Shown here one piece after another: positions 1-64,000 of a DNA stretch of 64,000 nucleotides. The notes below the pieces were generated by a model. The model saw nothing but the letters and a program-made list of their open reading frames with translations. It searched no databases and was not told the DNA's origin. The position numbers and the translations under genes were made by a program. Within the stretch, counting starts at the first letter, position 1, and every line of letters starts with the position of its first letter. Source of the DNA: Coptis chinensis (Eukaryota > Streptophyta > Magnoliopsida > Ranunculales > Ranunculaceae); NCBI GenBank assembly GCA_015680905.1, contig CM027379.1, forward strand, positions 99,065,001-99,129,000, written 5' to 3'.

Positions 1-11
1 CCAAGTAACCA

Positions 12-279
12 TGTAACGACCCACCCCATCCTACCACGTCGATATTATCTTCATTTAGCTACTGCGGACATCTGACAATGTGGGGTTTTCGAACTCCAGG
101 CAACAGCTTCCCAGGATGTCACCCATCCTTGGACTACTCCAGCCCGGGAACGCTTAATTGTGGAGTTCCTACGGAATTCCAGCTAAACGTTCCAGAAAAG
201 GCCTCGATGTTAGGATTTGGAAGATCAATTACTCATAGTCAAGATTTTTGGACAGCTGCTTAAATGAAGTGGGATCACA
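12..279 (-). mobile_element. Cassandra TRIM LTR (fossil) with 5S-like segment
   Basis: Read on the minus strand this runs from TGTGATCCC to GTCGTTACA, the TG...CA ends of an LTR about 268 bp long. Inside, 180 down to 107 resembles plant 5S rRNA (the stretch around GGATGGGTGAC and TCCTGGGAAG, and AATTAAGCG upstream), the hallmark of the Cassandra TRIM family. Positions 11-1 beyond the LTR begin TGG, as a primer-binding site would, so a fuller copy may continue left of the window. It is a non-coding fossil. A true 5S gene is unlikely, because the 5' third and 3' end of 5S rRNA do not align and LTR-type ends are present. Confidence 0.75.
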
Positions 280-323
280 CCATGGTGCAACCGGTCACCC
301 AAACTGGGCCAGGCGCCTTTCCA

Positions 324-984
324 TCATACCCCTCCTCGGCCATGCCCAGGGGTATCACAAACCATCTGTTTTTTCGTTCTGATTTCGACATATGCCGACC
401 TTGTAGAAAAGCTTCCTTTCATGTTAGAACAACACACAACATAATCACTGAAGCTTGAGTTACATTTATGTACTGAACTGATTCCCACATTCATATCATC
501 TATTACCTCCTGCAATATGGCAAGAATGCACCCTTGATCATCTTCCAAGAGGTCGCAAACCTTCGTTCTGCACCCTTTCAGTTCTGCTGAGTTGATGTTG
601 AGCAACTTTTGTAAGGATTTTGTCCCTAACCAATTACTTCTCCACAGATCGACATTCTCATCATCTGTCACCACCCATTGAGTTCTTGGGATTACTTTGA
701 TTAATGCCTCATTAATGTCAGCCCATATTGAAGTAGGCCTATGATATGTGATTATCTCTTCATCTTTGTTGAAGTACTTAGCTCTCATTTTTTTTTTCCC
801 GATAATAAGTACTTAGAGCATCTCTAGGTGGTGGTAGTATCACCTTCAAATTTGAAAGCGAAATTTAAAGAAATTGGACGCAAATTTTGACCAACTCTAG
901 GTGGCTGCAAATTTCATCCGCAAATTTCACCCCACCCACGCCATTAATATCTTTGTTATTACGACACTCCCAATATGTCAGCCC

Positions 985-1018
<34 letters not shown>

Positions 1019-1440
1019 CACGCGACATTCTCACTGTCGCGCGAATGTCGTGCTAAAAAAAAATCCCCCCACACGACATTTGTACTAGTGCGTGACATTA
1101 CCACTGTCGCGCCGCATCTGCATCCGAAATCCCAAATTTGCTGACAAGAATACAGCTAGACAGGTGATGCGACCGAATTTGCTTCCACCTAGAATTAAAT
1201 TTCCACGAAATTCCGAGTTTTGAGAACAAATTTGAAAAATTTGAGAGGTGATACTACCACCTAGCTAGAGATGCTCTCATAAATACATCCAAATCACTAT
1301 CACTAGCAAGGATACCGGCCCCATGCCAATTTCATATTTGGATAGCTACATTCATACTTGTGGGTCTTCGCATACCCAATCCTCCTCCTGCTAGTGGCTT
1401 AGACACTCTATCCCAACTTATAGTTACTCCTTTCCTAATG
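324..1440 (-). mobile_element. L1-type LINE fragment, 3' part of reverse transcriptase ORF
   Basis: The minus strand between 788 and 324 encodes about 150 residues with the layout seen after the RT domain of plant L1 LINEs: a segment with RSNWLGTKSLQ, then a D-rich stretch, then GSFSTRSAY before the zinc-binding region. Just upstream on the same strand, around 1430-1310, a second piece reads WDRVSKPLAGGGLGMRR, the conserved WDKVCxPKxxGGLGxR motif of the same ORF. The two pieces are separated by a miniature TIR element (816-1276). The order fits one LINE copy, truncated and carrying stops. The Cassandra LTR lies close to its 3' side. Confidence 0.75.
816..1276. mobile_element. Miniature inverted-repeat transposable element inside LINE
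   Basis: The ends are inverted copies: GAGCATCTCTAGGTGGTGG at the left and its near-complement before 1276, followed inward by the shared GTAGTATCACCT and CAAATTTG. The element is about 461 bp and non-coding. It holds a long A-run (about 986-1016) and short repeats containing GCGACATT. Ends beginning GAGCATCTC are common in plant miniature elements. The target duplication is not clear, so the superfamily is left open. Confidence 0.75.
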
Positions 1441-2620
1441 GTCGGATTTCTTATGGGATTTAATTTGCAATAAAATTTGTGTTTCTGTTACTTTTATATT
1501 CCTGAAATAACTGGTTAATTTACCACATCCTCGGCAGACTGTAGTTGAAATTTCATTTATCTCGTCTAAAGATACCTTCAGCTCTAACCCTAAATTCCAT
1601 CATTGGTACGATAAAAATATTTTTAATTTGGATCTGATAATCCATGTTCAACACTTTAAATAAAAATAAATAAAGTTATTACCATCGGATAGATGAGCAC
1701 CTAAAAATCATTAAACAAGATTTTTGAATTTATTTCCAGTCTTCAGTAAATCCGAGGTGACCCATTTGTAACTTCTCTGCCTATCTCAAAGATCCAAATC
1801 TGTTGAAGTTCAGATAGGACCGAATCAGATCTACTTTCTTTGACGGTTTGACTACTTTGACACCCTAATTAAAGACTAAAAAATGTGCAACAAAGTCAGC
1901 TGAGGGCTGAGGCAAACTGCAAATCTTTAACTTAGAACATGATGAATAAATCCCAGCAAGGTCAATGCTACTGATTTGGCTAGACATCAAGCTGACATTA
2001 TATACTACAAGTCTATAACCATAATAAACTTTGAAATACAGAAATAATATATCGGAAAAGAATACATTAGCCTAATTTCAGTTAGCAAATAACTTCTACA
2101 AAGGTAAGTAACTGAAAATTCAAGATGACGAAATGGATCTATGAGCCCAAGTACACAAAGGAAGTGGCTTCACCACTGTAAATCTTTGTAAAATATCAGA
2201 AAACCCAGTTTATACACTTTTTAACACGTGCTAACTAGACATGAACTGACATAATCTACAATTGCGAGTGGTGCCAGTTTCATCTTTCCTAGAAACAATT
2301 TAATCAAAAAAATATATGAATTACATTACAATGAGGAACTATTTTACACAAAATTGGGCACACTGCAGAATAGCAACAGGACTGGAGTCGAAGTTCAAGC
2401 TTTAAAGCTGTGAAGATTCTTGGCCATTTTGATCAGCTCTATCAGTAAATCATTTCAAACCTTCGGCTTTGTTCTGCAGCTGGCTTGGTCACAGGTACGT
2501 GTTCCAGAACAGGATTTCTCTACAAAGAAGGAAAAAGAACTTGGCTGACCATCTTTGTATTCTTGATGGCCTGTTGTACAGAGTTGTAAAAAACCTCTGG
2601 CTTTTTGGGTCCATTGAGAA
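1441..2620. other. KEA 3' UTR and downstream spacer
   Basis: No coding region, repeat or RNA gene is recognised between the LINE remnant and the KEA stop codon. The part next to 2620 must hold the 3' UTR of the minus-strand KEA gene. No clear poly(A) signal could be fixed. The remainder is unique-looking AT-rich sequence. Confidence 0.5.
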
Positions 2621-5600
2621 TCATGAATCATGTGAACTTTGAACCATCAAAGTAACACGCTTAACACTGTCCGCACGTAGAATCTCACCTTTATATCCAA
2701 TCTGAAAGTTATAACCATACTCAACCAACTTAAACCATATAACCAATTTTTCATTTCAACCAGTAGAACTTACCATAACTATAGCATCTAACCCCGTAAA
2801 CTCCCCCTTCCCAGTTGAAGGTTGGAATTGATACCGCAAAGAGATATAAAGGACTTGTAATTGAAAAATTAAAGCATGCTGATCGCAATAACACAATAAC
2901 TGAGGACAGATTTGATGAACATCAACTTTACCTCATTCTGATTGATATCAGGGGAGAACCACCGCAGTAACACTCCAAGGTGTACAACAGCAGGTATCAG
3001 CTTGAAAAGCAATGGGGTAGTCACCTGTACAATTACTGTATAAGTAATTCCAATGCTATCATGTCGGATCATGCAATATTCACTTCCGGAAAATTAAAAT
3101 TGATGGAATCCCGCAAGCGATTTAAATAACAGAATTTTAGCACACCTATGCACAACTACAAGCTTTTACAGCCATTGCTGTCCAGTGTGCTTGCACCATT
3201 TTAACATACATGAAACTAGCATATTGACTTGCTAGTGAGTCGCTTTAACCACGCTTTTGATGCAAAAGCTGAAGAATGAATGTGATGTATCCTAGGTTTT
3301 ACATCCTTTTGATCATCCCCATTTAATTTTTGTTTTTGTCAGAACTTCAAATCAATTATGTCAAGCAAAAAAACAATTTCCTCTAGTGCGTTTACTACAA
3401 GAGAAAGTGATCAAGTTTCTAGACTCACATTTTCATTCAACAATAAAATATGAAACTCAAAATATTAAAACACCATTCTTGATAATAGGAACTGAGATAA
3501 ATTGCTCAAGGAGCAGAAGCAACAGCAATCCTCCCTGCAACTTGGTCAAGATCACGCCGTCCGCTAGAAGTGATTCTCCACCCACCCTTAGGATCATCCC
3601 CAAATTAGTTACAACTATTATTATTATTATTAGGGATTTTGAGGAATCGGTTTTAATTAGTATTTTTAGGTGTTTTAGGCTATTTCTATTTTAATTGATT
3701 TTTAATTACGAATATATTTATTTTTGGACTAGATTTCTATTTTGGAAGTTGTATTAGCTTATAGAGAGAATTGTAGGTCATCAGCCATAGTCAGAGTTGT
3801 TGGAATGATGAACTTTGAGTGATTGGAGACAGCCAAACAGGTTTTCTCAGTTAAATTCACCGTGTTCTTCGTGAGGAACAAGGTTGTCAAACCCATAAAT
3901 CGTCATAGGCATTGGAATTAGGTTCCTAAGTAATATTGTGGTCATACATGACTATCCATTATGTTTTATTGAAATGTCAAGCTCACAGTTGTGAGGGACT
4001 GAGGGAGTAAGCTAATGTTAAGTCGATATTACACTGCTTAAATAATGCAAGGGGAAGCAAAATTCAGCTAATCAGCAGCTCTGAAGCCTGACTGAATCCA
4101 TCTAACTATTAAGGATTGACCATTAGTTTTAGGGTCCAATAAGGATCCATCACAAACCATTTTTGTCAGATACATTGTGGGCGGGCAAGTTCTGGACACT
4201 CTGTGGACACTACAACGGCCTGGCGCGAAAGTTATATGCAAGAATGCTGCAAGTTCAGGTTTTTTCACATTGAAAAAAGTTTTAACAATTTGGTTACTTT
4301 ATACACTAATACACATCAGATGGTGGTGGTCTTGTGGTAGAAGGATGATTTTAAATCCAGAAGGCGTGGGCTCAAACCCCACAAAGTGCTTGATTTTAAA
4401 AGTATATAGTTCCAATTATGGTTTTCTTACATTGAGTAAAACTATGAATAGTTTCACTACTATTATACACGTTGGGTGTTGGCGGTATTGTGGTGGAAAG
4501 ATGCTTTGCCACGCAGAAGACGTGGTTTTAAAACCCAATAAGCTTGAGTTTTAGTAGCTGCCTAGCTGGACCTGAAACCTGGGTGGGCTCGAACACCCTC
4601 ATTGGTAACAGATTACATAAATAAGCTTCCAAGTTCCAACCCAGGCTGGACTATATAAGTCCGGCTAGAATCCGAGTCAATGACTTCCCTAACCTCACAT
4701 ATCTAAACCATCAGATATAATGCATAACATAAGAATTAAAGGTGCAGAACTTATACTGCTTCAACTTAATTAATAACTGTACACAGGTAAATTACCAGGC
4801 TAAGCGCTGTTGTGCCTAGAAGCAACAAGTAGAGTTTACCCTGCAAAAGTTAAAAGATAAACAGTTTAACAAATGTCTGGAGTCTGAACCCACAGAAAAA
4901 AAATATGACCAAATAGAATGCACTTCACTTGATAACTATGCCCTGCTAGGTAGAAAGCAAACGACCAGAGCTAAATATAGGAAAATCAAAAGGACAAGTG
5001 CTTCAAGGGAGTCTAAAGTGCCTAACTATGTCTTGCTAAGTGATTTTTTCTAGGATAATTTCAACAAGCCTTGCCTCCATCATTCCATAGTTCATGACTT
5101 CATTGTGTCTTCAACCCAAAGACTTAAATCCAGCAAACTAAATTGGTTTACATTTCTTGCTTACCCTCCCACATTTTTTCAGCATTTTTCTTGCTCAATA
5201 CCAAGCAAGCTTAAGAGACAAATCAAGGATGTGTTTGGTTTGTGGGAATAATTCATTTATTCCCCAACACATTCAAAGGCTAAAACCCTATTGGTTGGTT
5301 CATTCTAGTCAAAACGTTTGCACTCAAGAGCTCTATTCTCACCCAAATCTTCCACTCCCCATACTTTCCCACACAATTACAACCATTTTGAGTTGTGAAA
5401 AGTTCCTGCAAAATCAAGAGGATGATTCAAATTTGCTATTGTAATGAGACATTTCCCATTGATTTCCAGTTGGACTTATTCCCACAAATCAAATACACCC
5501 CAAATTCAGATGTGTGCACCAGGATTCTTTTGAGCTATGAGTCTTTTAGGACTGACTATATCTAAGAATACCCAGAACAGGGACATACACCATAATAACC

Positions 5601-8600
5601 ATGTCATATGCACTTAAAATTTCTTTAAAAAGAACATCATTAATACTATGTGCGCCATGATGATTATAATGGAATCCGATACAGTGGTCTTGGTTTTTCT
5701 TTTTCTGAAAGATCCGTCATTTTACTACATCCAGGATGCAGAATTTAATCAACTGGTCATTAAACACATTATCATATGACAGTTATACATCAAGTAAGCA
5801 AGCCCACAAATAATGTTTCAGGCACTAATTATATGTCTATACGTTTTCCACTCCATTTTCAGTTTCCGGAATTCTGAATAGGTGTGAGTTTTCAAATCAA
5901 CCATTTGTGTCGTTACAACGAAATCCAGAGTGCAGACTGATTAGAAGTAAAACATTAACACATAAAAAGGTTAAAAAGTAGGATAAAGACTTTTGTCAAC
6001 CTCAACCAGATGAAGATTAGAAGCACGACTGAGAAGAACAAAAGCAAACTCTCCAATTTGTGCCAGAGACATCCCAACCTACAATATGATAAGTTCTTCA
6101 CCAAAAATGGAAAACTACACGCTTGGAAGATGAAATACATTTAAATAATAAGTACACTTACCAGTAGTGAAGTCTTGTTGTTATAGCGGAATCCCTTGAC
6201 AACAGCAGTGATCACAATTGTTTTTACGATGATCACCAAAATAACTGAAGCTAAGAGTATATCAACGTGGTTCCAAAGGAAATGGACATGGATCAGCATT
6301 CCTATGCTAGCAAGGAAAAGAGCAGCAAAGAAGTTGCGAATTGGTTCTACCTACAAAATGAACCAAATTGGAATGAGAACAGAATTAACTTGTATGCAAC
6401 AGCCTGCTCAATAAAAGCAACTAAATATTACTATCCTCCAAACTTGCAAAAAAAAAGGCTGATTAATAATGGCTTTACCACTTGCTGAATGCAACATTTT
6501 AGTATGGACATGGATAACCACGTGTACTCTCTCTCTGCATATACATATATATACACACACACACATACCCAAGTAAAGTTTCCTCTCCCTTTCAATCCAT
6601 TGCTGCTTATTGGAATGCAACCATCCCCCTAAGACATAAAAACCATTTTGTTTTTCTTGTTCTTTTTTTATAGTAAAAACATTATATCCTAATCTTTTAA
6701 ATTTCCTTTTTCCCCGATGAAGTTGGGAATTGAACCCCCAGACTTAAGACATAGAACTATAGGTTTTATCTTGAAAACACAAGCCTTGATTCAGTTCCAT
6801 GAGAACCTACAAAATAGAAATGCATCAAAATTGTGCAATTACAGTGTGATTTGTTATAGTTGATTTATATAGTGAAAATTGACTCAAATTATTACATTGA
6901 GGGAATAATCAGGATGGATTGCTTCTCCTGACAGACACAAATAGTGACAGTTCTGATTTAACAAGTGCTATATTGGTGGGCTATTCTTGGTAAAATTCCA
7001 ACCATTGGTAACCTTCTTAATCCAAAAAACCATCTTAAATATTTGTTCTCTGCTATGAGTCTGAGGAGTAGTTAGTCATATTCTCGAGTGCAAACTTTCT
7101 TCGTGGAAAATGTGTTCGTTCTTTCATCCCCTGGAATCAGCTTCTTTAGCTTCGATGTGTGTGATCTGTCTGGCCTTTCCTCAGGGCCCTTCTACGGCTA
7201 AAAAAAGGGTCGAGAGAATATTCTTTTGCTATACTTGGGGCATAACGCTGGACAGGAGATGCACAAGTTGAGTCCAAGTATTTTTTTGCTCGGTAAAAAT
7301 TTCCTTGTCATTAATAAATAAGATTAGGCAGAGAAAACCTACATGCAATAGAAAAGCATTACAACCAACGGCTAATGACCAATCACAACATATCCAAACC
7401 TAGCAACTGGTCCCAGCTAAACACCAAATGCTAAAAACGACAATTTCTAAACTCTTAAAACACCTTAGACCACTGAAATAAGAGGGCTTTGATAGACAGA
7501 ATGATCACCTCCATAGTAGCTACGGTTCCTTCAAAATGTCTCCTATTAACTCGAGCCATATACCCCACAGAATCGCAAAAGGTAGAAGACTCCATTTCCA
7601 GACGAGTGAAAGGTCCAGTAGGCAATGGACCAAACAAACTCACCACCCGGTTGGGACACACCCAAGACAATCTAGACTCCAAATGGAAAGCAGACCAAAT
7701 TTTCTAGTTCAAATAACACCCCAAAGTAACCATCCATAATTCCTGAGAATCTATTGGAATTATTACCATCTATCACGTGTCTTATGAAGCAAACCAAAAA
7801 ACTTATACAAACGTACCAAGTTCAATAATTCCATGAACAAATGGAACAACTCTGCAAAATCTGATTATGTGTTTGAGTGTTTGTCTAGGACCTTCATACC
7901 CGTGTCCGTATTTCTCATTGAATCACACAGAAAACCAATATATTTAGGATATACTTCCATTCCTGCCAACATATAAAGGCAGAGAAGCATAGGTAAAGAA
8001 AATCTGTGGAGCTTTCTTCAAATTTAGATGGACATTACAATACCTTCTCCAACAGAAAAATAGTGAATACAGAGATCAAGACTTCATTTGTTTCGCAGAA
8101 AATCTTACAGAACCATAGCTCTGTCATTTACAAACATCGTGTTTCAATCATTTTTAATTGAATCATGGTTTTCCCTTCATAATCTCGAGATAAGGCAGCA
8201 GATGTTCATTCAACCATCAAACGTCTTTTAAGAGAATTGAGAAATATATACATAAAACAACAAAAAACAAATAATACCAGCAAAAATAATTGTTATTGTA
8301 ATAATAATAATATATAATATAATAATAGTAATATAGTAATAATATTAATAATGATAATGATAATATAAATAATAACAATAACACCAATGATAAAATAATA
8401 CTAATCTTACTTGTTCAAGCGTATGCTGTGAAAGATCAGTTGTTGATATCATCACTCCGGCAGCAAAGGAACCAAGTTCAAGACTTAACCCCAACTTGTC
8501 ACTACACTGAAACAATGGAGGATATCCAAATCAGACGCTATTGTTGCATACTCGCATGAAACATTATTAGTAAAGAAATATTAGATGTTACTAGGTGAAA

Positions 8601-11600
8601 GTATCTGGAAGGTCTAGGTGATATAGGTAGCTCAAAGAACTCGGATGTTCTATAACAGACACCTTAGAAGTGATGTAGTACAAATGGTCTCTTGAAAGTC
8701 CAAAAGCCCAGAGGGGTGCAAACCGTTTTTCATTAATAGAAATGCCGAATATAACTCCTACTTAAAGAGCACTTCACCAATTAAGCGAAAGCAACAAACA
8801 AAACAGCATCACAGGTTTTGGCAGAAACAAGTCCGATGATCAGTTTTTAGAAACTTTGACCAGACCTATTACCGAATTGCTGAGGCATACAGATCCACAA
8901 TTTTCGCAATTGAAGAAGATATTTTAGTCGGTAAAAATAAGGGAAAATTTGTTCAAACCCCCCAAATTTGAGTCGTGTTTGTATTAAACCCCCCATTTTT
9001 GAATCATCATGATTAACACCCCACTGTCGTCCCAGCACCATTCAATTTTCACTAAATACCCAAATTACCCCTAAAGCAGTGAATGTTCATCTTCCTCATT
9101 TTCTCCCATCACTTCTTTGCCTTGGCTGCTTCCAATTAATTTCTCAATAAAAAAAATTAACTATTAATCCTTTAAACATGGGTGGTGGTGCATGGTTGGT
9201 AATCGAGGTTTGAAATTGCTAAACTTATTTTCCTTAATCATTCATCTTTTTTTGTTTCATGCTATATAATTGGGGGTAAAGTCAAATTGATTCATTTTTA
9301 TGGGCGGTTTAGACAAAATGTTTTCAGGGGTAATTTGGGTATTAGGTAAAATATGAACGGTACTAGAACGGAAACTGTGGATAAATCATGATGATTCAAA
9401 ATATGGGGTGGGTTTGAACAAATTTTCCCTAAAAACAATTTGAATCTTAGCTAAAGTATATCCGCAAACGGAAGTCTAAATAGGTGAACAAATTGTAAAC
9501 ATTAAAACAGTTATAACTTTTTCAAAATCCTTTATTAGTACATGTTGGAATATATGATGCAATATATGCATCATATATTCCAACAGTACAAAATCTCACC
9601 ACAAATTAAAAGTCTTTACGCAAATGTTTTTGCAAAAGTTGAGGGATTATCCCTCAAGACCACCAAGCTAAAATGAGAAATGACAATGACAATCAGAGAA
9701 CTGGGAAGTAACACAAACCCAAGCTACAAGTAGACAGAAAGCCACTGCTGCCAATTGATAAAGTTCATTGCTCTGCATACATAAACAGCCATTAAAAATG
9801 GTAAACAGTTAAAGACATCTCAGGACATCACCAACAGTTTAATACAACCCAACGCTGCACTAGAAAATCCTACTCATGTGATTTCAACATTTAACCAAAG
9901 GAGGTAGGCTGTACCTGTGAAGATAGGCTAATCATCAGCTTGAGAAACCAAGGTACACAAGTACGAGATAAAATCGACAGGATGGCCAGAAATGAAAGCA
10001 ACACAACCAACCTGATTGAAAAGAAAAAACAGTCAAAACAGCTCTTGTATTGTTTGAAAATATTTTCATAAATCAAGCTCCAAAATATTAATTAAGTAGA
10101 AAAAACAGACAACCCTTTCATTTTTAAAAACTATCTTATGTCAGAAGAATATCAGATCAAGCATCCAGTGCCAAGATGCTAACCAATAAAAAGTAGCTTT
10201 ACCAGTGATGCAGAGATCAATATCACAACCACTATATTTGAATTTCAAGTAAACTTTTTCCTACTTATTAGAAGATGCTGTTCCTGTATATGAAATTGCA
10301 TTTGATAAGAATATCACACACGCATGCATACCCTAGAAACCAATACCCACCCGAAAGAATTGATACACCATATGATTCACGTCCATATATAAGGTTACGC
10401 ATAACAGTCATAAGATAGAGAGGCGGAAACAAATCCTACTAAAGTATATCTGAAAAAGGATGTCAGGAAAAGATGTAACTCAACACCATATAGAAATGAT
10501 GCTAATCTCAAAAACCTAAGCTCAGCGAAAAAGTCATTTCCTCACCTTCCCCACTCTCCAAAACATACAATCAAAGTCATCAAAAAGACAAAACAAAAAT
10601 TGGAGACTACGTAAACAAGTAAATAATGATTCACAAGCTATTCTTCTACAACTTTGGAATGAATACTATATAGGTCCTGTGCAGATCCATTACTTACGAC
10701 TTAGTCATGGATACTACTCCTTGAAGAACCCCAGAAGTCCCACCCAAAACTGGAAGCAGTGCAAACAGCAAACCTACAGCACAATCCTGGTATACAAAGA
10801 AAGCTCAGAACTCGGGACATTTATTCAAATATCATCTATATATATAAGTGAATATAACCCAACAGTCCAACCAATAAAAATTGCAGTACCTGGAGAATAA
10901 GGGTTCCAACTGTGACTTGACCATGAAGGGCATTAATGCTATTTTTTTCCATTAAAAACTTTAAAACCTGCGGCAGTAATAAGAGAAATCAAAATTCCAT
11001 TCCAACACCACTTTCAGTTTTAAATTTATACGTACAGATAGTTTCTACTTATAATCAACCAAAAGACCACAAAATCCTACTTAAATAACTAAGAATAAGA
11101 TACTGAATATAAATATTATGCAGACCATTTCAACTAAACTTTAAAAATGTCAAACATGCCTGAACAGCCAAGCGCATCCGGTAGACTATGAAAGTCAAGA
11201 TTACTGCATTAGTGGCATCTACAGACGGTAAGGTCTAAGTTTATTGGATCATTACATCTCATGATGTCTTGACCAAACGTGCTAACTAACCAGCATCATG
11301 CCCTAAATCAGTGTTTCGGTTTTTATCCCCTCACCTGAAAATGTCCATGCCACTCTTCTATCATATTTCATTTGATCAGGTTGTGATTATCAATATTTAT
11401 ACAACACGGTCAGGAATGTTACATCTCAGTTTTTGTCTTTTGTGCAGATGTACGCATGAGAATCTGAGACCAATATCTAAAGACGAAAAAAATGTCTACA
11501 ATTCTTAAATTCAAAGGTGGTAGTCAATGAGGGTAGAGGATGGAATCTCATTAACAGAAACACTCTACTTATAGTGCTTCGATACAGGGGGTGGACTGGT

Positions 11601-14600
11601 AAAGTAAGGATCTTTCTAGACCAATACTTATTATAGCAATTCTAGTGATGCTCACTAAGAATTTCACGATTTGAGGCAATCATGCAAATAAATGGATCGT
11701 GCCTTATGAGAAAAACAAAAAAATGAAATCATGCAAAATCTTAACAAAATCTGGCTTCATCCTCCATTCACTGAAGGACACAATGCTTGGGAACTAGCAC
11801 TCGAGAAAAAATAATGTACTAGTCAAAGTAAAACCTATATTTAGATATTTACAATATATTTTGAACAGCAAACAAGTAGAACAACAACATCATCAGGTTC
11901 AACAAGTATAAGAGAGCTACCACAGCTGTTGATGACATGGACAACAGTACACCAACAAACACCCCTTCCGAAGGTTTACCACCACACAACTGCAAAAACA
12001 GTGCAGCTCAGTACATCAAACTAAAGAAAAGAGAATGAAACACATATAACACCTTCCTTCAGAGTTTTTGTGTCTCAAAATGATTTGCCAAGTTAGGACT
12101 ATAATACTAACTTGTATTTTAAGACAAGATAAAGGTTACAACAAATGATCCTGTGCAGCACTTTTACCCTTCAAGTGCTTGACTTGCCAATTTACCATGT
12201 GGAGTCCAACTCTCAAAATGATTTTAGGACTATAATACCAACATGTATTTTCTAAAGCTTAGTCAACTTGACGTAAATTATCTCTAAGGAAATGTTAGAA
12301 AGTAAGTCAGTGTTCCAAGGAAGTACGTGTTTGGTTGAGAAAGTAGCTTAACAGCAAAAGGACTAGAAGTAAGAGAAAGCTAATTTAGAAAGCCTAGATC
12401 TGACAGTGGAGTAAAAAAATTGGCTGGAAAAGCTCACCTTGAGAAACCTCCTAAAGTTCATACTCCTAATCAGTAATTTGTCATTTCTGTTTAATGGTTA
12501 AATCAGTTTAAATTACTCTTACAAAAAAAAAACGACATACCGAGGCTGTAATGCCGCATAAACACATGAATAGAAAGATCTGGAGTAGGCCTCCTAGAAC
12601 AGCAACTGCTCGAACTACTCGAAGCTGCAAACGTGAAGAGAATTGCATCTAAATGACAAGTCCATTTAAAACTTCCAAAATACAGCATGCTAAGAAGCCA
12701 ACCTTTGTCGCAGAAAACTCCAAGCCCAACGCAAAAAGCAGGAAAATAACTCCAAACTGAGCAACAGTTTCAACCTACACACAGTGAGCTACATCATAAG
12801 TAAATAAACAAAGCATCTGCTGAAAGTCTCACTGAACAAAGAAGATCATAGGACATCTGCCAATGATTATGCATGCCAGAAAATGGAATTTCTTTCCCCA
12901 TTACTAATTCACAAAAAATTGTATATAATGTTTCACAACTAATATCATAATATTTCTCACACACTAGAGGTGCCCAGTTCGAACCTGGGCTCAGACATGG
13001 ACTTTTCCAAGTAATATCAAACGAAACATCTAGATGAAACTGGTTAAACCTGTTTTTTTCTCTTTTGTATATGAAAGGAGTAAGAGCAACATAATTTCTC
13101 ACTTTTCCAGCTTGGTGTATGTACCTTTTTTTCTTCAAACAAACCACGTACTTACTCCTGTTTTTAAAGGTTATATCCAGTTAAAACTAATATCGTGCTA
13201 TGTGTAAAAAGGAGTTGTGCCCAATCACCACAAATGAATAAAAATAATGACGAGAATAGTAATACTAAAACCAATTATTAAACTATTTGATATTTATCAG
13301 TATTTGTTAAAACACCAGCAAAGACAATATTGTCATCTCATACAAGTATAGCACCATAAAAAATGTGAAGCAGGTTTGCCGAATTTTTTGATAAAAATTT
13401 AGAAATTCTTCAAATTTATATGTATATAAATAGACACACATAGCTCTGTTGGATGTTTTAAGTCTCAGCTCTCAAGTAAACAAGACGACCCGTGTCGTGG
13501 AATCTAATAGGCCAAGCAAAGCTTTTCTGTGACATTTGGCTTTTACAAATAACTAGGTCACTAGCTTACCCACCATAAACCAAGAGTCCTATTTGGCGTG
13601 TATCATACCTAAAGCAAGGACGTCATTTCTGAAGTTGATGAAGCATTTTCCTAATATTTTAATAATTTGAAAGTTTTTGACTAGTCGTTATAGAAGACGA
13701 GATAAAAGTAACATACTTGAACCATTTCACTGACAAAGCTCAAGCCACCTGGTCCGATTATAGATCCTGCTAGCAAATATCCAGTAATCACCTGCAATCA
13801 TTTAAAAATGGGTACACTAAACTTTCAAAAGATGTATATATGTGATAACTAAACTATTATGAAAGATTAGTAAGTTATAATGAAAAAGAAAATCCTTAAC
13901 ATGTATAACCACATAAGCTTCAAGCAATTAGGTTATCATTATATAATACTTTGTTCAATAATTGCAATCATCATGAGTACTAATTATGTTCAGACCGGTT
14001 GTCCTGCACAAGCAAACGCAATTCCACCACATGTCGCAGATACAATGACAACCACAAGATCTGAGATTAACCTGAAAGGAAACAATTCACAAGGTTGGCA
14101 GGAATATTAGGCAATGCTTGCCAAACGTATAAACTGAACAAATTAATCTGCACACCTCAAGTCCAACTGCAGCACAGGATATTTTGATTTGGTATTGGAT
14201 ATGATAAAGACATTATCCTGAACAATAAAGTTTCAATATCAAATCCGATCATCATGTTGATAAAATTCTGAGCTGAAAAAATGTAGCAACATTTTCAAGA
14301 AAACAAAACAAAAAAGTGGGACAGGGAAAACTAGCAAGAGTTACTCATAATTGCACACGATTTTGACCACGCACCTTTCGATCAATAAGTGTTGGAGTAT
14401 CTTCTGCTCGATTCTCATTATCCAAATTGAAGACATCGTGTAGTTTAAACGACCTACCATATATAATCAAGATGTAAGAGAGACTCAAATTCACATCACA
14501 AACATCTTAGAGTCAGTAATACTTCACCAAAATCAATCATAACTGGCACTTATTTTGAGTAAAAATATTGTTATTATCCGCCTAATTGAAGTACATACTT

Positions 14601-16547
14601 CTCCTTGTCCTTGGTTTCATTTTTCTTGGGCTTAACTCTGGCAACAGTTTCCAGAACTGCCTGATGAAAAAAAAAACCTTAGCAAAAGAAGTTGAACAAC
14701 CAAACCTGCAAACAGAAAAGATAGTATTCCATTTTTCTCTCATACATTTTGGTATTCAATGTTGAAAGCCGAACATGTCAAGTAGTAAATACTCTTTTCG
14801 TTGACAAGAGGGAATTATTCAAAAATATGTTTAAAATGTCTAGCTCATAGATAGTACATGAGAACTCTAGCAATATTCAAAAGGGTTAATGTTAACAATG
14901 GACTTTTATCGTTGTTTTATTAAATTTTTTTTTTTAAGTTGACACGGATACGTGCGACCGTATCAGACACGGATACAAAGTGTCTGACCCGGCGAAATAT
15001 CCAAATTGAGGTACATTACATACAATATGTGTCCGTGTGTGTCTGACACAGACATGTATCCAACTCATATTATTTTTGAAATATGGCGTGTCCATGCGTC
15101 CCAAAACATACAATCCTTACTCAGCAAGATGCTAAGCTCCGAGGCTACGACCTTCACACTAACACAAGAATTTAGACTTTCCATTACAAGACAATGCTAT
15201 TACAATTACAACGTAGTATTGAAACCTAAATTTCCTCAAAGTCTTCAATCTCCTAAAAGGTAAAGCACTATATTCCCCTGGTGAAGGTGGGTTTCAATCC
15301 CAAGACCTTGGATTCAACCTCCGAACTTCTGAAGGCTTGACCAGTAAACCGCTGGACTAGTACAAAAGTAACAACTATGTAGTATGTGGAACATAGTATG
15401 ACTTACTACTTCTGAAACTCAACAAGTGAAAGCGAAAATTACCGAAATACATAGATTTGTACCTAAACTTACTACTGAAGTATCAAGTCCAAGCACTTTT
15501 AAAATCAAACATGTCCACGGATATCGTAAATTTAATGGCAATATGGTCACACCGAGATTGCTCAGGCCATATCTTAAAATATCAAATTTAATAGAAACTT
15601 TCACTTGAAATGGGGAATCTCCTAACCGAAAATAATTTATTTCCTTACCATGCATATTACTGAGAAAATCTCCCTAAAACAAGCCAGTATACAACTAAAT
15701 GCCATGCATCAAAAATAGAAAATCTCCCTCAAAATGCTTCCCCAATCAAACACATAACGAAGTTTATTCTCAAAGTCAACCCTGGCTTGGTAGGCTTTCT
15801 CCCCACTCCAAAAAAAAGGGTGTATATGTGTGTGTGCGTGCATTGTTGCTCCTCTTCGGAAAAAAAAATAGCACACTCATCCTTTCTGTGAACTAGTAAG
15901 TAGTTCATTGGTGAGTTGGTAAAGCCTTATGAATCAAGGGATCAATTTCTGTTAAAAGGGAAAAATAGAAGCATCCAAAAATAAAAAACCAACATTGTCT
16001 TTATCTGGCAATTCCAATCAAATGGTTGCTTTATCTATCATATATACATATTTAACAAAATAAATAATGAATCAGTTAAAACAAACACAGAGTACAACTA
16101 ACCTGTTGATCAGCAACACTATTATTGAAACTTCCAGAATCAGATTCTGCCACACAAAAAAACAGTAGTTAATATCAAATCGCCAATGCACCACATTCTT
16201 CTAGACTATCTTTCTTTACTCTCTATGTTTTCATTTCTAACCAATAGTTCAGACTAGGTCACAGCTCAAAGTGTCGATGTAATTTTTCAAAAACCCTAGA
16301 TCAAATTTCAAAATGAATACTAATATAATGAGATCGACGGACCTCCATTCTGTTCATTTTCAGGAAACTCTTTTTCCAAAGCACGATCAATCATGTCAGC
16401 AAAACTGTCTTCTTTTGGATCACTACTACTATTTGTTACATTCCCCTTTTCTATCTGATCTGACTCATTACTATTAAGAGAATAACAAACAGAACCCAAG
16501 CTAACAACAATAGCACTAATCAAGAAGAATAATAGCCAACTCCTCAT
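2621..16547 (-). CDS. KEA6: K+/H+ antiporter, KEA4/KEA5/KEA6 group (20 exons)
   Basis: Monovalent cation:proton antiporter (CPA2, Na_H_Exchanger domain) expected in Golgi/TGN/prevacuolar membranes, balancing luminal pH and K+. Exons on the minus strand: 16547-16343, 16146-16103, 14660-14599, 14453-14375, 14217-14156, 14071-13996, 13791-13717, 12774-12703, 12624-12541, 11989-11921, 10967-10890, 10786-10698, 10011-9915, 9772-9719, 8506-8411, 6350-6162, 6078-6001, 4840-4796, 3024-2932, 2701-2621. All introns are GT-AG, phases agree and the sum is 1728 nt (575 aa). A signal peptide ([14 protein letters not shown]) precedes an acidic N-terminal region. The multi-pass core starts near residue 150. 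ILQD near residue 300 carries the conserved antiporter Asp. Other matching motifs are [28 protein letters not shown] and [11 protein letters not shown]. There is no C-terminal RCK/KTN domain, as usual in this group. An in-frame ATG at 16643 lies too close to the TATA box, so 16547 is preferred. The exact paralogue number is uncertain. Confidence 0.95.
4265..4560 (+). repeat. Dimeric tRNA-related SINE-like repeat in KEA intron 18
   Basis: Two diverged copies of a unit of about 145 bp lie head to tail (about 4265-4410 and 4430-4556). Each has an A-box-like stretch (GGTCTTGTGGTAGAAGG in copy 1) and a B-box-like stretch with the layout of a tRNA T-arm (GGGCTCAAACCCC in copy 1), but the second is decayed. 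No cloverleaf can be drawn, so this is a tRNA-derived SINE relic, not a tRNA gene. Confidence 0.5.
5227..5501. mobile_element. Miniature TIR element in KEA intron 17
   Basis: The left end GGATGTGTTTGGTTTGTGGG and the complement of the right end GGGGTGTATTTGATTTGTGG form an inverted repeat that continues into GAATAA. Total length is about 275 bp, non-coding. Flanks (AAATCA and AAATTCA) hint at a target duplication but do not settle its length. Confidence 0.6.
6520..6570. repeat. CT/CATA/CA microsatellite in KEA intron 15
   Basis: Short runs of CT, ATAC and CA dinucleotides follow one another. No coding content. Confidence 0.7.
6700..6830 (-). repeat. SINE-like relic in KEA intron 15
   Basis: On the minus strand 6739-6726 reads GGGGGTTCAATTCCC, a good pol III B-box, followed toward lower coordinates by CATCGGGGAAAAAGG, similar to the short A-rich tail signature of plant SINEs and LINEs. 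No A-box is certain and the borders are approximate. Confidence 0.4.
7281..7740 (-). mobile_element. LINE 3' fragment in KEA intron 15
   Basis: The minus strand from about 7682 to 7455 encodes a C-terminal L1 LINE segment ending NRRHFEG...[10 protein letters not shown]. The same ending, in diverged form, is seen in the LINE near 35014 (KRHFEG...YLFFWSKVY), which supports a common family. The 3' tail ends in TTTTTACCGAGCAAAAAAA near 7280. The LINE lies in the same direction as the host gene and is 5'-truncated. Confidence 0.65.
8280..8400. repeat. AT-rich AAT/ATA microsatellite in KEA intron 15
   Basis: Irregular run of AAT, ATA and GATAAT units immediately downstream of KEA exon 15 in gene direction (exon 15 ends at 8411). 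Such runs are prone to length change. No other signal seen. Confidence 0.7.
8941..9429. mobile_element. Mutator-like miniature element in KEA intron 14
   Basis: The ends are near-perfect inverted repeats starting GGGAAAATTTGTTCAAACCC, with further inverted similarity inward around ATTTTGAATCATCATGATT. The flanks are 9-bp direct repeats, TAAAAATAA at 8932-8940 and TAAAAACAA at 9430-9438 (one mismatch). A 9-bp duplication with GGG ends fits a non-autonomous Mutator-like element (489 bp, non-coding). Confidence 0.85.
9543..9585. repeat. 43-bp perfect hairpin with 5-bp target duplication
   Basis: Two perfect 19-bp inverted arms, TGTTGGAATATATGATGCA and its complement, flank a 5-nt ATATA loop. 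Direct repeats GTACA lie at 9538-9542 and 9586-9590. The ends are TG and CA. The structure is a complete insertion only 43 bp long, in KEA intron 14 about 115 bp beyond the Mutator-like element. Confidence 0.85.
12940..13015 (-). repeat. SINE-like fragment in KEA intron 7
   Basis: The minus strand has CCCAGGTTCGAACTGGGC near 12988-12971, a strong B-box within a tRNA-like arm, followed by AGTGTGTGAGAAATATTATG, resembling the body of plant SINEs. The A-box half was not found. Confidence 0.45.
15260..15362 (-). repeat. SINE-like element in KEA intron 2
   Basis: On the minus strand an A-box-like stretch (AGTCCAGCGGTTTACTGG) at 15360-15340 is followed by the B-box-like GGTTGAATCC near 15320-15310, then a short body. 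Arrangement and spacing fit a tRNA-derived SINE. Confidence 0.5.
15903..15962 (+). repeat. SINE 5' fragment in KEA intron 2
   Basis: TGGTGAGTTGGTAAAGCC is a good A-box stretch, followed by a degenerate body. The B-box half is decayed. Only the head of a tRNA-derived repeat can be supported. Confidence 0.35.
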
Positions 16548-16683
16548 CGCAGAGAGGAAGAGGAGGAGTGCGTAGGATTGGCGTAGGTTAAGAGTGAGTG
16601 ATGTGTTGTTGTTTTTGTGTGACAACGTGGAACTGAAAAACAAAAAATTAAAGAAACAAAATAGAGTGCAAGTAGGAAGTCGC

Positions 16684-16691
16684 TATTTATA
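16684..16691 (-). promoter_or_regulatory. TATA box of KEA gene
   Basis: The minus strand reads CTATAAATAG here, a strong plant TATA box. Transcription would start near 16655, giving a 5' UTR of roughly 110 nt before the ATG at 16547. This spacing argues against the upstream in-frame ATG at 16643. Confidence 0.7.
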
Positions 16692-17384
16692 GCAGAGAGA
16701 GAAAAGGTGTTTGTTTGATTGTGATTATATATATGTTTGATTGATTAGTATCTGCGGTTGAGAGGAGTGTTACTGTTAACTAACCGTCTTTGGAAGTTGC
16801 GTATGGTGATGAAAAAATGTTGCGGGGGTCCCACGTCAGTGTAATGTGTGATTAGAGGAGAAATGCATCAAGCATGGCTTTTTTGAGCGTTCCAAGTTTG
16901 GACCAAATATATGGGTGCCTCGAGGAGGCTTGAATGGATGCGTCTAAATTTGTTGCAACCTATTGTTTTTCATGTATGCAACATTTGTTACGTGAATTAT
17001 ATATATATACTAGCTTTCGAACCCGTCCTACGAACAGGTGTCATTATATTAAATTATTCTAAAAAATATTAGCAACTATGTATATCTATGAGATATGAAA
17101 ATTATATTAATCACTCATTCAAATTTATAGCACCACTCTCTATAAAAAGAAAACATCAAACCTTGATAAAATCCATCGACATAATTTTCTTGTAAGGTTT
17201 AATAATATAAATTTTATTGAAATTTTATGAAAATGCCCAATGTGGCGAAAATGATATTGAAACTATTTGAATAGCAAGATATTCCCAATCATAATAAAAG
17301 AATTATAATAAACACTACGTAAAATGCAAAACTATACTTGTCGAGACATTATATTCTCCCTACATATAATACAACTATGTTTCA

Positions 17385-18805
17385 GGGTTAGTTCAATGCA
17401 TTTGCATCAAGTTTCTGATTTTACGTTAATTATTCTTTGAGGCTAGTTTAATGTAGTTGCATCTAGTTTTCGATTTCACATTAATTATTCTTTGAGGTTA
17501 ATTCAATGTAGTTGTATCAAGTTTTTGATTTTCCGTTAATTATTTTTTGAGGTTAGTTAAGTGCAGTTGCACCAAGTTTACGATTTCCCGTTAGTTATTC
17601 ATTAAGGTTAATTCAGTGCAGTTGCATCTAGTTTTCAATGTTTCATTAATTACTCATTGAGATTAGTTTATTACATTTGCATCCAGATTTCAATTTTCCG
17701 TTAATTACTCTTTGAGGTTAGTTTAATACATCTGCATCCAGTTTCTGATTTCCCGTTAATTATTTTTTGAGGTTAGTTAAATGCATTTGCATCTAGCTTC
17801 CAATTTTCAATTATTTATGCTTTGAGGGTAGTTCAATGCAGTTACATCCGGTTTTCAATTTCCAATTAACTATTATTTTTAGGTTATTTCAATGCATTTG
17901 CATCCAGTTTTCGATTTTCCATTAAATATTCTTCAAGGATATTGCATCCAATTTCTGATTTCCTGGCATGTTAGTTAATCTATGATTTTAGTTTAATACA
18001 GTTGCATCTAGTTTACGATTTTCGGTTAATTATTCTTTGAGGTTAGTTCAATGCAGTTGCATATAATTTTTTTATTTTCCGTTAATTGTTCTTTTAGGTT
18101 AGTTCAATGCATTTGCAGCAAGTTTTCAATTTCCCATTAATTATTTATTGAAGTTAGTTCAGTGCAGTTGTATCCATTCTTCGATGTTTTGTTAATTAGT
18201 ATTTGAAATTAGTTCATTGCATTTGCATCAAGTTTCCGATTTGTCATTAATAACTCTTTGAGGTTAGTTCAATACATCTGCAACTAGTTTATTATTTATG
18301 ATTATTTATGCTTCGAGGTTAGTTCGATGCAATTTCATCTGGTTTCTTATTTCCCCTTAACTATTATTTGAGGTTATTTCAATGCATTTACATATAGTTT
18401 CTGATTTTCCGCCAATTATTCTATGAGGTTAGTTCAATGCAGTTGTATTTAGTTTTTGATTTCATGTTAATTATTTTTTGAGGTTAGTTCAATGCATTTG
18501 TATCCAGTTTCCGATTCCCTGTTAATTATTATTTGAGGTTTGTTTGATGCATTTGCATACCGTTTCAGATTTCCCGTTAAATATTTTTCAAATATTTGCA
18601 TCCGATTTCTAATTTCCCATTAGTTATTCTCTGACATTAGTTTAATGCAGTTGCATCTAGTTTCCCCTTTATAGTTAATTACTTTTTTAGTTTAGTTTAT
18701 TGTATTTTGATAAAATTTCTGATTTCCTATTAATTACTCATTGAGCTCAGTTTAATGTATTTGAATCCAGTTATTGATTTCCTTTTAATTATCCAATGTG
18801 GTGTG
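17385..18805. repeat. 55-bp minisatellite array, copy 1
   Basis: About 25 degenerate tandem copies of a 55-bp unit. Each unit has the order GGTTAGTTCAATGCA, TTTGCATCCAGTTT, GATTTCCCGTTAATTATT and TTTGAGG. Units differ by point changes and a few short losses. A unique-looking leader of about 360 bp (17030-17384) precedes it. Not CRISPR: no spacers, and the repeats are diverged and directly adjacent. Confidence 0.9.
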
Positions 18806-18984
18806 TAATACTAACTTTCTACTGATCCATCTGTAATGTCATTGCAAACATAACATAAAAATAAATTATGTTTGATTTACTATATGGGAATATGGGATCA
18901 TCAAAGATTATCTAATTCCCGATTTTTTGTTAATTATTCTTTAAATTATACCTGACTCACTATGTGGGATCTTCAAAGATTATC

Positions 18985-20229
18985 TACAAACAGGTCCTGT
19001 CATATTATTTATTCTGAAAAACATATGCAACTATATATACAAATATTATATTGATCCCTCATCCAAATTTTTATAACATGAAAACCCCACGTACTCTCCA
19101 TTAAAAAAAAAAAATCACCATTGGTAAAACCCTTCAACTTCATTTTGTTGTTTAATAATAGAAGTTTGATTGAAGTTTTGTGAGATTGTCTAATAAGCTA
19201 CTTGAATAGCAAGGCGTTCATAACCATACGAAAAAAGATAAGAAAAACACAATTTTAAATGCAAAACTATAATTATCGATACATTTCCACAACATATAAC
19301 ACAACTATATTTTGATATTAGTTAAATGCATTTGCATCCAGTTTCTGATTTTCTATTATTTATTTTTTGAGGTTAGTTTAATGCAATTGCATTTAGTTTC
19401 TGATTTCTTGTTAATTATTATTTGCAGTTAGTTCAATGCATTCCAATTTTCAATTTTTTTGTTAATTATTCTTCGAAGTCAGTTCAATGCATTTGCATCC
19501 AGTTTCTGATTTCCCGTTAATTATTATTTGAGATTAGTTTAATACATTTGCATCAAGTTTCCGATTTCTCATTTATTATTCGATAAGGTTGCATTTGCAT
19601 TTAGTTTCTGCTTTCCCGTTAATTATTGTTTGAGGTTAGTTCAACGAATTTGCATCTAATTTCCGATTTTCCGTTAATTATTTCTTGAGGTTAGTTCAAT
19701 GCATTTGCATCTAATTTATTTTTTGAGATTAGTTCAGTGTAGTACTGGAGTTGCATATGGTTTTTTATTTATAGTTAATTATTTTTTAAGATTAGTTCTA
19801 CGCTTGCATTTGCATCGTGTTTCTAATTTATAGTTAATTTTTTTAGGTTAGTTCAATACAGTTGCATCTAGTTTCTGATTTCCCGTTAATTTAATCTCTA
19901 AGGGTTAGTTCAATGCATTTGCATCCAATTTCCAATTTCCCGACAATTATTTTTTGATGTCAGTTCAATGTATTTGCATCTAAGTTTTGATTTCACGTTA
20001 ATTATTTTATTTTATTTTTCGATAACCAAACATTAATTATTCTTTGAGGGTAGTTTAATACAGTTATATCCATATTCCAACTATCCATTTATTACTTTTT
20101 AAGATTAGTTTAATACTTGCATGTGCATCTAATTTTTTATTTTCCGTTAAATATTATTTGAGGTTAATTCGATGTATTTGCATCTAGTTTTTTGTTTCCA
20201 GTTAATTGTTCTTTGACGTTAGTTTCATG
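18985..20229. repeat. Second leader plus 55-bp minisatellite array, copy 2
   Basis: 18990-19315 is a diverged copy of the leader at 17030-17384 (shared order: ACAGGT, GCAACTAT, ATATTGATCC/ATTAATCACT, TTGAATAGCAAG, AATGCAAAACTATA, ATACAACTAT). It is followed by about 16 more copies of the same 55-bp unit, up to the hAT element at 20230. Leader and array were thus duplicated together as a higher-order unit. The 180 bp between the arrays (18806-18984) belong to neither. Confidence 0.8.
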
Positions 20230-20606
20230 CAAGGCCCAAAATATCGCCGATATATCGTCGATATATATTATTTTTTGGTACACCAACATCGATATATCCG
20301 ATATATATCCACCGAATATTGAATCATTTTTTTCCCGATATATATTGGAATTTCCAATATAAAACTTTATATCGCCGATATAAACGATATATGTGATATT
20401 TATGATATATATCGTTTGACTTTTTGACCATTTTTTAATATAAATATCCGATATTTTTTATATTTTACAATATTTTTTTACCAATATTTTTGATATTTCC
20501 GATATTTTAGATAGTTTGGACTAATCACAAAAAAATAGATATATCCGATATATATCAGTTTTTGGGTATACCGAAATATTAACCAAATTTGATATTTTGG
20601 GCCTTG
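20230..20606. mobile_element. hAT miniature element with 8-bp target duplication
   Basis: Perfect 16-bp terminal inverted repeats (CAAGGCCCAAAATATC) enclose 377 bp of very AT-rich sequence built of GATATATCCGATATAT-like motifs. Direct repeats GTTTCATG lie at 20222-20229 and 20607-20614. The 8-bp duplication and ends fitting the hAT consensus YARNG identify the superfamily. It sits in the last 55-bp unit of array copy 2, so it arrived after the array formed. Confidence 0.92.
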
Positions 20607-20614
20607 GTTTCATG

Positions 20615-22050
20615 TAGTATTATATATATTTTAAAATATTTGTCATTATTGGTTTGCTGTTATTTTTTTTTTTCTATTATATATTTTGTGATGTTATTTT
20701 TTGTATAATTTAATTTTCCACATGTAATTTGTTTTGGTTGTGTATATAATTTATTTAATCCCAACTTTCACTTTAACTAAATCTATAGTTATATAATTTA
20801 TTTAAGCCAACGCCCACTTTAACTAAATCTCGTTATTCCGCTAAAATTGGAAATTATAAAATTCAGAAATTTAATTGGAATATGTCGTAATTATTGTGGT
20901 CGGAATTGTGGTTTTTGAAATTCTTAACTATAACTAAATGTCTATATCCCATAGTGGATGACACATCAAATTGATCAAACTTTATTTTTTAGGCCCATAT
21001 ATATAGTGCATACAATACAATTTTATTTGTTTTGGGTGTACACTGTTACTTATTTGATGATTCGTTGATTTTTTTCTTTTTTTCCAATCACATATGTGGT
21101 TAACAAATGTATAAAGTAAATATTCAAGCAATTCAATTCATTTTTACTTTTGTTTTTTCATAGTTTCATTGTCATTTTCCAGAAAAAAAAAAAAAAAAAC
21201 TTTGTTATGTTAAATTTCACCTGAGATTAGTGTAGAAACTATTATTTGTAGCGTAAAGGTTTTAGAAAAATCGTTTTTGGTTGAAACTATTGTTTTTAGC
21301 AATTAGTTTTCTGTCATAATTTTTTCCCGTAATTAGTTATATTGTTTAGGAAAAGTTTGAGACTCTGTGAAACTTTAGATGAGATTGTTTCTTTATTTAT
21401 ATCATACTTTTTTGTAATTAGTAATAGAGTTTAGAAAAAACTGGAATCTCGATCAGTGTGAGTACTTTAAAAAATAGATTTAGATTTTTTTTTTTTTTTT
21501 TCATAATTAGTGTTAGAGTTTACAAAAAAATTGGAAACTCTATGAAGCCTTGAAAAATAGAGCCAAGAGGGTATATCTATAATATATATCTAAGGATTAA
21601 TATTAAAGCTCCTACATGGGTTTTTTCGAACTCTATTAAAACTCAACGTCATCTCATATTTAAACGAGAATTTATCTCCTATTTTAAAGCTCTCACAAGG
21701 GTATTTTTCGAGCTCTATTAAAATTCCACGTCATCTCCTATTAAAACGGGATTTTTTGTCCTATTTGAAAAACTGAAATTTCCATCCTATTAAAACAAAT
21801 TCTAACACTTCTAATTAAAGCGGGAATCATTCTCCTATTAAAATGGAGAATAAAAATTTAACATATCTAATTAAAACGGAAATTATTCTCCTATTAAAAC
21901 AGGATATTTCTCCCAATTGAAAAAACGGGTTTTTAAAACTTAATTAAAACTTAATTTAAAACAATTTGTTATAAAATTAAAATTGGTTAGCGACTATAAC
22001 GGTAATCCCAATTTTATAAAAAAAAAATCTAAAATGTTTTCAAAAGAGCC
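20615..22050. other. AT-rich interior tail of the Helitron-like block
   Basis: No ORF or known domain. Two local repeats are visible. A unit with TAATTAGTNNTAGAGTTTA recurs at about 21415-21545. Between 21600 and 21920 a unit of about 80 bp, with TCTATTAAAA, CGTCATCTC and CTCCTATT, appears twice and then decays into shorter CTCCTATTAAAA copies. Confidence 0.5.
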
Positions 22051-22085
22051 GGTGCATATGCACGGGCCTACAAACTAGTATATAT

Positions 22086-23040
22086 ATATATATATATGAC
22101 TGTTAATTATATAGAGTATGTTACTTGAATTTTCTTAAGATTACAGATTTGACGATGACCTGAAGTTACCTTTGTGGGGTAAAATGAGCTCCCAACTTTC
22201 AAGCACCCATTATAAAAGTAATAATTTGAACTAGAATTAATGTTCAACTATTGTATGGGCATATATATGTCAAATTATGATGAACGCTTGATTGAGTTGA
22301 TTGAGTTATGTACTATATGAGGAGGACTAGACTTGACTAGGTGATTAGAGATCCGATATCGCCATTTTGACGGACTGCAAAAATTTAGTTGAAATTTTGC
22401 AACACAGGGAAACAAGTTTATTATGGGGAGCTATCTCAGTAGCACGATATTTATGTTTGTACTTTACTGTCGGATGTCTGTAGTTTTCATTTTATCTATA
22501 GAGATTCTAATTTTATTCCTCATGCACTAGCTAGTAGGAATAGGCGAGCTCATATTTTTTTTAATTTTGAATCCTGCTACGACAAAATCTATGATTCAGT
22601 TATTTGTGGATGATGTAAACTCAGAAAACTCTTCCTGGAGTGGTCTTCCTTTTGTCTAAAAACAAAATGATGAATAGACCTAGTGGATTACTATCAGTGT
22701 TGAGTCCAGCCAAGAGTGGGGCAGCGGGCTTTAAGTTGAGGAAGATAGTAGGCCCAGAAAATTGTTTTGCAATTTGGTGGGGCTATTTGGAGCTTTCCCT
22801 CCATGGAACGTCTGCCTTTTTGTTCCACTGTATGCAGCCCCAAATAAATTTGATGACCGGATTCTGGTCTCTCAAGCCTCAGCCCTCAAGATAGTAAGTG
22901 ATCATTACCATTTCAAAGCTCGCTCATATTCTCATAGCCTTCATTTCTTCCAAAAAAAACACACCATGCCACGACACTGTAGGAATTGGATAAAGGTCAT
23001 AAACCCATAATAGCTTGTATCTGATTGGGCTACAATGTTA
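22086..23040. other. Unassigned spacer
   Basis: No gene or repeat could be supported. Two short open frames (22640-22894 and 22762-23010) overlap each other in different frames and match no family I know. Confidence 0.4.
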
Positions 23041-23096
23041 GGTCAATTCAAAATCACAAATTTAGTCCCAAACACATAAATTGACCAATAATTTAA

Positions 23097-23288
23097 GGGT
23101 GAACTAGTATTACCCCCCCCCCCCCCACTAGATGGGAAATTAGGGTCTCCCCCCTAAATACACACAAAAAAATTTGGTCAACCCACTTTGACTTTTTTTT
23201 TGCGTGTATTTATTTAGGAAGACCCTAATTTCCCATCTAGGGGGAATCCTAATTGGCTCATCTAGTGGGGGGTAATACTAGTTAACCC
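23097..23288. mobile_element. Foldback Mutator-like miniature element
   Basis: 192 bp that folds almost wholly on itself. The ends begin GGGTGAACTAGTATTACC and, on the opposite strand, GGGTTAACTAGTATTACC. The inverted similarity runs inward through CCATCTAG/AAATTAGGGTCT and AAATACAC. Direct 9-bp repeats ATAATTTAA flank it at 23088-23096 and 23289-23297. The 9-bp duplication and GGG ends point to a Mutator-like non-autonomous element. Confidence 0.88.
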
Positions 23289-23444
23289 ATAATTTAATTT
23301 CGGTTTTAGGTTTGGTTGACCAATAATTACAGTTTTGTGAAAAAACGAGATGACATCAGCATCTATCATTAAAAATTTCGCTATAAGGACATTTTCGGGC
23401 TGACGTCAACAAATTATTTTTTATTAATACCAATTACGATCTTT

Positions 23445-23600
23445 TCTAATCTACATGCAAACACCACTATATATGCATTATATGCATTGCATGTGTATGC
23501 CAACATGTAAACATCATTATGTATGTGTACATATGTGCATGACATACATGCAAACACTACTATGCATGTGTATACCACACATGCACACACCATTATAAGA
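23445..23600. repeat. CATGCA-type minisatellite, left block
   Basis: Degenerate units with ACATGCAAACACNACTA and TGCATGTGTATACC, the same family as the block at 25020-25370. Confidence 0.65.
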
Positions 23601-23799
23601 AATGAAGCTCAGCCCCTTGGTTCTAACTCAGTTGAGTATAAACTCTTTCCCATCGGCCCATACCACATAACCTCCATATTATTTAGGTCTCGTTAAATAG
23701 CCTCACTATTTTCCTAAAAAGAGATAAAATTTGGTCTGTTTTTATTTCCCAACCATTTTATCTTATTTTATTTTTTACCCTTTTGGGATTAAAAATTTT

Positions 23800-24180
23800 C
23801 CGACTATATGTAAATTTATTTTTACATAGTTATATATATGTAAAACTATATTTGCATAGTCATTGGAGCTATACAAACTTAAATTTATATAGTAACTTTT
23901 GGAATTGAAAATTTTTCGACACCTGACAAAATATATATAAATATATTTTTACATAGTCATATATATATGTAAAACTATATTTACATAGTCATTGGAGCTA
24001 TGAAAACTTAAATTTACATAGTAATTTTGTATATTTAAATTTTTTCGACACCTGACAGAATATATGTAAATGTATTTTTATATAGTCATATATATATATA
24101 ACTATATTTACATATATAGTTACTGGAGCTATGGAAACTTACATTTACATAGTAACTTAATCTATGAAAATTTAAATTTA
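23800..24180. repeat. Tandem array of about 120-bp AT-rich units
   Basis: Three successive copies (about 23800, 23920 and 24048 onward) share CGACACCTGACA, TTTACATAGTCATATATA, TCATTGGAGCTAT and CATAGTAACTT. A decayed fourth part is visible near 24290-24420. Confidence 0.75.
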
Positions 24181-25019
24181 GAAGAGTGTGTTTACAAGTC
24201 TACAAACAAAATAAAAAACTATGCATAATAAATTGTTCTCACATAGCATTTCTTTGAAATTGATCAATCTAACATCTGACATAACGAACTCATATAATTT
24301 TATACGACCTGTTAAAATATATTTTTACACAGTAGATTATTACAACTGATATCCGACAGAACTAATCTATGTAAATTTAAATTTACACAGTAACTTGATC
24401 TGTGAAAAATTAAATTTTCATAGAGAAAACAAATCAATCATAACTTATGCAAAATTATTTGAAATGAACAACAGCGCAAAAAGATTTCATATTCGAATTG
24501 AAAAAAACTTGACTTTCATATTCAAAATATTCAAATAAATTTCATATTTGAATTGAAAAAGTAGACAATTCTCTGATCCGGTTTTGAGTGGAAGAAACAA
24601 AATTTTCAAATCTTGATATTGTTTCTCAACTTTGATTTGCTTTAGTGGAAGAACAACAAATTTCAAAAGAAATTGATTGAGATAAAGAAAATAATAATTT
24701 CATATTTGAAAAAAACGAAATAATGAGAGAAAGTGAGAAAATAATAAGAAAGAGAGTAGTGGTATAATTTTTAATTAATTTGTTGTTGTAATTTTCAAAT
24801 TTGTAAAGAAAAATGAAGTTTTCAATGAGAGTTGTAAAACAAGATAGAGAGAGCTAGAGGAGAAGAAGAAGAGTTTGTTTTATGCCATTAAAGTAGTTTT
24901 GGGGGCATTTTCGTCAATGTTGTGGGGTTTTAAAAAACAGAGAGTTTTAGTGGGTTGGTCCGGTGAGAGGGAGGGAGGTTTTATGGACCAAAAATTAGAT
25001 CAGAGATATTTTTCCCAAA

Positions 25020-25372
25020 ACCTGCACAACATTATGCGTGTGTGTAACAAACATTCAAACACTACTACCACACATGCAAACACTACTACCACATATGCAC
25101 ACACCATTATGTATGTGCGCAACAAACATGCAAACACTACTACCACACATGCACACACCAGTATGCATGTGCTCAAACAAACATGCAAACACCACTATGC
25201 ATGTGTGCAACAAACATATAGATACTACTACAACATTGCACACACCATTATGCATGTGTGCAACAAACATGTAGACGCTAGTACCACACATGCACACGCC
25301 ACTATGCATGTGTCCAACAAACATGTGTCAACAAACATGCAAACACCACTATGCATGTGTACAACATGAAAT
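25020..25372. repeat. CATGCA-type minisatellite, right block
   Basis: About six units of 54-60 bp with AACAAACATGCAAACAC, TACTACCACACATGCACAC and CATTATGCATGTGTGC. Open frames on both strands here are by-products of repeats without stops and are not genes. Confidence 0.85.
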
Positions 25373-26604
25373 AAATAAAATTTATCCTATTAGTCATAAC
25401 ATAAAATATGAGCTAGCTAATGGTCAAAAATAAAATTGAAAAGTCACGTGTGATTTTGAATTAAACGATAAAAACTTAAATGAGGGTAATATCATCTTTT
25501 AAATGTGGTTAACCTGTTTTTCGTTAAGCCATAATTATTTGCCGATCCAAACTAGAAACTAAATTAATCCTCAATTCTGTCCTATGAGCCTTTTCTCTGA
25601 ATTCAAAATTCACAAAAAGCTTGGTCTAATCCCAGCCCTTTGACAGCACCAGTGTTACTTTGAAATTTGATCAATGATCAATCAAAGTGCAGTTTTGGCT
25701 TAAAAACTGAGCAACACAAGTTAGTATATTGTTTTCTCAGTCTCTTCCCAGCTCCCACTTTGTAAAAAGTAAATCCGTTCAACAAAAAGTTGTTTACAAT
25801 CCATATGCGCCCACAGGAAGGAAAGGAAGGTTCCTTCCCCTTTGCCTGTTTAGACTTTTGGAGCTTTGGAAAACAACCAACTCAATTTTATATTGGAGAA
25901 GTTCACAATACAAGATTCATCGAGTAGTAGACAATAATACTGAAAAGTGAATAAAATAGTAGACTTGACATGAATCAGATTGAGAGAGAACCGTGGTGAC
26001 ATGGTCATTAGTCATAAGAAACCGATCATGGACACTAGCTCATCTATCCAGAAATTCAAATTTGATATAGATATCTATCAAGAGTTCAAGGCACGGAGAT
26101 ATCTTTACTACACACATACTCTAACGCATCATAAATCTAGCTAATACTGAGACAGATCGGTGAAAACTATATATACCTTGGAGTGATTACTGATTTACAG
26201 CTGATATCAGCAATAATAACCCTGATGTGGGGGATAGACAGACTTAACAAAACATATGATCTTTTACCAAGAACAAAAAAAAAAAACAAAAAACATATGA
26301 TCAAATGATCAATGTGAAAACTGGAAAAGATAATGTCATTTGGCATATCGGGGGTGGATATCTATCAAACTATTGGTTCATACTTCATACACACATCCCA
26401 AAATATATTTTCCATCAACCATACTCGCTATTCTGAAAGTGGCCCACAATTCCTCATTTCCTCCTTTCAAGGAAAGATTATGGTATTTCATACAAATCCA
26501 CCATCAACCCATCAACACCTAGACAACCATGTTTCTTACAATGTCAACATCAACGAATTAGGTAATTAACAATAAACAAACAACTTCTCATGTAAAAACA
26601 TCCC

Positions 26605-26611
26605 TATATAT
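26605..26611 (+). promoter_or_regulatory. TATA box of ACC oxidase gene
   Basis: CTATATATGG lies 52 nt before the ATG at 26657, which places the start of transcription near 26635 and gives a short 5' UTR. Confidence 0.65.
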
Positions 26612-26656
26612 GGATCAGAGAGTGCCCCTTTATTTCAGTCAGTGAGAAAGAAGAAT

Positions 26657-28326
26657 ATGGAGATCCCTGTAATTGATCTCGAGGGTCTTAATGGTGATTT
26701 AAGCAATAAGACAATGGACCTTCTTCACCAAGCTTGTGAGAAGTGGGGTTTCTTTAAGGTTCGAACAATGAAAAATCTTTCTTACTTCTCAAGTTCCCTT
26801 TCTTTCTGAACTATCTTTTTAAGGTACTAATAGTTTATTACAGGTTTCGAACCATGGGATTAACGTCGAACTGATGGAGAAAGTGAAAAGATTAGTGAAC
26901 ATGCATTATGAAGAGTACATGAAGGAAAGCTTCTATGGTTCAGATATTGTCAAGGGCTTGCAAAGTAAAGAAGCCATTAGGGAAAAAGATTGGGAAAGCA
27001 GCTTCTTCATCTGGCATCGACCAATCTCTAATCTCCACGAGTTCACCAATTTCTCAGAAGACCTGTGGTGAGTTCATAAAAAAGATTGCAGTGTTCTATT
27101 TCTGAATTAGTGGAAAACCTTAGTTTGTATATAATTCAGCAGAAAAACAAGGTACGCAAACTAGAAGATTGAAGTTCAGTATGAGGACAGCCTCTACTAC
27201 CTGCTTTGTAACTTCACAACACTGATCCTGTGACCCTAAATATCTGACTAACAGACTTCCATTGGTTCTTGCCAATCTTTCCTTAAAAAAACTGATCATA
27301 TGACTACATGAGTATCAAAAAGATCCAATAATTGAAGTAATTCTTGAGAAACACATCCTTGAAAAAGGTTCTCGTGCGTCTCACTAAACTATGCAGTTCC
27401 CTCATCTTGACAAGCATAGCCACCTAGCACAATCAGTACAGATCCCTTCAGGCCGGTTCAGGACTTCGATTTAGATAGGAAGTTCAATCCAGGAGACATT
27501 ATTCCTACTGAATGAGCATGTTAGACAGTTAGTATAATCTGTTCATAAGATTACCGCAATCATTTACACTGACAGAGTATTCTTTTGTCGTCAGATTTAA
27601 GGTATAACTCCAGTAAAGGAGTAAAGGGTTTTAGTTTTTTTTCCCAAGATACCTAAAATTACTAATACCCTGCATCTATCCTTTGCGTAAAAAATGCATG
27701 CAAGAACTTCTAATCGATTAAAGCCTTGCAGCAAAGCAATGGACGAGTACATTAGCCAGGTATACAAGTTAGCAGAGAAACTTTCAGAGCTCATGTGCGA
27801 GAATCTGGGGTTGGAGAAGGACTATATAAAGAAGGCATTCTCAGGACCTAGAGGCCCTTCTGTGGGAACAAAGGTGGCAAAGTACCCTCGATGCCCTCAA
27901 CCTGAGCTTGTGAAAGGACTTCGAGCCCACACTGATGCGGGTGGGATCATCCTTCTACTCCAGGATGACCAAGTCCCAGGTCTTGAATTTTTCAAGGATG
28001 GAAAATGGGTGGAGATACCACCCTCAACAAATAACACCATCTTCATAAACACAGGTGATCAAGTTGAGATACTGACTAATGGCAGGTATAAGAGCGTGTT
28101 GCATCGTGTAATGGCTGATGAGAATGGAAGCAGGCTCTCGATTGCTACATTTTACAACCCAGTTGGAGATGCAATTATTTCTCCAGCTCCTGAACTCCTA
28201 TATCCTCATAGCTTAAGCTTCCAGGACTACCTCAAACTTTATGCCACAACCAAATTCACAGATAAAAGCACTAGGTTTAAATCACTGAAGAAGATTGCTG
28301 GCGGACAGGCTAAACTACTTGTCTGA
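26657..28326 (+). CDS. ACO1: 1-aminocyclopropane-1-carboxylate oxidase (ACC oxidase)
   Basis: Fe(II)- and ascorbate-dependent oxidase that turns ACC into ethylene, the last step of ethylene synthesis. Exons 26657-26758, 26844-27067 and 27732-28326 join in phase (102+224+595 nt) to 306 aa, near the usual 310-320. The N-terminal DIOX_N domain starts [11 protein letters not shown] and has CEKWGFF and NHGI. The 2OG-Fe(II) domain carries HTDAGG (two metal ligands), [33 protein letters not shown] (third His) and the RLS motif that binds carboxylate/bicarbonate. Exon 3 covers what many ACO genes split in two, so one intron seems absent. The residue made across the second splice junction is Cys. The ORF looks intact. 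It is convergent with the FANCE-like gene. The paralogue number is uncertain. Confidence 0.95.
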
Positions 28327-29271
28327 TAAAATAATTGTCACTTGGCCCAATGTGTCTTTTATTGCTTGGAGCGTCCTGAGTACTCTTTCTTAATATTTAA
28401 TGTCTTTGGTTCCCTCTACTTTTTGAGTTCTTTCAAATGATGTAGATATTACTCTAATGCATACCAATGATATCATACATCCTGAATGTCAAACCTAAAG
28501 TTGAAATCATCTTTCTTCACTTTGTAATTGCGTCATTATTACGTAGTAGTCTGAACTACTTATTATTAAAAATGGATCTCTTAAGTATCATGTGCAAATC
28601 GACATTGTGGAAGAAGTGTGATTAGCAGATCAAGACATTCATCATTCAAAATAATTAGGTTAAGAAATCACATCACCTTGACGAGTAACCCAATAACATT
28701 TTTCCACATTTTTCCACGAGACGAATGTGAATCTCGGATGGTTCTGACTTCTGAGCGTCCAATTGGATCATTCTTTATGAAAAAGTTGTTTGACCTGAGA
28801 ACCACTAAGGTGATCCCTAGCCTAATTTATTCAACTCCACAAAATGTAAACTGTAAGGATGCACAAGTGTATACTGTAAGGATAATAAAGGCTACTGGTT
28901 ACATCCATGAGCAGATAACTGATTCGTAGAAACCTTGTCTTTTTGCACTTATACGATTTAAAACTCATGCCAAAGTTTGAGCCATGGCTCACTGACTCCT
29001 TATCCACAAACAAAAGTCAGCTAATGCTGTTTAGAGTATTCTCAGTTACATTTGTCAAAGCTCATAACTACTGGAACTCTACAAGTATCTATAGTACATT
29101 AGTACCAAAATGAGCAGAAATATTCAGTGCATTACAATATAAAATAGGCCATGTTTGTGGGAATGCAAGTCAATACCTAATACAGTTAGGAATTATTTAA
29201 ATTGATTCATTAAACTGCACTGTTATATATATTTGTACAGAAGATATCAGAGCATGATACATTTAGCAAAC
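28327..29271. other. Convergent intergenic spacer, ACO to FANCE-like
   Basis: Holds the 3' UTRs of both convergent genes. Short open frames at 28618-28929 and 28831-29013 overlap on opposite strands and have no recognisable similarity. No repeat seen. Confidence 0.5.
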
Positions 29272-30880
29272 TCACAAGCTACACAGTTTTGATAATATTG
29301 ATTTGGTCATGAAAGTGTTGGTGCGCTCAATGGACTCAGTCAACAAGAGTTTATGAGACCTCAATTGCGCCTCACATTTAGTAACTAGAGATAACAGAAA
29401 GTTACCAAACTTTAATGATTTTGAGTACTCGTAATCTAGTTGCTGAACGACGGAGACAAGACGATCAACTGTATCCTGAGTTAAATAAACATTATGATTC
29501 AAGATATTCTGAAACAGAGTAAACAGTGATTCCGTCCATACCAACTCATCCGTCATCAACCACTGGTGGCGAGGAATGTAAACCAGTCTCCTTCTTTCAT
29601 GTTCTTTAGATACCAGCTTCTGGCAGAAGGAAGAAACATGAGGTGGATGCAAGCATTCTCTGATTATCCTTGTGACTACTTCGCATATGGGGTTGTTGAT
29701 TCCATCCTTACAAAGCAACAAAGGAAACAAAAGTGCATCGACAGAAGCTTTCTGATGGAGCTTGCAGAACTCAATCGTAGCTGACATCAGCACACGAGAT
29801 GCCGGTCCACTAAGAACCAACATTTTTGGTAGTATGACCGCACATAAAACCTGGCATTGCCATAGAATGTCTTCTCCTTCCCCACTTGTTAAATGAGATA
29901 ACAGAATTGAAGCAGTCTCATCATCCGCTTCCCAAGGTTCAATAAGACCCAAAACAACAAACGGATAACCACCTCCTCCTTTTCCATCGGGGAAACATAG
30001 TCGGCGAATCTCATCTGCTAAGCCTATAGTTTTAGATGTAGACTCAAAACTTACAACTTCGGTTTTTAAACAGGTAGCTTTCCTTTGAACTTCATCATCA
30101 ATAGGGACATTTTCAATATAAACACTTGAACTTTTATCCTCCATTTCTTTCCCTTCTCCTTCAACTTCCATCAAAGAATTCTCATCTACTTTCTCATCAA
30201 CAAAACTACTACTCAACTTACTTGCGCGCAATTCATCGCAAATTATAGGTAACCATGGAAGTACTGAACTAGGGGCATTATTCAAACTCTTTAACCAACT
30301 AGGTAAAGACTCAAACTCTTCTTCAACTTGATCAACATCACAGTCTTCCAAACTCATACCAGAAACCCAATCATAACTTGAGTCAGACACTACATCAAGC
30401 AAGTTACAAGCAGCTTTCTTCACCCAAAAATCAAGTTCTTGATTCTCTTTCAATATATTATTAGCAAGTGAACATAATTCCTTTTTACAAAACCTCCTTC
30501 TCTCTACTCTTAAAAACGATAGTATCCTCATTTGTACTGCATTGGGTAAAGTCTGAATCCACATAACACTAACAATGAAACAAACACAAGAAGTTTAATA
30601 CATTTTACGTAAATGATGAAAATGAGAAAAATAAGAAGTTGGGGTTTGTTTAAAATTACCTTTTGGAGTGATGGGCTGGTAATGAAGTTGAAGTTGGAGT
30701 TGAAGAAGAGTTGATAATGGCAACATCTATGGGTTTTGAGAGGAGAGAAAGAAATAAACATGTTGATGTGTTGGTGGTGGTTGTTGAGGAGTTGAACGGG
30801 TGTTGAAACCAAAAAGAAGCTTCGGATTCTGGTGTTGGGGAATTGAGGAAGATGTTGAAGAGTGGAACCCAAGCTTCCAT
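29272..30880 (-). CDS. FANCE: FANCE-like protein (Fanconi anaemia group E homologue)
   Basis: Likely subunit of the Fanconi core complex that links the ubiquitin ligase to FANCD2 in interstrand-crosslink repair; in plants the FANCC-E-F module has also been linked to limiting meiotic crossovers. Exons 30880-30660 and 30568-29272 (intron GT-AG) join to 1518 nt, 505 aa. The start MEAWVPLFNIFLNSPTPE and the junction region VMWIQTLPNAVQMRILSFL agree with my memory of plant FANCE-annotated proteins. From about residue 258 (DEIRRLCFP...) to the end is a run of amphipathic helices as in the FANCE C-terminal repeat domain, finishing SLKFGNFLLSLVTK and TNTFMTKSILSKL. The acidic linker near residues 95-250 is low in conservation. 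The ORF looks intact. The family call rests on recalled similarity, not a search. Confidence 0.82.
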
Positions 30881-30935
30881 GTTTTTAAAACCTCGTACTT
30901 CGAATTTGTTCCGTTGCTACTTAAAGCGTGTAGAA

Positions 30936-30966
30936 TTGGGCCTGAGGCTCGTCACAATCAGGCCCA
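30936..30966 (-). promoter_or_regulatory. Paired Site II (TGGGCC-type) motifs upstream of FANCE-like gene
   Basis: TTGGGCCT at 30936-30943 and AGGCCCA at 30960-30966 lie 56-86 bp before the ATG. Such GGCCCA motifs are TCP-bound sites common in promoters of plant genes for cell division and DNA metabolism. No TATA box stands out, which is typical for such promoters. Confidence 0.5.
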
Positions 30967-30999
30967 TGGATCTTACAGTCAAACATTATAAGTTATAAG

Positions 31000-32960
31000 A
31001 ACAGACAATGTCGACCCATGAAACATTTTAATATGGGTATGGCTTGTAAGGGCCAGAGACCTAATTCGACCCCTCATTAGTGAAACTAGATTGATACACG
31101 CACAACGTGTGTTTTGCTTAAAGAATTGAAAGGCAATATCATCAATCGACTTAAAAACAGAAGTACAATAGTCAACACAATGACTTTGTTTAAAGGATAG
31201 AAAGAGAATATTGTTAATCGACTAAAAAATAGGAATATAATAGTTAAAACATGGACAAAAATATTTAGAGTTATATTAAAAATATATTATTTTACTATTG
31301 CGGGACTGTAACTGAGGATCACAATTTTTATAATAGTTTAGATAGTGAACTAGGCGGGAGCATTTGGCGTCAAGATTTAATGCGCTAGAATAGATTTTTG
31401 CACGGTTAACACATTACTAAGACTTATTAGATGATTGGTTTAGCCATTCCATCTAAATGAATCATCATTTCATATTCTCATCCAATAAATTGAAAAGAAT
31501 TTAAAGGAAGGAGGGGGGACAAATAGAATAAAACAATATTTGGGTCTGTTATTGTGTTACTGGCTGGCTACTTGCCTACTTGTCCAACAATGAGAACAAA
31601 AGAGTCCAATGGGCTTACATGGGTCCAATACAAAGAAATGGGAACGTCTGACGTCGTACTTGTGTCACGCACTTACCCTACTCATAATCTCATAAAGGAA
31701 AAAAAAAAAAAAAAGAAAAAAGAAAAGGTTTTGGCCTAGAAAAGAGTTAAAGATTTGAGCAACTAGGAATCATGAAGAAGAAAAAGGAGCCGGAAGTTAA
31801 TGTACTACCATGTGGAAAGAGTTATCCCTTTGAAAGTAAACTATTTTAGTATGTTCAATAGAATCTTATTATGCTAACTATGATAATATTTATGTGTTAA
31901 TTTCAAACTGGCTTAGATCGTTTTGTACTTGTTATTGTTTTTAAAACTTGTCGAGGTTTGATTTAACATATTTGTGGGTTGGATTGTTTGTTTTTGTAGG
32001 AATCTTCGGTTATAATGATCTCTCCTCTCAAGAAACAAACGCTGGTATGAGACTATGAGCTACCTTCCGAAATTTTAAAGCTTTAAACGTTTTCTAAAGA
32101 CTATGTTTTACGTCGTAGGGTCGTACATAAATAGCCGAATAGTTATATTCTCCAAATCGATAAGATTGATCATACTATATTAGAGAGGGCATGGCTACTG
32201 CAAAGTTTACCAGACAAGGAAATGGTCTTGGCTCAAACTTTCATGTTTGTCGAAATATTGACTAGAATAAGCAGTTAGTTTTCTTGCTAATCAGAAATCA
32301 AATTCTAAGGGCAAACAAATTCTTGTAATGGGCCGCTAGGACTTATCATTAGAGCTGATTCAATCACAAAGGGGCATGTGCATGTACTCATCAGTTCAAA
32401 TCATTTCCCACCAGCTTAAGAATTTAATGTGTTTTTGTGCAATACCAAACTATTAAGAACGCATCATAAAATTGAAGTACCCTTTCTAATGAAGTTTTCT
32501 TCAAGCATATTTAGAATTGTTTCCAGTGATACTAAAATCTGTCATCAAAAGTTAAATGATCTCCCTTTAGCTTTTAGCAACGTACTCGATTTTTTGTTTT
32601 TTATACAAAAAAAACTCGATTTTTTTGTTTTTGGCACCATTTCGGGCTATACTTCATCATGTTTATGGATTCATTGGATTGCATTTTGGTTGTGCAGTCT
32701 TGGCTTGAATGTCAACTGTTTTATCAAGTCTCTCTGAAGGAATATGCATTTAGAACTTGTAGGGCCTGCTTGATAAAAATTCCCGCTGACATCATTTTCT
32801 TTTGTCTTGAATTCTTGTCAGTAGATATAAGTTATGGAATTTGTTCAACTGTTGGTTAAGATGTGGAATTTCTGATTTTATGTATCTAGAAAGTGAATAT
32901 GGTCTAAGAAATGATTTGTTTTTTGGAAGTTGTATATTGCATGTTAAACTATATCTGTTC
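31000..32960. other. Spacer with short tandem duplication and orphan exon-like segments
   Basis: At 31118-31250 a 66-bp unit (TTAAAG...AATCGACT...) occurs twice with divergence. Two segments look like exons. 31772-31837 begins with an ATG followed by Lys-rich codons (MKKKKEPEVNVLPCGKSYPF) and ends before GTAAAC. 32001-32045 lies between TTTTTGTAG and GTATGAG and reads ESSVIMISPLKKQTL. Neither matches a family I know. The rest shows nothing. Confidence 0.35.
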
Positions 32961-32979
32961 TTAAAGCACTAGTGTTATT

Positions 32980-34130
32980 AGTAGGTCTGAGGGTCCAATG
33001 GAAGCACACGACGTGGAGGAAAGGGCAGATGAGGAGAGAGATGGGAGACTTGAGTGAAAGAAATTCAAAGTTTTTTGAATTTGGGGACAGAGAGATTAGA
33101 TCTGGAGGGTCACATGTGGGACAGATAGAAACAGCCGGCGACAGGTTGGATACTTTGCACCAGACAGCTCACTATTTAAATTGTGGGTCTTATATAGATC
33201 CTTTGGCTGAGGTAAAGAACTCCTCAGGCTTTATTAAATAGGCCTCAAGCAGTTCAGACTTACAAGGGGCAGCCCAAGTTAGCATGGCACCGAATTCACA
33301 TCTAAACCAGCAAGGGGCCTTTTAGCGAAGGGGACTTCCTGGGGATGGAGTAACACATATTCTGGATCCAAGTTATGTTCCTGGTTCTATGAGATCACTT
33401 TCTCCACTCTCCCCTCGGATATTTTGATATGAAGAGGAAACACACCACCGACCTGTGAACCAAGGTTTAGAGGAGCCTCTCTTTTATCATCCACTTGCAG
33501 AGCCGAGTTTTTAGCAATTTAAGCAGTTTAGAGGCTCCTACTTTGGCAAGGGACAGGGAAGAGGCTGAGGCTCTATTGGACAGGCGTATAGGGCCATCAG
33601 CTGTCTTACAGGGTATGTGTTCTCTTTATCAAAGGAAGCATAATGGTGATGAGCGGGTTGTATCAAGTCCGGCGCCAGAAAATCTGATAGAGGAGGGAAA
33701 ACAAGGACATGATGTTCCTTTGACTGATCGAGACTATGTTTTTGAGGGAGGGTACAATTCCTTTTTAGATCCTCAGACAAAGAGAACCATAGAAAAGGTT
33801 TGGGAGCATATATGGGAGATTTGGCGGAAAGGATGATGCATGAAGAACACTTTGATGAAATTATGGGAGAGAAATTCGATGAGGCTGCTCCACCTTCACC
33901 TTCACCTTCACAGGTTTTAGAGTCTATTAATGTTGTTTCAAAGATCCCTTCTCCTTTCTCTCCTATATCTAATCTTTTATAAGCTTCCTAATAGTAGGAC
34001 TCCTTTTTTTTTTAATTAATGTGGGTCATCGTGATCTTCCTTTTACTGTGCAATCAGGTCTTTCCTTTCTACCCAGTCAAAGGCTAGCATTCGAGTCCTA
34101 TCTTTCGAAACAGGGATACATCCAAATATG
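32980..34130 (+). other. Region with short plus-strand open frames, possibly LINE-derived
   Basis: Open frames at 32972-33241, 33495-33836 and 33800-33982 follow each other in the same direction as the LINE fragment downstream. Their charged, low-complexity products (for example DRDYVFEGGYNSFLDPQTKR) match no domain I recognise. They may be the degraded ORF1 or linker part of that LINE, but this is not shown. Confidence 0.3.
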
Positions 34131-34299
34131 TTAACATGGAGGCACCCTCGCTCACCATGGCTCAGTCTGGGAAAACTAAAGCATTATGGAGACCGAGTAA
34201 TACAGCCCATTATTACCGAGCATGAACACAATGAATTTGGTGCGACCTCAAATCCCATGTTACAGATGGTTAGATTCTCCGAGTCTGATTTGGTGTATA

Positions 34300-34440
34300 A
34301 AGGAGCGAATCGGTTAGACGGGTCAATCCTTGTGAGTCTAGTTTGGGTAGTAGCCACGAACAGAGGGAGGGTGTTTGGTTAGACAGGGTCAATCCTTGTG
34401 AGTCTAGTAGTTTGGGCAGTAGCCACTAACATGGAGTGTG
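34300..34440 (+). repeat. 67-bp tandem duplication
   Basis: A segment with GGTTAGACGGGTCAATCC, TTGTGAGTCTAGT and GTAGCCAC occurs twice in a row (about 34311-34376 and 34377-34432) with a few differences. Confidence 0.65.
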
Positions 34441-34489
34441 GTTTGGAGAATATAATGGAGGTTCTTCCATTAAATGCTTTGCATCCAGT

Positions 34490-35340
34490 AGACTGGGGTT
34501 TGGGCCTTCATATGCTTCATGAGTTCAACCTAGCTTTGCTAGGCACTATGGTGTTTTGGGAGGAAAGAGAGAGTTTGTGGAGGAAGGTTATTTCGTCCAG
34601 ATTTGGCGAGGATTGTTTCGGCTGGGCTAGCAGCCTCGTGACCACTCCTTATCAGACCTCAAGAATCGCCCAATTTGTATGGGATCTAGGTATTGATGAC
34701 AGTCAATGTGGTGACACTCACATGCAAACTTGACTCTATTACTTCTATGAGACCGGACAAAGATAATCTCCCTTGGTATATTGCCAAAAAAAATGGGAGT
34801 TTTTCCACAAAATTCTTTTACTTCGAGCTTCTCACTCTTCGCCCCCCTCCTTTTCTCATTGTCTTTCTTTTCCAGCAATTTTATTTTGGGTGCTAAGGTC
34901 CCTTCTGAGGTCAATTTCTTTGTTTGGTGTGCTTCTTTGGGTCGTACATTAACTATTGATAACCTTCGAAAGAGACACTTCAAGATTGGGACTGGTTGGA
35001 GCGAAACAAGAAACAAGAGACACTTTGAAGGAGTTGAAGTATATTTGGAGGTCATTATGGTCATAAATGGCTATCTATTTTTCTGGTCTAAGGTGTATGA
35101 GGAGACACAAGGCATTTTTTTTTAGTACTTTGTGTGTAGATGGGAATCATTAATGTTTCTGATTCCGGTGTTTTTCTTTCCTTCTTCTTGTTTTGTAGTA
35201 GGTTTCGAATTGTGGCACCTATGGAACGATCTTTTATGTTTTTTATTTTTTATTTTTGTTACTTCTTGTTGGATATATAGTTTTTCCATTATCAATATAT
35301 GTTATAATTTTACCGATCATAAAAAAAATTGGTGCAGGTG
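34490..35340 (+). mobile_element. L1-type LINE 3' fragment
   Basis: The plus strand shows conserved pieces of the LINE ORF2 C-terminus in order. First GLGLHMLHEFNLALLG followed by LWRKVISSRFG, then NGSFSTK, then a zinc-binding-region motif PSEVNFFVWCASLGRTLTI, then RHFEG...WSKVYEET. They lie in different frames, so the copy is broken by several indels and stops. The 3' untranslated part runs to TTTACCGATCATAAAAAAAA near 35330, the tail style also seen at 7281. Confidence 0.75.
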
Positions 35341-38220
35341 TTTTGCTAAGACAGTTAAGAAATTTGCTAATCTATGTTAATGATAATAGGGTGAGTTCGA
35401 AATGCTTTGTGTTATTGTTTTGATTTTTGGTATATTTTGTTCATGTAGTTATTTTTTATAATTTGATATAACTTTTGATTTTCTTACTAGGGTGAGGACA
35501 GTAAAGTTGATCTGATGTGGACTTTCCTGAAATTCGAAAAGATGCATCCGAATTTGCTTTGCGAATGGTATAGATACAAGAACGATTTCCCTAGAGCAGT
35601 GTTCTTATATGTCTCTATCTCAAACTAAAACATGTATTCATAAGAAAATAAATTAGTTAACAAGAAAATAATAAAAACTAAAGTACATAATGGAACGCTC
35701 TTGTTTCAAGGCTCAAATGTTTCACTCTTCAACTTTATCTTCTGGCTTGTGTTTGTTATTTTTCGAACGAATTTGGTGTGTTGAAAATATCTGGATCTTC
35801 TTTTAATTCTCTTCATTCAAATGAAATGCAAATTTTGTGCCACGCTTGTGATTTTCATTAAGATTTTGAACTTTGTGTGTTTTATGCTATGTAGTAGGTC
35901 GACCGTCTATACAACTAACAAACAGAGATCTTAACCCAACTACAACCTATTTTTATGGGATAGGTTTTGTTGTTCTTATTATAACCCTTTACTATCTATC
36001 TATTTTTACTCTATGGAGTTTGTTTATTTAAGACATTCTGCGCCTTGACCATAGGAACATTCTAATTTTGCAAAGTCGAGGGTTAAGCAATTTCTTGGGT
36101 AGTAGGGTCTGAAAGCTAGAGAAAAATGTCCACACCAATTCTAAAGTATGGTAGATCCTTGGATTTGCAGTTAAGGGATCCAAGTATGAGGCCAAGACAC
36201 AAAAAGAGTTTTATTATTAACTGAGGAGAAATCAATAGTTGTATATTTTCTAATATACTTGTTGGGGATGGTCATATGAACTCCACTTAAAATGACTCCA
36301 AAGTTACTCCACCACTAAATACAATGGATTAGAAGCTGATTTTTTGTGGAGATGTTCTCCGCATGATAGAGATCATCCTCACAAAAAATCAGTTCATTTG
36401 AAAATATACAAGCTCGTAAAGGAGGATGAACTCACTAAAATCTCAAACATAATTTTTTTGCTTCTATAGTAATATGATTCGTCATGCTTTAACTCAAGAA
36501 AGGCATAATTATATTGGTCAAGGGTCTGCAATTAACTAAACCCAACCCAACACCCCCACCCCCAAAAAAAAATCTTTTGGCAAAACAACACTAGAGGACT
36601 TGGCTTATGGCATTTTTTTGATGGGGCTCTGTTATGCTATAGTTTTTTGAAGGTATTCTCCCTGTTTTCCAGTGCCAATACTTTAAATTTGGATTTTCTA
36701 GGGTAGTCACATTGTATTGGTGTTTGGGAATTTTTTGTTTAGCAATATCTTCCTAACAATTGGAGATTTTTTAGAGCCGTGATAAAAGGTTAGCTGTCTA
36801 AGAGAGGTTTGGGAATATTCTTGCTTAATAAGCAAGCAATTGTTACCTATTTCCTTTCGTATGCATGCCCTGGATACATTTTAACTAACATATTAGTGAC
36901 TGCTAACATAGTAGGCAATTCATGCTTAATTAGTTTGAAGCCTTTCTTTGTTTGATTCGTAAGATTTTGCTTTTCAACACTTTCCACATCTCAGTATCTC
37001 TTCATTATTATTATTATTATTTTTTCTATAATAATTATTATTTATTTATTTTTTTCTACTTTTAAAACTTTAAGGGACTCGGATTTATGATCAGCTTTGT
37101 AGATTTTCCGTCGACTTGGCCGTCTCTTTTCTATGGAGCATTTGTCACGTTGTCGTAGCCTTGAAATTGGTGGAAAATATTAATTCATATTGCACGTCAA
37201 CTGCTGTGTTGCTTAGGGTTCACTACAGTTTGGCCAACTTTGTACAATATAGAGGCCCTTCTCAATTATCATTCTCACGGCTCCTCCTATTGCTCAAATT
37301 ATTCCTTTTGTATTGATTTAATAGTGTTCCAAGTGCTTAGTAGTCCAACTTTTAAACGAGATCGTAAATACCATGTTTAAATTTCATCATTTAATAATTT
37401 TAATTATATTATCTGTAACATTTTTTTTATGCTAGGTCAAAAAAACGACAAAAGGATAAAAATGGGAGAGTAAAACTGCAGAAGGATCAACATGTTTTCT
37501 TTGTATTAACTTTCAGGCTTATGTATGTTGAACTCAAAGCTATATTTTTAACGAAAACCTAATCAAAGAGCAAAAGGTGGGTAGCAGGGGCATTGTTAAA
37601 GCTCTTGAATGTTCTTGGAAAGTTGAATACATGGGCACATAAGTGTTCAAGCCGAGAAATTCTTTTCTGCCTGTGCCTAATTTTTGTAATTTACAACCTC
37701 TGACCAATGAACACATATCTACATAATTTTTACAGCCTTAATTATATTTCACAATGACATTGGAATCAACAAAAACTAACATCATATTAATGTTGTACTT
37801 TCATTGCAATTTTTCCGTGTGATTGTATTTGGTCAACCTCTGAGCCCAGTACATGCTGTGGTGTTCCTTATTGCAGCCTTAGATGTTTTTTAGAATGTGT
37901 TTACAAGTCACTTGCCATTGCACCTGTTCCATTTTATAATTGTATGCATTTCTACTGTCACCCCCCCTAGCTTTTGTTCCGGTCTTTGCTTCATATCTAA
38001 TCTCTTAAAAATTCCATTCAGTCAATCATTGATTACGTGTAGATTATATGATTTCTTATGAATTTTTATGGCCTCACCTACTTTAAGGTCTTGCCTCTTT
38101 GTTGAGACTTGAATATTGGGATTATCAATATTGTTCAGGTGTATATGGTCAAGTTATTGGCCTTTCACATTCTTAACATGATCTCTACAACCTCTTGAGG
38201 ATTCGATCTAGCACTTATCT
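35341..38220. other. Spacer with one coding-like segment
   Basis: 35491-35628, preceded by the acceptor-like CTTACTAG, reads without stops as GEDSKVDLMWTFLKFEKMHP followed by NLLCEWYRYKNDFPRA. Composition and codon order look coding, but I do not recognise it and no matching donor or partner exon was found. The remaining sequence, including the ATT-rich run near 37005-37045, shows no gene. Confidence 0.35.
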
Positions 38221-38224
38221 ATTT

Positions 38225-38863
38225 CATCTGAGAGTAAGAGTTCGCAATGAAATCCTTGCAGATTTTTCAGCTAGCGAAAAAAATTGAGAATATAAATGAC
38301 CAGTACTGGACACTCACTGTGCGCAGAGGAGATAACATACAATTTTCTCCTCTTGGACACTAATATTTGTTAGTGGACCAGTTTCACAAGTTTTGTGTGG
38401 GTGAGTGTTTGGTGGTAGGGGGTTTGGGTTGGGTTTTAGATTGTTGTGTGCTACTAGGGAAATAGCTTGATCTTCTTATATATATTTAGTCAGAGATTCC
38501 AGAGGAAGAGAAAAACCTTGGCACTCATGATCGCCTTATTCATGTTTACCATTTCACCACACATAGCTCTCAGAATTGGCTGGCAATTTTATATATCACG
38601 CACTGATCAAGATCCTATTGGTACATTTCCAGTGAAGTTGCACTCTCATAATTCCAATTGTTGGATGATCGAAATTCTTTTGTCTTCAAAAAAATTTGGT
38701 GAACCATTTTTTTTATCATTTGTGATGGCAAGACTTTAGCTAAAGTTAAAGTGCACATCCCTAAGAAATTGCAAGTACCATACGAGTTCTTCAAGTTATT
38801 TCCTTCATGCGCACAATTCATAAACATTTATGGATTATCTTACTCTGGTGCTTAGAAATATTG
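38225..38863 (+). pseudogene. UBP12: UBP12/UBP13-type ubiquitin protease pseudogene fragment
   Basis: Matches the C-terminal ubiquitin-like part of plant USP7-type deubiquitinases (UBP12/13). The segment 38225-38330 carries EKIENINDQYWTL, and after an intron-like gap the segment from about 38490 reads EIPEEEKNLGTHDRLIHVYH, then FGEPFFL, then DGKTLAKVKVHIPKKLQV. Family proteins have ENINDQYWTLRAEEIPEEEK, FGEPFFL and LEEVKNRIQKKL in this order. The pieces fall in different frames with stops between them and the other roughly 1000 residues are absent, so this is a dead fragment. Because the intron position is kept, it came from genomic DNA and not from a processed transcript. Confidence 0.85.
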
Positions 38864-38870
38864 TGTTGCA

Positions 38871-39140
38871 CAAGTACTTTCTAGTTTAATTGGTAAAACT
38901 TTTGGGTGATGATACCAGAGGTTTGGGGTTTGAACCTCGCTACACACAATTGAGTTACTGATCTCTTTAAAAACAGGTTTGCCCACACATTTTTGCAGGT
39001 GTTGACTAGCAAAGTTGGTAAAACCTTTGGCTGATGATACTAGAGGTCTGGTCTGGGGCTCGAACCCCGCCAGCATCAAAGAGTTACTGATCTCATTTAA
39101 AACAGGCTTACCAATAAAATAAAATAAAAAAAAATTAAAA
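38871..39140 (+). repeat. Two SINE copies in tandem
   Basis: Copy 1 (about 38881-38998) and copy 2 (about 39000-39140) share an A-box stretch (AATTGGTAAAAC / AGTTGGTAAAACC), GATGATAC.AGAGGT, a B-box (GGTTTGAACCTCG at 38928, GGCTCGAACCCCG at 39057), then GAGTTACTGATCTC and TTTAAAACAGG. Copy 2 ends in an A-rich tail. They are tRNA-derived SINEs of one family, directly downstream of the UBP fragment. Confidence 0.8.
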
Positions 39141-40290
39141 TTTGTTTTCTGCAGTTCCTCTCAAAGTCAAAATCCAATTCAATCAATCTACATAAACATG
39201 AAAAAACACTAGTTTGAATTTTTTAAAATAGAGTGAAAAATTGAGAGAGAGAGGGAGTGAGAACTCACCGTTGGTGCTTGAGAATTATTGATAGAAAAAG
39301 TGTTGTGTTGAACACTCCAACGATTGGTTGACAAAGACATCGATCTAAATCTTGATTTTTGGGGAGATTGATCTCAACGTCATGAATGTCATCATCTAAA
39401 TTTCTAACTTAAGATGTAAATCGACAGCCTAGAAAACTTGAAAGCACCAAAAAATCCCACAAAGATTTTTTGGTGCACGACAAACATACTTGTTAGCATA
39501 GATGGATCTAGGAGGGTGCGTGTGGGGGCGGTCGCACCCCAAAAGATTTGTAAAGTCACATAATTTGAGTTGCACGACTGGTATTATTTGGTTGCTCTCT
39601 TCTTGCCTCCACTAGTGTTTCTATCCTTTTCGCTAGCATCTTTCCATGCTTTATTCTTGATTTATAGAATATGTAGGCTACTTAAAGAGGAGCTTCTAAA
39701 GTGTTAGCTTCTCTGTTAGGGTCTCTTTAAGATTTATCAGTTCTTTAAGTTTTAGGAATTTCCTTCACCTTCGAGATTTTAGGTGAAATACTAATATTGT
39801 TTTGTCTCTCAGCTGTGATTGGTAATTTTGAGCTAGCTTTAGAGATCACAGGATTGCGTGGTATTTGAAGTCAAAACATTTTGTTGGAAAGTTGTTTATT
39901 GATTGCTTGAACTTCTAGTGTGTAGTCACTGGTATTCATTGTCATACCGGAAATACGATTTTTGACTTATAAGAGAGCTATTTTTATAACTATGATTAAT
40001 TTTCCGGATTTTAAAATATTCACAAGGATGACTGAAATTTATGCAAAGTTGATGTTTAACAAAATGTGTGAATGTGACTTATATTTTAATGGATTATTAA
40101 TTAATTATTAGTAAGGATTAGGGTCAGAACGAAGTGTTTTGTTGTAAGAGTAATTATCATTCATTATACACAATGTTATTTAGTGTATATATAAAATGGT
40201 TGTAAGTGTTAGTTTGATTACTTGTTAAATACGTAGTTTGATTAGTTCACCTTTAAGTTTCTTTTCTCCTAGTTATGGCGAGTAGGTAGC
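39141..40290. other. Unassigned spacer
   Basis: No gene or repeat is supported here. A GAGA run lies near 39243-39262. Confidence 0.4.
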
Positions 40291-40307
40291 AAATCCGTTA
40301 GTCTCCC

Positions 40308-40810
40308 ATGATGGACGAGATCCTAGTTAAGTTGTTGTTGGATCATACTCTAAATGGTATGGACAGAACGTCAAAGAATGGGTGGGAGATTGAGACCTTT
40401 AAAGAGGCGGCTAGGGAGTTGAATCAACGATTGAACTTATCAATTGGGGATGACAATGTATGTTCTAGGATGAAAACGTTGAAGAGAGATTACATAACTA
40501 TCAAAGAACTTGTCGAGAGTACTGAGTTTGGTTTTTCATACAACCAACAAACCAAGTGTATTGACGCTGATCGTCAAGCATGGGATGCGTATTTCAGGGT
40601 AATTTACTTGACTATCTTGTAACAAATTATTACTATGTTTATAACCATAGCGTGCTTGTTAGAAGTTGTTTATTGTTATAGGCACATCCCGTAGCGAGGC
40701 ACCTAAGAGGGAGGATGTTTCCCTATTTTGCTGAAGTTTGTGTAATTTTTGGGAATGACTACTCACATCATACTCTAAATGTTTGTGAAAGCCCATCACT
40801 CCTACTTTAA
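40308..40810 (+). pseudogene. Myb/SANT-like domain protein fragment
   Basis: Exon-like segments 40308-40598 and 40681-40807 fit a Myb/SANT-like (Myb_DNA-bind_3) protein. The first has DEILVKLLLDHTLNG, GWEIETFKEAARELNQRLNL, RMKTLKRDYITIKELVE, a Gly-Phe near its end and WDAYF. The second reads AHPVARHLRGRMFPYFAEVC. These are the usual W...F...N...K.LK..Y...HP.A+..R order of the family, whose members include L10-interacting MYB-domain proteins and partners of Harbinger transposases. The reading frame ends soon after the second segment, and a short upstream frame beginning MASR also stops, so it is probably degenerate. SKL1-like exons start 110 bp further on. Confidence 0.6.
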
Positions 40811-40922
40811 GAATATCTCGCTCAAGATGCTCACTCCATGATGAATAACTTATCGGTAAATAACTTCATTCATTGTTGAATTTCACCCCATCAATTTCTT
40901 ATTCCGGGTGTTTCTTTTATAG

Positions 40923-42629
40923 GTGTGGATAAAAACGTTGTGGGGCAAGGCCCATCAATTGCATTGAAGGTGAGATTAGTCCTTTTTTATTCAAGAAACT
41001 GTAAATGAAGAATAATATGTTCTATCTTTATGTACAAAATCTTGATGCAGAATAAGGCAGCGGAGATTTCAAGCCAATTGAAAGGAACATCCATATTTCT
41101 TGTAGGTAAGTGTTATTGTTGGTGTATGATTCATTTAACAATGTGCATATATGTAATGGGTAGACCATTTGGTTATTAATGTGTTTGATTTTCTGTAATC
41201 AGTGATAGTCTGGTAGAGCAAGCTGGTGGTGGTGAAGCAAGCAGCCAAATCTTTCCGAGAGAAAGATGATAAAGGATTCCTTGAATCTGAGGTGACTTTC
41301 GCCTCTCTCAATACCATTTGCTAGAAGATTTTTACAGGATTATATACACTGTACGTAGGTTTGGCATCTGATTAAGGAATATACTGTGTTGCAACAATGT
41401 GTTATAAGAGTGATGCTTATATGGCAGACTGAAGTACTGAGGCAACTATCATCAATGGGGTGTCTGGTGATATGCGCTGGAGATGGTGCAGTTAAGAGCT
41501 CAACCAATTTGTAAGGATATACTGCATGAGTGTAGTCCTCTGTTTTAGCCATTTTCATGGTTAAATCTACTTGCTACTCTGCTTTAGTTTAATGTTGTTT
41601 AGTGCCTCTACTGTATAGGTCCTTCATGAGACATGGTATTTCAATTTGGATAGATATTCCAATAGTTGTACTAGCTAAAGAGGTCAAAGAAAGTGGGTGA
41701 TGTTATATTCTGATCCTTCAAAGGTTAGATTCACCCAAGCTTATTGTTAACTAACTCTATCTTCATTTCTTAAGAAACATGATATCCTTACTAATATGAA
41801 TATCCGTACAAGTAGGGTTTGTGTGTTTTGTAAAGCGTCCTCACTTTTGATGCAAGAGTAAGGAAGACTTCCTCCATACTAGACTGCCCAGAGTCCCCAA
41901 GTCCAACGTCAAGCCCTAAATTCTTTGTTTTGTTTTACTTTATCCTATTGTTGTTGGTTTACGTGTCGTTAACTAGTTGGGTTACTTGTTGAGCAAACAG
42001 AGATCCCAAGTTTTCGTTAAGCTAGTTTGTAAAGGTTGAAGTTGTGATTTTTTAGGGTCTGCGAAAAAGTTGTATTTCGGTTTATTTAGGGTTTATTGTC
42101 TATAGCTTGTGTTTGTAATTCGTTTCTTGCTTCTAAATAAATTTGCATCGGTTTTCTGTTCCATCTTCGAGAATTGTGGTAATTTCTCTCACGTCATGTT
42201 CATTTAACCACCATACTGTATTTACAATATGCAGGCAGTGGCTAAGGTAACTGAGCTGTATGAAAGAATGAGAGCTAGTTATGCAACAATCTCACTTCAA
42301 AGTGAGTACACTTGATATTTAATACTAGACCGAACAACATTTTGTTATTTAATACTCTCTTGATTTGACAGAAGTAGCTTCTCAATTGGGCTATGACGAC
42401 ACGGATGGAGTTACTATAGAAGACATGGCTATGGAGGTGAAGAAACAACCACAGCTTCTTACAACTGTGAATAAGACATGCAACTATACAAAACTTCTAA
42501 TTAATCGTGTTTCATCTAACCATGGGATTACTCTCCGTCTTAATCTTGCAATGCAGGCAGTCAGAGAGCGAGATTGAGAAACTAACAAGAGTAACGAAGA
42601 TGATGGAAGCCGCTGCAAGACCATTTTAA
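40923..42629 (+). pseudogene. SKL1: Shikimate-kinase-like 1 (SKL1) pseudogene
   Basis: SKL1 is a plastid protein derived from shikimate kinase and needed for chloroplast development. Segments with splice-like edges follow its order: 40923-40969 (VDKNVVGQGPSIALK), 41051-41105 (NKAAEISSQLKGTSIFLV), 41203-41291 (SDSLVEQAGGGEA... then FREKDDKGFLESE), 41428-41510 (TEVLRQLSSMGCLVICAGDG), 41629-41696 (RHGISIWIDIP), 42235-42301 (LYERMRASYATISLQ), 42372-42436 (VASQLGYDDTDGVTIEDMAM) and 42561-42629 (SEIEKLTRVTKMMEAAARPF, stop). The exon that should follow FLV (with the KxDLAKLLADAL stretch) is missing, a 1-nt shift lies in 41203-41291, and no transit-peptide exon is seen. It looks like an intron-retaining, partly deleted copy. 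A functional SKL1 should exist elsewhere. Confidence 0.85.
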
Positions 42630-43450
42630 CCACTGCAAAGCTTTTCAAGAGCCAAATTTCCATTTTGAATGCCAGTGTAGCTTTGTACCTATAACCAGAG
42701 CAACCGAGTTTTTAGTTCTTGCTTAATGGGATTTTGGTCGTGTTCCACGTGGTTCCGTATGTGGAGGTTATACTAGCCAAAATCATGTCAAATTCCATGT
42801 CGAGTGTGAGATATATAATGTTTTAATGGGTCGTTGGTTGGTCTTGGGTTCAACTTAATTGGAAGCTAGAAAGATCCGTATCATCTGTCTTTGGTCATGA
42901 AGAAAAAATGAGCACCTATTGCACCATTTTTCTATATGGAAGTGATGCTCGTATTACTTTTGACAATTCCGCCTAGATAAACTATTTAAGAACAAACTTC
43001 TTGTTAAATGAAATAGGAAACCATATGTAATTCCTAAGATCTGAATTAGAAGTTGCTTTTCTAATTTTGTATCTGTCTCTTGACATAAAACAAGGAAGAT
43101 TAAGGAATCGCACACCCAAAAATCCGAATGGTTATTTTCATGTAACAATTTACATGGAGTTTTATTGAACTTGCTTGGTGTCAAGGTACGGAATGGATAG
43201 ATAAGATTTTGATGTATCAGACGGGGTAGAAGTATTGAAATTCAATTCACCATGTAAGTACTTAGGTGGCTCAAGGGAAATGCTTACAAGTAGGTTAAAG
43301 CTTCCATTTGAATTTAGGAGCCAAAATGTTATCACTATTTGTCACGATTTATTTCACCATATTGGAGATACCCAAGCCACAGTGTTATCGCTAATTGTCC
43401 CAATTTATTTGTCGTATTAGAAATACCAATTTCCTTCCCAGGCAATGAAG
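42630..43450. other. Unassigned spacer
   Basis: No gene, RNA or repeat is recognised. It may include the former 3' UTR of the SKL1 copy. Confidence 0.4.
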
Positions 43451-43459
43451 AACCTTCAA

Positions 43460-43830
43460 AGTTATAAGTTTGTGAGTTAATGTCTGACCCTCATAAATGG
43501 TCCATATGACATTATCTAAGTTATAAGTTTGTGAGTTACTGTCTGGACCCTCATAAATGGTCCATATGACATTATCTGATCCTCCTATTCTGTGGCCTCG
43601 TTGGATTAATTGTGTGAAATGGGACCAGTTGAGCATGTTCTCTGGACATGGCACCTAGACTGGACTATTTATATATCTGCAGGCTTAGCTCGGGTTTGTA
43701 GCTAGGGCACAAAATGCTTAACAACACAACGTCTCTATGGACTAGCTAGGCATGTTCTCTGGACATGGCATTCAGACTGGATCTTTCATATATGTAGGCT
43801 TAGCCCTGGTTTGTAGCCAGGGCACAACAT
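43460..43830. repeat. Two successive local tandem duplications
   Basis: 43462-43580: a 71-bp unit (GTTATAAGTTTGTGAGTTA...ATGGTCCATATGACATTATC) occurs twice. 43630-43828: a unit of about 115 bp (GCATGTTCTCTGGACATGG...AGGCTTAGC...GGTTTGTAG) occurs twice with more divergence. Both end just before the presumed LTR start of the Tat element. Confidence 0.75.
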
Positions 43831-46278
43831 GACATGTGGGCCAAGCCTCACTGTAAGCCCGTAATCAACTGAAAACAAGGCCCACCGGATCCCACATAAT
43901 CCGGAGGCTTTGACTCTATTAAATATACCTGAAAAGTAGGGATAAAGATCCAGATCCAGAGATTCTCTAGGTTTTCGGTGGTTACATATTGAAGAGTTTT
44001 CAAACAGAACTACATTGAAAGCTCTATACTTCGTAGACTTTCAGAGACTTGATCCCTATGGGGTATGTAGGCATCCACCAAACTAAAAAGTGGTTTAGTC
44101 TCAAACATCCAAACAAACCATCCCATTACTATCATTATAATTCAATTGTGTGTGTCATTATGTGGGTTGTGATATTCAGAAGGTAGATTTTTAAGAGTGT
44201 CTGGGTAGATCTGTTTTGCTTCAATTTTTTCTCCAACATCTTTTAGCACAGTCTATGGGGATTGAACCCACGACCACATTCTTCTCTTTTATTGAATATC
44301 ACAATCAATGGCTGCTAGTAGATCCAACAGAAATCAAAAGTTGGTTGACACCAGTCAGGCTCTAGAAATTGCACAAATCCTCCCTCCTAATGCCGACAAA
44401 GACAACACATATTCTTGGCGACGAGGTTCATGCTCGAAGATCGCATGCACGTCGATTCCCTCATAAAAATTTGGGCCTTGACATGAAGAAGAAGATTTGG
44501 TGGAGAACTTGCGAATTACTGTTCCAGCAGGGGAACAAGATGCAACTAGGGATACTCGAGTCGTCATGCACAGAGACATATTTGAATTTCCTAGGGCAAG
44601 ACCTTCGATGTTGCCTTAGCGTCTGCAACAACACCTTGGGCCTAGGTCGGGTGCTATTTCCACCCAATCTGGACCATTCATATTGCCTAGGCGTTTGCAA
44701 GGCCGCCTTGGGCCTGAATCGGGCCCTCAGGATCTGAGCAACAATGCTCACCCATTTGATGAAAAAACTCTAATATTTATGCTGCTCAGGCTGACCAGAG
44801 AAAACGATCAACTTAGGAGAAATGACAACAAAAGGCCTAGGGATGAAAATTCTCAGCAGGAATCTTCCATACCAAGGGAGAGCATGTCTCAAAAGGGAGG
44901 CATCATCCAAGGAGCCATGCCTCTAGCCGCACCCAAAACCACAGAACTCCAATTGTGGAGCGTTTAGGTGGTGCTGACGCTGTACTAGGACTGGTTTGTA
45001 GCCCACAACGTCATCAAAGCAGATCAGTATCAAGACGTTCCCAGTACTCCAAGGAATGATCAATGTCAGTTTCCAAATATTCCTCTTCGGATCAAATCGA
45101 TCTAGAGTGTGACATGCAACTCTCTCGCAATCCGGTAGCACAGAGAGGACAATACAAACCAGCTCGAGGTAATAGAAAATTTGATCGTAGTCTTGGAGGT
45201 TCAGATTCCTCAGAATCCGGATACAATGGTTCGAGGAACACTCGCCGGAGGGCTAATGGAGGTTATCAAAGAGCTGGAGATAGAAGAGGTAGACAACAAT
45301 GGGCCAGAAGCCACAGAACTGGAGCCCTCCATAATTCTGTGGGTGGTTACCCTCGAACCATACCACATAGGGCTGAAGCAAATTTTAGGTAATATAGGCA
45401 CGACTCTTGTAAGATCCCAAATTATTTTTACATTATTTCGTAACAATATTTAGTATTTCGGAATTTGATATTTATTTCTTGGTCAACGGGCTAATAAATG
45501 TGGGCTTGACTTTTTGATAGAAAGAGAAAGGAGGAAAATTAATATTTTGAATTTTGAATTTTGAATTTTGTGTTGAGATGTTTAATTATTTGGAAAGTTT
45601 CCAAAAGATATTAATATAAGGTACTTAATAGATATACTACTTTTAATAGAGAATTATATTTCATAGTTATGTATAGGGATATTTAGTAAAATGGGAAGTT
45701 TCTAAAAAGTTAAGCCAAATATATGGTAAGTAAATTCTTTAGAATGGTCTCCAGAAAAAAATACGGTTTTCTTAAAAAAAAAAAAAAACTAAACACATGA
45801 GCTAAAACAAAGAAGAACGGAGATAGGGCGGATTGTGCAAGCTAGTTCGGGATAATTTTCTATATATTCTGTTTCGGCGATATGAGAGGTGAGTAGTTAT
45901 TTGACTATTTCATCGAACCTATAGTTTTACCTGTCTACGGACATATTTCCCTGCCCAAGGTTTCCGTCCATTTTTACTGCTCATTCTCCTGTTATTATTC
46001 TGTGTCCTGTCGTACTGTTAAAACTTGTTATAGGTTAGCATATTGATTTGCTGAACTATTGAAATTGAAATTTGAAATGTTGAAACTCTGAAGTGATGGT
46101 TAATCACCACTCTGAAGTGATTGTTAAACTCTATTGAAACTCTGACATTGAAATTGAACTATTAGAAATGGATTGTTGAAACACGTATTGTATATCATTT
46201 GAACTTGTATACTGTTCTTGTGTTGGTTGACTGATGATTGGTTGTGGTGGGGGGTGTTTGAGTGCTGTAGAGTGAGGG

Positions 46279-49200
46279 TGTCATGTCCTACATGGACCAT
46301 GGTGGTAGCCTACCGAGACTAACAACAAGACTGATTCCATCTCAGCAGCAGGGCAAATGAGTAACTTAGTAAGATAGAAGAATGTAGGAAGGACACGTGT
46401 AAGTAGAAAATCTCTCGGATCTGATGATAAAGGGAGAGGAGTTTTATGGAAGAAAGGAAGAAAAATAGTTAAGAACTCGGGCTCTAGTTTCGGTGAAACA
46501 GAGATTAGGCTCTGCATTCTTTTTTTTTGAATCAGAGATCATTTTGTTTATTTTCATTTTCAGTTTACTATTCATGAACTAGGTTATGAACTAGGTTGTG
46601 AACTCCCTTTACTATTCACAAACTCACTTTCTTGGTCTAGTTTATAACAATTGGTATTCAGAGCCTATGTTTCTGGTGAAGATATGACACTAGGTGAAGT
46701 GGAAAAACTAGCTAAAGGAACACAACACCAATTTAATGAAATGCGCTCAAGGGTTAACGACTCAAGTCAACGACAGATTAATCAAAGAGATCCAAGCAAG
46801 AGAAGTAGCAGAAAGGAAAATGGAGGCAAGACTTGAACTTTTAGATAAGAAGTTAGACTCTAGATTTGACCAGCTGTTGAAAATAATGAATGACAAAGGG
46901 AAGAACACCACCGTAGCGGCTGAGTTGCCTTCTGGGTCTGGAACTCCTCTAGAAACCACCATTGAAGCTGAACAATCGACAACTTACTCAAGACAAAATA
47001 TTCCAAATGACTGGAATGACCATGGTAATCTTCTTAAAACCCCTAAGTTAGAATTTCCACGTTTTGACAGCACTAATCCTCGTGTGTGGGCTAGGAAGTG
47101 TAATCAGTTTTTTCACTTGCATCCCATGGATGATAAAAAAAAGATTAGTATAGGGTCACTATACTTTGAAGGAAGAGCAGATTCATGGTTCCTGACTTAC
47201 CAAGATGGGAAGGAATTAGTAGATTGGAATGCTTTAGTTGAAGTCATTTGTGGTCGATTCGAATTGGTAGGCCAAGAGAACTATGTAGGCAGTTTTAATA
47301 AACTGATTCAAGTGGGTACGGTTGATGAATACTTTGAGCATTTTGAAGAACTTCAAGCTCTTATGGTGAGTAAAAATAAACAGTTCAGTGAAGAGTACTC
47401 TGTCCTTAGTTTTTTGAGTGGGTTGAAGGAGGAATTGAAAGCTTCGGTTCAAATGTTTAAGCCAACAACACTAAGTAGTGCACTATATTTGGCCAGAATG
47501 CAAGAAAAAGCTTTGGAAGCTTAAGTTAAGAGGGCAGCAAAACCCATACAGAGAAATTTTACCAGCACCACTTCATACTTCTATACTCCACCTTTCCAAA
47601 ACAAACTACCACAAACGTCTATTCCCATCCCAAAGGTCCCTTTCAACACAACCAAAATCAATACCAACCCACCCAATACCATCACTACCAACATCAACCT
47701 ACCACCCATCAAAAGACTCACGCCTGCCCAAATGAAACTCAGAAGAGACAAATGCCTCTGTTATAACTTTGATGAAATCTATAAGCCTGACCACAAGTGT
47801 ACGAGCCAACATTTATACATGTTGGTAGGAATAGAAGAGGATACTGACACAGAAGAAGTTGAACAAACAGAGGAGCAATTGCTGCAACAAGTGGAGACTG
47901 ACATGGAAATCTCTCTTCATGCCTTAACTGGCAATGTGGGCTAGAATACCATTCGTATCCCAGGATTTATCAAAGAAGAAACCTATTACTGTGTTGATTG
48001 ACTCAGGAAGCACACATAGTTTTTTCGATTCTGAGGTGGCTAAACAAGCAGGCTGTAAACTCAATCTCACTGCACAAATGTTAGTCACCGTAGCTAATGG
48101 GGAGAAGACCATCAGTAAAGCCATAAGCCATTTGCAACAACTTAAAATGGCAAATGCAAGGTCATGCCTCTGAGGATAACATCAGAATTTTACCCTTGGG
48201 GGGATGTGATATGGTACTGGGTGGAGATTGGTTAAAACAATGTGGGGATGTACTCATTAATCTTCAAAAACTTCAGTTGACTTTTAAGAAAGATGGCAAG
48301 AAGATAGTACTAAAAGGTGGACAGGAAACTGCTTCTCTTAAGATGATCACTGCCAAGGCTTTATCAAAGTTTCTAAGCAAGAATACTCATGCTCTAGTGG
48401 GCCAAATCTTCTCTATCACAGTTAGTGAACTGAAACCAGAGGTTCCAATTGAGGTGACTTCTCTACTTTAAGAATTCAGGGACGTTTTTCAAGAACCTAC
48501 TAGCCTTCCACCGTCAAGAACGTTAGACCATCATATCCCACTTAAACCCAATGCAGAACCTACAAACCACGTCCCTACAAACATCCATACATCCAAAAAT
48601 CTATCCTAGAAACTCTAATGAAGCAGATGTTGCAATCCGGACTCATTCAACCTAGCCACAGTCCTTTTGCATCTCCAGTGTTATTAGTTAAGAAGAAAGA
48701 TGGTACATGGCGTTTCTGTGTTGATCACAGAAAGTTCAATACTATGACAGTGAAAGACAAATTCCCAATGCCAGTCATAGATGAATTACTAGATGAGTTG
48801 CATGGAGCTTGCATATTCTCCAAGATAGACTTATGGTCAGGTTACCATCAGATTTTGGTCCACCCAGAAGATGTTTACAAGACTGCCTTCAGTACTCACT
48901 AAGGACATTACGAATTTAAGGTAATGCCTTTTGGACTCACTAATGCCCCAACCACTTTTCAAGCATTGATGAATGATATTTTCAGTCCATATCTAAGAAA
49001 GCATGTATTAGTTTTCTTTGATGACATTTTAGTCTACAACACCAACTTGGAGGAACACTTACTGCATTTGAGGCAAATTCTGACTACTCTTAGGGAACAT
49101 ACCCTATATGCCAAGGCTTCGAAGTGTACTTTTGCCCAGTCTCAATTAGAGTATCTGGGTCATTTAATCACACCTAATGGAGTAGGTGCTGACCCTACCA

Positions 49201-51677
49201 AGATTGAAGCCATGGTCAATTGGCCCAAGCCTACAACACTCAAAGCCTTGAGAGGATTTTTAGGTTTAATAGGGTACTACAAAAGATATGTTCAAGGATA
49301 TGGGAATATAAGTAGACCTCTCACCGAGATGTTAAAGAAAAATAATTTTAAGTGGTTACCAATGGCGAAAGAGGCATTTGAGGAATTGAAACATGCAATG
49401 ACCTCTACACTTGTATTGGCACTTCTGGATTTTCAACAACCTTTCATTGTGGAGACTGATGCATGTGCTCAAGGCATAGGGGCTGTTCTAATGCAAGGTG
49501 GTCGACCTATTACTTTTTTCAGCAAAGCACTTGGTCCAAAGGCACTAGGGTTTTCTACCTATGAAAAAGAGCTACTAGCCATTGTGATGGCAGTAAACAG
49601 ATGGCGCTCTTATCTTACAGGACACCACTTTATCATTCACACAGACCAGCAGAGTATTAAGTTTTTCATGGAACAAAGAATCACTACCTTACTACAACAG
49701 AGATGGCTCACAAAGTTACTCGTTTTTTATTATGAGATTAGGTATAAGAAAGGTAAAGATAACACTGCAGTTGATGCCCTGTCCAAAATTTCAGAAGACC
49801 AAGGAGAATGCCGCCTCATTACTGAAATACAATTCAACCTCTATGGATGCAAGAAGTCTCACTCAGTTATGATCAAGACCCCACTCTGCAACATATCATT
49901 TCCCAACTCCTGATATCTCCTACTAGCCTTCAACATTATACTTATGAAGCAGGCATCCTCCATTACAAAGGGAAACTTTTTATTGGCAATAACAATGCCC
50001 TAAGATCAAAGTTGTTATCTACCATTCATTCTTCTTCCATGGGTAGTCACTCTGGAATTCAAGCCGCTTACCTTCGGGCAAAATCTTATTTCTATTGGCC
50101 GGGTTTAAAGAAGGAGGTACTCCAATTGGTAACTAACTGTGATATTTGTCAGAGGTGCAAAGGTGAGCACAAGTTTCCCGCAGGACTTCTACAACCACTT
50201 CCAATTCCATACCAGGCATGGCAACATATTAGCATGGATTTTATTGATGGACTACCCAAATCAGAAGGCAAGGAAGTAATTTTAGTGGTCGTCGACAGAT
50301 TTACAAAGTACAGCCACTTCTTGGCCATCAGCCACCCTTATACTGCTTCTTCTGTTGCTAAAGTCTTCATGGATAACATCTACAAGCTACATGACCTCCC
50401 TCAATCCATTGTCTCAGATAGAGATAAGGTTTTCATCAGCGCTTTCTAGCAAGGGAGCACTAGGGACAGAGGTACATTTAAGCACTACCTATCACCCTCA
50501 AACAGATGGCCAAACTGAGCGCACCAATGCATGTTTAGAGACATATTTGAGGTGCATGACAGGGCATTCTCCTTCACAGTGGGTCAAATGGCTTCCACTT
50601 GCAGAATGGTGGTTCAATACCAACTACTACACAAGTCTCAAAATGCCCCCATTCACTGCTCTCTATGGCTACTCTCCACCACACCTTACCATTCCCACAA
50701 CTGTCAACACTTCCATTGGGGTAGTTGAAAAGTATCTTAAGCAGCGACAACACATGGTAGGAGTGATTAAAGAAGATCTGTTAAAAGCTCAAGAGCGCAT
50801 GAAGTTCTATGCTAACAAGAAAAGAATAGAGAGGTCCTTCCAAGTTGGAGATTGGGTCTACTTGAAGCTACAACCTTATAGACAAACATCCATCTCCATT
50901 CACAAGAATCTTAAGCTTTCAGCCAAGTTTTATGGCCCCTTTCAGGTGACAACAAGGATAGGGGCAGTAGCTTACAAGCTATACCTCCCACCACACTCCA
51001 AAATCCACCAAGTTTTCCATGTATCTCAGCTCAAGCAGAAGTTAGGTTCCACTGCAGTACCAGTTCCTCAGCTTCCCCTTGTCGATTAGGCTGGAAAATT
51101 CTTAATGGAACTTATAACCATTCTTTCTCGCAAAATCATTCCCCGAAACAACCAAGCTGTAGCTCAAACCCTCATTCAATGGTCTCATACTAATTCCAGA
51201 GGATGCCACTTTGGAGGATTGGGCAAACATCGCGGCACATTACCCTCACTTCAATCCTTGAGGACAAGGATTCTTAAAGAAGTCGGCATTGTCATGTCCT
51301 ACATGGACCATGGTCGTAGCCTACAAAGACTAACAACAAGACTGATTCCATCTCAGCAACAGGGCAAATGAGTAACTCAGTAAGATAGAAGAATATAGAA
51401 GGGACACGTGTAAGTAGAAAATCTCTCGGATCTGATAATAAAGGGAGAGGAGTTTTATGGAAGAAAGGAAGAAAATAGTTAAAAACTAAGGCTCTAGTTT
51501 CGGTGAAGCAGAGATTAGGCTCTGCATTCTTTTTTTGAATCAGAGATCGTTTTGTTTATTTTCATTTTTAGTTTACTATTCATGAACTAGGTTGTGAACT
51601 CTCTTTACTATTCATGAACTAGGTTGTGAACTCCCTTTACTATTCACAAACTTGCTTTCTTGGTCTAGTTTATAACA
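46279..51677 (+). mobile_element. Chromovirus-type Ty3 LTR retrotransposon (fossil), inner layer
   Basis: 5' LTR 46279-46649 (371 bp) and 3' LTR 51290-51677 (388 bp) begin TGTCATGTCC and end TATAACA. The 5-bp duplication GAGGG lies at 46274-46278 and 51678-51682. A tRNA-Met-type primer site follows the 5' LTR (TGGTATTCAGAGC). Parts: gag 46.7-47.6 kb, protease near 47.95-48.15 kb (DSGSTHSFF), reverse transcriptase and RNase H 48.6-49.8 kb (VLVFFDDILVY), integrase 49.85-50.7 kb (HHCC-type and [10 protein letters not shown]), and a chromodomain-like end near 51.1-51.25 kb. Length, short LTRs and chromodomain suggest the Reina or Galadriel group. The copy is broken in roughly half a dozen places. 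LTRs differ at about 4-5% of sites, hence perhaps 1-3 million years old under usual plant rates. Confidence 0.9.
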
Positions 51678-51682
51678 GAGGG

Positions 51683-52355
51683 CTGTTGGAGCTTGGAGGT
51701 CTTTAATGGCGGACGATCCAGTGTGGAGGAAGCGTTATCGATATAAATTATTTTGTAGTTGTTTTGGTTGATTGGTAGTGGATTGTAGTGTGTGTGTGTG
51801 TGTACTGTAGAGTGGGGGGTTGTTAAAGCTTGAATAAGTTGTTAATGGCGGTCGAGATCGAGTTTTGGGTGTGAGGGGAATCGAGTTTTGATAGTATTGA
51901 AAGATAGAGCTTTTCATGAGGGTTAAAACCGCTGGGATGAGGGTGGCGGACGAGTGGAGGTTTGTGGTGGCTGATTTGCAGGAGGTGGTGAGCTGTTGAG
52001 GAAGAAGAAGGAGGTGGTGGCGATGCTGATTTTATTTTGGTTGGGCTTGGACCGAAACCAATTAGTTGTTTTGGGTCGGTTTCTATTTTTTTTTGTTTTG
52101 GGCCGGTTTCTAAATTTTTGGTTTGGGCTGGGTCCATATAACTTAAAATGGGTCAGGTTGTTTAGACTTTTGGGCCTTGGTTTTGGGGCTTTGTTTTGTT
52201 TAGTTGGATTAGGACTATGGGTTGAAGTGTTATACATACGGGTTTGCGTCAGGACGCAAACCCATATGGATGAATACCGGTTTGGGACTGGTGACTGTTG
52301 GGTTTGGCCCTTTGATTGTTGACTGTTGACCGTAGACTGTTGACTGTTTATTGTG

Positions 52356-52391
<36 letters not shown>

Positions 52392-54215
52392 TTGTATAGA
52401 CTAATCCAATAGTAGTATGTTGTGGAAGTCTGTATAAATTGTTTGTCATTATCTAAGAAAGATTTGACGTTGATATTATGCTATTTTTGACACGTGACGA
52501 GATTGAAATTTTAAGAGACGTGATTTTCCTAAAACGCTATAAAAATGTTATGCGGTACATTTGTAGAAATTGTGACATTATGTGGTATGTTTAAATTGTT
52601 GTTATGTTAAATGATATGATATGTTAGGATATATATTAAATGCGACATTTTTGAGAAATAAATGTAAACGCTCCATCATTATATCTGTGAGATGCTACTA
52701 TGAGGTATTATAGTATTTGTGGATATTTCCAAAGAGATTGTGGTTTAGTCACTTTAGGGCAATATGTTTTATTTGGCACGTGAAAGAATGAAAATAAGAG
52801 GTATTGTGATATTTCCAAATAATGTGGCTTAGTGCAATAATTTATGTGGCACTTGATAGAGTGAAATAATTATGAGATATAAAGGTATGAGACTTGAATA
52901 AATTACGTAATGAAAATCCTAGAACCTAGCTACTACAACTCATGTGATTGGCTTATATGTAGGGCTTATGTGATATGATTGGTCCTTGTATAGGGTGTAT
53001 GAGATGTTGATTGACCCATGTGTAGGGCAATCGTAGCCGAATAGTGGCTTGATTATCTCGTTCGTAAAATTAGAACGAGACGCGCGATATTTTATGCCGA
53101 ATAGTGGCAATACCCACATAATGGAGTTCGTGTGGGAGTTATTTGGTATGCGATATCTCGCTTAGGGTATGCACGGAGTGGTTTATTATGTGAGGGGAGG
53201 CATGTGGATGTACATGTTCGGCGTAGGAAAGCGATTGTGGTAGCCAGGGAAACTAGGTAAAACCTAGAGACGACGTGATTCTAGAGGCACTTGAAGAAAC
53301 TCTAAACAATAATTGTGATGATATATCAAAGCGTGTTAAATCTATAATAAATGATTTATTGTGGTTGTGAAATTGGTCATTGAGGTTGTTCTTGTTGGTT
53401 CAATGAGATGATTGGAATTATGTATATGATAAGTTTGTTTTATTGTAATTTATGTTGCATTCACAATGGTTTTGCAGAAGGGTGTTGAATTAATTATTTA
53501 TGCAGGTGTGACCCACTCTGTGATTAGGCTTACACCAGTGTAAGTATAGAGCAAGTTTAGTTTTGTTATTTTATTATTATATGCAGTTGATCTAGTACGA
53601 TTTGAAGCTAAGGCGCCTCAGTGGAGGAACTAAATGTCTTATTATTATTAAATTGGAAGCTAAGGCGCCTCAGTGGAAGTTAAGGCGCCTTGGTAGAGGA
53701 ACTAACTGCCTTATTGATTGTGTATGTATATGCATAAGTATGATTTGTATTTTAGGGCTACTTATATCAGCATTGTTTATAATGCTGACCCGATTTGCAT
53801 ATTTGCTTATTGGGTGTGTTCAGAAAATGAACACAGTTGATAAGTCTTAACAGGATTTGTGTTGAATAAGGTTGATTGTTGCTTGTGGTTCGCGTTAGCG
53901 TCTCATTACAGGATATGTTTTGTTTTCCTTTGAGGTGCAATAGATTTCAATTGAGACAATGTTTTTTTGTATTTTCAGTTGTAATTATAATTAAAGAGTT
54001 GTTGAAAATAAAGAAATTTGTAACTTAATCATATCTGTGAATTTTTGTAATGAAGAGAACTTTTGTTTATTTAAAATTTTTTATTGGTTTCCAATTATTG
54101 AAATAGTTAAATGGATAATGGGTTTTTGGAAGTTGAGAGTGCATTACACCTCGAAAATCGAAGAGTCGGGAACAAATATTATTTTTCCGATTTTGTCGAA
54201 ATTCGAGATGTGACA
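51683..54215. other. Right part of the solo LTR, no genes
   Basis: This 2.5-kb stretch belongs to the solo LTR. Open frames at 51735-52322 on both strands and at 53602-53850 are low-complexity or repeat-derived and show no domain. Confidence 0.6.
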
Positions 54216-57200
54216 ACTCTGTTGAGCCAGGTTGGAGCCCTGAAAGGAGAAACTGTACCCACAGAGTCGGCATGAACAATGTCACTCTGCAGAAAAATAG
54301 TGATAACTTGAATGAGCAGCGAGTCCAGGAACTCATTAGAAATGCCATAGATTCCAAAGCTACTCGGGAAGATAAGTGACATAAACTGGCAATCAAAGGA
54401 CCTAAAGAACCTCTTTTTATAGATGAAATCAGAGATTACATTTCCCCTGGTTCTTTCAAACAACCTTCAGTTCCAACCTACGATGATGTAGATGGTTGTC
54501 CAGATGAGCACTTGATGAAGTACAGATCGTCTATGACTCTTTTTAACAACAATGATGTGTTGGTGTGCATATTGTTCCAAGCTACTCTTATCGGAGAAGC
54601 TTTGACATGGTTTAATGAGCTCCGTCCTTGTTCAATCCATACATTTTCGCAGCTCGCTGACAAATTTTCAAAACATTATCGCTACAACAGGAAAACCATA
54701 AAAGGTTCTAGAACTCTTTTCAACCTCCACATGGAGAAAGGAAAAAACATTCGAGACCTTATCAGAAAACTCAGGGTGTTGCTCAAGGAGGTCAACAATG
54801 TTCTAGATGACGTTGTTGCACAAGCTTTCAAAAATGCTCTTCATTTTGATAAGTCTGGTCTGTACAACTCACTAACTTTGTAGCCTCCAAAAACGGTTCA
54901 GGATTTGCTGGTGTGAGCAGATAGGTATGCTACTGTTCAAAAAGATTCAAAGTACAAGCAACAAAAGGATTTTGCAAATGATATAGGAAAGCAGGAACAG
55001 CCACAGCGTGACAAAGACAGAAAGAAGCATAACAAAGATGCCAAAAATGGCGTCTCACAGAGTCAGAAACAAGATGGCCGCCCGAGCAAAGATTTTACTC
55101 TTCTGGAGCATCTTTGTTAGCATCAGTCTCTCAGAATTGTATGACAAGCTCAATGGAAAACTCTCCAAGTCGTTCCCTATGAAACCTGATACTGAGGGAA
55201 GCAGAGATAAGTCAAAGAAATGCAAGTATCATAATGATTTCGGCCATACTTTGAATGACTGTTATGCATTAAATAAGGAGATCTCCAGAATGGCAGATGG
55301 GGGATAGCTGAAGGATTATCTAAAGGGTAGTCAAAAGCTGGCTCATGTAAATCTGGTTGAGCACGATGTGATAGTTGTATAGTGCTCAGATGGTTGCTTG
55401 CTTGCTCATCCAACCGTGAAAGAAAATGGAGCATGAAGCGCAAGATTCAAAAAATTGGTAGTTGGAATCACGTAAACATTATCAACTTTAAATCTGGGTT
55501 CTATGCTGAGGCTATTGTTAAAGGAGGCCTAACTTTTACTGAAGAAGATAAGCGAGGAGTATACTATCCTCACAATGATGCTGTGGTGATTACAACATGG
55601 GTTAGCATCCGCAGAGTCCAAATAATTTTGATTGACACCGGCAACTCTGCATGTATCCTATTCTTTGGATGCTATTTTGTCATGAATCTCAACGATGATC
55701 TTATTCAGGAAGATGATACTCTAATTATTGACTTTAATGGTGCTCCAGCTAAAAAGGTTGGTAAAATTAATTTGCCAGTCACAGTAGGTCCTAAGGTTGT
55801 AGGAGTTGACTTTGTTTTGGTAGACTGCCCATCCACATATAATGTCATTCTAAGCAGAGATTGGCTTCATGCAATGCATGCAGTGGTGTCCACTTATCAC
55901 CAAGCTATTAAGTTTCCAACAGCAGAGGGAACTTGTAAGATCCGAAGTGACTAGATTGCATCTATGAAATGCCACCATGAGCATGTGATGGATGATTATA
56001 AAAAACCAAAAGTTAGAGGGCACACCATTCTCAATGCTGGGCAGAAATAGCAATTACAGCAGGGCTAGATCAGAGCACCGCCGAAGGCAGCTAGAGCACC
56101 TCGGGAGGCACCAACCAAGGGACCTCCAACAATCGATAAGCTGAAAGAAGTGCAGATAGGAGAAGAAGAAAGTCAGACCACTTTCATCTCTGAAGAACTT
56201 TCTGAAATAGAGAAAGAGGTTTTGGTGGCCTTATTGAAAAGCAATAGAGTTATCTTTGCTTGGAATCCAACAGATCTGCCCGGAATTGACCCCAGAATCG
56301 CTTGTCACAGATTAGGCATTGACACAAAAGTCAAACAGGTAAGGTAGAAACCACGGAGAATGGCCCCAGACAAGAAACTCTTAGTGAACAAGGAGATTGA
56401 CAAGTTATTGGAGGCTGGATTTATTCGACCAGTTGAATACCCAACTTAGGTTTCCAATATTGTAGTAGTTCCAAAAAAGAATGGGAAGCTCATAATTTGT
56501 GTCGACTTCACAGACATGAATGAAGCTTGCCCACTGCATCCTTATCCTATACCTAGAATTTGAGATATGGTGGATGCGACATATGGTTTCAAGAAACTAT
56601 CTTTTATGGATGCAAGCTCAAGATATTATCAGATTGTACTGCACTATGATGACCAGGAGTATACATCATTCATCACAGATAGAGGCCTATATTGCTATGT
56701 TGTTATGTCGTTCGGTCTAAAAAATGTTGGGGCCACATACCAAAAGCTTGTTAATACTATCTTTGCTGATCTTATTGGGTTATTATGGAGGTTTATATTG
56801 ACGACATGGTTATGAAGTCAAAGGAAGAAAGCGATCATCTTGCTGACCTGCAGAAAGTATTTGATCGACTAAAGAAATACAAAATGAGGCTTAACCCTGC
56901 CAAATGTTCATTTGGCCTATCTTCAGGCAAATTATTAGGGTTCATGATGACCCACAGGGGAATTGAAGCTAACCCTGAGCAAATTCGAGCTATTCTCGAA
57001 ATGACACCCCCTACCTGCAGAAAGAAAGTACAGAGGTTCTTAGGCCGTCTTACGGCTCTCGGTTATTTCATATCTCGATACTCTGACAAATGTAAGCCGT
57101 TCTTTCATATTCTGAAAGGTGCATCAACCTGGAATGAATTGAAGATTGTGAAAAGGCTTTCACTAAAGTCAAAGCCTACCTTACTTCTCCCCCAATTTTG

Positions 57201-59292
57201 GTTAGCCCAAAGGCTGGAGAACCTGTAGGAATCTATCTTGCTTATTAACCGACTCTGCCTGCCCGGTCTGAGTCATTTTGTTGATGATTCTGAAGAAAGG
57301 CCGGTTCATTCTATTAGCAAGACACTAACTGCAGTAGAAAGTCGTTACTCCAAAATTGAGAAAGTCGTGTTGGCCTTAGTACATGGAGCTTAGCGATTGA
57401 AACCATATTTTCAGGGGAGAACAGTGAAGGTATATACGGAGTATCCTCTACGAAAGACCCTCGGCAAACAGGGGGAATCAAATAGGTTGATTGAATGGTC
57501 AAGTTACCTCAGCACATATGATATTGTTTATGAGCCAATGACTGTAGAAAAGGGGCATGCTCTAGCCTCTCTTATGGCAGATTTTCCTGTGGATGACATC
57601 CAACTGAGTCCAAAATTAGCAAAAGTTGAACAACTTCCTGATCATTCTGTTCAATTCCCTGCACAAACTGAGGAGTTCTCACCCAGTACATCTGATTCTG
57701 GGTCGAGCGCATAATTAACAATAATCAAAATCTCTGGACCGTCTTCACCGATGGTTCAAAAAATGCATCCGGGTATGGTCTGGGTTGTGTACTTATTAGC
57801 CCTGAAGGACAGAAAATTGAAAGATCAGTCAGACTAGGTTTTCCTACCTCTAATAATGAAGCTGAATATAAGGCTGTTATCTATGGTATGAACGCCGCAC
57901 CTAAGCTGGGAGCGAAGAACATTCAAATGCTAACAGATTCTTGCTTGATGGCTAATCAATTTGGTGGTACTTTTCAAGCAAAAGATGAAAGGATGGCGAC
58001 ATATTTGGAAATCATACACAAATTGGCTATGCAATTTGACAAAATCTCTATCAATCAAAGGCCAAGGAATGAAATCAGGCACGCTGATGCAAGAGAAATC
58101 CAAATTGATTTCCAACAAGAGCCGAGCATCAATCTACAACCAATGAGACTTCATGAGGCATATGTTGTTAACAAGTCTGTGTTGTTAACACTCAGTGAAG
58201 AAAAAGAGAACAGGTGGATCATGCATCTTCAGAATCTAAAGATCCAATTGATGCTGAGGATCACCAAACTTTGGCATCCTTACACAAACAACTTAAAAGA
58301 AACCAATATCCCATCGTCAATGATTCAGATCAAGGAATGAACCCTTGTAACCTTGGCAGTATTGGGGGCGACCGTGAAGATACTGGGGTGACATCATCCC
58401 CACTGAAAATGAAAAGTCTGAATCTGAAGAGGAAACTCTTGATGATTTAGAGATAATGGACTTAGAAATCTTGGCACAGGAAAAATCTGACTGGAGGATG
58501 CCCTTCATCGAGTATCTGAACTCAGGGAATCTCCCCACAGAGAAAGCTTTATCTCAGAAGGCTAAGCGAGAGGTATGGAAATTCGCAGTATTGTTCACTA
58601 AAGAAAGAATCGCTCGACTTTACAAAAGGCCAATGGGGTTTGGCCCACAGTTACGATGTCTTACCCCAGAGCAAGGCGAAATGATACATAAAGAAATTCA
58701 TGCAGGTATTTGTGGGAATCACTCGGGAGGTCGTAGTCTTGCCCACAAGGCTTTAACGAAGGGTTATTAGTGGCCATACATGCAAAAAGATAAAAAACGA
58801 ATCACTCAAATTTGTGTGCTGTGCCAGAAACATGCTAAAGTTGGAAAACTACCAGCCACAGAATTGCACCCAATTCTCATGATTTGAATTGGCCTTTCTC
58901 AAAATGGGGGCTCGACATCGTAGGACCTTTGCCTAGGGCACCTAGAAGAGTTTGTTTTTTGTTGGTGGCTACCGACTACTTTACAAACTGGGTCGAAGCC
59001 ACAACTTTGGCTTCAATAACTACTGCAGATGTAAAGCAATTTCTGTGGCGTGATATTATTTGCAGGTTCGAAGTACCTTCAGAGTTAGTATTAGATAACG
59101 GTTCCCATTTTGGCTATACAGAGATGCAACAATTCTGTGGGTCTATGAGCATAAAGCACAACTTTTTTGCTCCTTACCATCTTGAAGCAAATGGCCAAGC
59201 TGAGGCTACTAATATGGTAATCTTAGATACCCTTAAGAAGAGGCTTACTGAAGCTAAAGGCAACTGGGTTCGTCAGCTACCTGTTGTCCTAT

Positions 59293-59640
59293 CACTACAA
59301 AAAAAATAGGTTTTACCCCACGATTCAAAACCGTAGAAAAAGGGGAAAAAAAACCTTCTTTTTCCACGGTTTTGGACTGTCGCAGGACCATGGCCTTTTT
59401 GTGCATCGGAAATGGTCTAGCCACAGTCATGACCGTGGATAAAGCCTACCAATAGCGACAGTCTTTGCGTCAGCTATTGCCGTCGGTATGGCTACGGCAT
59501 AAACCGTTGGATAATTCATGGCAAAATCTCACTTTTCCCCACGGTGTTGGTCCGTGGGAAAAGGGTAGTTTTTCCTACGGTATTGGTCCGTGGGATCTGC
59601 TATTTTTGCGACGGCTAGATACCGTGGCAGAGTTATTTTA
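59293..59640 (+). mobile_element. CACTA (En/Spm) element, left terminal and subterminal region
   Basis: Starts CACTACAAAAAAAATAGG, a CACTA terminal inverted repeat, directly at the break in the Tat integrase. It continues with subterminal repeats of both orientations, CCACGG...TTGGTCCGTGGGA and CGACGG...CCGTGG, repeated at least six times to about 59625. This is the usual transposase-binding subterminal layout. No matching right TIR (reading ...GTAGTG) was found within the window, so the element is either truncated or longer than it seems. No transposase is visible. Confidence 0.85.
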
Positions 59641-61011
59641 AAATAATAATTGATACTTCACTTCTTAGATCTTTTCACCTACAATCAATAAATCAATAGA
59701 GACCTACCAATCCCTAGCTAAGCTTCCATAACCATCCTATAGCTCAAAATCACCATTTCCATTCTTTCTCATCATCCCAAAAGATATAAAAAGGAACTTT
59801 ACAAAACAAATAATTGAATTAACTAGTAGTGTCTCTCTGTATCACATGTATTATATAAACACTTTCCTAAAGAAGAAGATAGACAAGTAATATGAGATAT
59901 TCTATACACCAATAACTAATAAATGCATGGTAAACTCAGATTATTAGAGCGGTTAACACCTGCTATTTCTAAGTACTATACATATTCTAAGATAATATGT
60001 TAGATTGTAATCTCAAGTTGCATTAGTGTGAGCCTACTTTCAAGCCTGTTACTGGTTCAATAGGCTGCAACAAGTCAAGCATAAAGACTACAATAAGTCT
60101 TAGAACGAAAAATTACTTAAACATATAACGGAATGCATGGTAAATGTAGGAGTCTTACATAGCAAGTCAAAGTGCTAGTCTAAAAAAGCAAACCATGTAT
60201 TGAATTCGAATCAATCATTCATAATTTCCTACAAACCAAAAGAGGATATAAAAAAAATGAGTGACCTAACTTTGAAAAATAAATTTATGAATCACTAGTG
60301 CGTTCAAGAAGCAAAACTAGTGTATCAAATGTATGTAGACAACTCGATGAAGCCCAATATATGAAACTAACTTTTACCTATCAAACAAATAATATATACT
60401 GGGCGCTGTCATATATATATATTGTTTGACAGCATACACGGTCAACGTACAATCAAACCTAGTCAAATACATTGACTAACAGCTTGAGACAGACTTGTTG
60501 ACAGAGTGTGACTAAAATAAAATATTTGAACTTCGTGTGACTAAACTCAAAACCGCTAATATAGTGTGACGTACTACAAAAAGACCCTAAATAAAAATAA
60601 CTACAAAATATTTCAGCTGTCTTACTGTGGCCGGAATGGAAATACCGTCTATGAGGTTGAAGCATCTTGACTGAAGTCATACACAACTAGGCGACTAGCG
60701 TCTCGTCGTCTCCGTCTCATTAAATTTACAAACCAATTAGTAATATGGTTTAATGAAAAAGTAAGCAACTAATACATGAATGTTTTTCAAATTTCTAGTA
60801 TCTATATCTACCACCATATTTGTACCCCCATAAGCGACCATCGTTTGGTACCAAGGGCCCTTGTTAACAATTCTCCGAATAATTCACGAACCAAATTTTT
60901 GAAGGCCTAAATGTTTGATATTTATGCACTTTTCAATAATTCAGAATAATTCACGTTTTTTTCACTATAAACATATAAAACACAAATTTCCAAATTATTC
61001 AAAAATACTTC

Positions 61012-61064
<53 letters not shown>

Positions 61065-61977
61065 CCATATTCTTGTAAAGATAAATAACATGAAGATACA
61101 TAAATAAGAACAAAAGAGTAAACCATGAAGGACATTCTTAAAAGCTTAAAAGATTTTGTATATCTGTGAAGGGCATTTTTTTTTTTTTTGCAATTCAAAA
61201 GAGTAAACTAGGATAGAGACATGGATGTGTTGTTTATAACTCTTATTTTCCTCTACAATTTGTAAATCTACATTCTAAAATAGATATAAGTACAAAAAAA
61301 TAGAAAAGTGTTGGAGAAGAAAATAATTAATGTTTGGGCAAATCAAATACTAGACTTTAGCCTGACTCACCTAATTCAAGCATTCAATTTCTATTGAACC
61401 CGTTGGACAACATGGTTAGATTTTTGGAAAGCAACTAAGACAAATGTTTGTGAATTGTGAATGACAGTTATATAATTGGTTGTTGTATATTTTGATTATT
61501 GGAATTTATGTAGAGTAAAAGTGGTGGAACATTTTAATTATATTGCTAAATATATATTACAATTCTTCTTTAAGTGTACCGAATTTTTAAAATCCGAATT
61601 TTTATTTCAAAACGTTTAATAATCGTATAAAATATACTACGTATTATTAATGTATTGCGAATTTTTTACTTAATTTTTCTAATATGTAAACGAATGAAAC
61701 TTGAATTATTTCTGATGCGAATAATTTTCGTATCCCTAATTGCTAACAAGGCCAAGGGTTGCATATTTGCGCTGCCCATTAGTGAGGCCTATTTTCAATG
61801 TCCACTAGTGTGGCCTATTTACATTGCCCACATAATCAGCCGATCTAGATACAAACATGGCAAAATGTTTTTCTTTTTTTAAAGAACTTGGTAAGATTTT
61901 AAACAATTAAAGAACTTTTCAACTGTTAAAGAAATTATATTCCTTAAACAACCGGGAATATAATTTCCTCGCTCACA
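59641..61977. other. AT-rich spacer, possibly CACTA interior then TET2 upstream
   Basis: No gene or domain. Contains a (TAA)n microsatellite at 61016-61062 and a 28-bp unit (GCCCANTAGTGAGGCCTATTT) repeated about 2.5 times at 61770-61830. Part of 59641-60600 could belong to the CACTA element, but without a right end this is open. Confidence 0.4.
61016..61062. repeat. (TAA)n microsatellite
   Basis: About 16 uninterrupted TAA units. Minus-strand frames of Leu or Ile here are artefacts of the repeat. Confidence 0.95.
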
Positions 61978-61985
61978 TATAAATA
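61978..61985 (+). promoter_or_regulatory. Possible TATA box of TET2-like gene
   Basis: TATAAATA lies about 480 bp before the ATG at 62468. It is the only good TATA in the upstream 600 bp, but the distance implies a long leader, so the link is uncertain. Confidence 0.3.
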
Positions 61986-62467
61986 AGACTTTTCATTTTA
62001 CAGAGAACTATACACATGGCCATGAAGACTTGATTTTGGGTAGATAGGGAACATGTTGTGTGTGTGCGTGTGCCGGGGGGGGGTTGTTGTTTAATAAATT
62101 ACCACTTTGTTTTTAGGGTAGGGCGGTCGTGAATGTCGTTCAGGTTGTTTTAGAAGAAAGTACAAGGAGCTGCTCCTTTAAATTGAACCCACATCTCTAA
62201 AATGCGGTATTGTATTCTAAGATAATTCTACGAGACTTTTGTTGCTCCCTATTCTCTCTAATCAACTTTCCTAAAAGTTACACTCACACGAAGAAAATTG
62301 TGAAGACAAGCAGTAAAAAGAGAAGGTTCTATTACAAGTCCTCAAAGTCCACAACATATGACTGTGATCTGCCTTCTTTTTCACACCTACTTACATTCTT
62401 CCACTCCAAAAAGCAAGAAACCAAAATCCCAATCCTCTTTTCTCTTTCTATTCACAAGACAAAAAAA

Positions 62468-62965
62468 ATGGCACTTAGCAACAACATAACATCTTGTCTC
62501 AACTTCATAGCAATTCTTTGTTCAATCCCCATAATTGTAGCGGGTATATGGTTAGCTTCAAAACCCGACAATGAATGCATCCATTTATTTCGTTGGCCCG
62601 TCGTTATCCTCGGGATACTCATTCTCCTCGTCGCGCTTGCCGGGTTCGTGGGCGCTTTCTGGAACCGTCAAGGCTTACTTGCTTTCCATCTTTTTTGTAT
62701 GGCTGTTCTCATAGTTCTGCTTCTCATCTTGTTAATATTGTCTTTTGTTGTGACCCGACCCGATGGGAGTTATGTGGTTCCGGGTCGTGGGTATAAGGAG
62801 TATAGATTGGATGGGTTTTCGAGTTGGCTTAGAACCCATGTCACTAATTCTGGAAACTGGGGGAAGATCAGAACTTGTCTTGCTGAGTCAGATGTGTGCA
62901 GTAAGCTTGGTCAGAATTACGCTTCTGCTGATCAATTTTTCTCTGGACATATGTCTCCTCTGCAG
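62468..62965 (+). CDS. TET2: Tetraspanin, TET2-like, first exon (gene continues beyond window)
   Basis: Plasma-membrane tetraspanin, a scaffold of membrane microdomains; close relatives act in development and cell signalling. The exon encodes 166 residues in phase 0 and ends at CTGCAG|GTAAGT. Transmembrane segments lie near residues 9-29, 44-66 and 70-95, with SKPDNEC in the small loop. The large extracellular loop begins RPDGSYVVPGRGYKEYRLDG, followed by WLRTHV, NWGKIRTCLAES and VCSKL, all characteristic of the TET1/TET2 branch. The plant GCCK/RP motif, remaining cysteines and fourth transmembrane segment should be in exon 2, which is not found before 64000. The frame is open upstream to 62210, but the family start MALSNN at 62468 is chosen. 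Which paralogue it is remains open. Confidence 0.95.
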
Positions 62966-63660
62966 GTAAGTACACCTGATAAACGCTCCCTTTTTTATCG
63001 GGTTTGTTTACGAGTACTCTTGTTTTACTCTTTCAAGTTTTTTAATCTTCGGAATGCCAATAACCTCAGTAGAAACAACTTTTTGTCTTGTGATTCCGAC
63101 AAAGTGAATGATGGTTCATATCACAATGAACTGTGGGTTGCAAACTTGCAATTCACAAAGTAGGCTGCCTGCTGTTAACTAGTAACAGTAGTAAGGTGGC
63201 ATACTGACATGTGCTCAACGGCTCAACCAATTTGGAAGAGTTGTACTGTGCCACACGGTCACTGGGCTAACTGCTCAGTTGACACGTCGTATTATTATCA
63301 GAATTATTTATATTTCCTTTGCTTGAAAAATGTTCCTAGTGCAGTAGTGCTGGACTGCTGGTCCAAAAGTCCATCTTTGTGAACTTCCTGAGATTTTAGG
63401 TGGGGTAGCATCCGTGCAACTCTTTATATATGGAAAATATGGATAGTAAACTCTAGATTCTTCTTATAAAAAACGAAGAAATTTAAATTCTTAAATTTTA
63501 TCATACAAAAAAGATTAGCTAATTGCTGCTTAGGCCTTTAGTTCGATATATTTTTTTTTCCGATAATAACCCATCACATTTATCTTAAGCAACTGACAAA
63601 GGATTTATAGAGTCTAGAGACCAACAAGGAGGTGACCCAATAGTGGTATATTTCAATGCC
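62966..63660 (+). other. TET2-like intron 1 (partial)
   Basis: Follows the donor at 62966. No acceptor followed by tetraspanin coding sequence was seen. No other gene is recognised. Confidence 0.6.
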
Positions 63661-63672
63661 CACTTAGCTAGG

Positions 63673-64000
63673 GCTGTTAATGGGTTTTGAAAACTCGATA
63701 ACCGATCCGACCTGAACCAATAAATAACAGGTTCGGATGTGGTATTTCGGGTTCGGTTCGGTAATGGATCCACTTTTCAGTTTCGATAAGCTATCGGTTT
63801 GGTTTCGGTATTTTCTTCCACCGAACCAATATTAATCCGAACCGATAGAGTGGTATTGTAGTAATATCGGTAATTATTTTGGTATAACCGTATAAGTTAA
63901 AACAAAATATTTGGTTGAGATCTACTGATGAAAAATATCTACAGCTAAGATCCAATCTTTTAGTGAGAATTTGAGAGTGTAGATCGATTGTATAAGTGTC
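63673..64000. mobile_element. Possible hAT-like non-autonomous element, left end only
   Basis: TAGGGCTGTTAATGGGTT resembles the start of plant hAT-type non-autonomous elements (ends fit YARNG). It is followed by repeated GGTTCGG/CCGAACC and ACCGATA motifs in both orientations up to about 63860, a subterminal pattern. The right end would be outside the window and inside the TET2-like intron. Confidence 0.4.

Follow-up and report, generated by a model that had tools for sequence, protein, structure and literature searches.

The block at 17010–22078 of the window (the whole 64,000-nt stretch of Coptis chinensis DNA that we analyzed) very probably consists of two distinct non-coding, non-autonomous Helitrons from two families, oppositely oriented and with the 5′ end of one against that of the other, whichever came first. 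Both outer borders are 3′ ends because the two Helitrons stand back to back, 5′ against 5′, at one AT-rich site. We refer to them as element L (17010–21596, minus strand; 5′ end TCCTTAGATATATATTATAG at 21596, 3′ CTAG at 17010–17013) and the short element R (21597–22078, plus strand), and fetched 20 relatives of each. Two families, each with its own ends, meet here at one junction; we found no co-occurrence of their borders among the copies examined, and a second locus shows this kind of nesting together with an empty site. Among the readings offered in the initial annotation, that of two non-autonomous Helitrons head to head was borne out by the two families, the TC 5′ ends that each shows in its relatives and the internal 5′/5′ junction. 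The suggestion of one non-coding family was not supported, since the two borders fall in different families that each have a TC 5′ end.

The outward-reading hairpin, 11 nt, CTAG and T that had been described at both the 17010 and the 22078 borders are literally present in the window letters. Outward on the minus strand, the left border reads GTTC GTA GGAC, GGGTTCGAAAG, CTAG (17010–17013) and T, and outward on the plus strand, the right border reads GTGC ATAT GCAC, GGGCCTACAAA, CTAG (22075–22078) and T. With longer stems (ACCCGT/ACGGGT on the left, GCCGGTGC/GCACGGGC on the right), the spacing from hairpin to CTAG is 7 nt. The L hairpin thus delimited lies at 17021–17039 on the minus strand, where the window copy has ACCTGT/ACGGGT with one G-T pair, and is followed by TCGAAAG and CTAG; that of R, identified from the window letters, alignment and folding, lies at 22048–22067 on the plus strand and is followed by CTACAAA and CTAG. 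By folding energy alone, computed on stretches from which the outermost two (left) and one (right) bases were missing, the window copy of the left hairpin was not special (z = −0.15) and that of the right hairpin was modest (z = −2.11). It is conservation across copies, not folding energy, that places the border hairpins above chance: in the aligned copies, CTAGT was found at the L 3′ end in 19/22 rows and a perfect ACCCGT/ACGGGT stem in 17/22 other rows, and at the R 3′ end we found CTAGT in 39/48 rows and the inner GTGC/GCAC stem in 28/48.

Element L belongs to a TC...CTAG family, mostly of 4.0–4.3 kb, with two 55-bp minisatellite blocks; it has the TC 5′ end, the CTAG with an upstream hairpin and the A|T insertion without target duplication that mark a Helitron. 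The window copy reads TCCTTAG at 21596, a complete TC end, and the L 5′ terminal pattern had 1021 exact matches in the genome, compared with 0 for the reversed control. Of the 20 fetched relatives, 15 carry a 5′ end of matching kind on the side where it should lie. On the plus strand, 11 of these 15 readable relatives show CTAA(A/G)GA, as the window does at 21596, and GA (equivalent to TC) was kept in 14, including L025, L033 and L039 with their variant 5′ ends; L031 has neither form. Sequence outside the L 5′ ends differs between relatives, with the exception of L035 and L036, which have both flanks in common and look like one insertion duplicated together with its surroundings. An A|T site should leave a T on the 5′ side; just 8 of 14 readable L copies have one, which counts against this kind of target. 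When the best 40 L-border places were compared with 19 L 5′-end places, the left border lay 3.9–4.5 kb from an L 5′ end at four places, including the window, and 11.7 kb from one at a fifth.

The interior had been described as mostly a duplicated minisatellite, which holds insofar as L is largely built of a 55-bp unit in two blocks identified by TRF (17386–18585, 21.9 copies; 19311–20006, 13 copies), but this description overlooked a miniature element (MITE) and the 5′/5′ junction. Ahead of the second block, at 18985–19310 on the minus strand, lies a diverged internal copy of the L 3′-end region, a relic terminator whose hairpin and CTAG are degenerate in the window; the 3′-end module is present twice in 18 of the 20 L relatives, one of the 18 being partial. 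The MITE, at 20230–20606, is of hAT type, with the terminal inverted repeat CAAGGCCCAAAATATC and the 8-bp target duplication GTTTCATG at 20222–20229 and 20607–20614. The site without it is continuous in 17/20 L relatives, which provides the empty site for this insert. MITEs of the hAT class have 8-bp target duplications and CA-type terminal inverted repeats, and the insert is alike in both.

Element R belongs to a second TC...CTAG family, of about 0.4–0.47 kb, whose members begin TC(TATATC)nTTAATATTAAAGCTCC and finish CTAG; relatives carrying TC, leader, TTAATATTAAAG and finally CTAG exist without L. R ends in CTAG with a hairpin and then T, and its insertion at A|T without duplication was observed at one locus, L046. 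The 5′ TC, seen in relatives such as L046, is absent from the window copy, which starts with an 82-bp tandem duplication (21603–21770, plus strand) found by tandem repeat search.

R also occurs in head-to-tail arrays, with 289 exact CTAG|TC junctions in the genome and 0 head-to-head junctions by a stricter pattern. These arrays consist of unlike units. Mean identity was 0.850 both within an array (41 pairs) and between loci (1337 pairs), a comparison for which loci were chosen by similarity to the window and whose contrast might be lost after a star-like burst. Only 3 of 40 units had an array mate as their best match (1.6 expected), and two 3′-end subtypes were mixed in 6 of 14 multi-unit loci. 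The set of 54 units includes one spurious 5-bp piece, which a length rule left out of the identity means and which takes part in 2 of the 5 non-abutting neighbor pairs. Because array mates are no more alike than units from different loci, are seldom best matches and mix subtypes, we do not favor an origin of the arrays from rolling-circle concatemers.

At the head-to-head junction (21596..21597), the L 5′ end, which reads ..CTAAGGA in plus-strand orientation, stands directly against the R 5′ body TTAATATTAAAG, and the usual R TC is absent. A genome-wide search for this exact junction pattern gave a single match. Among the best 40 places per border (of 2801 candidates for the L border and 1771 for the R border), L and R borders lie within 20 kb of each other in the window only, and R was found in a window-like arrangement in 0 of the 20 fetched L copies. 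The single-element reading therefore fails on the fixed distance expected between its borders, and a derivative with 3′-type ends on both sides is contradicted likewise, as the borders represent two families without fixed-distance co-occurrence in the copies examined. Searches with the window flanks for an empty site, in which 3/3 and 40/92 candidates were scored, gave 2 and 39 other places, none of which reached the borders. When the window flanks are joined (TATATATATA / TTAATATTAAAG), a single C-to-A change sets them apart from a native R leader (TATATC TTAATATT). We also considered an R starting at the TC at 21576, which would overlap the L 5′ end by 21 bp, and dropped it: L relatives with differing flanks carry this stretch up to an identical last base, and the leader of R relatives is another one.

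An empty-site comparison, as proposed in the initial annotation, could be run at an analogous locus, where it revealed a nested insertion. At C5:80437684-80445066, an L-type element of 7383 bp lies between ...TATATCTTAATA and TTAAAGCTCC, exactly between A and T in the R 5′ leader. The joined flanks equal a native R 5′ end; the L-type element therefore entered at A|T with no bases duplicated or lost. This case differs from the window in its 7.4-kb length, its three-unit R array and its junction. It rests on wider alignments and not on the number of head-to-head patterns, since that number (2) equals that of the reversed control (1 + 1). The converse nesting is found at L046, where an R array sits in an L 5′ end and the joined flanks, TCCTTAGATATATA / TTATAGATATACCC, restore L; at L062, an R 3′ end adjoins the L 5′ terminal stretch. 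A locus on C4 (L020/L067) was rejected as a second block: it has only a 66-bp L-like 5′ end before R, with no more L in 6 kb.

The outer flanks of the block join to a TA tract with T after each end, as one insertion would give, and the C5 locus supplies a second head-to-head L/R case; both would suit a single transposable unit, a head-to-head composite with 3′-type ends on both sides that moves whole. We nevertheless consider such a unit hardly credible, given that the border comparison and the fetched L copies show no co-occurrence, that the window junction is unique and that the C5 case, of other length and junction, is a nested insertion at A|T. Under the rolling-circle model, the pair would be immobile as one unit because both 5′ ends are inside. 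A composite made before insertion, through joined Helitron intermediates or a strand switch in rolling-circle replication, and then inserted once, would account for two families that abut with zero bases between them and for the missing terminal TC of R, but at C5 and L046 nothing beyond ordinary nested insertion at A|T is needed, and we regard this route as most unlikely.

With two separate insertions as the preferred reading, the order that appears most likely, and to which we lean, is R first. R would have inserted in a TA-rich site, and L would have followed, facing the other way, at an A-T step located at the short R 5′ leader or inside it, leaving the R body beyond the L 5′ end. Since the window R is without its TC, one small change is needed, either a base substitution that preceded L or the loss of 2 bp. 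The same two elements in reversed order, a division within the preferred explanation that carries appreciable if minority weight, would place L first in the TA tract and R next at the A-T step formed by the terminal A of L and the host T, with the TC then lost. R does enter L 5′ ends (inside at L046, abutting at L062), the L 5′ end is complete in the window and the divergence of the window L is above the average for its relatives; yet this order requires the 2-bp loss at the R end where R first needs one substitution, and at C5 it is L that entered R. Divergence from the family majority was 0.079 / 0.069 for two parts of the window L (mean of others, 0.030 / 0.044) and 0.085 for the window R without its duplicated first 82 bp (mean of others, 0.091), and dating L against R by these values does not separate the orders. 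RepHel protein encoded by autonomous Helitrons in this genome would have moved the two elements separately, each on the strand where it lies and from its TC through to its CTAG. RepHel-coding places are at hand: scoring 150 of 2000 candidates gave 157 Helitron_like_N (PF14214) matches (best E value, 3.1e-58), compared with matches in 0 of 14 control genomes.

More tentatively, the R leader, (TCTATA)n before TTAATATTAAAG, might be a preferred landing pad for other Helitrons, R above all, which would enter it at A-T steps and almost without exception in one direction. Arrays would then be extended on the 5′ side by successive single insertions of unlike copies, and the head-to-head block in the window would be a rare opposite-direction product of the same targeting.

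Two dissimilar, directly abutting Helitrons have been described in maize and were concluded to be independent consecutive insertions, one model placing the insertion at the AT that arises where a host A meets the 5′ T of the older Helitron (PMC2267711). The L/R block resembles that pair in joining two unlike elements without a gap. The maize pair is called head-to-head in the abstract of that paper and head-to-tail in its body text (PMC2267711); compared with the pair as given there, the L/R block is head to head and comes with a nested analogue that has its empty site and with hundreds of R head-to-tail junctions. Perfect CTAG|TC junctions like those of the R arrays are reported for head-to-tail Helitrons of Myotis lucifugus, which Pritham and Feschotte, as cited in PMC2267711, are said to have proposed to be tandem copies; R array mates, in contrast, match one another no better than they match units from other loci. 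By description, element L is similar to DHH_Mothra of rice, a high-copy non-autonomous Helitron with TC...hairpin-CTAG ends, low GC and two tandem-repeat blocks, but the consensus given for DHH_Mothra is 1993 bp with repeats of its own (PMC4683698), whereas L is mostly 4.0–4.3 kb with a 55-bp unit and blocks split by a relic 3′ end.

The analysis removes a suspected new type of element and illustrates that a nested Helitron pair can mimic one element. With hundreds of abutting Helitrons in one genome, the choice between tandem rolling-circle copies and consecutive insertions, as posed in PMC2267711, becomes testable in number, and these neighbors also bear on why abutting Helitrons point the same way, a matter on which the maize argument set out there rested on one pair.

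The initial annotation had noted a hairpin, exactly 11 nt, CTAG and then T at both 17010 and 22078, each reading outward, with a minisatellite interior, and our reading of the window sequence agreed on every point, the minisatellite having a 55-bp unit and lying in two blocks. A hairpin near the 3′ end functions in Helitron transposition, according to PMC4778049. The size of the host genome, its gene pieces and its transposons point to a plant. We searched the genome (936 Mb in 116 contigs, with the window on C3) using each border, and scored the best 40 of 2801 candidates for the left and the best 40 of 1771 for the right. When these two sets of 40 places were compared, a left and a right border lay within 20 kb of each other only in the window, and the suggestion that the block is one element with two 3′-type ends therefore did not hold. 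None of 20 fetched copies of the left-hand element (L, 17010-21596, minus strand) had the right-hand element (R, 21597-22078, plus strand) beyond its 5′ end in the window's orientation; in L026, fragments of R on the opposite strand lie about 0.6 kb past the L 5′ end, and L033 has R both within L and behind the L 3′ end. A pattern search found the exact L/R junction of the window once in the genome. A looser head-to-head pattern occurred in two places, the window and C5:80445054, a count that proves nothing by itself because the reversed control also gave two; it is the alignments that carry the proof. With two families, no co-occurrence of borders elsewhere among the copies examined and a unique junction, the alternative also offered in the initial annotation, two non-autonomous Helitrons head to head, was upheld.

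The other 39 left-border places among the best 40 were 91-94% identical to the window. Among the 20 L relatives fetched (about 6 kb each), 15 had an L-kind 5′ end on the expected side, 3.7-4.6 kb (mostly 4.0-4.3 kb) from the left border. The plus-strand terminus CTAA(A/G)GA, which is the same as at window 21596 and corresponds to a TC start on the element strand, was present in 11 of these 15; L025, L033 and L039 carry variants that keep GA, while L031 has neither form. Flanks past the 5′ ends were dissimilar, save in L035 and L036, which have both flanks in common and look like one insertion that was later duplicated. CTAG followed by T ended 19 of 22 aligned 3′ ends, and the 5′-side base was consistent with an A|T site in only 8 of 14 copies. 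Taken together, the copies' own 5′ ends, dissimilar flanks and CTAG-T 3′ ends identify L as a complete non-autonomous Helitron. The 5′ terminal pattern had 1021 exact genome matches (reversed control, 0), a figure that exceeds the number of L elements because many listed matches are paired, some 100-400 bases apart. In L040 (1-6501), pieces of the L 5′ part (window 20640-21500) occur in several tandem repeats. Helitron_like_N (PF14214) had 157 matches in the genome, many of them free of stops, with the best 150 of 2000 candidates considered; the 14 control genomes gave none.

Between the two minisatellite blocks of L, at 18985-19310, lies a diverged second copy of its 3′ end region. This module was found in 18 of 20 L relatives (partial in one of the 18); in the window copy it still resembles the true L end and has lost a hairpin arm and CTAG. 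The 3′ hairpin of a Helitron is its terminator. We infer that L arose when an older 3′ end was bypassed into the second repeat block, and the relic is likely a trace of the terminator bypass that built the L family. DHH_Mothra, described in PMC4683698, is likewise non-autonomous and rich in repeats, which lie in two blocks. The window L also contains a hAT-type MITE at 20230-20606 (TIR CAAGGCCCAAAATATC, 8-bp duplication GTTTCATG), whose site is uninterrupted in 17 of 20 L relatives and had no match in L038, L040 and L041. The MITE is largely responsible for the greater length of the window L.

Relatives of R, from 20 fetched regions, are mostly 0.35-0.47 kb long, start with TC or TC(TATATC)n followed by TTAATATTAAAGCTCC, and end in a hairpin, CTACAAA/G, CTAG and T, with CTAGT in 39 of 48 aligned 3′ ends. 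The window R opens at 21597 with TTAATATTAAAG, without TC. Just past the block, 23491-25366 holds several more minisatellites, of the ACATGCAAACACCACTATGCATGTG type and with a 129-bp repeat. Elsewhere in the window are coding pieces of a Ty3-type retrotransposon (gag, RT/RNase H and integrase C-terminal domain) and of a second element with RNase H and integrase core (46712-51089 and 57696-59309), and open frames with host gene family matches to a 2OG-Fe(II) oxygenase (27691-28326), a FANCE-like protein (29272-30594; weak, 25.8 bits) and a tetraspanin (62201-63163).

The locus C5:80437684-80445066 is a 7383-bp L-type element whose alignable parts are for the most part about 80% similar to L; its far side ends in CTAG, and it adjoins a three-unit R array. 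Its flanks, the left ending in ...TATATCTATATCTTAATA and the right opening with TTAAAGCTCC, give the native R 5′ end when joined; L thus entered the R leader between A and T, with neither duplication nor loss. The reverse nesting is seen in L046, where a three-unit R array interrupts the L 5′ end; the sequences on either side of it, TCCTTAGATATATA and TTATAGATATACCC, restore native L when joined. In L062, read on one side, an R 3′ end adjoins the same 5′ stretch of L, and in L041 two L elements meet, one with its 3′ end against the 5′ stretch of the other. The 5′ ends of L and R alike are thus targets of other Helitrons.

On either side of the window block, ...GTGAATTATATATATATA and TATATATATATATATATATGACTG form one TA tract. 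If R came first and L entered its leader, the joined text TATATATATA|TTAATATTAAAG is an R leader changed at a single base (C to A), and this substitution itself makes the A-T step. We favour this order, as the somewhat more probable one, over entry of R beside an L already present, which we regard as possible though less probable and which requires the loss of two bases from R. The divergences of L and R do not decide the order, and flank searches of the same genome found no empty site for the block. Whichever came first, the block is two nested or abutting non-autonomous Helitrons, ordinary in kind, and the initial observation of its borders is sound.

Arrays of R were analyzed in 27 R-family loci (L045-L064, L018-L024) and the window. 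Abutting neighbours, with at most 12 bases between them, pointed in the same direction in 22 of 22 pairs, as did non-abutting neighbours in five of five, two of which include a spurious 5-bp unit. The head-to-tail junction RCTAG|TCTTAATATTAAARCTC had 289 exact genome matches (149 + 140; control, 0), a pattern that also picks up junctions such as the one in L033, where R comes after the 3′ end of L; a head-to-head R pattern with at most 30 bases between, stricter in requiring two exact 15-mers, had none genome-wide (control, 0). Unit identity was 0.850 both within arrays and between loci, a unit's best match lay in its own array in 3 of 40 cases (1.6 expected), and 3′-end subtypes were mixed in 6 of the 14 loci with more than one unit. 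The units of an array are not duplicates of one another. Internal units mostly start directly at TCTTAATATT, the 3′ end is followed without a gap by TCTTAATA in 19 of 48 cases, and the first unit often has a longer leader. This geometry is just what consecutive insertion at the leader A-T step gives. In PMC2267711, which describes adjacent Helitrons with G/T junctions and two models, consecutive insertion at an A-T step is proposed for one maize pair, and that model fits the R arrays. It does not account for their constant direction, because A-T is symmetrical. Centromeric arrays of Helitrons, and Helitrons lying close to one another in maize, have been the subject of earlier work. Among the top-ranked titles and abstracts of a search that covered few subscription papers, none dealt with unlike Helitrons arrayed in one direction. 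It is these R arrays, more than the block itself, that are worth pursuing further.
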